45,174 nt of DNA from assembly GCA_027492635.1 (NCBI GenBank), contig JAPUEH010000022.1, positions 1 through 45,174 of the forward strand. Direction: 5' to 3'. Positions within the stretch are counted from its first letter, which is position 1, and each line of letters begins with the position of its first letter. The notes beneath the pieces were generated by a model that did not search any database, had not been told where the DNA came from, and was given only the letters and a program-made list of their open reading frames with translations. Below are positions 1 through 45,174 of this stretch, piece after piece. The stretch is from Candidatus Saccharimonadota bacterium (GTDB lineage: Bacteria; Patescibacteriota; Saccharimonadia; Saccharimonadales; Saccharimonadaceae). The position numbers and the translations under genes were made by a program.

Positions 1-135
1 TAAGAGGATCATATTACCACAAACCCCCTGAAGACTATTTAGCTCGCGGTACGTTTGATAATCATCCTTCAGCCCCTGCCAAGAAGAGAAGCCAGTCCCG
101 CGCTGGCTCTTCTTCTTGGCGAAGATAATAGACAT
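1..135 (-). CDS. Possible 5' end of an unidentified ORF cut by the window edge
   Basis: On the minus strand an ATG at 133-135 opens 45 stop-free codons to the window edge, and the frame stays open back to 195. The product would start MSIIFAKKKSQRGTGFSSWQ. I recognise no family. There is no Shine-Dalgarno before the ATG and no -10 box at the usual distance. The frame also runs through a strong hairpin (78-120), and a plus-strand terminator-like hairpin follows at 271-308. A plus-strand structured RNA explains this stretch at least as well, so the ORF may be chance. Confidence 0.2.
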   Translation of the reverse strand, partial: MSIIFAKKKSQRGTGFSSWQGLKDDYQTYRELNSLQGVCGNMILL

Positions 136-308
136 CGAACCCAGCTTGATTGCTTTAGCAAGAAGTGAAGACCTAGGTTCGATAGCGAGGAGTAACTAGA
201 AAGAACTACCTCCTAGTTCTTTCTAGTGCGACGATGGTATATCTTAGTGTTCCTAGTACCCCCTGCCGATAAAAGTGGCGCACCATCAAGGATGTGCTTT
301 TATTTCTT
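78..308 (+). ncRNA. Hairpin-rich stretch, possible 3' part of a structured RNA
   Basis: Four inverted repeats follow each other. Arms 78-95/103-120 match over 18 nt with one G-U pair and one mismatch. Arms 134-141/176-183 match over 8 bp and enclose a small TTGC/GCAA hairpin. Arms 195-208/214-227 form 14 perfect bp around a 5-nt loop. The last hairpin, 271-301, has a T-rich tail and sits just before the promoter of the next gene, as a plus-strand terminator would. It matches no tRNA, tmRNA, RNase P or SRP signature that I know. The 5' part would lie outside the window. Function unknown. Confidence 0.3.
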
Positions 309-312
309 ATGC

Positions 313-341
313 TTGTTATATTATTCCTCCTGACGGATACT
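313..341 (+). promoter_or_regulatory. Promoter of the TrpF-like gene
   Basis: TTGTTA (313-318) and GATACT (336-341) are 17 nt apart. The -10 box ends 7 nt before the ATG at 349, so the transcript would begin at or next to the start codon. Confidence 0.45.
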
Positions 342-348
342 TAGGTAA

Positions 349-1185
349 ATGATTGAGCGATTAAAACAACCCTATGTTGGTGTAAGCGGTGTCGTGTCTC
401 CTGGGGTGCAGGCGATGTTAGAGGGTATTGCTGTAGAGTCTGGCTTGCACGAAAAGGGTCGGCTGTTAGCACTTGGCGTAAAGGCTGTTCATAAAACACA
501 GTTTCTTGATATCGAGAACAAATACGGCAAGGAGTGGTATCCAGTTGGCGAAGAAGCATTTACTCATGCCCTGCGTCATGACGATCTCAATACAAACACC
601 ATTGCTGTTGCTCAGGCGTATCTAGATATTGAGCACGTTGATAGCGAAGAGTATCGCGAGAAATTCTTAGAACGAATTGTTGAGCGGGGCCGACCGTGGC
701 TCCAGGCAATTCAGTTCGATATGCTTCCATGGCATATCAATCATGACACGCTACAGTTTCTCGAAAAAGTGAAGGAGCAAAATGTAGAAGTGTTCCTTCA
801 GGCACACAAGAACGCCATGGAGGAGCTTGGCCCAGATGGCGTTGTTCGTCGGTTGGGTCGCTATACTCATTTGATAGATTATCTATTGTTCGATTCTTCA
901 CACGGAACGGGACAACGATTAGACGCTTCGGCGTTACGTCCATTCGTCGCTGCGGCACATGATAAATTAGATCTATCTCAAACTGGCATTGCTCTTGCTG
1001 GCGGCCTACATGGAGCCGTCGTGCGAGAGGATTTGCCAGAACTAGTGGTGCAATTTCCCAATCTATCATGGGACGCCGAAGGACAGTTACATCCAACGAA
1101 CCAAGATGGCAAACGACCGCTAGATCTTGCAGTAACCGAAGATTACTTGCAGGCATCAGCAGAAATACTTACTGCACAACAATAG
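349..1185 (+). CDS. TrpF-like (phosphoribosylanthranilate isomerase-like) TIM-barrel protein
   Basis: A 278-residue protein with the strand-loop signatures of the TrpF branch of phosphate-binding TIM barrels. These are QAIQFDM near residue 120, LLFDSSHGTGQRLD near 180 (TrpF has DSxxGGTGxxFDW) and IALAGGLHG near 214 (TrpF has LAGGLxPxN). It is longer than classical TrpF (about 200-220 residues). No other trp gene lies in the window, so a role in tryptophan synthesis is doubtful and the substrate is unknown. The start fits a leaderless mRNA: a -10 box lies 7 nt upstream and there is no Shine-Dalgarno. Fold assignment is moderate; function is inferred. Confidence 0.5.
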   Translation: MIERLKQPYVGVSGVVSPGVQAMLEGIAVESGLHEKGRLLALGVKAVHKTQFLDIENKYGKEWYPVGEEAFTHALRHDDLNTNTIAVAQAYLDIEHVDSEEYREKFLERIVERGRPWLQAIQFDMLPWHINHDTLQFLEKVKEQNVEVFLQAHKNAMEELGPDGVVRRLGRYTHLIDYLLFDSSHGTGQRLDASALRPFVAAAHDKLDLSQTGIALAGGLHGAVVREDLPELVVQFPNLSWDAEGQLHPTNQDGKRPLDLAVTEDYLQASAEILTAQQ

Positions 1186-1243
1186 GTTTGATACTCATCC
1201 TTATGGTCTCTTTTGCTTTCTCTGTTGTCTGTTATTTTTATTG

Positions 1244-1249
1244 TATAAT
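1244..1249 (+). promoter_or_regulatory. -10 box of the UDG-like gene
   Basis: A perfect TATAAT ends 6 nt before the ATG at 1256. The alternative in-frame TTG at 1241 overlaps this box, so the ATG is the better start and the mRNA is probably leaderless. Confidence 0.6.
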
Positions 1250-1255
1250 CGAACC

Positions 1256-1903
1256 ATGACGGCCGAAGTGAATGGAGTGACGAAAGGACTTTCAAGGACA
1301 AAGTATGAGTCTATCCGCGATAGTGAATATAGTCCTCATGCTAGCTGGGCTATGTGGCGGCTCTCTGGTCCCGAAGAGAAAGCCAAGGCGCATATGGGAG
1401 ATATGAGCATCTTTGACGAGGATGCCGACCCTTTTGGGAGTCTTCATACGGACATTGTGTTCGTAGCATTAAACTCAGCCGACCGCGATATACAGCCAGT
1501 GCCCTTTAGCGCTTTTCACGATTCAAGCCCACGTGCAATGGATTATAAAATACGCTATGCTTTCAAAGATACTATTCTCTGGGGTGGCTACATTACGGAT
1601 TTTTTTCATGGCTTACGCGAAACAGACTCTGGAAAAGTTAAACAATTTCTTGCCGAGAACCCTGAATATATAGTAGGGTCAGTGGCCAGGTTTAAAAAGG
1701 AACTAGAATTTGTCGCGCCTGACGGTATGAAACCCATATTGGTAGCGCTCGGCTCGCAGGTGAAAGAACTCCTCGACCTCTATGCCCCGAGAGAATACAT
1801 TAGTCTTGCATTGCCGCACTACAGCTACTCAGTAATGACCAAAGAACGCTATCGCGAAAAAGCCTTAGAGCTAGCATCAGAAATTGAAATGCTGGTGCTG
1901 TGA
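1256..1903 (+). CDS. Uracil-DNA-glycosylase-superfamily-like protein
   Basis: 215 residues starting MTAEVNG. The middle and C-terminal parts resemble the UDG superfamily. IVFVALNSADRD near residue 65 sits where UDGs have their GxNPG-type active-site loop. FKDTILWGGYITDFF near 105 follows, then PILVALGSQVKELL near 165, and LPHYSYS near 188 resembles the HPSxxS DNA-intercalation motif. The key residues are not canonical, so activity on uracil cannot be claimed. A terminator follows at 1941-1967, so this is a single-gene unit. A UDG-like protein of unknown specificity is my best reading. Confidence 0.4.
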   Translation: MTAEVNGVTKGLSRTKYESIRDSEYSPHASWAMWRLSGPEEKAKAHMGDMSIFDEDADPFGSLHTDIVFVALNSADRDIQPVPFSAFHDSSPRAMDYKIRYAFKDTILWGGYITDFFHGLRETDSGKVKQFLAENPEYIVGSVARFKKELEFVAPDGMKPILVALGSQVKELLDLYAPREYISLALPHYSYSVMTKERYREKALELASEIEMLVL

Positions 1904-1940
1904 GTTTGATGATTGTCTTGTAAGCTTCTGCCCTGAAAAT

Positions 1941-1967
1941 CGTCAGACCTTTTCGTCTGGCGTTTTT
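1941..1967 (+). terminator. Intrinsic terminator after the UDG-like gene
   Basis: CGTCAGAC (1941-1948) pairs with GTCTGGCG (1955-1962) across a 6-nt loop with one G-U pair, followed by TTTTT. Confidence 0.8.
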
Positions 1968-2035
1968 CATTGATCGTACAAAAGCAATTGGGCAGAAGGG
2001 GCTTCGGGCTGGTCGCGCGTACTGCTAAAATCTGC

Positions 2036-2041
2036 TATACT
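2036..2041 (+). promoter_or_regulatory. -10 box of the P-loop kinase gene
   Basis: TATACT ends 6 nt before the ATG at 2048. It fixes that start and rejects the in-frame TTG at 1970. I see no clear -35. Confidence 0.55.
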
Positions 2042-2047
2042 ACAACT

Positions 2048-2668
2048 ATGAAATCGCTGAGTTTGACAACGCCGCATGTAATCTTCGTCATCGGCATGCC
2101 TGGAGTAGGTAAGACATATTTTGCTACTAAATTTTCAGAAACATTTGGAGCGCCCTTTGTTGAGGCGGACAAACTGCGTAGCATCGCTACTCTTGGGCAG
2201 CCAAATTTTAGCCAAGATGAACAGTCTATCGTAGATCAACTTGTTCTCCAGCAAGCACGTGAGCTATTTAAGGCCAAGCAGACTTTTATTATAGAGGGTA
2301 CTACAGAGGCGCGTATTGATCGCCAAAATATGAGCAAGCTCGCAAAAGCCAATGGCTACGAACCTATGTTTGTCTGGGTGCAGACGGACTCGGATACTGC
2401 TCGTTTGCGCGCAACCAAATCAGGACGCGTCAACAAAGACAAGGCGCTTATTTTGCCCGAAAGCCGCTACGAATATCTTGTAAAGCGCTTCACTGCGCCT
2501 ACGGCTATAGAAAATGCAGCTGTTATAAGTGGCAAGCATACCTACGCATCGCAAGCACGTGCAGTTCTCAAACGCTTAGCTGAGCCAAATCGTCCGGCAG
2601 ATGCCGTGCTACAGGTGCCTTCGCGCGAGACTTTGGGGCGCAAAGGTAACTCGATTAAAATATCTTAG
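2048..2668 (+). CDS. P-loop kinase/ATPase (AAA_33-like)
   Basis: 206 residues. A Walker A motif, GMPGVGKT (residues 16-23), follows a hydrophobic strand (HVIFVI). TFIIEGTT near residue 85 fits the strand and charged turn expected of the small-kinase fold (AAA_33, zeta-toxin-like, polynucleotide-kinase-like). An Arg/Lys-rich lid-like segment, RLRATKSGRVNKDK, lies near 120. The C-terminal 40 residues are basic and low in complexity. The substrate is unknown. The next gene (2678) begins 9 nt after the stop, so the two are probably co-transcribed. It could act on a small molecule, RNA ends or a protein. Confidence 0.6.
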   Translation: MKSLSLTTPHVIFVIGMPGVGKTYFATKFSETFGAPFVEADKLRSIATLGQPNFSQDEQSIVDQLVLQQARELFKAKQTFIIEGTTEARIDRQNMSKLAKANGYEPMFVWVQTDSDTARLRATKSGRVNKDKALILPESRYEYLVKRFTAPTAIENAAVISGKHTYASQARAVLKRLAEPNRPADAVLQVPSRETLGRKGNSIKIS

Positions 2669-2677
2669 TACACAACT

Positions 2678-3367
2678 ATGGCGACACTGACGGATGGCGA
2701 ATTTGGCGAAATAGTCGTGCGAAAAGTTGCCACTAGTCGCCACATTCGACTTAGTGTAGCTCCGGATGGCCGACTGCGGGCATCTATGCCGAGCATTGCG
2801 AGTATGAGCTCGTTGAAAAAGATGATACAAAAGTCGCGCGAGCAAATCCGTGCAATGCTTGAAGAGCACGCACCGGATACGATTTACGAGGATGGCACTA
2901 GGGTGGGCAAAAGCCACACTGTACTTGTAACACACGGCGCCAAAACAAAAGTATCACGGCAAAAGCTGAAGCTTTGCGTGACACTTGCGTCTGGTCGACA
3001 AATAGATGAGTCTGACATTCAAGCGCTCATACGCAAAGAAGTACGCGCTGCACTGCGTGTCGAGGCAAAGCATTATTTGCCTCGGCGTCTTGCAGTACTT
3101 GCGGATCGACTCGACTGCCAATACGAAAAAGTGCGCTTTTCGCACGCAAGCTCGCGCTGGGGGAGCTGCAGTAGCTCTGGTACAATCAGTCTCAATATCG
3201 CGCTTATGCAGCTGCCATTTGAACTGATTGACTATGTGCTGATGCATGAACTTTCGCATACCAAGCAAATGAATCACAGCGCCGCTTTTTGGGAATTGGT
3301 TGCTGCCGCAGACTCCGAATATCTTGCGCATCGTAGGCAACTTAAAAAATTTCATCCAACTATTTGA
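2678..3367 (+). CDS. YgjP/DUF45-type zinc metallopeptidase-like protein
   Basis: 229 residues. The signature of the family is present: WGSCSSSGTISLN near residue 165, then LMHELSHTKQMNHSAAFW near 187. The HELSH sequence gives the HExxH zinc motif, and the downstream NHSxxFW segment supplies the third His. The N-terminal half is a beta-rich, basic region, as in YgjP homologues. The family is widespread, but its substrate is poorly known. It is probably co-transcribed with the upstream P-loop kinase; no Shine-Dalgarno is evident. Confidence 0.8.
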   Translation: MATLTDGEFGEIVVRKVATSRHIRLSVAPDGRLRASMPSIASMSSLKKMIQKSREQIRAMLEEHAPDTIYEDGTRVGKSHTVLVTHGAKTKVSRQKLKLCVTLASGRQIDESDIQALIRKEVRAALRVEAKHYLPRRLAVLADRLDCQYEKVRFSHASSRWGSCSSSGTISLNIALMQLPFELIDYVLMHELSHTKQMNHSAAFWELVAAADSEYLAHRRQLKKFHPTI

Positions 3368-3393
3368 AACGCTTATGCTAAGTAGGGTATACT
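3364..3393 (+). promoter_or_regulatory. Promoter of the PAS histidine kinase gene
   Basis: TTGAAA (3364-3369), an 18-nt spacer and TATACT (3388-3393). The -10 box ends 10 nt before the ATG at 3404, and there is no Shine-Dalgarno. Confidence 0.6.
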
Positions 3394-3403
3394 AGAGACA
3401 CTT

Positions 3404-5050
3404 ATGCAGCGGAGAAAATCAACTAAACGCAGTCTCAAAACTGGAAAGTGGATGAGAATTGCTTGTGTTGTCTTCGCCACGCTGTTTATCCTGCAGGGTT
3501 ATTTGGTCAAGATTGGCACATTGCCGCAGACACATTATATGGGCGACGGAATCTTTCTGAGCTTGACGATGATTGCCATTACTCTGACCATCTATGCGCT
3601 TACTGACTCTCGCGTGGCAATTTCAAAGCCTATGGAGATGGCTCGGGCGATTGGCATAGAGCTGGTAGCTATCGGCTTCATTATCACTTCAACTGGTTTT
3701 GGGTCGCTGCTGAGCCTTGCGTTGATATTGGTGCTTTATGAGATGTATGCAATTTATAAACTACGAGGACTATATGCAGGAGTTATTCTCCTCGCGCTTG
3801 CTGTCGCCTACGACATCAATCGATCTGTCCAGTTAGGACTGCCAAATATTGCGGACACACTGATGGTGGTATTGGCGCTAGCGGCTATCGTGATTACGGG
3901 CGCAGCTATCCTGCGTATCCAGAACGTGCGACAGGAAACCTTGGAGAAAAGTCGCGCACAGGCAGACTTGGAGCGTTATCGAGTCTCCACGCTGATGAAC
4001 AATTTGGCACAAGGTGTGCTCAGTATAGATAGCAAAGGTGTCGTGCGCATGTACAATGCAGCCGCGCTTAACATACTCGATACCAACGGCTCGCTTAATG
4101 GTCATCATATCGATGAGGTATTTAAAGTGAGAGATGAACGTGGAAAACGACTTCATCTATTTGCTCTTATGAAAAATATTCAGCATACAGAAATCCATGA
4201 CGATTTGTACTATCATTATGCCGATGATATTGCGCGGATAGAAGTTTCTATCACGCCAATACGAGTCGGCAAGCGCCACACTCGTCTCGATATCGACCAA
4301 GGATTCATTCTATTGCTACGCGATATTACAAAGCAAAAAAATCTCGACGAAGAGCGCGATGAATTTATCAGTGTTGTGAGCCACGAGCTTCGTACGCCGC
4401 TCACCATCGCTGAAGGTACACTTAGCAACATTGAAGCACTTTATCAAAAAGGAATAAGCGCACCAGATCGTATTCAACCAGCACTCAATGCAGCGCACGA
4501 TCAAATCATTTTTTTGTCGAAAATGGTCAACGACCTGAGCACATTGTCTCGTGCGGAGCGTGGTATTGCCGATGAGACAGAAATAGTAAACGTCAAAGAA
4601 CTACTCCATGCCCTCTATGCGGAGCATATGCCAGGAGCGCAAGCTGCCGGCCTCACGCTCGATCTTGATGTGGTGCACAATATCGGCAATGTTCGTGTCA
4701 GTCGACTGTATCTCACCGAGTTGCTTCAAAATCTCATCACTAACGCCATCAAATACACCAAAGATGGAAGTGTAAAACTCACGGCGACACGTAAAAAAAA
4801 TACTGTTACGCTCGGAGTGGCGGATACGGGTATTGGTATCAGTAAAGCAGATAAAGCACGTATCTTCGATAAGTTTTATCGCAGCGAGGATTATCGTACG
4901 CGCGAAACACGCGGTACTGGCCTTGGGCTATATGTATCAATGAAGTTGGCTGCAAAGTTAGGTACGGCCATAGCACTTAAAAGCCGTCTCAATCATGGAT
5001 CTACCTTTAGTATTGATTTAAAGATTACCGATGAGCCCCAGGAGTCGTAA
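3404..5050 (+). CDS. Membrane PAS-domain sensor histidine kinase
   Basis: 548 residues. The N-terminal 170 residues hold about five to six hydrophobic segments. A coiled linker and a PAS-like domain (about 190-305) follow. HisKA carries VSHELRTPL with the phospho-acceptor His near residue 327. The HATPase domain has LLQNLITNAIKY (N box), VADTGIGIS (G1), FDKFYR (F box) and GTGLGL (G2), all intact. No response-regulator gene is adjacent, so the kinase is an orphan within this window. Its 3' end overlaps the convergent glycosyltransferase gene by 26 bp. The signal sensed is unknown; a membrane-embedded sensor is inferred. Confidence 0.9.
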   Translation: MQRRKSTKRSLKTGKWMRIACVVFATLFILQGYLVKIGTLPQTHYMGDGIFLSLTMIAITLTIYALTDSRVAISKPMEMARAIGIELVAIGFIITSTGFGSLLSLALILVLYEMYAIYKLRGLYAGVILLALAVAYDINRSVQLGLPNIADTLMVVLALAAIVITGAAILRIQNVRQETLEKSRAQADLERYRVSTLMNNLAQGVLSIDSKGVVRMYNAAALNILDTNGSLNGHHIDEVFKVRDERGKRLHLFALMKNIQHTEIHDDLYYHYADDIARIEVSITPIRVGKRHTRLDIDQGFILLLRDITKQKNLDEERDEFISVVSHELRTPLTIAEGTLSNIEALYQKGISAPDRIQPALNAAHDQIIFLSKMVNDLSTLSRAERGIADETEIVNVKELLHALYAEHMPGAQAAGLTLDLDVVHNIGNVRVSRLYLTELLQNLITNAIKYTKDGSVKLTATRKKNTVTLGVADTGIGISKADKARIFDKFYRSEDYRTRETRGTGLGLYVSMKLAAKLGTAIALKSRLNHGSTFSIDLKITDEPQES

Positions 5051-6149
5051 TAGGGCGACCCTTCCAAGTGATGCGTTTCATTTTGTAACCCAAGGCACTA
5101 CCTAGCGTTAGTCCTGTGTCGAGGATAAGGAGCAGTGGCCAAAGCCATGCCCCAAGGATTGCTCCACGCTCCCACGTAAACCGCAAATACTGATAGTAGC
5201 ACCCAAATCCCATGATATATACTGCAGCGGCTAGGATAGCGAAATGGCGAGACGCTGTCACAAGAACCAACGGGCACACTACGATGGCTGCCATGAGGAA
5301 AGCTACTGCGAGTGTACGCACAACTGAATAGTTTAGCTGCGGAAAGCGAAGCCTCATGATAGTTTCTATCTGCGAGCTCATTTTTTTCTCATACTGCACT
5401 CCGAGCAGCTGCTTACTTGTAAGGAAACGGTAGCTGTTTGAGACGGCATAGCATTCTGCAATCGTTACCTCTGGCTCGATATCAAGCCTCAGGGCTTCGA
5501 AGTTATTGAAATCCTGAAGCAGCTGTTTTCTACGGACCATCCATGCGTTGCTCGCTGCGATAGGGCGATGTTTGCTATGAAATAACATTGCCCAAAAATA
5601 TCTGAGCGGCGCCAAGATGACACTTGGCCTCCAGAAGTCGCCACGGATAGGCAACACCGATACCATATTGGCTTGAGATAGCTCTGAATAGCTGACAAGC
5701 TGACTTATCGAAGAAGGCGCAAGCGTCGTGTCGACATCAAGAAAAAGTATATAGGTACCGCTTGCTTCGCTGGCAAGTCGTTGCAGCGCATAGTTTTTGC
5801 CTAGCCAGCCAGTTGGCGGAGTGCTTCCCTCTATGAATCGCACACCGTCTTTGGCAAATGCACGAATAAGCTGAGAAGTATTATCGACCGACGCGTCATC
5901 CAAAACGAGTATTTCAAGTTTTTTGTATCGACTTTGGAGTATCGACTCCAGGCACCGCGTCATCGCATGGCGTTCATTACGTGCAGGTATACAAACAGTG
6001 ACGCTTGGCAGGTCGTGCAGCAGAGCAGGGGCGCTGATGAGTGCGCGCTTATGAAAAAGAGCGAGTAGGCGACGTAAACGCCAACAAGCAGCTGTTTCCG
6101 CTACAAAAACTGCAGTACCATAGAGCAAGAGTGATATCTGTACGAGCAT
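5025..6149 (-). CDS. Family 2 glycosyltransferase, membrane-anchored
   Basis: 374 residues. An N-terminal membrane segment is followed by a GT-A domain: VTVCIPARNE near residue 50, LVLDDASVDNT near 80, and the metal-binding DVDTT near 135. Three or four hydrophobic segments close the C-terminus. The layout resembles CrtQ/hydroxychlorobactene-type or lipid glycosyltransferases. The start at 6149 is chosen because TACAAT lies 6 nt upstream and the next residues (MLVQISLLLYG) begin the anchor. ATG 6155 is the alternative. It probably glycosylates an envelope lipid or polymer on the cytoplasmic face; acceptor and sugar are unknown. Confidence 0.8.
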   Translation of the reverse strand: MLVQISLLLYGTAVFVAETAACWRLRRLLALFHKRALISAPALLHDLPSVTVCIPARNERHAMTRCLESILQSRYKKLEILVLDDASVDNTSQLIRAFAKDGVRFIEGSTPPTGWLGKNYALQRLASEASGTYILFLDVDTTLAPSSISQLVSYSELSQANMVSVLPIRGDFWRPSVILAPLRYFWAMLFHSKHRPIAASNAWMVRRKQLLQDFNNFEALRLDIEPEVTIAECYAVSNSYRFLTSKQLLGVQYEKKMSSQIETIMRLRFPQLNYSVVRTLAVAFLMAAIVVCPLVLVTASRHFAILAAAVYIMGFGCYYQYLRFTWERGAILGAWLWPLLLILDTGLTLGSALGYKMKRITWKGRPITTPGAHR

Positions 6150-6155
6150 AAGCAT

Positions 6156-6161
6156 ATTGTA
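6156..6161 (-). promoter_or_regulatory. -10 box of the glycosyltransferase gene
   Basis: TACAAT on the minus strand ends 6 nt before the ATG at 6149, the same spacing as at many other genes in this window. Confidence 0.45.
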
Positions 6162-6192
6162 CCATGGCTTGACAGAGAGGGCGGTGAAAGGG

Positions 6193-6198
6193 TATACT
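6193..6198 (+). promoter_or_regulatory. -10 box of secE-nusG
   Basis: TATACT, with transcription expected near 6205, gives a leader of about 40 nt that begins with the hairpin at 6209-6230. Confidence 0.5.
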
Positions 6199-6208
6199 TC
6201 TACTTGAC

Positions 6209-6230
6209 AGTCTGCATAGGCAGACTTTTT
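6209..6230 (+). terminator. Hairpin with U-tract in the secE leader
   Basis: AGTCTGC (6209-6215) and GCAGACT (6220-6226) pair perfectly around ATAG and run into TTTTT. The hairpin lies between the -10 box and the secE Shine-Dalgarno (GGGAGA), and the upstream gene is divergent. It therefore cannot end another plus-strand gene and may attenuate secE-nusG. Confidence 0.55.
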
Positions 6231-6246
6231 AAATTGGGAGAAACAA

Positions 6247-6588
6247 GTGGCGGATAAGAAAAAGGCATCTTCGGCAAAAGTAACTACTCGCGTGGTTGCT
6301 GCGACTGACGAAACCAAAAAGCCAAAGCAGGCAGCCAAAAAAACTGCAACGAAGCAACCGACAAAAGAAACAAAAAAGAAAATTACAAAAAAAGCAGCAG
6401 GCAAAAAGCCGCGCGACAACTATTTTGTAGGTGCATGGCGCGAACTGAAGCAAGTACGCTGGCCAGATCGCAAAGCAACATGGGGGCTTACGATGGGCGT
6501 TATCCTCTACTCAATCTTCTTTTTTGTGCTGGTTATCGCACTTGACGCAGTTTTTAAATATTTATTTGATCTTTTGGTGAAAGGTTAG
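6247..6588 (+). CDS. secE: Preprotein translocase subunit SecE
   Basis: 113 residues from GTG, 5 nt after GGGAGA. The first 55 residues are a Lys/Ala/Thr-rich hydrophilic extension not found in minimal SecE. The conserved core follows: an amphipathic helix (WRELKQVRWPDRKATW, residues about 64-79) and one transmembrane helix (LTMGVILYSIFFFVLVIAL). SecE clamps SecY in the SecYEG export channel of the cytoplasmic membrane. It precedes nusG by 12 nt in the classical secE-nusG order. The basic tail could contact the ribosome or nucleic acid, but that is speculation. Confidence 0.93.
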   Translation: MADKKKASSAKVTTRVVAATDETKKPKQAAKKTATKQPTKETKKKITKKAAGKKPRDNYFVGAWRELKQVRWPDRKATWGLTMGVILYSIFFFVLVIALDAVFKYLFDLLVKG

Positions 6589-6600
6589 GAATTAGTTACA

Positions 6601-7146
6601 ATGACACGAAAACGATATGACTCTAGTAAGCAATGGTACGCTATTCATACTTATAGCGGCTACGAAGACAAAGTAACGGATAGTATACGTCAACGTATCA
6701 ACGCCGTTGATATGGCCGATAAGATTTTTGACGTGATGGTGCCAAAAGAAAAACAGATTGAAATCAAGAATGGCAAACGCAAGGTCGTTGATCGCAAAAT
6801 TTTTCAAGGCTATGTGCTAGTAGAGATGAAGCTAACCGAGGAGACGTGGTATATCGTGCGTAATACTCCTGGTGTGACAGGTTTTGTGGGAAGCGGCACG
6901 GACCCAACTCCTGTATCGGAAGTAGAAATCCGCAAAATCAAGAAGCGCATGGGTGTTGAAGAGCCAAAACATCAGATTGACTTTACTGAGGGTGAGGTTG
7001 TGTCTATCACCGACGGCCCTTTCAAAGGCTTTGATGGCGCCATTAGCGAAATTGATACGCAAAAGGGCAAACTCAAGGTGATGGTAAGCATGTTTGGTCG
7101 TGACACTCCGGTTGAGCTTGACGCACTACAGGTCAAAAAAGTCTAA
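6601..7146 (+). CDS. nusG: Transcription termination/antitermination factor NusG
   Basis: 181 residues, the usual length. The NGN domain (QWYAIHTYSGYEDKV onward, about 10-110) includes NTPGVTGFVG. A linker leads to a C-terminal KOW domain (EGEVVSITDGPFKGFDGAI). NusG binds the RNA polymerase clamp and couples transcription to Rho or to ribosomal S10. It is co-transcribed with secE. The start ATG has only a weak GGA upstream, consistent with translational coupling. Note that rplK is not the next gene: a minus-strand membrane protein lies between. Confidence 0.96.
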   Translation: MTRKRYDSSKQWYAIHTYSGYEDKVTDSIRQRINAVDMADKIFDVMVPKEKQIEIKNGKRKVVDRKIFQGYVLVEMKLTEETWYIVRNTPGVTGFVGSGTDPTPVSEVEIRKIKKRMGVEEPKHQIDFTEGEVVSITDGPFKGFDGAISEIDTQKGKLKVMVSMFGRDTPVELDALQVKKV

Positions 7147-7175
7147 CATTGATTTTTCGGCAAGGTTGCCAAAAG

Positions 7176-7739
7176 TTAAAAAACGCTGTGCTGTGGAACT
7201 TTCCAGAGCGCAGCAAGTTTATACTGGACGAAAAACAAGCAGGCAGCTGTTAGGCATGCACCACTCGCAATAAAAAATGGTAGGTTTTGTGTTGCCGCAG
7301 CACCAGGGTGATATAGCGCAATGATGACAATAACAAAGAGGCATGCTGTGTGAATTTGTTTGACTCGATGTTGTGTCGAAAGCGTCGGAGGTAGATTTGT
7401 CTGGCTAATAAGCCACCGTGTGCCATGCCCGCAAAATAGTCCTATAAAATAGGGTAGCACGATGACAAATCCTATCGTAGAAATAGCCGCAACTAGTGCG
7501 ATCACTCCAGAGACGACACCTGGCACTGTAGCCACTGGAGTGGATCCGTCGGTGGCTATCGTAGTTACTGGAGTATCATACAGCAATACGCCGTCTGACA
7601 CGACATACTGCAGCCCGCCCCAACACACCAGGAGGATTGTCAGCATCCATGTGACAAGGAGAGCGTAGTAGCCCATGCCGCCAATGTAGTTTAGTACAAT
7701 GTGGGCGCGTGGCGGAAGGGGTAGCTGCAAAATGCTCAT
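7176..7739 (-). CDS. Four-helix membrane protein of unknown function
   Basis: 187 residues beginning MSILQLPLPPRA. Four hydrophobic segments are visible: about 27-45, 75-100, 130-145 and 150-170. A short extracytoplasmic Thr/Val-rich loop lies after the first. I recognise no family motif. The start is set by TATACT exactly 6 nt upstream, with TTGCAA a further 18 nt away; the longer in-frame start at 7775 is rejected because it overlaps this promoter. The gene separates nusG from rplK and shares a -35 hexamer with the rplK promoter. Pilin-like or envelope roles cannot be judged from sequence. Confidence 0.65.
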   Translation of the reverse strand: MSILQLPLPPRAHIVLNYIGGMGYYALLVTWMLTILLVCWGGLQYVVSDGVLLYDTPVTTIATDGSTPVATVPGVVSGVIALVAAISTIGFVIVLPYFIGLFCGHGTRWLISQTNLPPTLSTQHRVKQIHTACLFVIVIIALYHPGAAATQNLPFFIASGACLTAACLFFVQYKLAALWKVPQHSVF

Positions 7740-7745
7740 GCATCC

Positions 7746-7798
7746 AGTATACCCGTAACCGCTGAGCGCTTGCAAGAATGTGTTTTTTTTGGTATTAT
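7746..7798. promoter_or_regulatory. Divergent promoter pair sharing one palindromic -35 hexamer
   Basis: TTGCAA at 7770-7775 reads the same on both strands. Plus strand: 17 nt to TATTAT (7793-7798), driving rplK. Minus strand: 18 nt to TATACT (7751-7746), driving the membrane protein. The two promoters appear to share the hexamer. Confidence 0.55.
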
Positions 7799-7853
7799 CA
7801 TATGGTTACGCACTCTGGTTTTACTAGAGTAAAAAGAAGGAATAATAATCACT

Positions 7854-8279
7854 ATGGCAAAAAAGATCATCGGTAATCTCAAACTCCGTATCCCAGCTGG
7901 CCGTGCATCAGCAGGTCCTCCTGTAGGTAGTACGCTTGGTCAGTGGGGGCTCAATATGATGGATTTTATCAATCCGTTTAACGATGCCACCAAAGGTGAC
8001 ATGGGCAAAGATGTAATTGTTCATATTCAGGTATACGAAGACCGTACATTTACATGGAAGAGTCTTGGCCAGCCTGTTGACGATGCAATTCGCGCTGCCA
8101 TCGGCATCCAAAAAGGCAGCGGCAAGCCACATGCCGAAAAAGTAGGCAAAATCACACGTGCACAGCTTGCAGAAATCGCTGAAGCCAAAAAAGATATGCT
8201 CAACGCTATCGACGAAGAAGGTCGCATCAAGACTGTCGCCGGTACTGCTCGTAGCATGGGTGTAGAAGTCGTCGAATAG
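7854..8279 (+). CDS. rplK: 50S ribosomal protein L11
   Basis: 141 residues, standard length. The N-terminal domain starts KIIGNLKLRIPAGRASAGPP with the conserved Pro/Gly-rich loop. The C-terminal rRNA-binding domain ends with GTARSMGVEV. L11 binds the GTPase-associated region of 23S rRNA with L10/L12. An AAGAAGG Shine-Dalgarno precedes the ATG, and a leader of about 50 nt carries a short ACTCT/AGAGT hairpin (7809-7827). It is normally followed by rplA; here a strong terminator (8299-8328) follows and rplA is 6.8 kb away. Confidence 0.97.
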   Translation: MAKKIIGNLKLRIPAGRASAGPPVGSTLGQWGLNMMDFINPFNDATKGDMGKDVIVHIQVYEDRTFTWKSLGQPVDDAIRAAIGIQKGSGKPHAEKVGKITRAQLAEIAEAKKDMLNAIDEEGRIKTVAGTARSMGVEVVE

Positions 8280-8298
8280 ACCGATTTCTCACTACCAT

Positions 8299-8328
8299 AA
8301 AAATACCCGCATCATCGCGGGTATTTTT
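8299..8328. terminator. Bidirectional terminator between rplK and the FAD oxidase
   Basis: A 12-bp perfect stem, AAAAATACCCGC (8299-8310) and GCGGGTATTTTT (8317-8328), around ATCATC. It has a T-tract on both strands and lies between convergent genes. Confidence 0.9.
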
Positions 8329-8345
8329 GTTTGTGTCGCCATTAT

Positions 8346-10019
8346 TTACTCATCAAAATTTTGGCGAATGTGCGAATAGCTATAGTCCCAATCCGCATTG
8401 GCTTTTTTGTGCGGATTAAAGATGCCTTGGGGGTCAAAGATTGACTTTGTCTCTTTGAAAAGTTTGAGTACTTCGACGCCATACATTTGCTCCAGCCACG
8501 GGCCACGCACTAGTCCATCGTTGTGCTCTCCGCTGAGAGATCCACCATACTTGAGCACGAGTGTATTCACTTCTTTCATCGCAGGCAGGAGCTTTTTACG
8601 TTCTTCCTCTTTTTCGATATTCATGAGTGGGATGATATGAAAATTACCGTCTCCCATGTGGCCAGCGATTGTAGCAAATAGCTTATATTTTTTGATAATT
8701 CTACGGATTTCCGGCAAAAACTTCGGCAAAAATTCGGGTCGTACGATTAAGTCGTCGATAAAGGGCGCAGTGTGCTTGTCTTTTACCTTGCTACGCAAAA
8801 TCTGAAAGCTATAGCGGCGCATTGTCCAGAACTTCTCGCCTTGCATGTCGCGCGGCAGCTCTTCAAAAGCCGTGATACCGTACAGCTTAGCCTTTGACTG
8901 GAGATCGCCGTGAAGTGCTTTGATTCGCTCGTCCACCTCTTGTATGTCGTTGCCCTTGATAGACACCATGAGTATCAACTGCGGCAAGCCCTTGAGTAGC
9001 ATAAAGCCATTTGGAATGAGGCTAAAAATGAGTCGAATAAATTTTGCTGGACCAAGCAGCTTAAGGAAGCTTGGCATAAATCGGATCGAAAGCCACAGGG
9101 TGTTGTCGTCAAATGACTCAAATCGAGATGGCTTAACCGCCACGACATCATTGACAAGCTCAGGCAAGTGATCGATATCTTTAAGAAACATAACAAGCAG
9201 ACCCTCCTGGGTGCGTTCGTTGATCATGCGAAAGTCAATATCCGTAACCATGCCGAGTGTACCCTGAGAACCAACGATAATTTGCGTAAGATCGAAAATA
9301 CCTGTCTCACGATCCCAGACTCGCCAGAGGTGATAGCCAGTAGAATCCTTGCTTACATTTGGTTTAGCGTTTTTGATCATGTCGTAGTTGTCATCAACAA
9401 GCTTAAACATCTTACGATACACTTCACCCTCAAAGTCGTCTTGTGCCATTTTTGCATCGAGTTCATGCCTGTTTAGAGGCTTGACGACACGTGTGATGCC
9501 ATCAGCAAATACCACGCGCAACTCGTTGATAAAATCTTCTGTGCAGCCAAATTCGATAGACTTTTCACCACCGGAATTGTTAGCTACCATTCCACCTACA
9601 GTACAAAGGTCGCGAGATGCGGGGTAAGTAGGGAGCAATAGCTGTTTCTCGCGAGACAGTTTGTCAAAATCTCGATAAAAGGCACCTGGCTGTGTGCGCG
9701 CAGACTGTACAGTCATATCTGAATCAACTTTGTTCATGTGGCGCAAAAAGTCGATGATGATAGAATCATTGATCGCGCCGCCGCTCATGTCGGTACCTGC
9801 GCTGCGCGCTGTGAGCGACAAGTTTTTCTGTCGCTTTTTATTGTCGGCAACGTATTTGACAGCAATCTCTACGTCTGCGTTATTTTTGGGCGCAATCACT
9901 AGCTTGGGCTCAATTTCAAACATCGACGCATCATGCGAAAACTTGCGCAGCACGTCTGGCGCATCCTCGATTTCGCCGCTAAATCCCAAATCCCGTAAGT
10001 GTTTTTTTGTCTCTTCCAT
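8346..10019 (-). CDS. FAD-linked oxidase (GlcD/D-lactate dehydrogenase-like)
   Basis: 557 residues. An FAD_binding_4 (PCMH-type) domain covers about 25-230, with SARSAGTDMSGGA-like loops and VGGMVANNSGGEKSIEFG for FAD pyrophosphate binding. GSQGTLGMVTDI closes it. An FAD-oxidase C-terminal domain follows, with HMGDGNFH and GGSLSGEHNDGLVRG near the end. The CCG iron-sulfur module found in some relatives is absent. It would oxidise a 2-hydroxy acid such as D-lactate or glycolate; the electron acceptor is unknown. The start at 10019 is chosen from TTGTGA-17-TATGCT ending 7 nt upstream. ATGs at 10025 and 10040 are alternatives. Confidence 0.85.
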   Translation of the reverse strand: MEETKKHLRDLGFSGEIEDAPDVLRKFSHDASMFEIEPKLVIAPKNNADVEIAVKYVADNKKRQKNLSLTARSAGTDMSGGAINDSIIIDFLRHMNKVDSDMTVQSARTQPGAFYRDFDKLSREKQLLLPTYPASRDLCTVGGMVANNSGGEKSIEFGCTEDFINELRVVFADGITRVVKPLNRHELDAKMAQDDFEGEVYRKMFKLVDDNYDMIKNAKPNVSKDSTGYHLWRVWDRETGIFDLTQIIVGSQGTLGMVTDIDFRMINERTQEGLLVMFLKDIDHLPELVNDVVAVKPSRFESFDDNTLWLSIRFMPSFLKLLGPAKFIRLIFSLIPNGFMLLKGLPQLILMVSIKGNDIQEVDERIKALHGDLQSKAKLYGITAFEELPRDMQGEKFWTMRRYSFQILRSKVKDKHTAPFIDDLIVRPEFLPKFLPEIRRIIKKYKLFATIAGHMGDGNFHIIPLMNIEKEEERKKLLPAMKEVNTLVLKYGGSLSGEHNDGLVRGPWLEQMYGVEVLKLFKETKSIFDPQGIFNPHKKANADWDYSYSHIRQNFDE

Positions 10020-10154
10020 AAGCATTAGCATAGTACACATGCGAGTAATTCACAAGTGTTATATACGTGTCGTGAACACGATAAAACCAGGTTCCGATGA
10101 TATTACCGTACCTATCACAAAGTACTTGTGCTTATATCAATATTATTTTATAGA

Positions 10155-10183
10155 TTGCTTTTTTGTTCATATCGCTCTATAAT
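10155..10183 (+). promoter_or_regulatory. Promoter of the adhesin gene
   Basis: TTGCTT (10155-10160), a 17-nt spacer and TATAAT (10178-10183). The transcript would carry a leader of about 95 nt before the ATG at 10283. Confidence 0.7.
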
Positions 10184-10282
10184 GCGGACAAAATCAGTAA
10201 AACCACGAGACATGTACATATTGTGGGTGGGCTAGAGCAATCTAAGTATGCGGCAACTCCCGTGCAAAAGATGGAGTGTTGT

Positions 10283-13200
10283 ATGAGTATAGGTATATCG
10301 AATAATTTTAAGCGCTTTGCGATGCTAATGGCGTCTCTTGTTGCTGTAAGCGGATTAGCGTTTTTGGTCGACATAACAAACGCCGCAACAACATTGCAGC
10401 CAGGTGAAGTTCGTGTATCCAAGACGGCAAAAGCTGTCGCTGGTAAAGTGAATACGTGGGATATCGAGCTCACAATGGAAGCTCGAGACAGCAATAAGAC
10501 ATCTGATACGGTACTTGTAATTGACCGATCAGGTAGCATGGGAGAGACGGGAAGTGGTGGCAACACTAAACTAAAGAATGCCAAAGATGCTGCAAGTACG
10601 TTTGTCGATACACTTCTTCCAGCGGGCAACACTACCAATCGCATTGCTGTGGTTTCATTTGCTGGCGATGTGAGTACCAACGCTAATTTTACAGGCGCCA
10701 CAGGTGCAGCCTCGCTCAAAACAACAATCAATGGACTAAGCGCAAGTGGAGGCACCTATACCCAGACGGGCATTCATCGCGCACAATCCCTGATTGCCTC
10801 TTCGACAGCCAATTACAAAAATATCGTGCTGTTATCCGATGGCGAGCCTACCTATAGCACGAGCATCAACAATCTTTGCGCCAATACTTCCGCATGGACA
10901 ACAAGCAATCAAACAAATACCTCCGTGCCATCAAGTGCATATGACTACTCGACGCGTGTTGGTAACGGGAGCGATGGTACGCAAGGTTACGGATGGTGTG
11001 GCTTCTCGTATTACTCATACAATCACGGTAATAGCACCATTGCCGAGGCTGGATTTGCCAAAACAGCCGGCTCAACGATCTACACGATAGCACTCAGTGC
11101 TGGCGCGACTGGCAACAATGTACTCAATCAGGTAGCAACGCCTGGCAATGCCTACACTGGTAGCGCAAGTGATTTGCAAGCTATTTTCGATGAAATCGCC
11201 GGCAAGATCGCTGCCGCAGCAAAAGATGTATCCATCCAAGATGTTATCGCTCCAGAGTTTACGCCAATTGCTAGCAGCGCGAGCAACAGTGGAGTGATCA
11301 CTGGTAACACAGCCAACTGGGGGACGTTCCAGCTGAGCGCTCCTGATAGCGATGGTGTGCGTAAAGCGACACGCACCGTACGAGTCCAGCTCGCAAATAG
11401 TTTTGTTGATAATCCTACACAAAAGCTCTTTGCGACCAATACCAGCGTTGCGTTCAACTACACGGATGCTGACGGCAATATCCAGACACGAACAGCCGCG
11501 TCACCACAAGTAAATCCAGTACTCATACACACTCAAAAAGTACTCAATAGCAACAAAGCTGATGCAGGCGACCAGTTCAAGATTGCTGTCACCGATCAGG
11601 GCAACGCTGATTTTGGCGCAACCTTTGCTGGCTCAGGCACCGCCATCTCTAACAAGCCGCGCGAAACTGGCAACTACACCGTAAGCGAATCAATTCTTGG
11701 TAGCGGTCAATACGACACGACACTGGAATACCGCATCGGTAGCGGCAATTGGCAATCAGCCGCCACATTCTCACTCGCAAACGGCTACCAAGCCTCGACC
11801 GATCCAAACAACACTGACAATGATGTCTATGTGCGCGCCACCAACACCGCCAAGGTTGGGTCACTCGTGCTTCACAAAACACTTGGCAACTGTACACAAG
11901 GCGTCACAACGACAACAAATGGTACGACGTTCAACTTTGAAGTCAAAAACGCTGCTGGCACAACTGTTGCCACGCCAAGCCTGGTCGTATCACGAGATAA
12001 CTGCCACGCCAGCGTTTCGCTACCGAGCCTTCCGCAGGGTGTCTATACGATCACCGAAACAGGCGCAGCCGACTACACTACCACGCATAGTATCGACGGC
12101 GATCAAACTGTCCATACCGGCAAGGTCGCGACCGTAACAGTCGGTCTGGCAAGTACTCTTGACCGCACCGTCACCTTTAACAATCGTTTTGCTGTCGCCG
12201 ACCGCAGCATAACCATTACCAAGGCATGGCAGGGCGGCCTTGCGACTGATCACACGGCAACATTTGAGCTGTGGCGAGACGGCGCCAAGCTCGCTGGTCA
12301 AGACAAGACGATCATTGGCAATGCGAGCGCGGCATGGACAGTTCCAGCGACCGATATTTACGGTGTCGCATATACCTACACGATCAAAGAAGCGGCCACT
12401 CCAACGAACTATACCGTATCATGCGCAGGCCTTGCGAACGGTGCATGCCCTGTACCAGCAAACGGCAATGTGTATGTAAATAATACCTACACATCACCAA
12501 AAACCAGCTTTACTGCACAAAAAGTCTGGGTTGGCGGGCCAACACCTCGCCCGACGGTGCAGTTCCAACTCTATCAAAATGATGTAGCGCACGGCGCATC
12601 TGTCAGCCTGGCAAACGGCATCACCAGCTACACCTGGAACAACCTCGATGCAACCGATACCAGCGGCACAGCCTATGTCTACACCGTAAAAGAGGTAAGC
12701 GCGCCCGAAAACTACACCATGAGTCAGCAAGGCAACACCATTACCAACACCTACGTGTCGCCAAAAATCGATGTTACAGCCAACAAAGTCTGGGTTGGCG
12801 GCCCGACTGAGCGCCCAACAGTACAGCTCCAGTTGTATCGCAATGATGTTGCACTTGGCACGGCCGTAAACTTGCCAAGTGGTACTACCAGCTACACTTG
12901 GACAAATCTCGACAAGACCGACGAACAGGGTAGCGACTACACATACACCGTTCGTGAGCCGACAACGCCGCCAAACTACACCAAAGAAGAGCGCGGCCTG
13001 ACAGTCACCAACACCTATGTGTCGCCAAAAATCGATATCACCGCCAAAAAAGAATGGGTTGACGGGCCAAGCAGCCGCCCGGATGTCGAGTTTCAACTGT
13101 ACCGCAACGGCGCTACCCTTGGTAGTCCTGTTACACTCACGCAAGCCACTGGCTTTACCTACACTTGGGCAAGCCTCGACCAAACTGATGCAGACGGTGT

Positions 13201-14359
13201 GAATTACATCTATAGCGTCAACGAAGTTACCGTGCCGCAAGATTACAACGCTACCGTTTCACGAGACGGCCTCACCGTCACCAACACCTATGTTATCCCG
13301 ACAAACGGCCAGGCGACAGCCAGCAAAACATGGGTTAATGGCCCAAGCCCATGCCCAACAGTGCAGTTCCAACTCTATCGTAACATCGTCGGTAGCGCGC
13401 CTGTTGCCGTGCCCGGTGCCGAAGTGAAATCGCTCGTCGACGGCGTCACGAACGTCACCTGGACAGGACTTGAAACAACCGATCGCAGCGGCAATGCCTA
13501 TGTCTTCACGGTGCGAGAGGTGAATGCACCGGCCAACTACACACAAAGCTATTCAGATGATGGCCTGACGGTGACAAACACCTACGTTATTCCAACAGAT
13601 GGTGAGGCGACTGCTACCAAGACATGGTCTGGCGGCCCAAGCCCACGCCCAACAGTATGGTTCCAGCTCTACCGAAGCATCGGTGATACCCGCGAAGCCG
13701 TACCAGGCGCAGACATCAAAGAGCTCGTCGACGGCGTCACGAACGTCACCTGGACAGGACTTGAGCGTACCAACCTTGCTGGCCAAGACTATGTATTTTC
13801 CGTCGAAGAAGTCAACGCAGCAGGTGCGCCGACGGTACCGGTCAACTACATCGCCACCGCCAATGGCCTCGCTATTACCAATACCTACGTGTCGCCAAAA
13901 ACGACATTTACTGTCGAAAAAATCTGGCGCGGCGGACCTGTTGTACGTCCAGCAGTACAAATTCAGCTCTATCGCAACGGCGCTGCGTACGGCGAGCCAA
14001 TCATCCTAACAAACGGAGTGACGACCTACACATGGACAGAACTCGCCAAGACAGATGAGGCTGGCAACGAATATGTGTATACTGTCGACGAACCGATCGT
14101 ACCAGAACACTACAGTAAATATGTCGACGGTAGCCGCATTACCAACACCTACAATCATACCCCTGGCCGAGGAGGTGCAACTCCTAGTACTCCAGTGACA
14201 CTTACGAGCATGAGCGCACCGATTGTGGCACCCGCCGAACTGCCTCGCACAGGTGCTAGCACAAGAGGCAATCCGCTCATCATCTTGCTCGCAGGATTTG
14301 CCACCTACATCGCAGCCTATTTCCTGCAAGGTCGCCGCAAGCAAGACCAGGAAGCATAA
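10283..14359 (+). CDS. Large LPXTG-anchored surface adhesin with vWA and seven Cna-B-like repeats
   Basis: 1358 residues. An N-terminal signal peptide (MLMASLVAVSGLAFL, cleavage near NAA) is followed by a von Willebrand A domain (about 70-310). Its MIDAS is intact: DRSGSMG near 81, TYTQTG near 155, LLSDGEP near 185. A SpaA-like region follows (about 400-640). Seven Cna-B-type modules (about 640-1290) share the pattern KxWxGGPxxRPTVxxQLYR...YTVxE...TNTY, whose Lys, Glu and Asn are the residues that form isopeptide bonds in this fold. The C-terminus has LPRTG (1320-1324), a hydrophobic helix and a basic tail: a sortase signal. GGAG 6 nt upstream fixes the ATG at 10283. It resembles Gram-positive pilus tip or MSCRAMM adhesins; no sortase gene is in the window. 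Confidence 0.93.
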   Translation: MSIGISNNFKRFAMLMASLVAVSGLAFLVDITNAATTLQPGEVRVSKTAKAVAGKVNTWDIELTMEARDSNKTSDTVLVIDRSGSMGETGSGGNTKLKNAKDAASTFVDTLLPAGNTTNRIAVVSFAGDVSTNANFTGATGAASLKTTINGLSASGGTYTQTGIHRAQSLIASSTANYKNIVLLSDGEPTYSTSINNLCANTSAWTTSNQTNTSVPSSAYDYSTRVGNGSDGTQGYGWCGFSYYSYNHGNSTIAEAGFAKTAGSTIYTIALSAGATGNNVLNQVATPGNAYTGSASDLQAIFDEIAGKIAAAAKDVSIQDVIAPEFTPIASSASNSGVITGNTANWGTFQLSAPDSDGVRKATRTVRVQLANSFVDNPTQKLFATNTSVAFNYTDADGNIQTRTAASPQVNPVLIHTQKVLNSNKADAGDQFKIAVTDQGNADFGATFAGSGTAISNKPRETGNYTVSESILGSGQYDTTLEYRIGSGNWQSAATFSLANGYQASTDPNNTDNDVYVRATNTAKVGSLVLHKTLGNCTQGVTTTTNGTTFNFEVKNAAGTTVATPSLVVSRDNCHASVSLPSLPQGVYTITETGAADYTTTHSIDGDQTVHTGKVATVTVGLASTLDRTVTFNNRFAVADRSITITKAWQGGLATDHTATFELWRDGAKLAGQDKTIIGNASAAWTVPATDIYGVAYTYTIKEAATPTNYTVSCAGLANGACPVPANGNVYVNNTYTSPKTSFTAQKVWVGGPTPRPTVQFQLYQNDVAHGASVSLANGITSYTWNNLDATDTSGTAYVYTVKEVSAPENYTMSQQGNTITNTYVSPKIDVTANKVWVGGPTERPTVQLQLYRNDVALGTAVNLPSGTTSYTWTNLDKTDEQGSDYTYTVREPTTPPNYTKEERGLTVTNTYVSPKIDITAKKEWVDGPSSRPDVEFQLYRNGATLGSPVTLTQATGFTYTWASLDQTDADGVNYIYSVNEVTVPQDYNATVSRDGLTVTNTYVIPTNGQATASKTWVNGPSPCPTVQFQLYRNIVGSAPVAVPGAEVKSLVDGVTNVTWTGLETTDRSGNAYVFTVREVNAPANYTQSYSDDGLTVTNTYVIPTDGEATATKTWSGGPSPRPTVWFQLYRSIGDTREAVPGADIKELVDGVTNVTWTGLERTNLAGQDYVFSVEEVNAAGAPTVPVNYIATANGLAITNTYVSPKTTFTVEKIWRGGPVVRPAVQIQLYRNGAAYGEPIILTNGVTTYTWTELAKTDEAGNEYVYTVDEPIVPEHYSKYVDGSRITNTYNHTPGRGGATPSTPVTLTSMSAPIVAPAELPRTGASTRGNPLIILLAGFATYIAAYFLQGRRKQDQEA
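12200..14160 (+). repeat. Tandem Cna-B module array inside the adhesin
   Basis: Seven modules of about 265-300 bp each begin with a Lys-x-Trp codon block and end near the ACCAACACCTAC (TNTY) block. Spacer codons diverge, but junctions such as CACCTA(C/T)GTGTCGCCAAAAA recur. Modules 5 and 6 are the closest pair. Confidence 0.85.
13432..13764 (+). repeat. Exact 42-nt direct repeat between adhesin modules 5 and 6
   Basis: 13432-13473 and 13723-13764 are identical over 42 nt and 291 nt apart, encoding LVDGVTNVTWTGLE in both modules. The spacing equals one module, so unequal recombination here would add or drop a whole module. Confidence 0.9.
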
Positions 14360-14395
14360 GCACACCTGTCGTTTGATTAGCTCTCTAATCGATAC

Positions 14396-14425
14396 CGGCC
14401 TGAGCTCAACACAGAACTCAGGCCG
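14396..14425 (+). terminator. Hairpin after the adhesin gene
   Basis: CGGCCTGAG (14396-14404) and CTCAGGCCG (14417-14425) pair perfectly across 12 nt. No immediate T-run follows, so it is a weak terminator or an mRNA-stabilising hairpin. Confidence 0.5.
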
Positions 14426-14431
14426 ATGCCA

Positions 14432-14460
14432 TTGACTTTTTATATAAACTATGCTATTAT
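14432..14460 (+). promoter_or_regulatory. Strong promoter of the 23-codon micro-ORF
   Basis: TTGACT (14432-14437), a 17-nt spacer and TATTAT (14455-14460), with an ATG 6 nt later at 14467. It is among the best sigma-70-like matches in the window. Confidence 0.7.
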
Positions 14461-14466
14461 AAAGAT

Positions 14467-14538
14467 ATGGAATGGATTAAACGTGAGGTGAATCGGCTCA
14501 AAGCATATGCCGAATCAGACGAAGGCCGCGCAAAATAG
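14467..14538 (+). CDS. Leaderless 23-residue micro-ORF ending inside a terminator hairpin
   Basis: The peptide starts MEWIKREVNRLKAYAESD and is charged and probably helical. A near-consensus promoter places the transcript start at or near the ATG. The stop codon UAG (14536-14538) lies at the loop and 3' arm of a perfect CCGCGC/GCGCGG terminator (14526-14553). A ribosome reaching the stop would cover that hairpin, the geometry expected of translation-dependent attenuation. The frame stays open after a second TAG (14554-14556) down to 14982. It could be a leader peptide, a functional micropeptide, a small RNA of about 85 nt, or the head of a broken gene. Confidence 0.45.
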   Translation: MEWIKREVNRLKAYAESDEGRAK

Positions 14539-14553
14539 CGCGGTTTTCGTTTG
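14526..14553 (+). terminator. Terminator overlapping the micro-ORF stop codon
   Basis: CCGCGC (14526-14531), loop AAAATA, GCGCGG (14538-14543), then TTTTCGTTTG. The stem is perfect and GC-only. Confidence 0.75.
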
Positions 14554-14556
14554 TAG

Positions 14557-14982
14557 CGACACCTCGCCATCGTTGTTGCGCCAACAAAGCCAGGGATCGT
14601 AAGCTCGTTTGCCACACTCAACGATCTCAGCCCTATACCAAGCGGCAAAATATACCCCGAAGTACGCTCCAGCGACGGCAATACATGGTATCTAAGCCCG
14701 TTTGTCTATACGGCCGGTGTCGATGGCGGTATGCAAGATGTGATCGAGTATCAACTCGTTGGCGCAGAGCAAGATTGTGTCCTGCGGCCAGTGGTTATCT
14801 TTGGCGGCTCGCCTGATTACACGATGAACAATCCGAGCAATTTGCCCTATAGTTTTCAAGTAAGACGATGGGCGCGTCACTACCTGTATCATCGCGATTG
14901 GGCGATAATACATAGGCCGCTTATTTCCAGAAGTATGTATCGTCGCGGCGTCAGTTGCAGAACCGTGACACATTTGCTATAA
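14557..14982 (+). pseudogene. Stop-free fragment, possibly a broken or read-through coding region
   Basis: This frame is open for 141 codons with no ATG until 14731, and it is in the same frame as the micro-ORF at 14467, separated from it by two TAG codons. The first part reads like a folded protein (SGKIYPEVRSSDGNTWYLS, then TAGVDGGMQDVIEYQLVG). The last 40 codons look unnatural (Arg/His-rich) and end in a TAA that overlaps the rplA -10 box. I recognise no family. A degraded secreted protein next to the adhesin is my preferred reading. The stretch 14360-15051 holds no other convincing gene. Confidence 0.35.
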
Positions 14983-14983
14983 T
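14955..14983 (+). promoter_or_regulatory. Promoter of rplA
   Basis: TTGCAG (14955-14960), a 17-nt spacer and TATAAT (14978-14983). Transcription from near 14990 gives a leader of about 60 nt that contains an upstream ORF. Confidence 0.75.
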
Positions 14984-15016
14984 TTGTCTATAAATATCAA
15001 TGTTGGGAGGCATACT

Positions 15017-15076
15017 ATGCCGTTTGCACCACAGAAAGGATTTAATTCACTATGGCTAAAAAAGCCGACCTACTAG
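15017..15076 (+). CDS. Upstream ORF (19 codons) overlapping the rplA start
   Basis: The ATG at 15017 follows a strong GGGAGG Shine-Dalgarno. It encodes [19 protein letters not shown] and stops 25 nt inside rplA in another frame. Its ribosomes would cross the rplA Shine-Dalgarno (AAAGGA) and start codon, which suggests coupling or regulation. It may also be a chance ORF. Confidence 0.35.
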   Translation: MPFAPQKGFNSLWLKKPTY

Positions 15077-16023
15077 AAAAAGCCGCCGAGCTAAAACTCG
15101 AAGTAAGCGAAAAAAACACCATCGCCGAGATCGAGGAAGCAATCGCTGGCGCTGAAAAACACGAAGTAAAAGAAGCGACTGTCGCTAAAGCTGGCAAACG
15201 CAGCCAAAAGTCACTCGATGAGGCCGAAGCAAAAGCAGAAAAAGAAGCCCGCAAAGAAGCTGGCGATACATCTGCACAAGATCCAGAAGCCGAAGAGCAC
15301 AAGAAAAAAGGCCCTGTGCCTGTCGCACGTCCACGCATCGAACGCCGTGGCAAAAATTATCAGACAGCTGCCAAAAAAGTTGAAATCGGCAAAGTCTACA
15401 CACTTGCCGAAGCCGTCGCGCTTGCCGTCGACACAAATCCTGCCAAATTCGATGCTAGTGTCGAAGTGCATGTACGCCTCGGTGTTGATCCACGCCAGGC
15501 CGACCAAAACATCCGCGCGACTGTCAGCCTGCCACACGGTACAGGCAAAAAGATCCGCGTTGCAGTCTTCGCACCAGAATCTGAACACGCTGCGGCCAAA
15601 AAAGCTGGCGCAGACATCGTAGGCGACGAAGAATTTACCAAGCAGCTCGACAAAGAAGAGCTCAACTTTGATATCTTGGTAGCAACACCACAGTACATGC
15701 CAAAACTTGGCAAATATGCACGTCTTTTGGGTCCACGCGGCCTTATGCCAAACCCTAAGAGCGGCACTGTTGCAGCCGACGTTGCTAAAGCCGTCACAGA
15801 AGCCAAAGCTGGCAAGGTAGAATACCGTGTCGACAAGCAAGCTATCGTACACCTGAGCATCGGCAAGGTATCGTTTGGCGCGGACAAAATCGCCGATAAC
15901 GCCAAAAGCTTCTTCGACAGCTTGGCGAGCCAAAAACCTTCGAGCATCAAAGGCGCCTACATCAAAAGCATCAGCCTCTCGACAACCATGGGTCCTGGCA
16001 TCAAGGTAGAATCAAGCAACTAG
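15052..16023 (+). CDS. rplA: 50S ribosomal protein L1 with a long N-terminal extension
   Basis: 323 residues; ordinary L1 has about 230. The conserved L1 core starts near residue 98 ([13 protein letters not shown]). It contains [42 protein letters not shown] and TTMGPGI near the end. The first 95 residues are extra. Residues 1-32 resemble a HeH/SAP-type helix-extended-helix nucleic-acid module ([16 protein letters not shown]), followed by an Ala/Glu/Lys coil. L1 forms the stalk at the E site and often represses its own mRNA. The start has AAAGGA upstream. A terminator follows, so rplA is transcribed apart from rplK and rplJ. Confidence 0.95.
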
Positions 16024-16049
16024 TCGCACTGCGCACTCGCTTGGCAGCT

Positions 16050-16080
16050 GCTCCCTGGAATTTTCTCCAGGGAGCGGTTT
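16050..16080 (+). terminator. Terminator after rplA
   Basis: A perfect 10-bp stem, GCTCCCTGGA (16050-16059) and TCCAGGGAGC (16066-16075), with loop ATTTTC, followed by GGTTTTA. Confidence 0.85.
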
Positions 16081-16084
16081 TATG

Positions 16085-16090
16085 TACAAT
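16085..16090 (+). promoter_or_regulatory. -10 box of the esterase gene
   Basis: TACAAT ends 6 nt before the ATG at 16097. It sets that start rather than the in-frame ATG at 16082, which lies upstream of the box. Confidence 0.5.
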
Positions 16091-16096
16091 AGAGAG

Positions 16097-17134
16097 ATGC
16101 GGCAAAATTTTGCTAGAGTAAGTCTCCTCACAGTCTATTTACTAGTACTGCTGCTTGGTGTTTTTGCCTACAACTCGCTTTTTGATGCGCTTCAGGGAAG
16201 AGGAGAATCGGTGCGCACGGGCATATCAGGATCGGGTTGCGAAGCCCGTACTGTCTGGCGAGGGTCGTCTAGCAAGGCATTTGGTATTGCAACGCCAGAT
16301 GGCAAGCGAACCTACTACATTCACTTACCACAAGGCTACGAGTCGTATCGGCGCTATCCGGTCATCCTGGCGTTTACGGGCAAGAACATGAAAATCTCAT
16401 TTCTAGAAAAAGTCTCCGGACTCAATGCGCTGCCTGCCATTGTCGTCTATCCGCAAGCTATGCGCGGAACCGCAGGCGCCTACTCGTGGCAAGGCGCGCC
16501 CTATTCACCCAAGGTAAATGACGTACGATTTGTTGGCCAAGTGCTTGACCAAGTACAGCAAAAACTATGTGTCGACACCGCACGCATCTACAGTGTTGGT
16601 ATTTCCAACGGTGGAGGTATGTCGTGGCTGCTGTCATGCAAACTGTCGCATCGCATCGCCGCATTTGCTATGTTGTCTGGCGCCTATTATTTCCCCGACA
16701 AACAGTGTACGCCAGACAGACCTGCGCCACTACTTAATATACACGGCGGCAAAGACTCAGTGATACCTTACGGCGGCTCCAAGCGCAAAAAATTACCCGC
16801 AATCACTACATGGGTACGGGCACGTGCGGCCTACAACGGGTGTCACGACAAGCAACCAACTGTTACGCGGCCGAGCCGGACAACCAAGATCACGACCTGG
16901 CGGAATTGTCCCTATAACGCCACAGTGCAAAACGTTGAGCTTACTCAAGCTCGACATGATTGGCCGACAAGCGTCACGGTTCCAAGCGACGACGATGAAC
17001 GTATCATTCAGCTAGGCAACAGTAGGCAGTCAGTTTCAACGGCCGTTCCGACAGCATTTTACATCTGGTATTTTCTCGAGCAACATCCTTTTTCTACAGA
17101 GGCCATGAGAGAGTTCTCCAAGCATCGTCCATAA
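16097..17134 (+). CDS. Secreted alpha/beta-hydrolase (LpqC/PHB-depolymerase-like esterase)
   Basis: 345 residues. A signal anchor (LLTVYLLVLLLGVFAYN) precedes the catalytic domain. The nucleophile elbow GISNGGG (Ser near residue 170), the acid loop NIHGGKDSVIPYGG (Asp near 220) and the His in QARHDWP (near 290) form the expected triad of CE1/LpqC-type esterases. Several extracytoplasmic cysteines could form disulfides. Family members cleave ester bonds in polymers such as feruloylated xylan or polyhydroxyalkanoate. The substrate here is unknown and might be a host or envelope ester. The gene stands alone between a terminator and the Nudix promoter. Confidence 0.8.
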   Translation: MRQNFARVSLLTVYLLVLLLGVFAYNSLFDALQGRGESVRTGISGSGCEARTVWRGSSSKAFGIATPDGKRTYYIHLPQGYESYRRYPVILAFTGKNMKISFLEKVSGLNALPAIVVYPQAMRGTAGAYSWQGAPYSPKVNDVRFVGQVLDQVQQKLCVDTARIYSVGISNGGGMSWLLSCKLSHRIAAFAMLSGAYYFPDKQCTPDRPAPLLNIHGGKDSVIPYGGSKRKKLPAITTWVRARAAYNGCHDKQPTVTRPSRTTKITTWRNCPYNATVQNVELTQARHDWPTSVTVPSDDDERIIQLGNSRQSVSTAVPTAFYIWYFLEQHPFSTEAMREFSKHRP

Positions 17135-17154
17135 TACTAACTTATCTGATATAG

Positions 17155-17160
17155 TATACT
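17155..17160 (+). promoter_or_regulatory. -10 box of the Nudix-thyA operon
   Basis: TATACT lies 33 nt before the GTG start, giving a leader with an AAAGGAGG Shine-Dalgarno. This contrasts with the leaderless genes nearby. Confidence 0.5.
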
Positions 17161-17193
17161 AGTTGTAGAAGAACGTAAGTTCAAAGGAGGCGT

Positions 17194-17709
17194 GTGGCAG
17201 ATCAACAAGAAGCAGAGGCAAAGCGCGAGTACTATCCTACAGTAAGCGCAGTTATCATACACAATAACAAGGTATTGTTGCGGCGTGACGAGCAACACTA
17301 CAACTGGCTCAGTCCAAATACACATATTGGTATCGATGAAACACCCCTTGACGCGTTGTTTCGCCAGGTGAGACTCGAAACAGGTTTACCGCAAAACAAC
17401 CTTGTCGCACTGCTTCCGTACATGGACAATCTCACGCTTGAGCGTGATGAAGCAGAGAGTACGACACAGCCATTGCCATTTGACCTAGATATTCACCAGG
17501 TAGGGCAGGGTAGCCATTTCCATGTCGATAGCGCCTATATTCTTGTAACCAATACAAATGAGCTGACACCAGAGGCAGATGTACCGCCAGAGCTACAATG
17601 GTTTTCACGAGATGAGCTTGAAGACTTAATGATGACGAGTAAGGCAACTGTTAGTCGAGCGCTGTATGCACTTTCGCGCCACGAAGAAAATCCACCAGAG
17701 GAGCAATAG
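17194..17709 (+). CDS. Nudix-fold hydrolase with a degenerate Nudix box
   Basis: 171 residues from GTG after AAAGGAGG. The N-terminal strand [20 protein letters not shown] and the central helix match the Nudix fold. The box reads [20 protein letters not shown]. The consensus Gx5Ex7REUXEEXGU has lost the first Glu (Leu), RE has become RQ, and the first Glu of EE is Leu; only one metal-binding Glu remains. It may be weakly active or a binding protein. The stop is 1 nt before the thyA ATG, so the two are co-translated and a nucleotide-related role (for example dNTP cleaning) is inferred. Confidence 0.75.
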
Positions 17710-17710
17710 C

Positions 17711-18631
17711 ATGCGTCAGTATCTTAGACTGCTACAAGATATCCGTGACAACGGCACCGAAAAAAGCGACCGCACTGGCACAGGCACACGGAGCGTGTTT
17801 GGACGGCAGGTACGCTACAATCTGGCCGATGGTTTCCCGGCCGTGACGACGAAAAAGCTGTATTTCAACAGTGTCGTGCACGAGCTGCTGTGGTTTTTAC
17901 AGGGTACAGGCAACATCGAGTATTTGGCGCAATCGGGCGTCCATATCTGGGATGAGTGGCCGTTTAAAGCGTATTTAGAAAAGAATAATCTCTCTGTTCC
18001 AGAGGTTAATTCCGACGAATGGAAGACACAGATGAAAGCGTTCATCGACCGTATCGCCACCGACCACGAGTTTGCCATGAAGTGGGGCGACCTGGGGCCG
18101 GTCTACGGTGTGCAGTGGCGCAAATGGCCCGACGGCAAGGGCGGGCACATTGATCAAATCGCTCGGGCGATTGACACCATCAAAACCAATCCTAATTCCC
18201 GCCGCAACATTGTCAGTGCCTGGAACGTGGCCGAAGTCGACGAGATTGTGGAGATTGGTGGGCTACCGCCCTGCCATAGTCTGTTTCAATTCAATGTCTC
18301 GGGTGGCAAACTCGACCTCCACTTGTACCAGCGCAGCGCCGATACCTTCCTCGGCGTGCCGTTCAACATCGCTAGTTACTCACTCCTACTCGCCATGATT
18401 GCGCAAGTGACAAACCTCGAGGCAGGGGAGTTTATTCATACGCTTGCCGACACCCATTTGTACCTCAACCATATGGATCAAGTCGACAAACAGCTTGCCC
18501 GTGAGCCGCATGCACTGCCGACGCTTTGGCTGAATCCGGATATCAAGAATATCGACGATTTCACATTTGATGATATCAAACTCGAAGGCTACGATCCACA
18601 TCCACCTATCAAAGCACCGATAGCGGTATAA
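17711..18631 (+). CDS. thyA: Thymidylate synthase
   Basis: 306 residues. All core motifs are present: [12 protein letters not shown] near residue 20, [38 protein letters not shown] (catalytic Cys near 187), [16 protein letters not shown] and [11 protein letters not shown]. The length fits the longer ThyA type, which carries an insertion after the WDEWP motif. The enzyme methylates dUMP to dTMP with methylene-tetrahydrofolate and yields dihydrofolate, which the neighbouring folA reduces. GAGGAG before the ATG at 17711 sets the start; the longer frame from 17666 lies inside the Nudix gene. Confidence 0.97.
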
Positions 18632-18640
18632 AGTTCAAAT

Positions 18641-19123
18641 TCATATGTGTGCGTATGTTACAAAATCATACGCATATTTATTCCGCTCATCCGCCTCGTG
18701 ATGCTCGCGGACGACTTCACGCCAGTTATTTGCATCTATCCTAGGAAAAAACACGGTTGCGGCCGAAAAAATCGCGTCAACTTCTGTCGCATATAGTATA
18801 TCTACGTCTTCCAACGCCTGCGCATAAATTTGCCCGCCACCAATCACCATTACATCGTTCTCGGCAGCTGCATACGCTTCGTCGAGCGAAGCCACCGTCG
18901 TCACACCATCAGCCGCAACACCGCCACGACTCACCACGATATTTTGCCGCCCCGGTAGCGGCCGGCCAATAGATTCGAAGGTCTTGCGCCCCATCACAAT
19001 CGTCTTGCCCATAGTCAATTCCTTGAAATGCGCCAAATCCGCCGGCAAATCCCGCCCCCATAGCAAATCATTGTCCGCGCCAATACCACGCTTCTGATCA
19101 TACGCTACAACGATTGCTTTCAT
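18641..19123 (-). CDS. folA: Dihydrofolate reductase
   Basis: 160 residues, normal length. Motifs: MKAIVVAYDQKRGIG, LLWGRDLPADLAHFK (with the substrate-binding Asp), VMGRKTFESIGRPLPGR and VMVIGGGQIY. It regenerates tetrahydrofolate using NADPH, completing the ThyA cycle. It is convergent with thyA (9 nt between stops) and divergent from dcd. On the minus strand TAAGAT ends 6 nt before the ATG, a leaderless arrangement, although AGGAG also lies directly before the ATG. Confidence 0.97.
   Translation of the reverse strand: MKAIVVAYDQKRGIGADNDLLWGRDLPADLAHFKELTMGKTIVMGRKTFESIGRPLPGRQNIVVSRGGVAADGVTTVASLDEAYAAAENDVMVIGGGQIYAQALEDVDILYATEVDAIFSAATVFFPRIDANNWREVVREHHEADERNKYAYDFVTYAHI
18650..18674. 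terminator. Inverted repeat between thyA and folA
   Basis: TGCGTATG (18650-18657) and CATACGCA (18667-18674) pair across 9 nt, inside the folA 3' end and 20 nt after thyA. The tail TATTTAT is weakly T-rich. It may terminate thyA transcripts. Confidence 0.35.
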
Positions 19124-19143
19124 ACTCCTATCTTAGCATGTGG

Positions 19144-19149
19144 TACAAT
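19144..19149 (+). promoter_or_regulatory. -10 box of dcd-tmk
   Basis: TACAAT with a leader of about 20 nt and a GTGAGGGA Shine-Dalgarno before the dcd ATG. Confidence 0.4.
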
Positions 19150-19175
19150 TAGGTAAGTAAAAGTGAGGGATTTTC

Positions 19176-19898
19176 ATGAGTGTCTATAGTAATACCGAGA
19201 TTAGAAGCGCCATCGACGACGGCTCTATCGTCTGTGTGCCTTTTTCCGAGCGTCACGTGTCCGAGGCGAGCCTTGATTTCACGCTGGGGCATTATTTTTA
19301 CAAACAAGAATACCAGCCAGAAGCGACAGGTGTCTACAATCCGTTTGACGAAGCTGACGTATCTCGCTATTTCAAAGGCCCGCTTGAGGCCATCTCGCAC
19401 AAGGAATGGTGCGAAAAAAATGACAAACCCTTGTTTGAAAATATCCCCGAAGATCACCCAATCATCGTCTTGCAGCCCGGCGAGCGCATCCTCGCGCACA
19501 CGCACGAATTTGTGGGAATCCGTGCGCACGGCGGTGCCTGCGAGGTCAAAAGCCGCAGTAGCTGGGGGCGCAACGGCGTCGCCGTCTGCTTTGACGCTGG
19601 CTGGGTCGACCCAGGTTACATCAATCGCATTACGCTGGAGATTTATAACCTCAACATGCACGAAAGCGTCGTATTGCCTGTCGGCGAGCGCATTGGGCAG
19701 CTGATTTTTCACCATACCGGGCCTGTTGACGGCAACTATAGCGAGGGGCGCGACGGCATGAGTGGCAAATACCAGCACACCAGCGACCTAGACGAACTGA
19801 TTCGCACCTGGAAACCAAGTGACATGCTGCCACGAGCCTACAAAGACAAACGCGTCGCGGCACCAGTGATTGAAGGTCTCGCAGAAGGTGTCAAATAG
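19176..19898 (+). CDS. dcd: dCTP deaminase / dUTPase-family protein
   Basis: 240 residues. The Dcd/dUTPase trimer motifs are clear: SRSSWGRNG near residue 128 (phosphate-binding Arg and Ser), AGWVDPGYINRITLEIYN near 145 (the Glu of LEIYN corresponds to the catalytic Glu of Dcd) and PVGERIGQLIFH. A C-terminal GKYQ segment follows. It should convert dCTP to dUTP, or to dUMP if bifunctional, feeding ThyA. It is longer than E. coli Dcd (193) through an insertion around residues 40-95. It is operonic with tmk (4 nt gap). Confidence 0.9.
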   Translation: MSVYSNTEIRSAIDDGSIVCVPFSERHVSEASLDFTLGHYFYKQEYQPEATGVYNPFDEADVSRYFKGPLEAISHKEWCEKNDKPLFENIPEDHPIIVLQPGERILAHTHEFVGIRAHGGACEVKSRSSWGRNGVAVCFDAGWVDPGYINRITLEIYNLNMHESVVLPVGERIGQLIFHHTGPVDGNYSEGRDGMSGKYQHTSDLDELIRTWKPSDMLPRAYKDKRVAAPVIEGLAEGVK

Positions 19899-19902
19899 CA
19901 CT

Positions 19903-20613
19903 ATGGCGCGCGGTAGGCTTATCGTCATCGAAGGCGGTGACGGCTCGGGCAAAGCAACCCAGGCAGAATTGACACGCCAATACTACGAAGCAACCAATCG
20001 ACCAATCTATAAAACGTCATTTCCGCGTTATGGCAAAGAGTCTGCCATATATGTAGAAAAATACCTCAATGGCGAATACGGTGAGAATGTTGACTCCTTG
20101 CCGCCAGAAGTAGCCGCAGTACTATTTGCTGTCGATCGTATGGCGGGCACGCAAGAGATTGACACATGGCTGCGCGAACATCCAGACGGTATTGCTGTAC
20201 TCGACAGATATCGCGGCTCAAATCTTGCCCATCAGGGAGCTAAAATAGGCGAGCGGGCAGTGAGGCATGCGTTTTACGAGCAGCTACAGTCATACGAGAC
20301 CAATGTGCTCGGTATACTCGAACCAGATATCAATATCGTACTCAATGTGCCACCCGCCGTGGCCCAGGCGAACGTCGACAACAAAGATGCTGCGACGCGC
20401 ACGTACACAGAGCGGACACGCGATATCCACGAGTCCGATGCTGACTATCTAGAGAAAGTGAAGGCGTGCTACACGGAGCTGGCGGAATTATACCCACAGC
20501 AGTATTTTGCGATAGATTGCATTGACACGGCGACCGGGCAGATGCGTGCACGTGAAGCGATTCAGCAAGATATACAAGACCTCATAGAGGCAGCATCAGA
20601 AATGCCATCATAG
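19903..20613 (+). CDS. tmk: Thymidylate kinase
   Basis: 236 residues starting MARGRLIVIEGGDGSGKATQ. The P-loop GDGSGKAT has Ala where most TMPKs have Thr or Ser after Lys. DRYRGSNLAHQGAK provides the DR(Y/H) motif near residue 103. A lid segment with TRTYTERTRDIHESD follows near 165. It phosphorylates dTMP to dTDP, the last dedicated step after ThyA. The ATG at 19903 is 4 nt after the dcd stop, with GAAGG upstream. The longer frame from 19870 lies inside dcd and is rejected. Confidence 0.92.
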   Translation: MARGRLIVIEGGDGSGKATQAELTRQYYEATNRPIYKTSFPRYGKESAIYVEKYLNGEYGENVDSLPPEVAAVLFAVDRMAGTQEIDTWLREHPDGIAVLDRYRGSNLAHQGAKIGERAVRHAFYEQLQSYETNVLGILEPDINIVLNVPPAVAQANVDNKDAATRTYTERTRDIHESDADYLEKVKACYTELAELYPQQYFAIDCIDTATGQMRAREAIQQDIQDLIEAASEMPS

Positions 20614-20614
20614 G

Positions 20615-21478
20615 CTACTCGGTCATGCGCGCCGCGTAATAGGTCGACATGAGTGGAATAATCTCGCGGGGTTTGTCGTCGGTATCACGATTGCGCATAG
20701 AATCTTCGAGCAATTCATAGAGTACATCCGAATGCTCATCATACCCACGACTACCCGTCCGTACATCTTGTTTTGCCTCGCGAATATGCTCCCGCAGCTC
20801 ATCGGATATATGGTTACCATCTACAAGCACAGTATTGCGCACAATAGTCACGACTTGTCCGCCCAGATGAGTACGAACGCGCCGTTTTCGCTCAACAATG
20901 GCGCTATCTGGATGTGAATCCCAAGAAAAGTCAAACTGCTTAAATTTGTAGTGGGGTGCCGCGCACACTTCTGATACTTCTTGAGTTTGTAGGCCGTAAG
21001 ACGGCTCATCGAGCTCTTGGCGCACAGGGTCATCTATAAATCTTCGCACGTTCCAATCACCTGGATGGACAAGGCGCGCAATTTCTATAGATGAAAGCTG
21101 GGGATACTTACCCATAAATTCAACAAACTGGTGGGTTGCTGCTTCGCCGTTGATGACACGTATGTCACTTTCCGATAACTCTTGCTGATCTATCCCGGAG
21201 CGATAAAGATTATCAAAACTGCGCGCAGCATGATCGGTCATACGGGAAAGTAATGCAGCCCGAGCAAGATTGCGCTTACGATCACTACGGATGCTTTTGA
21301 CGCGCTCATCAACAGTTGGCAAGATATTGCTATAGCCGTGCTCGCCCTTACCCCAGCTGTACAGTGCAATAGGGCCATGGTCTCTATAGGCCACAGATTG
21401 ATTATCCAAATCTGCCACACTTGTTGGCATGGCTGTCTTAGGAATTTCCCGTCGGTGCATATTTGTCTTTGATGACAT
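20615..21478 (-). CDS. Unidentified soluble protein
   Basis: 287 residues; I recognise no family. It is hydrophilic and rich in Asp, Arg and Ser, with no membrane segment or signal. A central segment reads EFMGKYPQLSSIEIARLVHP. A beta-like region (HLGGQVVTIVRNTVLVDGN) precedes an acidic, Arg-rich tail. The promoter TTGCTT-18-TATAAT ends 9 nt before the ATG, so it is probably leaderless. It ends 1 nt from the tmk stop on the other strand, and is divergent from the rplJ promoter. The function is not guessed. Confidence 0.7.
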   Translation of the reverse strand: MSSKTNMHRREIPKTAMPTSVADLDNQSVAYRDHGPIALYSWGKGEHGYSNILPTVDERVKSIRSDRKRNLARAALLSRMTDHAARSFDNLYRSGIDQQELSESDIRVINGEAATHQFVEFMGKYPQLSSIEIARLVHPGDWNVRRFIDDPVRQELDEPSYGLQTQEVSEVCAAPHYKFKQFDFSWDSHPDSAIVERKRRVRTHLGGQVVTIVRNTVLVDGNHISDELREHIREAKQDVRTGSRGYDEHSDVLYELLEDSMRNRDTDDKPREIIPLMSTYYAARMTE

Positions 21479-21487
21479 AATATATTT

Positions 21488-21517
21488 ATTATAGCAAATT
21501 TTCTACAAAAAAGCAAT
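21488..21517 (-). promoter_or_regulatory. Promoter of the unidentified gene at 20615
   Basis: On the minus strand TTGCTT (21517-21512), an 18-nt spacer and TATAAT (21493-21488), ending 9 nt before the ATG. Confidence 0.6.
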
Positions 21518-21545
21518 ACCTCGCTCTTGATCCAGCAGGATACTG

Positions 21546-21574
21546 TTGACATTTTTACGCACTGCCTGTATACT
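21546..21574 (+). promoter_or_regulatory. Consensus promoter of rplJ-rplL
   Basis: TTGACA (21546-21551), exactly 17 nt, and TATACT (21569-21574). Transcription from about 21581 gives a leader of over 200 nt. Confidence 0.85.
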
Positions 21575-21581
21575 CCTTAGA

Positions 21582-21790
21582 GACATTACCAGAGACAGTA
21601 GCCGCGAATAGGAGACTATCGCTTAATCCGCTACCGAGGATATGAATCTACCACCATACAGTTTCACATCAGTAAGTCTTTGGTAATGCGAGAACCCGAG
21701 ACTTATTTTTGGTTTTTGGGCAATCTCGACATTACCGAACTTTGACAATCCGGCCGATAACAATATATAGAAACTAAAGCTATTAGGAGA
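21582..21790 (+). promoter_or_regulatory. L10-type ribosomal leader with an internal terminator
   Basis: AGAGACAGTAGC (21590-21601) and GCTACCGAGG (21630-21639) match the conserved L10-leader core, where L10(L12)4 binds. Downstream, TAAGTCT (21673-21679) and AGACTTA (21699-21705) form a stem followed by TTTTT (21706-21710), an intrinsic terminator. Its loop holds GGTAATG (21682-21688), which can pair with either of two identical GACATTACC copies (21582-21590 or 21728-21736). This offers mutually exclusive folds for rplJL control. Confidence 0.7.
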
Positions 21791-21794
21791 TTTT

Positions 21795-22319
21795 ATGGCT
21801 ATCACACGCGATAAAAAACAAGCTTTGGTTGCCGACTTTAGTGATGTGCTCGCAAGCTCAAAACTGACTGTGTTTGCGCAGTACCAGGGTCTTAGCGTTG
21901 CTGATCTTCAGGCGCTGCGAGCAGCTGCTCGTGCGCAGGGTGTCAAAATCCAAGTGCTCAAAAACCGCCTTGTGCGCGTCGCACTTGCAGGCAACGACAC
22001 CTACAAAGACACCGATACTTCAGCGCTCGCTGGTCAGTTGCTCTACGCGACAAGTGACAGCGACGAAATCGCACCAGCAAAGGTGCTCGATGAGTTTGCA
22101 AAAACTCATGATGCACTCCAGTTTGCTGGCGGTTTTTCTGCTGAAGGTGCGCTGCTGAGCGTCGATGATGTCAAAGCACTCGCCAAACTACCAAGCCGCG
22201 AACAACTCGTGGCCGAAGTGGTGGCACAGCTGCTTTCACCAGTTCACGACGTCACCAACGCACTTTCTGGCAATTTGCACGCGCTACTTGATGGCGTAGA
22301 AGCAAAAGCGTCTGCATAA
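21795..22319 (+). CDS. rplJ: 50S ribosomal protein L10
   Basis: 174 residues, standard length. The N-terminal rRNA-binding domain includes [20 protein letters not shown] and [11 protein letters not shown]. The C-terminal helix (near residue 150 onward) carries L12 dimers. TAGGAGA precedes the ATG. It is expressed from its own consensus promoter through an L10-type leader and sits 47 nt before rplL. Confidence 0.97.
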
Positions 22320-22366
22320 ACGGCAATCAATTTTATAAATCAAAGAATATTTACAAGGAGTCTATT

Positions 22367-22747
22367 ATGGCTGATATTGCAAAACTTGCAAAAGAACTCA
22401 CAGGCTTGACAGTCCTCGAAGTTAACGAACTCAAAACTGTCCTCAAAGACGAATACGGCATCGAACCAGCTGCTGCAGCTGTGGCTGTTGCTGGTCCTGC
22501 TGCTGGCGGCGACGCTGCTGGCGCAGAAGACGAAAAGAGCGAATTCACGGTACAGCTCAAAGACGCTGGTGCACAAAAAGTTGCTGTGATCAAAGCCGTG
22601 AAAGAAATCACAGGTCTTGGTCTTGGTGAAGCAAAAGCCCTCGTCGACGACGCTCCTAGCGCCATCAAAGAAAAAGTTTCTAAAGACGACGCAGAAGCTG
22701 CGAAGAAGCAACTCGAAGAAGCTGGCGCATCAGTCGAACTCGTGTAG
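22367..22747 (+). CDS. rplL: 50S ribosomal protein L7/L12
   Basis: 126 residues. An N-terminal dimerisation helix ([19 protein letters not shown]) is followed by an Ala/Gly hinge near 40-55. The C-terminal domain has [20 protein letters not shown] and ends with GASVEL. L12 forms the stalk that recruits translational GTPases. An AAGGAG Shine-Dalgarno precedes the ATG, and an intrinsic terminator closes the rplJL unit. Confidence 0.98.
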
Positions 22748-22783
22748 TTCGATTTTATCGGCCGTGATTGTCAAAGCAGATTA

Positions 22784-22808
22784 CCGCTCCGCGATGGGGC
22801 GGTTTTTT
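22784..22808 (+). terminator. Terminator after rplL
   Basis: CCGCTCC (22784-22790) and GGGGCGG (22796-22802) pair with one G-U around GCGAT, followed by TTTTTT. Confidence 0.85.
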
Positions 22809-22860
22809 GTCGTGCTCATGCTTGAGCGAGACACATAGTAGCTGATATGATTTGATGACA

Positions 22861-23814
22861 ATGGCTTTTGGCAAAAAACAGCGGCAAATTGAAGAACTGA
22901 CAGCTCAGCTCGAAACGGCGACACATCAGCTTGATGAGTTGCGTGTGGTTGAGCCGTATCTAGAAGATGCCAAAGCAATCAACGCTGAAATAGCCAATAT
23001 TCTCGCCACCGGAGGTGGTCATTTCACCACTTCAGAGATTGCAACCCGCGCGGTAGAGCTCGTATCGAGGCGACGACACGATGTGATATATGACGAACTT
23101 GCGGATGAGTATGCTGCAGCACACGAACGCGAACTACTCGACACGCTCGTCGATAAAGCAAGAGCCGAAAGCGGCGAAACAATACGCCGCAAGGTACGCG
23201 AAGCGCTCGCGGTCAACCCGTCGCAACAAGCAAAACTCGCGAAACGCGCCCAAAAAGCTATCTGGCAAGAAGAGGAAGAACGCTTGCTCGCAGAAGTAAA
23301 AGAACAGCAACGCCTACATATCGAACAAGCGCTTGCCCGACAAACGATCTTCAACACGCACAACGCCAATTTTGCACTCAACGCCTCGATAAACCTCGCC
23401 CATCCAGAGCTGTGCGAAACCTACCAAGATAACGATTTACTTGTTATCGCGCATCAGACCACCCAGCCTCTTATTTACAGCTATCACAGCTCAAGCGAGG
23501 GCGATATTTGGTGGAGGTACAAGCAGGGCGGTGTGCAAGGCGGGCGTTTTAGCACAGCAATGTCCGATTCACTACGACTCTACAACCTTGGCGGGGTTGA
23601 ATTAACAGAGAAGACCGATGCGCATATTACGCCAAATAAGCTTTATATGGATAGGCCAGTGTATGCACGTTTTTATATCGACGGCGAAGAGAAATCTGCC
23701 GCCCTGTCTACAGGGTCGACCTACAGAGGTGACACGCGTGAATTACATCCTCAGCAGGTCAATCTTTTTACGCCAATAGCATACGACTACTACAAAGAGC
23801 AATTACAAAATTAA
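22861..23814 (+). CDS. Coiled-coil protein of unknown function
   Basis: 317 residues from MAFGKKQRQIEELTAQLE. The first 40 residues and about 80-165 are strongly charged helices with heptad character. A more compact beta-rich part follows (about 170-315), containing SSEGDIWWRYKQGGVQGGRF and PVYARFYIDG. There is no membrane segment. I do not recognise the family. TTGAGC-18-TATGAT ends 9 nt before this ATG, favouring it over ATG 22855 or TTG 22852. It stands alone after the rplL terminator. Confidence 0.65.
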   Translation: MAFGKKQRQIEELTAQLETATHQLDELRVVEPYLEDAKAINAEIANILATGGGHFTTSEIATRAVELVSRRRHDVIYDELADEYAAAHERELLDTLVDKARAESGETIRRKVREALAVNPSQQAKLAKRAQKAIWQEEEERLLAEVKEQQRLHIEQALARQTIFNTHNANFALNASINLAHPELCETYQDNDLLVIAHQTTQPLIYSYHSSSEGDIWWRYKQGGVQGGRFSTAMSDSLRLYNLGGVELTEKTDAHITPNKLYMDRPVYARFYIDGEEKSAALSTGSTYRGDTRELHPQQVNLFTPIAYDYYKEQLQN

Positions 23815-23864
23815 CAACATTATACAGCCGACTACTGTTTTTGCTGTGGATAGACGATATAAAC

Positions 23865-23894
23865 TTGACAACACCAAGGCTAGTACGCTATATA
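23865..23894 (+). promoter_or_regulatory. Promoter of the 171-residue conserved-looking gene
   Basis: TTGACA (23865-23870), an 18-nt spacer and TATATA (23889-23894), about 45 nt before the ATG at 23941. Confidence 0.65.
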
Positions 23895-23940
23895 TAGAGG
23901 TGATAAGTATAAAAACACAGACAAGGAACTGCGAGAAAAT

Positions 23941-24456
23941 ATGTCTGAACTACCAGAAAAACAAGTTAAACGACTGAAATCACTCATCCAAGATGCCGAG
24001 ACCAACCTAGCGGCAGCCAAGGAGCTTTTAATTAGTATTTTGGGCGAAGACGATACTATCGTCACACCACGAAGCAGCCAGGAAGATGTGACCGGCAAGG
24101 TTGTCGAGGGAGTCTTTGACGGCCAGATGATGATTGGCCCCGACGGCAAAAACTACCCCGTCCCAGCCAACTACGCCAGCAAATCAAAGCTCGTCGAAGG
24201 TGACATGCTCAAGCTCACTATCACCGACGATGGCGGCTTTGTCTACAAGCAGATCGGCCCAGCAGTACGCAAGCAAATCATTGGTACGCTTGTGCAACAT
24301 GATGGCGCATACTACGTGGAAGCAAACGGACGCGAATATCGCATCTTGCTTGCGAGCGTAACCTACTTCAGGATCGCCGTTGGCGACCAAGTGACGATTA
24401 TCGTACCAGAAGATAATCCTGAGGCAACGTGGGCAGCTGTTGAAGCAGCATTATAG
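23941..24456 (+). CDS. Unidentified small protein with a coiled head and beta-rich body
   Basis: 171 residues. The first 35 residues form a helix (VKRLKSLIQDAETNLAAAKELL). The rest is beta-rich with OB- or SH3-like alternation: GKVVEGVFDGQMMIGPDGKNYPVP, then LVEGDMLKLTITDDG and VGDQVTIIVPED, and it ends in a short helix. The repeated Gly-Asp turns suggest two small barrels that might bind nucleic acid or ribosome. I do not know the family. It is followed 13 nt later by a small membrane protein and then dnaX. Confidence 0.65.
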   Translation: MSELPEKQVKRLKSLIQDAETNLAAAKELLISILGEDDTIVTPRSSQEDVTGKVVEGVFDGQMMIGPDGKNYPVPANYASKSKLVEGDMLKLTITDDGGFVYKQIGPAVRKQIIGTLVQHDGAYYVEANGREYRILLASVTYFRIAVGDQVTIIVPEDNPEATWAAVEAAL

Positions 24457-24469
24457 GCTTACCTCATTT

Positions 24470-24754
24470 ATGGCAAAAGCTCCACGCAAAAAACTCACAT
24501 GGGGCAAACTACTATCTATTATTAACCTCACTTCTTTTGCACTTATATGTCTTTCTATACCCATAAAGCTATTATGTGATACCTACAACTTGCCGACACA
24601 ATGGCTGTCTCATGTCTTACTACCATTGCTGTTTGTGTGTTTTATGTCAGGTATACTCAACTACCTGATCTTTCGATATTTCTTTCAGCTTGCAGTCATG
24701 GAGGTAATAGGCGGAGTGATGAGAAGTTCGCGTTCGAAACGGCCGCGCAACTAG
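24470..24754 (+). CDS. Small two-helix membrane protein
   Basis: 94 residues. A basic N-terminus (MAKAPRKKLTWGK), two hydrophobic segments (about 18-38 and 48-75) and a basic Arg/Ser/Lys tail. The topology is probably both termini inside. No family is recognised. No Shine-Dalgarno is visible; it may be translated by coupling from the gene ending 13 nt upstream. Confidence 0.55.
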   Translation: MAKAPRKKLTWGKLLSIINLTSFALICLSIPIKLLCDTYNLPTQWLSHVLLPLLFVCFMSGILNYLIFRYFFQLAVMEVIGGVMRSSRSKRPRN

Positions 24755-24795
24755 TTAGGTAGCAAATCACAACAGACAGATGCACTACAAGAGTG

Positions 24796-24801
24796 TACAA
24801 T
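24796..24801 (+). promoter_or_regulatory. -10 box of dnaX-dnaB
   Basis: TACAAT 26 nt before the dnaX ATG, giving a short leader with a GAGGGGAG Shine-Dalgarno. Confidence 0.4.
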
Positions 24802-24827
24802 ATATAACAGACGACAAGAGGGGAGCT

Positions 24828-26261
24828 ATGACAGTCGCGCTATATCGTAAATACCGCAGTAAATCACTCGATGAAATCGTCGGTCAATCACATGTGACCG
24901 ATGTGCTTCGTCGTGCACTCGCGGCCGACAAAATTGCGCACGCCTACCTCCTCACGGGTCCGCGCGGTGTCGGCAAGACGTCGATAGCGCGTATTTTGGC
25001 GCATGAGATTAACGGCCTCGAGTATTCCGACGATAGCGAGCACCTCGACATTATCGAGATTGATGCCGCCAGCAACAACGGGGTTGACGACGTACGCGAA
25101 CTGCGCGAAAAAGCACTTGTCGCCCCGTCGAGCGCCAAGAAAAAAATCTACATTATCGACGAAGTACACATGCTCTCAAAGGCTGCATTTAATGCGCTGC
25201 TAAAAATCCTTGAGGAACCCCCAGAACACATCGTGTTTATCCTCGCTACGACCGATTTTGACAAGCTGCCCGATACTATCGTGAGCCGCACACAGCGATA
25301 TCATTTTCATACTATTTCGCGCGAGGCAGTCGTCGCACATCTCGCGCATATAGCCAAGCAAGAGCACATCACTATCAAGCCGGAAGCGCTCGAAATTATC
25401 GCCGAGCGAGGTGGCGGCAGCCTGCGCGACAGCATTAGCCTGCTCGACCAGCTTCAGCATACCCGCACCATGCAAAGTGGTATTTCCAGCCAGGATATCG
25501 AACAAGCACTAGGGCTCATGTCGGCGAACGAATGCGAGCAGCTTATCGCTGCACTGCAATCCGGCGACGCCAAAGCGATTATTACTCATGTCGCAGCGAT
25601 TCAACAGCGAGGCGTCAGCGCCACGACACTTGCATCACAACTCACGAGCGCCATCACAGCACAGCTCATCGACACGCCAGAGCTTGTTGGGCTGCTCGAA
25701 GGCCTGATGGATGTGCCAAAATCCTCACATCCTAGTACGAAGCTGCTCGTCACATTGCTTTCGCAGGCGACAATTGCCGCGCCCGTGAAAACTGTCGCGC
25801 AGACTGCGCACGCACCAGCTATGCCGACAATTACCGCGCCCGTCGTAGCTCCCGCGCCAAAGCCTACGCCAGCCAAAAAAGCCAAAGCCTCCGAGCCGCA
25901 ACCCGAACCAGCCAAAGAGCCGCGTCCAGCTCCCGCGACCCCGACAGATCTCTCTAAATTCGACTGGAACGCCGTACTCAGCTACGCAAAAGAGCATCAT
26001 ACTGCGCTCAATGCTATTTTGTCGAAATGCACCGCCGAAGTGCGCGGCGACAAAGTGGTGGTCTATGCAGGGCGCAAATTCAACAAAACCAAGCTCGATA
26101 GCGCCAAATACCGCCCAATCCTGGGGCAAATCATCGCCGAGACAGGTGCCGGCAGCGATGTCTATCTGGAAATCATCGGTGAGACTGCGCCGCCAAAAGA
26201 CGCGCAAGCTGCAAAAATCGCTGCTATGATGGGTGGAGGAGAAGAAGTCAATGTCGAATAG
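24828..26261 (+). CDS. dnaX: DNA polymerase III gamma/tau subunit lacking the zinc module
   Basis: 477 residues. RYRSKSLDEIVGQ, the Walker A TGPRGVGKTS (near residue 40), DAASNNGVDDVRELRE, Walker B IIDEVHM, LLKILEEPPEH and sensor region SRTQRYHF are all present. The four-Cys zinc module that DnaX normally carries between Walker A and DAAS is missing; instead ILAHEINGLEYSDDSEHLDI spans it with no Cys. Domain III follows, then a Pro/Ala/Lys linker (about 325-375) and a C-terminal domain. DnaX loads the beta clamp and organises the replisome. Start: ATG after GAGGGGAG. It overlaps dnaB by 11 nt. Confidence 0.95.
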   Translation: MTVALYRKYRSKSLDEIVGQSHVTDVLRRALAADKIAHAYLLTGPRGVGKTSIARILAHEINGLEYSDDSEHLDIIEIDAASNNGVDDVRELREKALVAPSSAKKKIYIIDEVHMLSKAAFNALLKILEEPPEHIVFILATTDFDKLPDTIVSRTQRYHFHTISREAVVAHLAHIAKQEHITIKPEALEIIAERGGGSLRDSISLLDQLQHTRTMQSGISSQDIEQALGLMSANECEQLIAALQSGDAKAIITHVAAIQQRGVSATTLASQLTSAITAQLIDTPELVGLLEGLMDVPKSSHPSTKLLVTLLSQATIAAPVKTVAQTAHAPAMPTITAPVVAPAPKPTPAKKAKASEPQPEPAKEPRPAPATPTDLSKFDWNAVLSYAKEHHTALNAILSKCTAEVRGDKVVVYAGRKFNKTKLDSAKYRPILGQIIAETGAGSDVYLEIIGETAPPKDAQAAKIAAMMGGGEEVNVE

Positions 26262-27612
26262 CCAAAAAACCACCAAAGACGTGAGCGCCCGCATTCCACC
26301 GCAAAACGTCGATGCCGAAAAAAGCCTGCTCGGCGCAGTGCTGATTGACGAAGAAGTGCTGCCAGACGTGACAGAGCTAGTGAAGCCAAAAGATTTTTAT
26401 GAAAAACCGCACGAAATGGTGTTTGATGCCATGGTACGACTCTACGAGCGCCACAAACCTGTCGACATGCTCACACTCACCGATGAGTTGAAACGTAAAG
26501 ACCAGCTGGAGATTATCGGCGGCGCAGCCTATCTATCTGAACTCACCAACTACGTGCCGACCGCCGCCCATGCCGAAGCCTACGCCGATCTGGTAGCACA
26601 AAAAGCCATTCGCCGTCGCCTTATCCACGCCAGTAGCGAGATCACCGAGCTGAGCTATGACGAAGAAAGCGAAACACAGGAGCTGCTGAGCAAAGCCGAA
26701 GCAGAACTCTTTAGCGTAAGTGATCAATCGCTCAAGCAAGACCTCGTGAGTATCGAAAACGTGCTGACCGACAGCTTTGACCGCATGGAAGAGTTACACC
26801 GCAACAAAGGCGCGCTGCGCGGCATCAAAACTGGCTACCGCGACCTCGACAACATGACCGCTGGTCTCCAACGCAGTGACCTTATCATTTTGGCGGCGCG
26901 CCCGGCGATGGGTAAGACCACGCTGGTGACAAATCTGGCCTACAACGTCGCCACGATTGAGCAAAAAGCCGTCCTGTTTTTCAGCCTTGAGATGAGCAAA
27001 GAGCAGCTGGTCGATCGTATGCTCGCCGACGCCAGTGGTGTCGACGCTTGGAATATTCGTACGGGAAATTTGAGCGATGAGGACTTTGCCAAACTGTCTG
27101 ATGCCATGGGCGAGATGGCCGAAGCCCCTATCTATATCGACGACAAACCTGGCCTCTCGGTACTCGAAATGCGCACAAAAGCCCGCCGCATCGCCCACGA
27201 GCAGCAGCTCGGCCTCATCATCGTCGACTATTTGCAGCTCATGCAAGGCAGCGCACACAATGCTGGCAACCGCGTACAAGAGGTGAGTGAGATTTCTCGT
27301 GGCCTCAAACTCGTGGCGCGTGAGCTCAATGTACCGCTTATCGCGCTCAGCCAGCTCAGTCGTACTGTCGAAACACGCACGCCGCCGATTCCGCAACTGT
27401 CCGACTTGCGTGAATCCGGCTCCATCGAGCAAGATGCCGACATCGTGAGCTTCATTTATCGCCCCGGCTACTACGAACCAGACAATCCGGACGTCCAAAA
27501 CATCACCGATCTCATCATCGCCAAGCACCGTAATGGCCCCGTCGGCAAAGTACAGCTCTTCTTCCACCCAGAGCGTCTGCGGTTTATGTCGCTCGACAAA
27601 CGACACGACTAA
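26251..27612 (+). CDS. dnaB: Replicative DNA helicase DnaB
   Basis: 453 residues. The N-terminal collar domain (PPQNVDAEKSLLGAVL) is followed by a linker and a RecA-like motor. Motor motifs are Walker A ARPAMGKTT (near 215), FSLEMSKEQLVDRM, Walker B LIIVDYLQLM, ALSQLSRTVE, LRESGSIEQDAD and IAKHRNGPVG. No intein is present. It unwinds DNA ahead of the replisome. The ATG lies inside the dnaX 3' end after GGAGGAG, so the two are translationally coupled. This is an unusual pairing that ties helicase and clamp-loader synthesis together. Confidence 0.97.
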   Translation: MSNSQKTTKDVSARIPPQNVDAEKSLLGAVLIDEEVLPDVTELVKPKDFYEKPHEMVFDAMVRLYERHKPVDMLTLTDELKRKDQLEIIGGAAYLSELTNYVPTAAHAEAYADLVAQKAIRRRLIHASSEITELSYDEESETQELLSKAEAELFSVSDQSLKQDLVSIENVLTDSFDRMEELHRNKGALRGIKTGYRDLDNMTAGLQRSDLIILAARPAMGKTTLVTNLAYNVATIEQKAVLFFSLEMSKEQLVDRMLADASGVDAWNIRTGNLSDEDFAKLSDAMGEMAEAPIYIDDKPGLSVLEMRTKARRIAHEQQLGLIIVDYLQLMQGSAHNAGNRVQEVSEISRGLKLVARELNVPLIALSQLSRTVETRTPPIPQLSDLRESGSIEQDADIVSFIYRPGYYEPDNPDVQNITDLIIAKHRNGPVGKVQLFFHPERLRFMSLDKRHD

Positions 27613-27622
27613 CGAGTATAAT
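27593..27622 (+). promoter_or_regulatory. Promoter of the GT-C-like gene
   Basis: TCGACA (27593-27598), an 18-nt spacer and TATAAT (27617-27622), ending 10 nt before the ATG at 27633; it overlaps the end of dnaB. Confidence 0.5.
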
Positions 27623-27632
27623 AGACCTATTC

Positions 27633-29117
27633 ATGACAAAAGATACGGTGAAAAACTATCGCCTCTATAGGCTGCGGTTCTGGATTGGCTATTTACTACT
27701 TGCATCGCTAGTTTTGGCAGTCTTCGTACTCGCTGCTACCTATGTACCAGGTGGAATCACCCCGAAAGAGCAAGATTCTGCGCTCACAAGCGCAAGCCTT
27801 AACCTTGCTCATCCGACGTCTTTTCTCATTGTAGATATGCCATATCATGCGCTTCAAAAGCTCTCGCTGTACTTGTTCGATCTGAATAGCTTTGCTATCA
27901 AGTTACCATCATTGATCGTTGGATTCGTGACAGCAATAGCGCTCGTACTCGTGCTTCGACGTCGCTTTAGTCAAACTGCAAGTATTGTTGCAGCTGGCAT
28001 CGTGGTTGTGTCGGCACTCTTTATTTCTCTCGTCTCTTCAGGAACACCAGATATTATGCTTGTATTGTGGCCAGCGCTATTTCTACTTGTGGCAGCCTAT
28101 GCGATTGATGGCAAAAAACTGCGTACTCCAGCGTTTTTGCTAGCGGGCGCGTTTGCGATGCTGAGTGTGTTTACCCCCTACATGCTATCACTCGTAGTGA
28201 TTTTTTGCCTCACCGCCATATTGCATCCCCGAATCCGCTATATGCTGCGCAAAGCTCCACGCTCAGCCCTTGGAGCAGGCCTCGTGCTTGCTTGTATTGG
28301 AGTTGCAACAATTAGCTTGGCTATATACTACAATCCAGCGCTACTTTCGCAACTTATATATCGTTCCGACAGCTACTCGCTTGATATTCTTGCAAATCTC
28401 AAATTAATCGCTTACCAGACAATGGATTTCGCCTCCGCCAGCATAAGCAAGACAGGCCTATTGGCGCCAATCTTTGGACTATGTACCCTCATCTTTGCCT
28501 GCATCGGTGCTCGTCACCTTATCGTGTGGCGTCATTCTGCAGTAAGCTACCTTGTTGCGCTCTGGCTTCTCTGCATAACTCCAATTGTGCTGCTTAACCC
28601 ATTAGCACTTCATCTTTATATCGTGCCTATCGCGTTGCTCATTGCTTCTGGTATTGGTGCCGTGCTAAATTACTGGTATCGGCTTTTTCCGCAAAACCCT
28701 TATGCGCGCATATTCGCTCTTGTGCCCCTCACAATTCTATTTGCCTGCATCATTATTCCGGGCGCACTGCGCTACTTCTACTCCTATCACTACCTTGCTC
28801 CACTTGCAAACAATTCCTCTCCAGATCTCGCGCTTGTTGCCCGTGAAGTGAATCATGCGCCTAGCGCGACGCTACTCGTAGCCAGTAGCGAAATAAACTG
28901 GTATCGACTCTACCTGGATACTCATAAAAATACGACAACAAAGCTTGCCACTGACATATCGCAAGTGTCGCGAAACGGAACAATTATTACCGATACTATT
29001 GCTACGCGAAATAGTCCGCTCGTGGCTACTGGTATTCGCCCCGAGCGGATTGTCGCCACCAGTACACTCCATTCACCAAGTGATCGCGTCTACCTCTACA
29101 AAAAGACAGCGAAATAA
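27633..29117 (+). CDS. Multi-pass membrane protein, GT-C/PMT-like glycosyltransferase
   Basis: 494 residues with about ten to twelve hydrophobic segments and a soluble C-terminal domain (about 400-494). The first loop after TM1 (GGITPKEQDSALTSASLN) occupies the position where ArnT/PMT-type GT-C enzymes carry their acidic catalytic motif. The next helices have the PMT_2 spacing (SFAIKLPSLIVGFVTA). The fold is inferred from topology; the substrate, presumably a lipid-linked sugar used outside the membrane, is unknown. It interrupts the usual dnaX-ybaB-recR order. Confidence 0.6.
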   Translation: MTKDTVKNYRLYRLRFWIGYLLLASLVLAVFVLAATYVPGGITPKEQDSALTSASLNLAHPTSFLIVDMPYHALQKLSLYLFDLNSFAIKLPSLIVGFVTAIALVLVLRRRFSQTASIVAAGIVVVSALFISLVSSGTPDIMLVLWPALFLLVAAYAIDGKKLRTPAFLLAGAFAMLSVFTPYMLSLVVIFCLTAILHPRIRYMLRKAPRSALGAGLVLACIGVATISLAIYYNPALLSQLIYRSDSYSLDILANLKLIAYQTMDFASASISKTGLLAPIFGLCTLIFACIGARHLIVWRHSAVSYLVALWLLCITPIVLLNPLALHLYIVPIALLIASGIGAVLNYWYRLFPQNPYARIFALVPLTILFACIIIPGALRYFYSYHYLAPLANNSSPDLALVAREVNHAPSATLLVASSEINWYRLYLDTHKNTTTKLATDISQVSRNGTIITDTIATRNSPLVATGIRPERIVATSTLHSPSDRVYLYKKTAK

Positions 29118-29119
29118 CG

Positions 29120-29125
29120 TATACT
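29120..29125 (+). promoter_or_regulatory. -10 box of ybaB-recR
   Basis: TATACT directly after the upstream stop codon; a leader of about 28 nt carries a GAGGAGG Shine-Dalgarno before ybaB. Confidence 0.5.
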
Positions 29126-29158
29126 AGAAAGAGTAATTCAGAGGAGGAATACTTTATT

Positions 29159-29467
29159 ATGGCGTTTGACCAAATGAAAATGCTCAACGACCTGCGCAAA
29201 GCGCAAAAAGAACTCAAAAAACAGCAGATTATTGCTGTGGCTGGCGGTGACGATGATGCCGACGATCCAGCAGTAGAAGTGACCATCAACGGCGAACTCA
29301 AAGTTGAAAACATCAAAATCAACCCAGCTTACGTCGATCTCGAAGATATCGAAGAACTTGAAGGCTGGCTTGAAGCGGCTATCCGCGACGGCATGGCAAA
29401 AGCTCAAGAAGTCGCCGCCGAGAAGATGAAGCCACTCATGGGCGGCATGAACCTGCCAGGCATGTAG
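29159..29467 (+). CDS. ybaB: YbaB/EbfC-family nucleoid-associated protein
   Basis: 102 residues, the usual size. The N-terminal helix (FDQMKMLNDLRKAQKELKKQ) precedes a beta hairpin (VEVTINGELKVENIKINP) and a C-terminal helix (LEGWLEAAIRDGMAKAQEVAA) ending in a Met/Gly-rich tail. YbaB forms dimers that bind DNA and is typically coded with recR, as here (5 nt gap). Confidence 0.93.
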   Translation: MAFDQMKMLNDLRKAQKELKKQQIIAVAGGDDDADDPAVEVTINGELKVENIKINPAYVDLEDIEELEGWLEAAIRDGMAKAQEVAAEKMKPLMGGMNLPGM

Positions 29468-29472
29468 TCTGT

Positions 29473-30087
29473 ATGGCGCAGCTTTTGCCCCAAGCACTTC
29501 TCAGTGCCATAGATGAAATCGGTAAACTGCCAGGAGTTGGTGCGCGTACAGCCGAGCGGTATGCGTACCATCTTTTGCGTGCCAATCAATCGTCAAACGA
29601 CAAACTGGCGGCGGCTATCACGCGTTTGCACAGCGGAGTCAAATCATGTCCCGTCACCTTTGCGCTAATCGACGCCAGCGAAGACATCTCGCCGCTCTAT
29701 AGTGACAGCACGCGCGACAAATCGCTCATCGCTGTAGTCGAAGAGCCGCTCGATATCATCGCGCTGGAGCGCACCGGGCAATATCGCGGCACCTACCACG
29801 TACTCGGCGGGGCGATCAGCCCGATCGACGGTATCGGGCCAGAGCAGCTCCATATCTCAGAGCTCATCAAACGTATCACAGACGACGAAGTACAAGAAAT
29901 TATCATTGCCACCAACGCCAGCGTTGAAGGTGAGTCCACGGCACTCTTCCTCCAGCGACAAGTAGAGGAACATGGGCTTGATGTCAAGATGAGCCGCTTG
30001 GCACGCGGACTACCTGTCGGTGTCGACCTAGAATACGCCGATCAGATCACCCTGAGCCATGCGCTTGAGGGTAGGCGAGTACTCTAG
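29473..30087 (+). CDS. recR: Recombination protein RecR lacking the zinc finger
   Basis: 204 residues. The helix-hairpin-helix (LPGVGARTAERYAYHLL, near 17-33) and the Toprim domain (SLIAVVEEPLDIIALERTG, VLGGAISPIDGIGPE, ATNASVEGESTA, RLARGLPVGVDLEYAD) are intact. The middle segment that normally carries a C4 zinc finger reads GVKSCPVTFALIDASEDISP and keeps one Cys only. RecR acts with RecO and RecF in gap repair as a DNA clamp. It is co-transcribed with ybaB and followed by a terminator. Confidence 0.95.
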   Translation: MAQLLPQALLSAIDEIGKLPGVGARTAERYAYHLLRANQSSNDKLAAAITRLHSGVKSCPVTFALIDASEDISPLYSDSTRDKSLIAVVEEPLDIIALERTGQYRGTYHVLGGAISPIDGIGPEQLHISELIKRITDDEVQEIIIATNASVEGESTALFLQRQVEEHGLDVKMSRLARGLPVGVDLEYADQITLSHALEGRRVL

Positions 30088-30096
30088 AAAAGAATG

Positions 30097-30121
30097 AAGA
30101 CCCCTAATAGAGGGGTCTTTT
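30097..30121. terminator. Terminator after recR
   Basis: AAGACCCCT (30097-30105) and AGGGGTCTT (30111-30119) around AATAG, followed by T. Upstream A-residues also give a T-tract on the minus strand. Confidence 0.85.
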
Positions 30122-30182
30122 ACGATACCCATGGGGGCATCGTGACGGGAGAGTCTCTATCCGATGGAGACTCCATCCCGTC
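30122..30182. repeat. Two hairpins between convergent genes
   Basis: ACGATACCC/GGGGCATCGT pairs over 30122-30143 with one bulge. GACGGGAGAGTCTC (30144-30157) pairs with GAGACTC plus TCCCGTC (30167-30182) with a 2-nt bulge, making 14 bp. No T-run follows either one. Confidence 0.6.
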
Positions 30183-30196
30183 GTATAGTGCGTCAG

Positions 30197-30478
30197 CTAC
30201 CTTTCGATCAAATCGTGGCGACTGTCAGAATCGTCGATTGTCTCGTGTATCCTGCGCGAAATATCCGCGCAAGACGCTTCATAGATGCTGCACGCTTCGA
30301 GCGCGTCGGACAGTCGATCGTGCACAATCAAATACTGCAGCTGCATCACAGCAAGGCCAAGCATGAGCACCAAGAATGCACTTGCAACGCCAAAGATGGC
30401 GTATACAGTCAACGCCAACGCACCGACCGCTACATACAGGCCGTTACGCGCTACCCAACGTACACTCTTCTTTTTCAT
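30197..30478 (-). CDS. Small membrane protein of unknown function
   Basis: 93 residues: basic head MKKKSVRWVARNG, two hydrophobic segments or a long hairpin (about 14-50, LYVAVGALALTVYAIFG then FLVLMLGLAVMQLQY), and a hydrophilic acidic/Arg tail with three Cys or His groups. A TAGGAG Shine-Dalgarno precedes the ATG. The leader of about 65 nt carries two inverted repeats (30502-30517 and 30521-30535). No family recognised. Confidence 0.6.
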   Translation of the reverse strand: MKKKSVRWVARNGLYVAVGALALTVYAIFGVASAFLVLMLGLAVMQLQYLIVHDRLSDALEACSIYEASCADISRRIHETIDDSDSRHDLIER

Positions 30479-30501
30479 GTCAACTCCTAATATAGGGAGA
30501 C

Positions 30502-30535
30502 GGGGTATACATACCCCACCCAGACACCATGTCTG
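30502..30535 (-). promoter_or_regulatory. Paired inverted repeats in the leader of the 93-residue gene
   Basis: GGGGTAT (30502-30508) and ATACCCC (30511-30517) are 2 nt apart. CAGAC (30521-30525) and GTCTG (30531-30535) follow at once. They lie between the predicted transcription start and the Shine-Dalgarno, so they could be a protein operator or leader hairpins. Confidence 0.5.
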
Positions 30536-30544
30536 AGCAGTTAT

Positions 30545-30573
30545 ACTTTAGAGTATTATTTTTGTTTTGTCAA
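30545..30573 (-). promoter_or_regulatory. Promoter of the 93-residue membrane protein gene
   Basis: On the minus strand TTGACA (30573-30568), 17 nt, and TAAAGT (30550-30545). The leader is about 65 nt. Confidence 0.55.
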
Positions 30574-30598
30574 TATTTTATCCTCTTTACACCTCTGT

Positions 30599-30604
30599 TA
30601 CAAT
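30599..30604 (+). promoter_or_regulatory. -10 box of the DHH phosphoesterase gene
   Basis: TACAAT ends 7 nt before the ATG at 30612, setting that start rather than upstream in-frame codons. Confidence 0.45.
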
Positions 30605-30611
30605 AAGTATA

Positions 30612-31595
30612 ATGTTTGATACCGCCAAAACCCTCATCACCGAAGCCAAAAAAATCATCGTCATCCAAGCCGAAAACCCCGACGGCGATAGCCTAGGCAG
30701 CAGCCTGGCGCTCGAAGAAATCCTGGGCGACCTGGGCAAAGAAGTCGTACTATATTGCCCGGTCGACATCCCCAAATACATGCGCTACATCGTGGGCTGG
30801 GACAGGGTAGTAACGGATTTTGATGCATCGGCAGACCTGGCTATCATCGTCGACACAACCGCCGATGTACTGATGAGTAAAGTACTCGAAACACCCGACG
30901 CACGGCATTTTCTGGAATCGCACCCAGTACTGGTGATTGATCATCATACAGAGACCGCGCCAAACCTCAGCTTTGACCACACACTACTCATCGAGGAAGC
31001 CCCCGCTGCGTCGCAGGTAATTTATCATCTGGCACATGATGCGGGCTGGGATATCAACCAGCAGGCCGCCGAAAATTTGATGGTCGCCCTGCAATCCGAC
31101 ACCCTCGGCATGACCACGCCAAACGTCTCGCCCGAAAGCTACCGTGTAGCCGCCGACCTGACCGAGCGTGGCGCCGTCGTAGCCGACATCGAAGAACGCC
31201 GCCGCGAGTTTATGAAAAAATCGCCAGAGATACTGGAGTACAAAGGCCGGCTCATCGGGCGCATCGAATACTTCCTCGACGGCAAACTAGCATTGGTACG
31301 GATTCCGTTTGCAGAAATCCAAGAATATAGCGATGCCTACAATCCCAGCGTGCTGGTGCTCGACGAAATGCGGCTCGTGACAGGCGTGGAGATTGGCGTG
31401 GCCATCAAAACCTACCCAGACGGCAAGCTGACCGGCAAACTCCGCAGCAACAGCCCCATCAGCGCCGACGTGGCCGGCTACTTTGGCGGCGGCGGCCACA
31501 AATACGCCGCAGGATTCCGCGTATACGAAGACGAAGAACAAGTAGTACGCGAGCTTGTTGAGGCGACCGATAAAGCGCTGGCAGAAAATGACTAA
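30612..31595 (+). CDS. DHH-DHHA1 phosphoesterase (NrnA-like)
   Basis: 327 residues. The DHH domain shows ENPDGDSLGSS (motif I, near residue 20), IVDTTADV (motif II), VIDHHTET (DHH, motif III) and a later QSDTLGMTT. The DHHA1 domain ends with GGGGHKYAAGF. Family members degrade nano-RNA, pAp or cyclic dinucleotides. In motif I the metal-binding His found in NrnA (HxxPDxD) is replaced by Ala (AENPDGD), so the metal site differs. Its stop overlaps the next gene by 8 nt. Confidence 0.9.
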   Translation: MFDTAKTLITEAKKIIVIQAENPDGDSLGSSLALEEILGDLGKEVVLYCPVDIPKYMRYIVGWDRVVTDFDASADLAIIVDTTADVLMSKVLETPDARHFLESHPVLVIDHHTETAPNLSFDHTLLIEEAPAASQVIYHLAHDAGWDINQQAAENLMVALQSDTLGMTTPNVSPESYRVAADLTERGAVVADIEERRREFMKKSPEILEYKGRLIGRIEYFLDGKLALVRIPFAEIQEYSDAYNPSVLVLDEMRLVTGVEIGVAIKTYPDGKLTGKLRSNSPISADVAGYFGGGGHKYAAGFRVYEDEEQVVRELVEATDKALAEND

Positions 31596-32109
31596 TCAAA
31601 AAATTATATTCATAACAGGGCCGACCGGAGCAGGCAAGTCGACTATATCCCGCATGCTTGCAAATCGTCTTGGTCGCTGCGCAAATATTGAAGTGGATCA
31701 TATCAAACACTTTACTGAATTTGGATTTCCCGACCCAAAGAACGCATCGTCACGTCATTTTGATGAATGGCCACTTGTAGGTGAAGCAACCAAAAGACTG
31801 GCGCAATTTTACCTATCAGAAGACCTCGACTTGATTATCAATGGGTATATCGGTACGCAGGCATGGGACAATATTATGTCTGATATTACACCGTCACATG
31901 CATTTATGCTCTTGCCCGACCTAGAGACATTGCAAAAGCGAGACGTATCGCGACCACTCGACCAACAGCTGGGTGCGACACTGAGCGAAAAACATCATAC
32001 CTACTTCTCATCTGCCGATTTTTTCGACGATACATTTGAAATTATCGACACGAGTCGCCAAACCGCAGAGCAAACCCTAGAGAATATACTCTATAAAATA
32101 GGAAAGTAG
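31588..32109 (+). CDS. P-loop kinase (AAA_33-like)
   Basis: 173 residues. Walker A GPTGAGKST (residues about 10-18), then NIEVDHIKHF near 35, where small-molecule kinases place their catalytic Asp. LDLIINGYIG near 88 and a C-terminal helix complete the fold. It could be a gluconate/shikimate-type kinase or an antibiotic or RNA-end kinase. The overlap with the DHH gene implies coupled expression and perhaps nucleotide metabolism, but the substrate is unknown. Confidence 0.65.
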   Translation: MTNQKIIFITGPTGAGKSTISRMLANRLGRCANIEVDHIKHFTEFGFPDPKNASSRHFDEWPLVGEATKRLAQFYLSEDLDLIINGYIGTQAWDNIMSDITPSHAFMLLPDLETLQKRDVSRPLDQQLGATLSEKHHTYFSSADFFDDTFEIIDTSRQTAEQTLENILYKIGK

Positions 32110-32152
32110 CTGCTACTCACAGGCTCAACCAGTATATTAAATCCCGCATTTT

Positions 32153-32180
32153 GTCATTCTCTGACTTGACCAGAGAATCC
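32153..32180 (-). repeat. Palindromic repeat copy 1 (next to the GIY-YIG stop)
   Basis: Read on the minus strand the 28-nt unit matches copies 2 and 3. Stem ATTCTCTG/CAGAGAAT (8 bp) around a 7-nt loop. It begins 3 nt beyond the GIY-YIG stop codon. Confidence 0.85.
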
Positions 32181-32183
32181 AGA

Positions 32184-32468
32184 TCAAAAATCTTCAGCTA
32201 AATCACGCCAGTCTGGATTCTGCGCCTCTATCAATGCTATCTTCCAGGCTCTATTCCAGCGCTTGAGCTGTTTTTCACGCTGGATAGCAGTTTCAACTGA
32301 CGTAGTCTGTTCATAAAACACGAGATTCACCACGCTATACTTATTCGTAAAACCTTTTGCTACGTGTTGTTTATGCTCGTCGACGCGACGTAATAAATTA
32401 TTTGTCATACCTGTATATATAGTTCCGTTTTTACCAGAGGCAAGTATATATACATAGTATTCTTTCAT
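32184..32468 (-). CDS. GIY-YIG (URI-domain) endonuclease flanked by palindromic repeats
   Basis: 94 residues, a stand-alone catalytic module. YYVYILASGKNGTIYTGMTN supplies the GIY-YIG motif (YVY...TYTG), NNLLRRVDEHK holds the catalytic Arg and His segment, and the metal-binding Glu follows in AIQREKQLKRW. The tail NPDWRDLAED is typical of short URI-type proteins. The start at 32468 is set by TATAAT 9 nt upstream; the longer frame begins inside a palindromic repeat. Palindromes bracket the gene within 3-5 nt at both ends, suggesting a mobile or REP-linked unit. It probably nicks DNA; its target is unknown. Confidence 0.9.
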   Translation of the reverse strand: MKEYYVYILASGKNGTIYTGMTNNLLRRVDEHKQHVAKGFTNKYSVVNLVFYEQTTSVETAIQREKQLKRWNRAWKIALIEAQNPDWRDLAEDF

Positions 32469-32477
32469 TATTGATCT

Positions 32478-32483
32478 ATTATA
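32478..32483 (-). promoter_or_regulatory. -10 box of the GIY-YIG gene
   Basis: TATAAT on the minus strand, 9 nt before the ATG, immediately downstream of palindrome copy 2. Confidence 0.55.
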
Positions 32484-32486
32484 CCT

Positions 32487-32514
32487 GGATTCTCCGATCA
32501 AGTCGGAGAGTGAC
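32487..32514 (+). repeat. Palindromic repeat copy 2
   Basis: Stem ATTCTCCG/CGGAGAGT with loop ATCAAGT. Relative to copies 1 and 3 the T-A pair is C-G, a compensatory change that keeps the hairpin. It is inverted relative to copy 1. Confidence 0.85.
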
Positions 32515-32527
32515 AGGGGATAGAGAT

Positions 32528-32555
32528 GGGTTCTCTGGTCAAGCCAGAGAATGAC
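32528..32555 (+). repeat. Palindromic repeat copy 3
   Basis: Stem TTCTCTGG/CCAGAGAA around TCAAG, in direct orientation 13 nt after copy 2 and upstream of cysS. Confidence 0.85.
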
Positions 32556-32583
32556 GGTACGAAATTTCCAAACAATCTAGACA

Positions 32584-32613
32584 ATGACAACAGCCAGTTC
32601 AAAATGCTACACT
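32584..32613 (+). promoter_or_regulatory. Promoter of cysS
   Basis: ATGACA (32584-32589), 18 nt, and TACACT (32608-32613), ending 6 nt before the ATG at 32620. It sets the start and suggests a leaderless mRNA. Confidence 0.55.
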
Positions 32614-32619
32614 ATACAC

Positions 32620-34065
32620 ATGACCGTTTCACTTCATAACACCCTCGCCAAAACGACCGAAAAATTCACTCCGCTCGAAGACGGCAAAGTTCGCATGTAT
32701 ACCTGCGGGCCGACGGTCTACAATTATCTCACCGTCGGCAACTGGTTTGGCTACGTGATGTGGGACGTGCTGGTGCGGACGCTGCGCACACATGGCTACG
32801 AGGTAACACGCGTGATGAATATCACTGACGTAGGACACTTGGTGAGCGATGCCGACGACGGCGAAGATAAGCTAGAAAAAGGCGCCAAACGCGATGGCAA
32901 GACAGCGTGGGAAGTGGCCGAATTTTATGGCAATGATTTTCTCGAAGGTATGAAAAAGCTCGGGCTCATCATACCAGAACACATCACCAAGGCCACAGAG
33001 TACATACCCCAGCAGCTTGAGCTCGTACGGACGCTCAAAGACAAGGGCTACACCTATCAAATCGATGATGGTATCTACTTTGATACTGCTAAATTTCCGA
33101 CTTACGCAGACTTCGCAGGGCTTGACCTAGAAGCACAAAAAGCTGGCGCGCGCGTAGAATTCAACGCAGAGAAGCGTAATCCCAGCGACTTTGCGCTCTG
33201 GAAGTTCACCCCAGCCGGCGAAAAGCGCGACATGGAGTGGCCCACACCCGCCGACCTGACAGACGAAGGTCTGGAGCGCCCTGGCTTCCCAGGCTGGCAT
33301 CTGGAATGCAGTGCCATGGCGATGACGCTTCTCGGCGACACACTTGATATTCATGGCGGCGGCATCGACCATATCCCTGTCCATCACACTAACGAAATTG
33401 CACAGAGCGAAGCGGCCAGTGGCCAGCAGTTCTCTCGCTACTGGATACACAACAATCATCTCAAAGTCGACGGCACCAAAATCAGCAAAAGCCTAGGCAA
33501 TGGCTATACCTTGCAAGATTTGGCTGAGCGCGGCTACACGCCGATGGATTACCGCATGTTTGTCCTGCAAGGTCATTATCGCAATGAGGGCAACTTTACT
33601 TTTGAAAACCTCACCGCTGCCAAAAACCGCCTCGCGCATTGGCGTAACGTTGCCGCCTTGCGTCACCAAACACACGACAGCAACACCAGCGAAACCGAGC
33701 AATCCGTGCCGTCACTCGCTGCCTCGGGCATCATCAAAGAAGCGCTCTACGACGATCTCGATACGCCGCGGGCACTTCAGATTATTGATGAAATATTTCG
33801 CGAGGTAGAGTCACATAGCCTGAATCGCATCGACCGCCATGCGCTTATAGAGGTGCTGCACACAATCGACGACGTGCTTGGCCTGCAGCTGCTTGAATCC
33901 ACCCCAGACATTACCGACGAGCAAAAGCAACTTATTCTCGAACGTAGGCGCGCCCGCGAGGCCAAAGACTGGGCAAAATCGGATCGACTCCGAGATGAAC
34001 TGGCAGAGCAGGGAGTAGCGGTGCGCGATACCGCCAGTGGCTCGATCTGGGAATACACTTCTTAA
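32620..34065 (+). CDS. cysS: Cysteinyl-tRNA synthetase
   Basis: 481 residues. MYTCGPTVYNY (first Zn Cys), MNITDVGHLVSDADDGEDKL, FPGWHLECSAM, HHTNEIAQSEA and the KMSKS-type KISKSLGN are present, with a C-terminal DALR-like helical domain ending in RDTASGSIWEY. The four zinc ligands (Cys, Cys, His, Glu) are kept. The HIGH signature, normally AHIGN, reads LTVGN: its first His is Thr. The enzyme charges tRNA-Cys. It is followed by a terminator and is transcribed alone. Confidence 0.95.
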   Translation: MTVSLHNTLAKTTEKFTPLEDGKVRMYTCGPTVYNYLTVGNWFGYVMWDVLVRTLRTHGYEVTRVMNITDVGHLVSDADDGEDKLEKGAKRDGKTAWEVAEFYGNDFLEGMKKLGLIIPEHITKATEYIPQQLELVRTLKDKGYTYQIDDGIYFDTAKFPTYADFAGLDLEAQKAGARVEFNAEKRNPSDFALWKFTPAGEKRDMEWPTPADLTDEGLERPGFPGWHLECSAMAMTLLGDTLDIHGGGIDHIPVHHTNEIAQSEAASGQQFSRYWIHNNHLKVDGTKISKSLGNGYTLQDLAERGYTPMDYRMFVLQGHYRNEGNFTFENLTAAKNRLAHWRNVAALRHQTHDSNTSETEQSVPSLAASGIIKEALYDDLDTPRALQIIDEIFREVESHSLNRIDRHALIEVLHTIDDVLGLQLLESTPDITDEQKQLILERRRAREAKDWAKSDRLRDELAEQGVAVRDTASGSIWEYTS

Positions 34066-34103
34066 TATTCACATCGCTAGAGCGAACATGATGCAATACA
34101 AAT

Positions 34104-34137
34104 AGCCCCCGATCTCCACTGGGGGCTTGTTCTTTTT
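34104..34137. terminator. Terminator between cysS and the AI-2E family gene
   Basis: AGCCCCC (34104-34110) and GGGGGCT (34121-34127) across 10 nt, followed by TGTTCTTTTT. Confidence 0.75.
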
Positions 34138-35269
34138 ATGCTTCGCCTTGTAGCTTCTTGGCAAGCTTATGAACGGGCTTTTTGCTGCGTGCGCGCATTT
34201 TGCGAGCATGGCTAAAATGGTCTTCGAGCAGAACCTTGATACAGCCCGCGATTGGGATAGAGATGATACCTCCAGCTAGGCCAAACACATACAAACCAAT
34301 CGTCACCGCTACAAGTACCGCGAGCGCCGAAAGCTCCACTGTTTTCGACTGAATCACAGGCGACACGAAGTTATTTTCGATCTGTTGGTAGATGATGAAG
34401 AAGGCAACAAAAATGATGGCAGCCGTCACATCATTAAATGCGAGCAGCAACGTAATGAGTATACCTGCAATTGTTGCACCAAACATCGGAATTAGCGAAA
34501 AGATGAACGCTATCGCCACAGTTGGCAGTGCAAAATTCATCGGCACATTCGGGAAAAAGAAATGCAATATAAATACCATAAGTCCTGCACAAAAGGCGCC
34601 GAGGCCAGACACTGCCAATTGACCTGTCACGTAGCCCGTCACCACCATATGCATACGCTTGGCAAGCCGCTGATGATACTCCAGTTTTGTTTGATTTTCA
34701 TAGAGGCCCCATAGCATTTTGAGCCAACGAGGACCTTCTACTAGCATGAGAAACGCGAGTACAAGCGTCAGGAACGTAGCTGCCAAAAAGCTAAACAACG
34801 ATCCAATACTCGATACAAACGAGGTGCCGATATTTGCAGCCCACGACGTGGCATTGTTTTTGGCAGATTCAATCGTACTGTCCACCTGGGATTGCAGATG
34901 ATAACGCTCGATAATATCGTTGGCGAAATGCCAGTTTTCTTGTGCTGAATCCATGAGATACGGCACGTTATCGGCTACTTTTGCCGTCTGTTCAATGATG
35001 GGCGGCACAATAAGCCCCACAAACACACCAATAAACGCCACTACCATCACAAATGCCAGCGCCGTGCCACCTATACGGCTTTTGCCAGGCAGCCAGTCTG
35101 CAAGTTTAGTGACGGGATTGCTGAGTGCAAGCGAAAGAAAGAACGCCACGCCAATAATAATAAGGGCTGTTCGGGCGCTATATATAGCGAGACCAGCCAA
35201 GCCAAATCCGATAACCACAAGCCAAAAACGAACAAACGTTTGTGTGTCTATTTCTATGCGTACTTTCAT
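34136..35269 (-). CDS. AI-2E family transporter (PF01594-like membrane protein)
   Basis: 377 residues with seven to eight hydrophobic segments in the family order: two N-terminal helices (VIGFGLAGLAIYSARTALIII), VGLIVPPIIEQ, a soluble amphipathic stretch (about 100-160), then LPTVAIAFIFSLIPMFGATI and VSPVIQSKTVELSAL. The last is the family hallmark near the C-terminus. A basic Lys/Arg tail closes it. Family members include AI-2 exporter candidates and Na+/H+ antiporters, so the cargo is open. An AAGAGGA Shine-Dalgarno precedes the ATG; its TATACT lies at 35309-35314, directly downstream of a structured RNA. Confidence 0.85.
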   Translation of the reverse strand: MKVRIEIDTQTFVRFWLVVIGFGLAGLAIYSARTALIIIGVAFFLSLALSNPVTKLADWLPGKSRIGGTALAFVMVVAFIGVFVGLIVPPIIEQTAKVADNVPYLMDSAQENWHFANDIIERYHLQSQVDSTIESAKNNATSWAANIGTSFVSSIGSLFSFLAATFLTLVLAFLMLVEGPRWLKMLWGLYENQTKLEYHQRLAKRMHMVVTGYVTGQLAVSGLGAFCAGLMVFILHFFFPNVPMNFALPTVAIAFIFSLIPMFGATIAGILITLLLAFNDVTAAIIFVAFFIIYQQIENNFVSPVIQSKTVELSALAVLVAVTIGLYVFGLAGGIISIPIAGCIKVLLEDHFSHARKMRARSKKPVHKLAKKLQGEA

Positions 35270-35308
35270 ACTATTCCTCTTGCTATACGATACTACACCC
35301 AGTATACC

Positions 35309-35314
35309 ACTAGT
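35309..35314 (-). promoter_or_regulatory. -10 box of the AI-2E family gene
   Basis: TATACT on the minus strand about 40 nt before the ATG, so this mRNA has a leader and a Shine-Dalgarno. Confidence 0.45.
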
Positions 35315-35328
35315 GAATTATTTTGTCC

Positions 35329-35419
35329 GAAAAGAAAACACCACCCCCGTACAAGCAGGCGGTGCTTCCAGCGAGATCACACATCTCACGAGCAGCCTTT
35401 CGGCTTGGTTGGGGGTGGT
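35329..35419 (-). ncRNA. Four-helix branched RNA ending in a U-rich tail
   Basis: On the minus strand a 9-bp closing stem, ACCACCCCC (35419-35411) with GGGGGTGGT (35348-35340), encloses three hairpins: AGCC-GAAA-GGCT with a GNRA loop (405-394), GAGAT-GTGTG-ATCTC (387-373) and AAGCA-CCGCC-TGCTT (367-353). TTTTCTTTTC follows at once, as in a terminator. It starts 1 nt after the stop of the 63-residue gene upstream. The GNRA loop and the U-tail occur only on the minus strand, fixing the orientation. It may be a 3'-UTR-derived sRNA, a regulatory element or an elaborate terminator. Confidence 0.6.
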
Positions 35420-35420
35420 T

Positions 35421-35612
35421 TCATGACTGTTTGTCGGCGCCATACTCCAGTCGGGCACGCGCCAGCTTCGCTTCTTCCGCGCGAGCGTTGGCCTCAGCGA
35501 CCTTTACGCGGCCGTCCTTGGCGGCTTTGATACAGGCTTGAGGTCCACCGCCTACGAGAAAGAAGAAAGCCCCGAAAGCGAGCACAACAAGCGGAGCAAC
35601 AAAAAACTCCAT
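35421..35612 (-). CDS. Small membrane-anchored coiled-coil protein
   Basis: 63 residues. One transmembrane helix (FFVAPLVVLAFGAFFFLVGG) is followed by a charged Ala/Arg/Glu helix (GRVKVAEANARAEEAKLARA) that could form a coiled coil in the cytoplasm. GGAAGGA 8 nt upstream sets the ATG at 35612. A 23-nt palindrome overlaps its transcription start, and a branched RNA follows directly after the stop. No family recognised; a bitopic scaffold protein is plausible. Confidence 0.6.
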   Translation of the reverse strand: MEFFVAPLVVLAFGAFFFLVGGGPQACIKAAKDGRVKVAEANARAEEAKLARARLEYGADKQS

Positions 35613-35634
35613 GTCCATATCCTTCCGATAGGAC

Positions 35635-35657
35635 AATCGACTGACCGTCAGTCGATT
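35635..35657. promoter_or_regulatory. Perfect 11-bp palindrome at the start of the 63-residue gene's transcript
   Basis: AATCGACTGAC (35635-35645), one C, GTCAGTCGATT (35647-35657). It abuts TATAAT (35660-35655, minus strand) and covers the predicted start site. The shape and the GACTGAC half-site resemble TetR-family operators. Confidence 0.6.
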
Positions 35658-35705
35658 ATATTTTAATACAAAAATGCATTTAAGTAAATAGTAGACACAC
35701 AGTAC

Positions 35706-36923
35706 TTACTGGGGTTTTGCAGAAGTAGGGGTATAGTATGTAGAAAGAAATGACTTTTTATAGTCATAAAATGTACCGTTAGCAATACTGGCACGGATAT
35801 CGTCGACCAAGCGGACGATGAAGCGTTCGTTGTGGATGGTGGCGAGCGTGTTGGCGAGGAGTTCACCGGATTTGAACAGGTGATGGAGGTAGGCAGCCGT
35901 GAAATTGGTGCAGGCATAGCAGTCACAATCGGCGTCGAATGATTCAAATTTTTCTTTGAATTCACTGCGAGTGATATTGACGCGGCCGTTTTTTGTATAT
36001 AACGCGCCATTGCGACCCACGCGGGCAGGCGAGACGCAGTCAAATGTGTCGGCACCATTCTCGATACAGTCGAAGATATCGTCGGGCTCACTGATGCCCA
36101 GCATGTGGCGCGGCTTGTCTTCGGGCAGCTCTTCGCACATCCAGCGGACATTGTTACCAATATTGCTTTTGCGCAGCGCCCCGCCAAGCCCATAGCCGTC
36201 GAAATCCATCCCACCGAGAAACCGTGCGCACTGGCGGCGCAAATCTTCATAATCCGCGCCTTGCACTACGCCAAACAACGCTTGCGGCGGACGATGCGAC
36301 CGTTCTTCGTTTAGGCGTTTATGCTCGGCCAGGCTCCGGACTGCCCATGGATGCGTGCGCTGCTCCAAACTCTCCACCTGATAGTTATAATCATGAAACA
36401 GCGTCGTTAGCTCATCGAACGCAAAGGTGATATCTGCACCAATTCCATGCTGAATCTGCATACTGAGCTCGGGTGTGAAATAGTGCATGCTGCCGTCGAG
36501 ATGCGATTTGAACCGCACGCCGTTATCATCAATCCACGCCAGCTTATCCTTTTTCTTGGTCGCCTGGACGTCTGGTGCACCGTCCATATCCACCACTTTT
36601 TTGAACCCAACGCCGAGCGACATTACCTGAAACCCACCGCTGTCGCTGAAACTAGGGCCGTCCCAATTCATAAATTCATGCACGCCGCCCGCGCGATCAA
36701 TCAGTTCGTGGCCAGGGCGTAAATACAAATGATAGGCATTGACCAACACCGCCTGCGCACCTGTCGCTTGCAGCTGCTCGGGCGTCAAAGCTTTGAGTGT
36801 CGCCTTGGTGCCAACAGGAATAAACGCTGGTGTTTCGATAGAACCATGCGGCGTCACAATCGTGCCCGTGCGACCAAGTGCACCCTCTAGTCGCGCGTGA
36901 ATAGTAAACTCAAGAGATTTCAT
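35706..36923 (-). CDS. tgt: tRNA-guanine transglycosylase
   Basis: 405 residues. TPAFIPVGTKATLKAL, LVNAYHLYLRPG, SFSDSGGFQVMSL (proton-acceptor Asp), FGVVQGADYEDLR, GGALRKSN, HMLGISEPDDI and DTFDCVSPARVGRNG (nucleophilic Asp) are all present. The zinc site CDCYAC plus a downstream His near the end is complete. It exchanges guanine 34 in GUN-anticodon tRNAs for queuine or preQ1. No queuosine biosynthesis gene lies nearby, so salvage is likely. TATACT ends 7 nt before the ATG, giving a probable leaderless mRNA. Confidence 0.95.
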   Translation of the reverse strand: MKSLEFTIHARLEGALGRTGTIVTPHGSIETPAFIPVGTKATLKALTPEQLQATGAQAVLVNAYHLYLRPGHELIDRAGGVHEFMNWDGPSFSDSGGFQVMSLGVGFKKVVDMDGAPDVQATKKKDKLAWIDDNGVRFKSHLDGSMHYFTPELSMQIQHGIGADITFAFDELTTLFHDYNYQVESLEQRTHPWAVRSLAEHKRLNEERSHRPPQALFGVVQGADYEDLRRQCARFLGGMDFDGYGLGGALRKSNIGNNVRWMCEELPEDKPRHMLGISEPDDIFDCIENGADTFDCVSPARVGRNGALYTKNGRVNITRSEFKEKFESFDADCDCYACTNFTAAYLHHLFKSGELLANTLATIHNERFIVRLVDDIRASIANGTFYDYKKSFLSTYYTPTSAKPQ

Positions 36924-36930
36924 CCGTACC

Positions 36931-36936
36931 AGTATA
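36931..36936 (-). promoter_or_regulatory. -10 box of tgt
   Basis: TATACT on the minus strand ending 7 nt before the ATG at 36923. Confidence 0.5.
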
Positions 36937-36956
36937 TCACAGTTGTCGTGAAAATG

Positions 36957-36986
36957 TTGACATAATGCCTATAAACCTGATATAAT
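36957..36986 (+). promoter_or_regulatory. Promoter of the 98-residue gene
   Basis: TTGACA (36957-36962), 18 nt, and TATAAT (36981-36986): full consensus hexamers. Confidence 0.75.
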
Positions 36987-37020
36987 ATATTCGTTCTTAC
37001 GCACAACCATTGGAGTAATA

Positions 37021-37317
37021 GTGAGCCATCACACCGTCAGCAAGGACGACGCCTACTTCGTCATGATCATGGCGTTACAGTGCACGCTCGTCACAACGGA
37101 CAACCTCAAAAAGCAGAAGTCGTTGATGACCGATGATGAGATACAATACCTCATCCTCGGACTGCAGCTGCTACGCCATGCAAGTCTTGCGGATGCGCGG
37201 GAAAAGGTGCGCCTGTTCACCAAGTTCCAACTCACAATGATCATAGGCCCAGCTACCCGCCAATCCCTCCAGCTCGCCAAGAGTGCCCAGCGTGCCCTTC
37301 GGATACTGCGTGCATAA
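37021..37317 (+). CDS. Unidentified small helical protein
   Basis: 98 residues from GTG after TTGGAG. It is all-helical in appearance: DDAYFVMIMALQCTLVTTDN, then a basic turn, MTDDEIQYLILGLQLLRHAS and LADAREKVRLFTKFQL, with an Arg/Ala tail. There is no signal or membrane helix. A consensus promoter and a strong terminator isolate it as a single-gene unit, which argues that it is real and expressed. No family recognised. Confidence 0.6.
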   Translation: MSHHTVSKDDAYFVMIMALQCTLVTTDNLKKQKSLMTDDEIQYLILGLQLLRHASLADAREKVRLFTKFQLTMIIGPATRQSLQLAKSAQRALRILRA

Positions 37318-37344
37318 GGACGTGACGCCCGCCCAGAGTCGAGA

Positions 37345-37375
37345 TCGCCTGCCGAACTCCTCGGCGGGCGATTTT
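37345..37375 (+). terminator. Terminator after the 98-residue gene
   Basis: TCGCCTGCCGA (37345-37355) and TCGGCGGGCGA (37361-37371) form 11 bp with one G-U around ACTCC, then TTTTCATTTTT. Confidence 0.85.
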
Positions 37376-37391
37376 CATTTTTGCGACAAAA

Positions 37392-37420
37392 TTACCATTG
37401 CAGTACAGAGATGGTATACT
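37392..37420 (+). promoter_or_regulatory. Promoter of the ABC/two-component operon
   Basis: TTACCA (37392-37397), 17 nt, and TATACT (37415-37420), then a short leader with GGGGAGGA. Confidence 0.5.
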
Positions 37421-37451
37421 GGAATAATAAACACGGGGAGGATATTTGCCA

Positions 37452-38204
37452 GTGACTACAGCAGCAACCGTCATTGAAATAAACAACTTTACGATGCGAT
37501 TTGGCGACAAAACCGTCATTGATGATTTGTCTTTTGACGTCAAAAAAGGTGAGACGTTTGGTTTTCTCGGTAGCAACGGCAGCGGCAAGACGACAACGAT
37601 GCGAGCGCTCCTTGGCATCTATCAACCATCTGCCGGAGAGCTACTCATCAATGGTAAAAAGTTTGAGCCAGAAGACGGCAAAAGCCTGGGCTACCTACCA
37701 GAAGAGCGCGGACTCTACAAGAAAGAATCGGTTATCGATGTGATGACGTATTTTGGCCAGCTCAAAGGGCTTGACAAGCGTGAGGCGCGTGAATGGTCAC
37801 TCGACTACCTAAAGCGCGTCAAGCTTGAAGACAAAGCCAAGTCGAAAGTCGATAAGCTCTCTGGTGGACAGCAACAAAAAGTCCAACTCGGCGTGACAAT
37901 CATGAACGATCCTGACGTGCTCATCCTCGATGAGCCTACCAAAGGCTTCGATCCAGTAAATCGCCGCCTACTCATGGATATTATCGAAGCGCAGCGTGCC
38001 AAAGGAGCGACGATAGTATTGATTACGCACGATATGAGTGAAGTAGAGCGTCTCTGCAACAGGCTGATTTTGCTCAAAGACGGCAACAAAGCCGCGTACG
38101 GCACTGTACCCGAAGTACTTGCCAAGTTTAAGAAAAAAAATATGGACGATGTTTTCTTGCAGGTATACGGCGAAGACGCGTCTATGCAAGAAGGGGAGGA
38201 GTAG
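37452..38204 (+). CDS. ABC transporter ATP-binding protein (NatA-like)
   Basis: 250 residues. Walker A GSNGSGKT near residue 39, a Q-loop region with LPEERGLYKKESV, signature LSGGQQQK near 136, Walker B VLILDEPTKGFDP and switch His ITHDMSEVERLC are all intact. It powers the permease coded 3 nt downstream. GTG 37452 is preferred because it lies 9 nt after GGAGGA; TTG 37446 is only 3 nt from it. It is first in a four-gene operon with an ABC-2 permease and a two-component system. Confidence 0.92.
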   Translation: MTTAATVIEINNFTMRFGDKTVIDDLSFDVKKGETFGFLGSNGSGKTTTMRALLGIYQPSAGELLINGKKFEPEDGKSLGYLPEERGLYKKESVIDVMTYFGQLKGLDKREAREWSLDYLKRVKLEDKAKSKVDKLSGGQQQKVQLGVTIMNDPDVLILDEPTKGFDPVNRRLLMDIIEAQRAKGATIVLITHDMSEVERLCNRLILLKDGNKAAYGTVPEVLAKFKKKNMDDVFLQVYGEDASMQEGEE

Positions 38205-38207
38205 ACT

Positions 38208-39440
38208 ATGGCATCAGGACATAATCTTGGCACCGTCATCTCATTTGAGTTTTGGCGAACTATCAAAAAACCATCATTCTGGATTGCGACACTTTCATTT
38301 CCACTAATGTTCGCAGTGATTTTTGGCATCGTGTATTACAGTAGCAAGTCATCGAGCGATAGCAGCCAAAAACTCGCCGAAGAGCGTTTTAGTATTGAAT
38401 ACAAAGATGACTCCGGCGTCGTACTGCCCATTGTCGCAGAGAAGCTTCAAGCCAAAACAATCGACAACAAGCAGACGGGTATAGAAAAGGTTAAAAGTGG
38501 TCAACTGGACGCATTTTTCTACTATCCAGGCGACCTCGGCAAGAAAAATATAGAAGTATACGGCAAAGACAGCGGCTTGTTTGACAACGGTAAGTATTCG
38601 GCCGTCGCAGAGCAGATGCTCAAAACAAGCGCGTCGGCAACAATTGCAAACCCGAAGCTTATAGCCGTCACCCAGGGAGCGGTGAGTAGCGACGTTACCA
38701 CCTATAAAAAGAACGGGGAAGTCTCAGCAGGATGGATGGCAGCCATACCCCCGTTGCTATTTCTTGTGTTCTTCTACTTCACGATTGCGATGCTTGGCAA
38801 CAATCTGCTCAATAGTACCGTCGAGGAAAAAGAAAATCGCGTCACAGAGATGATACTCACAACGCTCAATCCAACCGTACTCATCGTAGGAAAGCTTATC
38901 GCGACGTTTCTCGCAGGACTTGTACAAGCGGCGGTGATGATTACACCAGCAGTTGCCGCCTACTTCATACTGGGCGCAGAAGCTATAAACTTGCCAAATG
39001 CCGACATGCTCTCTCGCCTTGTAGTTGACCCGACAGCCATGACAATTGGCGCGCTCCTTATGATTGGCGGCCTTATGCTCTTTACAGGGACGCTTGTCGC
39101 TGTTGGAGCGATTATGCCAACGGCCAAAGAGGCGGGGCAGTACTTTGGCATCGCAATCTTGTTAATGTTCATACCTTTTTATATCATTATGCTCATCCTC
39201 AGTAATCCAGAGACCCTGGTTGTGCAGATATTTACGTTCTTCCCGTACACTGCGCCCGTGACAGCGCTGCTGCGGAACGCATTTGGATCGCTGAGTGTAT
39301 CGCATGCGGCGATTATTATCAGTATGCTTATTGTACTTGGTACTATTATTATCTTGCTTGCCGTACGACTTTTCCGCTACGGCGCAATGCAGTACGATAG
39401 CCGACTTTCGCTCAAATTTCTAAATGCAAAAAAGAGGTAG
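38208..39440 (+). CDS. ABC-2 type permease (NatB-like)
   Basis: 410 residues. TM1 (FWIATLSFPLMFAVIFGIVYY) is followed by a large extracytoplasmic domain (about 45-180). Five to six further helices follow, including the ABC-2 cluster NSTVEEKENRVTEMILTTLN before TM3. This layout matches NatB-type exporters of Na+, lipids or peptides. GGAGGAG precedes the ATG. The cargo is unknown; neighbouring regulators suggest an envelope-stress or antimicrobial-peptide function. Confidence 0.88.
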   Translation: MASGHNLGTVISFEFWRTIKKPSFWIATLSFPLMFAVIFGIVYYSSKSSSDSSQKLAEERFSIEYKDDSGVVLPIVAEKLQAKTIDNKQTGIEKVKSGQLDAFFYYPGDLGKKNIEVYGKDSGLFDNGKYSAVAEQMLKTSASATIANPKLIAVTQGAVSSDVTTYKKNGEVSAGWMAAIPPLLFLVFFYFTIAMLGNNLLNSTVEEKENRVTEMILTTLNPTVLIVGKLIATFLAGLVQAAVMITPAVAAYFILGAEAINLPNADMLSRLVVDPTAMTIGALLMIGGLMLFTGTLVAVGAIMPTAKEAGQYFGIAILLMFIPFYIIMLILSNPETLVVQIFTFFPYTAPVTALLRNAFGSLSVSHAAIIISMLIVLGTIIILLAVRLFRYGAMQYDSRLSLKFLNAKKR

Positions 39441-39446
39441 CCTTTT

Positions 39447-40118
39447 ATGCGCGTACTTGTCATCGAGGACGAGGTGAAAATTGCCAACGCTCTTGCGAAA
39501 GTATTGCGATCTCAAGGCTACGCTGTTGACGTTGAGCACAATACCGATGCTGGCTATGCGATGGCAAGTACAGAGCCGTATGATGTGATGATTTTTGACC
39601 GACTTGTTCCCGGAACATATGACGGAGTAACACTCCTCAAGCAACTCCGCAAAGAGCATATCACCACACCGACACTTTTGCTTACGGCTCTTGGTTCAAC
39701 CGAGCAAAAAACTGAAGGCCTTGACGCGGGTGCAGACGATTACCTCACGAAGCCGTTTTCTATTGATGAGCTACTTGCGCGCGTGCGAGCACTTTTGCGT
39801 CGTCCTCGCGAGCAGCAGGATACTACGCTGCGAGTCGGTAAACTACTGCTCAATACATCACTCCACGAAGCATCATATGACGGAGAAAACTTGTCACTCA
39901 CTGTCAAAGAACTTGCGCTACTTGAATATCTCATGCGTAATGCTGGGCGACCACTTTCAAAAGATCAGATTATTAGCCATGTCTGGGATTTTGATGCAGA
40001 CGTACTGCCAAACACTGTTGAAGTATATATTCGCTATCTGCGCAATAAAATAGATGAACGCTACGACGTAACCTATATCAAAACCGTTCGTGGAGTTGGC
40101 TATAAACTTGAGGTATAG
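39447..40118 (+). CDS. OmpR-family response regulator
   Basis: 223 residues. The receiver domain has VIEDEVKIA, the phospho-acceptor Asp in MIFDRLVPG (near 51), the conserved Thr in LLLTALGS and Lys in LTKPF. The C-terminal winged helix shows LSLTVKELALLEYLMRNAG and the recognition helix region VEVYIRYLRNKID. It is partner of the kinase coded 3 nt downstream and probably controls the upstream ABC genes. Confidence 0.95.
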   Translation: MRVLVIEDEVKIANALAKVLRSQGYAVDVEHNTDAGYAMASTEPYDVMIFDRLVPGTYDGVTLLKQLRKEHITTPTLLLTALGSTEQKTEGLDAGADDYLTKPFSIDELLARVRALLRRPREQQDTTLRVGKLLLNTSLHEASYDGENLSLTVKELALLEYLMRNAGRPLSKDQIISHVWDFDADVLPNTVEVYIRYLRNKIDERYDVTYIKTVRGVGYKLEV

Positions 40119-40121
40119 ATA

Positions 40122-41141
40122 ATGCAAAATATCTCTCGTATGTTCCAGTCTGCCAGCCTTAAGCTCACCGCATGGTATGTGATTGGCATCATGATTATCA
40201 GCGTAGTATTCAGCTTGTTGATATACAATTTTGCAACTGGGGAAATCATCGCTAGGATAGAGGTGATAGAAGCTCGGATAGCGAACGATCCCACTTTATT
40301 GAATCAAATCAGTACAGACATCACCAAGCTGCGCGATCGTCAGTTGGAACAAGCACATCATAATATCATCACCATGCTCATCTACGCCAATATTGCCGTA
40401 CTATGTATTGCAACAATCGCCGGATATGTTTGGTCGAAGCGAATACTCAGGCCAATTGAGCTTGCCCACGAGGCTCAGAGCAAATTTACAAGTGACGCAA
40501 GTCACGAGTTAAAGACACCGCTGGCTGTGATGAAAACCGAGCTGGAAGTCGTCCTGGCGGATTCACGAGCCAAAAAAGCAGATTATCGGGAGACACTGGA
40601 GAGTAATCTCGAAGAGGTCGACAGACTCAGTAACCTGTCAAACACGCTACTCCAACTTGCAAAATTGGAGTACAGTACGCTTGAATGGCGCAAGTTTAAC
40701 GTTACCGAAACTGTCGATGTCGCCATGAGGTCTCTGGGCGATCGTAGCGACCGTATCGACGTTCGTGCAATGAAAAAACTGCCAAATATCGAGGCGAATC
40801 CATCAAGCATCACTGAGCTAGTTGTCGTCTTGCTCGATAACGCGCTTAAGTATAGCCCCGAACACAGTCGCGTCGAAGTTGCCCTAAAACGCAAGACACG
40901 AGCCGTAGAGATTAGCGTCACAAACAGCGGAAAGGGCATCGCACCAGAAAAACTCCCCTATATCTTTACGCGATTCTACAGAGCAGACACCTCACGATCC
41001 AAGCACGCAGAAGCAAGTTACGGCCTTGGCTTGCCGCTTGCAAAAAAAATTGTCGAGCTTCATCGCGGGGAACTAACCGCCACCAGCCAGCCAGGTGTAT
41101 TTACGCGGTTTGTCGTAAAACTACCCCTGTCACAAACATAA
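40122..41141 (+). CDS. Sensor histidine kinase
   Basis: 339 residues. Two transmembrane helices (about 15-40 and 85-105) bracket a short extracytoplasmic loop of about 45 residues, so the sensor is small or intramembrane. HisKA has SDASHELKTPLAV, and HATPase has VVLLDNALKYSPE (N box), VTNSGKGIAP (G1), FTRFYRAD and SYGLGLPLAKKI (G2). It should phosphorylate the regulator coded immediately upstream. Such intramembrane-type kinases often pair with ABC exporters in peptide-sensing modules; that role is inferred. Confidence 0.93.
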   Translation: MQNISRMFQSASLKLTAWYVIGIMIISVVFSLLIYNFATGEIIARIEVIEARIANDPTLLNQISTDITKLRDRQLEQAHHNIITMLIYANIAVLCIATIAGYVWSKRILRPIELAHEAQSKFTSDASHELKTPLAVMKTELEVVLADSRAKKADYRETLESNLEEVDRLSNLSNTLLQLAKLEYSTLEWRKFNVTETVDVAMRSLGDRSDRIDVRAMKKLPNIEANPSSITELVVVLLDNALKYSPEHSRVEVALKRKTRAVEISVTNSGKGIAPEKLPYIFTRFYRADTSRSKHAEASYGLGLPLAKKIVELHRGELTATSQPGVFTRFVVKLPLSQT

Positions 41142-41253
41142 CGTAGTTTTATACACATCGTAAAAAGCCTGTTTCAGGAAACACTCAGATTGATTTGGCA
41201 TACTACAGGCAGTGATCAAAAAGACGGTCACAAAAATGAAAAGGAGAACAAGC

Positions 41254-41724
41254 ATGACAACAACACAGTATACTGTCTACTTGAGTAAAAAAGGCCTAAA
41301 AGAGCTCAAAAAGCAAATCGCCAGCCTCGAACGCACCCTCCACCACGCACAACATGAACTACGCGAACTTGATCGCGCCGATTCACGCGAAGAACGGTTT
41401 GAACGCGCAGAAACGTTCGGCCGCATCGAGCTACTCGAAAATGAACTTTCCGAAAAACGCAACCAGCTTGCGCATGCCAAGTTGCTCCCTCGTAAACGAG
41501 ATGCACTCAAAGTGGCACTGGGCTCAGTGGTCGACCTCATGGATACGAATGGACGCATGATTCGCTATACGCTCGTCGACAGTCTTGAAGCAAACCCTAG
41601 TGATGGAAGAATTTCCATCAACAGCCCTCTTGGGCAAACTCTTATCGGACGTAGTATTAAAGAAACGATAGAGTGGGGCGCAGGCCTCCGTCATAGTAGG
41701 CTCCAGCTTGTGAAAATTAGCTAA
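41254..41724 (+). CDS. greA: GreA/GreB-family transcript cleavage factor
   Basis: 156 residues starting MTTTQYTVYLSKKGLKELKK. The N-terminal coiled coil keeps a short acidic tip (ADSREERFERAE) where GreA has GDLSENAEY; the Asp and Glu that hold the catalytic magnesium are plausibly retained. The C-terminal FKBP-like domain reads ALGSVVDLMD, YTLVDSLEANPSDGRISINS and SPLGQTLIG, which is characteristic. It rescues backtracked RNA polymerase through the secondary channel. AAAGGAGA sets the ATG at 41254. A terminator follows. Confidence 0.9.
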   Translation: MTTTQYTVYLSKKGLKELKKQIASLERTLHHAQHELRELDRADSREERFERAETFGRIELLENELSEKRNQLAHAKLLPRKRDALKVALGSVVDLMDTNGRMIRYTLVDSLEANPSDGRISINSPLGQTLIGRSIKETIEWGAGLRHSRLQLVKIS

Positions 41725-41738
41725 CGTAAGTAAGACAC

Positions 41739-41783
41739 AAAACAGCACATCGCTCTTGGTACATTTGCGATGTGCTGTTTTAT
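41739..41783. terminator. Terminator after greA
   Basis: A perfect 15-bp stem, AAAACAGCACATCGC (41739-41753) and GCGATGTGCTGTTTT (41767-41781), with a 13-nt loop. It is T-tailed on both strands. Confidence 0.9.
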
Positions 41784-41830
41784 ATACTCTCGTCGCAAAA
41801 CTCAGTTTGTTTTTGCACAACTACTAGTGA

Positions 41831-41836
41831 TAAAAT
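41831..41836 (+). promoter_or_regulatory. -10 box of the P-type ATPase gene
   Basis: TAAAAT ends 7 nt before the ATG at 41844, with TTGTTT 18 nt upstream as a possible -35. Confidence 0.45.
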
Positions 41837-41843
41837 AACACTA

Positions 41844-44366
41844 ATGCTTTATCATGCACATAGTCCTGACGAAGTGATTGCAGAGCTGCACTCGTCCAAA
41901 CACGGCCTTCATCAAATATACGCAGAAGGCCGTGTTAAACGTTACGGCCGCAACAATATACGCCTTTCGCGTCGTTCTTTACTGACACGCACACTTATGC
42001 CGCTTACTCATATTTTCTCGCTCGCGATACTTGCAGCAGTACTCGCCAGCTTACTAGTAGGCAATTACACCGTGAGTGGCGTCTTGCTTGGTACACTTGC
42101 TGTCTACATAGCTATGCGATACCTGCAGGATTTTAGCCTAGAGCACACAAAACGGCATATCGAGCAGCGCGCTACAGCCAAAACCACAGTACTACGCGAC
42201 AGTATTACTGCTTCAATTGATGCTGCGCTTGTTGTACCTGGAGACATTGTCGTAGTAGGTAAGGGTGATAGTATCCCTGCGGATGGACGCGTCATACATT
42301 CGCGCGCGCTCCACATCAATCAAATATACCTCACGGGCAGTAGTCTACCAGTTCCCAAATATGCAAAAACCCTCCATAGTGACACCCCGCTTGAAGAGCA
42401 GTCCAATATGGTATTTCGTGGCTCATACGTTACCTCTGGGGACGCACAGTTTGTCGTGACAGCAACTGGTAACCACACACAATACGGGCAGCTCCACAGT
42501 TCGCTCATCAAAGCAGAAACGACTGGTCGCCTACAGCAAAAAATCAATCATCTACTAACACGTATCCTACTGTTCGCACTTGGCGCAGCTTTTGTTGTTG
42601 CACTCCTGAGCATGGCACGCGGAATCACGGCAGATATTGCACTGCAATATTGCGTAGCCATCCTTATTGCTGCCATACCACAAAGTCTTCCCGTTGCAAT
42701 CGGAATTATCGTTGCGCTAGGCATGAGGCAAATGGCGAAGCATGCCATACTTGCAAGCTCGATTCATGCAATTGAAGCGACAAGCATCGCTTCTGCGCTC
42801 GCATCAGACAAGACGGGCATGCTCACCCATGATATGCTTGCTATCAAAGAGATTTGGCAGCCTAATGCAAGCACCCTTACGCCAGCAGTGATGTGTGACA
42901 AGGCAGCAATTCGCCGTAGCGGCGACTCTCATGATAGCGCCTTAGCAGCGCACCTTAAGCAACTCAAGCACACGCCGAGCACGCACATTCCAGCAGCAAG
43001 CTTTGGATTTTCAAGAGAAGTTGGCATGAGCGGCAATTTATGGCACAACGGCAAATCCTACACACTTCATATAAAAGGCACGCCTGAAAAAATCCTCAAT
43101 CGGTCACTACTCACAAGTGCAGAATACGAGGCAGCCGAACAGCAGCTTCATCAACTTGCAGGCAAAGGCTATCATATCCTTGCACTTGCTCATACCACAC
43201 TTTCGTCGCCCATTTCGAAACTCACTTCATTGCCCAAACGACAACCATTACAGTTTGATGGATTTATAGCCCTACAGGATCATGTGCGCCCCGATGTACA
43301 ATCAAGCATTGTACGAGCCACAGAGGCTGGAATTGCCACGCATGTCGTCACGGGGGATCATGTAGAGACTGCGTATCAGCTAGGTAAACGCTTGGGGCTT
43401 ATCTCTACACGTAGTCAGGTTTTCGATAGTCGCAAACTCGACGTCATCAATGACTCGCAGCTTGCACGCATATGCCGCGACGTTGCCGTGTTTGCGCGAG
43501 TAAGCCCATCTCACAAGCAGCGCATTTTAAATGCGCTCAAACGCAGACATATCACAATGATGACAGGCGACAGCGTCGATGATGTACCCGTGTTACTCGG
43601 CGCGCAAGTAGGTATCGCGTCATCTCGCGGCTCACGCATTGCCCAGGAAGCGAGTGATATTCTCTTGCTCAACGACAAGTTTTCAACCATCCTAGAAGCC
43701 GTCAAGTATTCTCGCACCATACTCGGCAATATTCGGCGAATGGTTTTCTACTCTACTATCGTTGCCATAGCAGAACTATCTATAGTGATAGGCTCCCTAC
43801 TCGCTAGTCCGCAGATTATACTACTGCCAGAACAACTGCTTTGGCTTAATCTTGTCGTTGCAACATGTGTACTACTGCCGCTTGGGCTCGAACCGCATAG
43901 CCGTAATATCATGACACGCAAACCTGTCTCGCCCCGTGCACCTATCCTACCAAAATACCTCGTAGTTCGCGCAGCGTTACTGTCGATTACGCTGGCAGGA
44001 GTAGCCATCCTGGTCTTCAAAACCGTATATCCGCTCACCAGCTTAGAATACGCACGCAGTCTCACATTTGCTACAGTTATTGTCATGCTACTCGTCACAG
44101 CTCTCATCGCTCGAAGCGACCACACCTCAACATTAGTTCGCTTTCGCACCTGGAGTCCACTCATATACGGTAGCGTGATCTTTCTGGCAATATGCCACAT
44201 CTTACTTTTTATCTCGCCACTCCATGAAGTCTTCGGCCTCGCGCAACTAGCGCCAAATGATATTGTGCCAGCTATGCTAATCGCCATTATTGCACCGCTG
44301 GGTGTCGCCGAACTTCACAAATTATATTCACGCCATGCTGTGCGAAAAAAGGGAAGGAGTTATTGA
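41844..44366 (+). CDS. P-type cation-ATPase-like protein with altered catalytic motifs
   Basis: 840 residues with P2-type layout: N-terminal cation domain (MLYHAHSPDEV), actuator, TM3-4, phosphorylation and nucleotide domains, TM5-10. Key motifs deviate. TGES is TGSS (YLTGSSLPVPK, near residue 168). The TM4 PEGLP is PQSLP. DKTGTLT is DKTGMLT, with the phospho-Asp kept. KGAPE is KGTPE. GDGVNDAP is GDSVDDVP. Loss of the actuator Glu should slow dephosphorylation, and the TM4 Glu is a cation ligand in Ca-ATPases. It may be a slow, altered or regulatory ATPase. The start is set by a -10 box 7 nt upstream. Confidence 0.88.
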   Translation: MLYHAHSPDEVIAELHSSKHGLHQIYAEGRVKRYGRNNIRLSRRSLLTRTLMPLTHIFSLAILAAVLASLLVGNYTVSGVLLGTLAVYIAMRYLQDFSLEHTKRHIEQRATAKTTVLRDSITASIDAALVVPGDIVVVGKGDSIPADGRVIHSRALHINQIYLTGSSLPVPKYAKTLHSDTPLEEQSNMVFRGSYVTSGDAQFVVTATGNHTQYGQLHSSLIKAETTGRLQQKINHLLTRILLFALGAAFVVALLSMARGITADIALQYCVAILIAAIPQSLPVAIGIIVALGMRQMAKHAILASSIHAIEATSIASALASDKTGMLTHDMLAIKEIWQPNASTLTPAVMCDKAAIRRSGDSHDSALAAHLKQLKHTPSTHIPAASFGFSREVGMSGNLWHNGKSYTLHIKGTPEKILNRSLLTSAEYEAAEQQLHQLAGKGYHILALAHTTLSSPISKLTSLPKRQPLQFDGFIALQDHVRPDVQSSIVRATEAGIATHVVTGDHVETAYQLGKRLGLISTRSQVFDSRKLDVINDSQLARICRDVAVFARVSPSHKQRILNALKRRHITMMTGDSVDDVPVLLGAQVGIASSRGSRIAQEASDILLLNDKFSTILEAVKYSRTILGNIRRMVFYSTIVAIAELSIVIGSLLASPQIILLPEQLLWLNLVVATCVLLPLGLEPHSRNIMTRKPVSPRAPILPKYLVVRAALLSITLAGVAILVFKTVYPLTSLEYARSLTFATVIVMLLVTALIARSDHTSTLVRFRTWSPLIYGSVIFLAICHILLFISPLHEVFGLAQLAPNDIVPAMLIAIIAPLGVAELHKLYSRHAVRKKGRSY

Positions 44367-44938
44367 TGAAAAAGATTCTAATAATTGGCGGAGGCGGTGT
44401 CTTATTTATCACCATCATCGCTGCAGCGTTGCTTAGCAATCAGCCGTCCGATGAGCCACAAAAAGCTCCTGCAACAACCGTCACAAGCTCAACAACCACA
44501 ACGGCCACAGAAGAAGAGACTACATCCAGCACCGGAGACAGATCAGAAAAATCCTCCGCCGACAATTCCAAAGGAGATACTACTCAAAAAGCCCCGCAAG
44601 CAAACGTAAAACCCTCTTATCAAAGCTTTAGTCGAGATGCATTCAACAAAGAGACAGGAACGAGCAAGGTACTATTTTTTTACGACAAAGATCATGCTCC
44701 AAGCGCAAAACTCGATGCTCTTTTGAAAGCACATATTGCAGAGTTTCCCAAAAATACCACCGTATTCAAAGTTCTGTATAATTCAGAACGCGACCTTGCA
44801 AAAAGCGCGTCAGTGACCTCGCCGGGCACAGCCTTGAGGTACGACGCAAAAAATAATCTTGTTGGAATCTATCTTGCAAACGATGCGCCTGATATCGCGA
44901 CATTTCGTGCCGCCCTTCAGTTGGACGATAGGCCCTAG
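44366..44938 (+). CDS. Membrane-anchored thioredoxin-like protein
   Basis: 190 residues. A signal anchor (MKKILIIGGGGVLFITIIAAALL) is followed by a Thr/Ser/Glu-rich extracytoplasmic linker (about 27-85). A small alpha/beta domain follows (KVLFFYDKDHAPSAKLDAL, TTVFKVLYNSERDLA, SVTSPGTALRYDAKNNLVGI) that matches the thioredoxin fold, including the cis-Pro segment (SPGTAL). The CxxC site is replaced by DHAPSA, so it is not redox active. It overlaps the ATPase stop (TGATG), so the two are coupled; GGAAGGAG precedes the ATG. It may be an accessory subunit. Confidence 0.75.
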   Translation: MKKILIIGGGGVLFITIIAAALLSNQPSDEPQKAPATTVTSSTTTTATEEETTSSTGDRSEKSSADNSKGDTTQKAPQANVKPSYQSFSRDAFNKETGTSKVLFFYDKDHAPSAKLDALLKAHIAEFPKNTTVFKVLYNSERDLAKSASVTSPGTALRYDAKNNLVGIYLANDAPDIATFRAALQLDDRP

Positions 44939-44958
44939 ATTTACAAATCTATTTATGC

Positions 44959-44964
44959 TAAAAT
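44959..44964 (+). promoter_or_regulatory. -10 box upstream of the tRNA-Gln locus
   Basis: TAAAAT 11 nt before the pseudo-tRNA. A transcript from here would read the remnant first and the intact tRNA 122 nt later. Confidence 0.4.
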
Positions 44965-44975
44965 AATCTAAGTTT

Positions 44976-45059
44976 TGGGGTGTCGCCAAGTGGTAAGATA
45001 CATGGCTGTTTGAGCGCTTCGCGCGAGTGAATCAAATGCGTCCATGATGGACCAAAATC
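44976..45059 (+). pseudogene. 5'-half tRNA-Gln remnant with a replaced anticodon loop
   Basis: 44976-45005 repeats the 5' half of the intact tRNA-Gln (acceptor 5' strand, D arm, CATGG anticodon stem) with two changes that break the D stem. CATGG (45001-45005) can still pair with CCATG (45042-45046), but the loop is a nested hairpin: TTTGA/TCAAA outside GCGC-TTC-GCGC. No T arm or 3' acceptor strand follows. The next 13 nt (45047-45059) are complementary to the anticodon arm of the intact tRNA-Gln (45126-45138). It is a partial duplicate or a regulatory RNA. Confidence 0.6.
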
Positions 45060-45097
45060 TTATCAGCTGGCGAAACCGCAATAGTTTCACAAAATAC

Positions 45098-45172
45098 TGG
45101 GGTGTCGCCAAGTGGTAAGGCACATGGTTTTGGTCCATGCATTCGGGGGTTCGAATCCCTCCACCCCAGCCA
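45098..45172 (+). tRNA. tRNA-Gln (anticodon TTG), CCA encoded
   Basis: Acceptor TGGGGTG (45098-45104) pairs with CACCCCA (45162-45168). The D arm is GCC-AAGTGGTAA-GGC. The anticodon stem CATGG/CCATG encloses loop TTTTGGT, giving anticodon TTG (reads CAA). The T arm has GGGGG-TTCGAAT-CCCTC. Discriminator G169 and CCA (45170-45172) follow. All helices are intact. Confidence 0.95.
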
Positions 45173-45174
45173 AG

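Follow-up and report, generated by a model that had tools for sequence, protein, structure and literature searches.

Control of bacterial tRNA genes is usually discussed in terms of promoter strength, growth-rate control and decay, and several described systems bring a leader RNA or an inserted sequence together with a tRNA. For example, T-box riboswitches resemble the element analyzed here in being leader RNAs that contact a tRNA, with pairing to the anticodon included and structure switching possible, but T-boxes precede mRNAs, sense a tRNA in trans and contain the T-box sequence, whereas this element precedes the tRNA gene itself, contains a copy of part of that tRNA and pairs with 8-20 nt of its D-arm or anticodon arm. 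A T-box assignment was rejected, as neither a covariance-model nor a T-box sequence match above threshold was obtained for the window end and 16 loci, and all elements with readable context lie before a tRNA gene instead of an mRNA. Riboswitches and attenuators also combine mutually exclusive pairings with a conserved module beside the exchange strand, but here the controlled product would be a folded tRNA and not a terminator or a ribosome site. The tRNA-like operators, of which the E. coli thrS leader is an example, bind a synthetase and likewise place a partial tRNA mimic within a leader, but they are not known to carry an antisense of the tRNA, which this element does have.

Other comparisons come from sequences that insert into tRNA genes. 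Integrases use attachment sites in tRNA genes, where insertion into a loop is accompanied by rebuilding of the tRNA and leaves a fragment behind; the element shares the insertion in a tRNA loop, the rebuilt tRNA and the residual fragment, but its leftover is the 5' part, its insert is only about 100 bp and contains a covarying hairpin, and no integrase lies beside it. With the group I introns of tRNA anticodon loops, the element has in common the loop insertion and a guide across the joined ends, but it has no catalytic core and the tRNA is whole through its duplicated 5' part. Assignment to this class was rejected, since a group I core needs roughly 200 nt or more while the units found here are about 95-150 nt long and are without an Rfam match. 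When the window end and the 16 loci were scanned against Rfam at relaxed thresholds, only tRNA and sub-threshold matches were returned, so membership in a known RNA family was rejected as well. A description of this element was not found in the parts of the literature that were searched, and the text of PMC8040213, as searched, does not mention Saccharibacteria; we regard the RNA element as undescribed so far.

Organization of the locus upstream of tRNA-Gln(TTG)

The stretch of DNA analyzed here (the window, 45,174 nt from a Candidatus Saccharimonadota bacterium) ends in a tRNA-Gln gene with the anticodon UUG, which is preceded by the features listed in Table 1. A preliminary description, made from the sequence alone, had pointed to a 13-nt segment able to pair with the anticodon arm of this tRNA (45126-45138), located behind a 5'-half copy of the same tRNA in which a nested hairpin replaces the anticodon loop. 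Both observations hold: the pairing was recomputed with the same result, and the copy, which comprises tRNA-Gln nt 1 to ~30 (the acceptor 5' strand, D-arm and anticodon stem 5' strand), tracks the gene through ...ACATGG (45005) before the hairpin begins. The inverted copy that extends the antisense matches about 45100-45119 of tRNA-Gln.

Table 1. Features preceding and including the tRNA-Gln(TTG) gene at the end of the window.
Feature	Position	Strand	Observation
Promoter -10-like box, TGCTAAAAT	44957..44965	+	Precedes 5' copy; matrix score 10.0
5' copy of tRNA-Gln	44976..45005	+	Direct repeat score 25; shuffled maximum 8.5
Module, CTGTTTGAGCGCTTCGCGCGAGTGAATCAAATGC, in place of the anticodon loop	45006..45039	+	Conserved CTGT, GAG and CGAG, plus covarying helix
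Module helix strands	45014-45017 with 45021-45024	+	Covariation in 17 elements at tRNA-Gln and tRNA-Thr
Short sense copy of anticodon stem 3' side (GTCCATG)	45040..45046	+	Sequence reading; other elements have comparable sense copies
Antisense of the downstream tRNA's anticodon arm (ATGGACCAAAATC)	45047..45059	+	12 Watson-Crick pairs and one G-U; covariation across relatives
Imperfect inverted copy, D-arm/acceptor side	45060..45077	+	Extends antisense; predicted to fold with 5' copy in the isolated leader and with tRNA 5' half in the full precursor
Remaining linker	45078..45097	+	Clear promoter not found by box matrix
Intact tRNA-Gln(TTG) gene	45098..45172	+	ARAGORN; Rfam RF00005, 61.4 bits

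The position of the promoter bears on whether these features are transcribed together with the tRNA. Genes for tRNA-Gln without the element have a TGGTATAAT-like box immediately upstream, and a matrix built from these genes gave the window box its score against a maximum of 2.9 in the linker. Among 63 loci with the element, a mean score of 6.7 (62% above 6) was obtained for a box located before the 5' copy, while a box in the linker was rare (3.0, 21% above 6; shuffled sequence, 1.8 and 7%). Since the promoter-like box precedes the 5' copy and is seldom present in the linker, it is most likely, judging from these scores, that the element lies inside the primary transcript as part of a pre-tRNA. 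Long leaders of another kind lie between a promoter-like box and tRNA-Gln at four further loci (L074, L091, L053 and L099), and in these leaders an obvious tRNA copy and an Rfam match are both absent.

Predicted folding of the leader and precursor

Beyond the 13-nt segment, complementarity runs on through the imperfect inverted copy of the D-arm/acceptor side, so that the leader by itself is predicted to form a single long hairpin (-44.2 kcal/mol, z -4.45). In this hairpin the 5' copy is the pairing partner of both the antisense and the inverted D-arm copy. Folding of the full precursor, as the preliminary description had proposed, gave a different minimum-energy structure, in which the real anticodon arm is paired to the antisense and the real 3' acceptor strand to the 5' copy; this fold was better than any of 200 shuffles (z -4.0). 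Over many loci, pairing between leader and tRNA was preferred by a mean of 8.9 kcal/mol compared with 3.1 for shuffled leaders, these being predicted energies that omit the tertiary structure and modification of the tRNA. The real interaction energy was larger than all 20 shuffles at 52% of loci, and almost no leader-tRNA interaction was predicted for four single leaders (L029, L149, L170 and L026). By these predictions, the 8.9 kcal/mol preference is of a size that could permit competition between two states.

At the window locus alone, the complementarity is only moderately unlikely to arise by chance, as 10 of 2000 doublet-shuffled leaders scored as high against the whole tRNA. Comparison across loci was needed for this reason, and we take the comparative sequence evidence, not the window locus by itself, to be decisive on the reality of the complementarity.

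A conserved module and a fixed order of parts

Elements at different tRNA genes have the same order of parts: tRNA(1..k), the conserved module, a short sense copy, an antisense of the segment after k, a linker and the intact tRNA. The 5' copy breaks off at one of two places, the D-loop (after about nt 18-19) or the anticodon loop (about nt 30). The module follows in the form CTGTYYGAG-hairpin-CGAGT with an A-rich tail, and behind it come a short sense copy of the tRNA segment next in line and then the antisense. At its core, the antisense covers the tRNA segment directly after the break point (about nt 17-27 in D-loop types, 29-39 in Gln). This segment is missing from the 5' copy, so the real tRNA offers the antisense a longer match than the copy does.

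The module is conserved at CTGT, GAG and CGAG across 17 elements at tRNA-Gln and tRNA-Thr genes, and its invariant bases (CUGU, GAG and CG in the RNA) lie mostly outside the helix. Within the helix there are 18 double-changed cells compared with 3.8 in shuffles, and sliding the strands abolishes the pairing. Comparison of related pairs of elements shows that most of the 5' copy, module and antisense is conserved, while the linker and flanks are divergent. The acceptor part of the copy may decay (L263, L373 and L381). A second, degenerate sense copy is apparent by eye in the linkers of several Lys and Val elements, and in front of the tRNA the linker may contain a motif (about GYACNTTACA), which shows only a modest excess (6.5 vs 4.9 bits per sequence in shuffles).

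The antisense matches the tRNA that follows it

Over 13 different anticodon arms, the scores of antisenses with their own tRNAs were higher than in all 10,000 permutations. The antisense matched the wobble base of its own tRNA at 35 of 36 order-wide tRNA-Gln loci that have a 5' copy, compared with 13 of 29 chance hits without one; the search pattern left the wobble base free, and it fixed part of the loop for many loci, which biases antisense counts upward. In an 11-bp alignment of 23 distinct antisense-tRNA pairs, whose register was picked for best pairing so that its counts too are biased upward, 93.7% of cells are paired and 23 are double-changed compared with 7.1 in shuffles, and a one-base slide abolishes the pairing. 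Searches made without requiring an antisense are free of both biases. Copy and tRNA differ at four covered positions, and at each of these the antisense agrees with the tRNA and not with the copy. In L029, pairing is preserved as G-U at all three substitutions in the antisense. Chance complementarity was rejected by the permutations, the wobble-base control and the scans without an antisense requirement.

These comparisons also bear on two outcomes that would have weakened the preliminary description, namely relatives with the remnant and no complementary segment, and substitutions that break the pairing. Relatives that retain the 5' copy retain the complement, and differences in the tRNA are mirrored by differences in the antisense. 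Compensatory change in a conserved structure, which is expected of a structured leader acting in cis, is found in the module helix and in the antisense-tRNA pairing. The comparative data show a conserved element, in all likelihood an RNA, that is tied to the tRNA after it.

Distribution among tRNA genes and genomes

In the genome that contains the window, the parts are arranged in the same way at a second tRNA-Gln gene (CTG; L002), whose anticodon arm differs from that of tRNA-Gln(TTG) and is matched by the antisense in front of it. A tRNA-Met(CAT) gene (L195, G000:C7:29979) is preceded by a 5' copy, a D-loop insert and a perfect 15-nt antisense of the D-arm, while a tRNA-Leu(TAA) gene (L204, G000:C16:56546) has a weaker, degenerate version; further clear elements were not found among the approximately 34 tRNA genes examined. 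Two tRNA-like genes, for which ARAGORN assigned no anticodon, also lie close together on one contig of this genome (L207, G000:C23:14813 and 15094).

A search of 61 genomes found an upstream tRNA-Gln copy at about a dozen of 101 tRNA-Gln loci, and the order-wide pattern search had matches in 63 of 393 genomes. Most of these genomes are metagenome assemblies, and some that bear the element are single contigs (G184 and G223). A model of the 5' copy and hairpin in which the antisense was not required (R1) gave 11 strong hits in 295 genomes, all 11 of which have the antisense; R1 was built largely from the same loci that it recovered, L218 being the one new hit. A model of the module only (R2) led to tRNA-His, Thr, Arg and Lys genes in addition to Gln.

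A GTDB-wide scan for the junction of D-loop and module returned 95 stretches, 28 of which have an intact tRNA (Lys, Thr, Val, Met or His) shortly downstream. All 28 carry 8-17 nt of exact antisense to the D-arm of their own tRNA, located 37-72 nt upstream of it. Where named, they are labelled Saccharibacteria, Patescibacteria, unclassified bacterium or Nomurabacteria; five are not named. The sequence labelled Nomurabacteria in NCBI (L359, JAISBI010000026.1) is identical to one (L251) from genome G006 of the window's own family, so this label is doubtful. Matches in Sphingomonas and other phyla were set aside as chance hits to the D-loop pattern without an adjacent tRNA, and carriage by phage was rejected because none of six IMG/VR pattern hits adjoins a tRNA. 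This distribution points to Saccharibacteria as the group to which the window belongs.

The tRNAs preceded by the element are therefore Gln, Lys, Thr, His, Met, Val and Arg, and the window case is one instance of a widespread element. Regulation specific to tRNA-Gln, the only tRNA considered in the preliminary description, was rejected on this basis; the conserved module and the presence or absence of the element among close relatives also go beyond that description.

A cis-acting leader as the preferred explanation

We tentatively favor the view, at somewhat less than even confidence, that the element is a cis-acting structured leader within the tRNA precursor, in which strand exchange would gate folding or processing of the tRNA. 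While the leader is being transcribed, the antisense would pair with the adjacent tRNA copies. After emergence of the real tRNA, a toehold could be provided by those antisense bases that the 5' copy does not match, which are the complement of the anticodon loop or D-loop. Pairing there would strip the copies from the antisense and trap the tRNA arm in a long duplex, leaving the tRNA misfolded and its 5' processing hindered. If a ligand or protein bound to the conserved module, for instance, kept the local structure in place, the tRNA would fold and mature. In this way the element could decide whether the tRNA folds, and strand exchange would adjust the output of tRNA genes individually; the switching itself, along with its signal and direction, is inferred.

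Such a leader explains the fixed order, the match in cis, the constraint and the position of the promoter. Several considerations count against it: sporadic presence in close relatives is unusual for a needed regulator, the match between antisense and tRNA could come partly from recent copying instead of selection, and the energies are simplified predictions that show almost no interaction for the four single leaders named above. Of the three suggestions in the preliminary description (control of precursor folding or processing, an antisense decoy, or the scar of an inverted duplication), the first appears to be the best candidate. A scar alone is less likely, given the covarying module helix and a conserved core alongside diverging linkers.

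If a leader of this type exists, control would be exerted at the level of tRNA folding, by a leader that targets its own downstream tRNA. Saccharibacteria are tiny host-dependent bacteria, and such extra sequence is unexpected in a streamlined lineage with this lifestyle. It is possible, though we hold it to be doubtful, that the element represents a new class of bacterial regulatory RNA, consisting of tRNA genes with a switchable self-antisense in the precursor, in which tRNA copies and a sensor-like module restrain the antisense until a signal triggers invasion of the nascent tRNA.

Insertion, duplication and other less likely readings

The presence/absence pattern suggests a different reading, which we consider unlikely but worth weighing, that of a miniature insertion element targeting tRNA loops. 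Such an element would leave tRNA(1..k), bring the module and rebuild the tRNA through a second 5' copy, with the antisense copied from the target at insertion or serving as a guide to the site. At a tRNA-Thr(TGT) gene, two genomes that are 91.6% identical over 1 kb upstream (G020 and G307) differ by the clean presence or absence of exactly 103 bp, a polymorphism at a defined site as expected of an insertion element. The window locus is empty in two congeners (G001 and G002) that have the homologous upstream genes, and the element is present in G350 (L135), where the ATPase gene is also upstream. The use of different tRNAs in different species, the location of the insertions within tRNA loops, and the occurrence of tandem units (three in L357; two each in L144, L172 and L311) fit the same reading, as does L015, in which the upstream promoter region is duplicated too, in a perfect copy. 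Element arrays also reach contig ends (L305, L256/L313 and L252/L329), and elements that run into contig ends may break assemblies.

Against insertion, dispersed copies were not found, as all strong module hits with readable context precede an intact tRNA; gene neighborhoods, checked at the window and a few loci, contained no linked enzyme; and elements of one genome, tandem copies excepted, do not have near-identical linkers in common. Empty sites are explained equally well by precise loss through recombination between the direct tRNA repeats, and the history is compatible with such loss as much as with gain by insertion. If mobile, the element would be among the smallest known mobile elements, with arms matched to each target. 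Insertion accounts for the sporadic presence and the tandem copies, and the leader and insertion-element readings can be true simultaneously.

The tandem units, the inverted tRNA-derived copies and the promoter duplication in L015 would also suit a functionless relic left by successive rounds of slipped or snap-back duplication at tRNA genes, as would degenerate tRNA copies without a module, such as that in L072. We judge this improbable, since the module is not derived from a tRNA and yet is conserved across families with compensatory changes, and conservation of the core but not the flanks further strains a reading already strained by covariation.

It is also quite improbable that the leader acts in trans, as a small RNA that is freed by cleavage at the tRNA 5' end and serves as an inhibitor or sponge of mature tRNAs or tRNA fragments. 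Such cleavage would release an antisense-bearing leader of about 120 nt, and the anticodon loop of a mature tRNA is exposed; however, each antisense tracks its tRNA in cis, and the D-arm, which most non-Gln elements target, is buried in a folded tRNA.

A very small self-splicing or self-cleaving RNA, placed between tRNA(1..k) and the rest with an antisense spanning the joined ends like a group I internal guide, would suit the geometry and the invariant module bases, most of which lie outside the helix, but it is highly improbable given its size, which is too small for a group I core, the absence of matches to Rfam introns or ribozymes also when thresholds were relaxed, and the second copy, which already restores the tRNA and so makes splicing unneeded.

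Other inserts at tRNA-Gln loci

A second kind of insert occurs in the D-arm or anticodon arm of upstream tRNA-Gln copies at eight loci (L153, L154, L156, L161, L162, L164, L166 and L169), with the form TGARA-stem-YGCAAGGCCGGAAGCCGG...GACTGAGGCGGGGTCG...; it is unlike the short module, is usually followed by an antisense and is conserved across species. At three loci (L067, L113 and L038), degenerate full-length tRNA-Gln copies with inserts in the anticodon arm and T-arm precede an intact tRNA-Gln, and in L067 and L113 a 3' tRNA-Gln end (...CCCCAGCCA) lies just downstream of the intact gene, in an arrangement like a tRNA within a tRNA.
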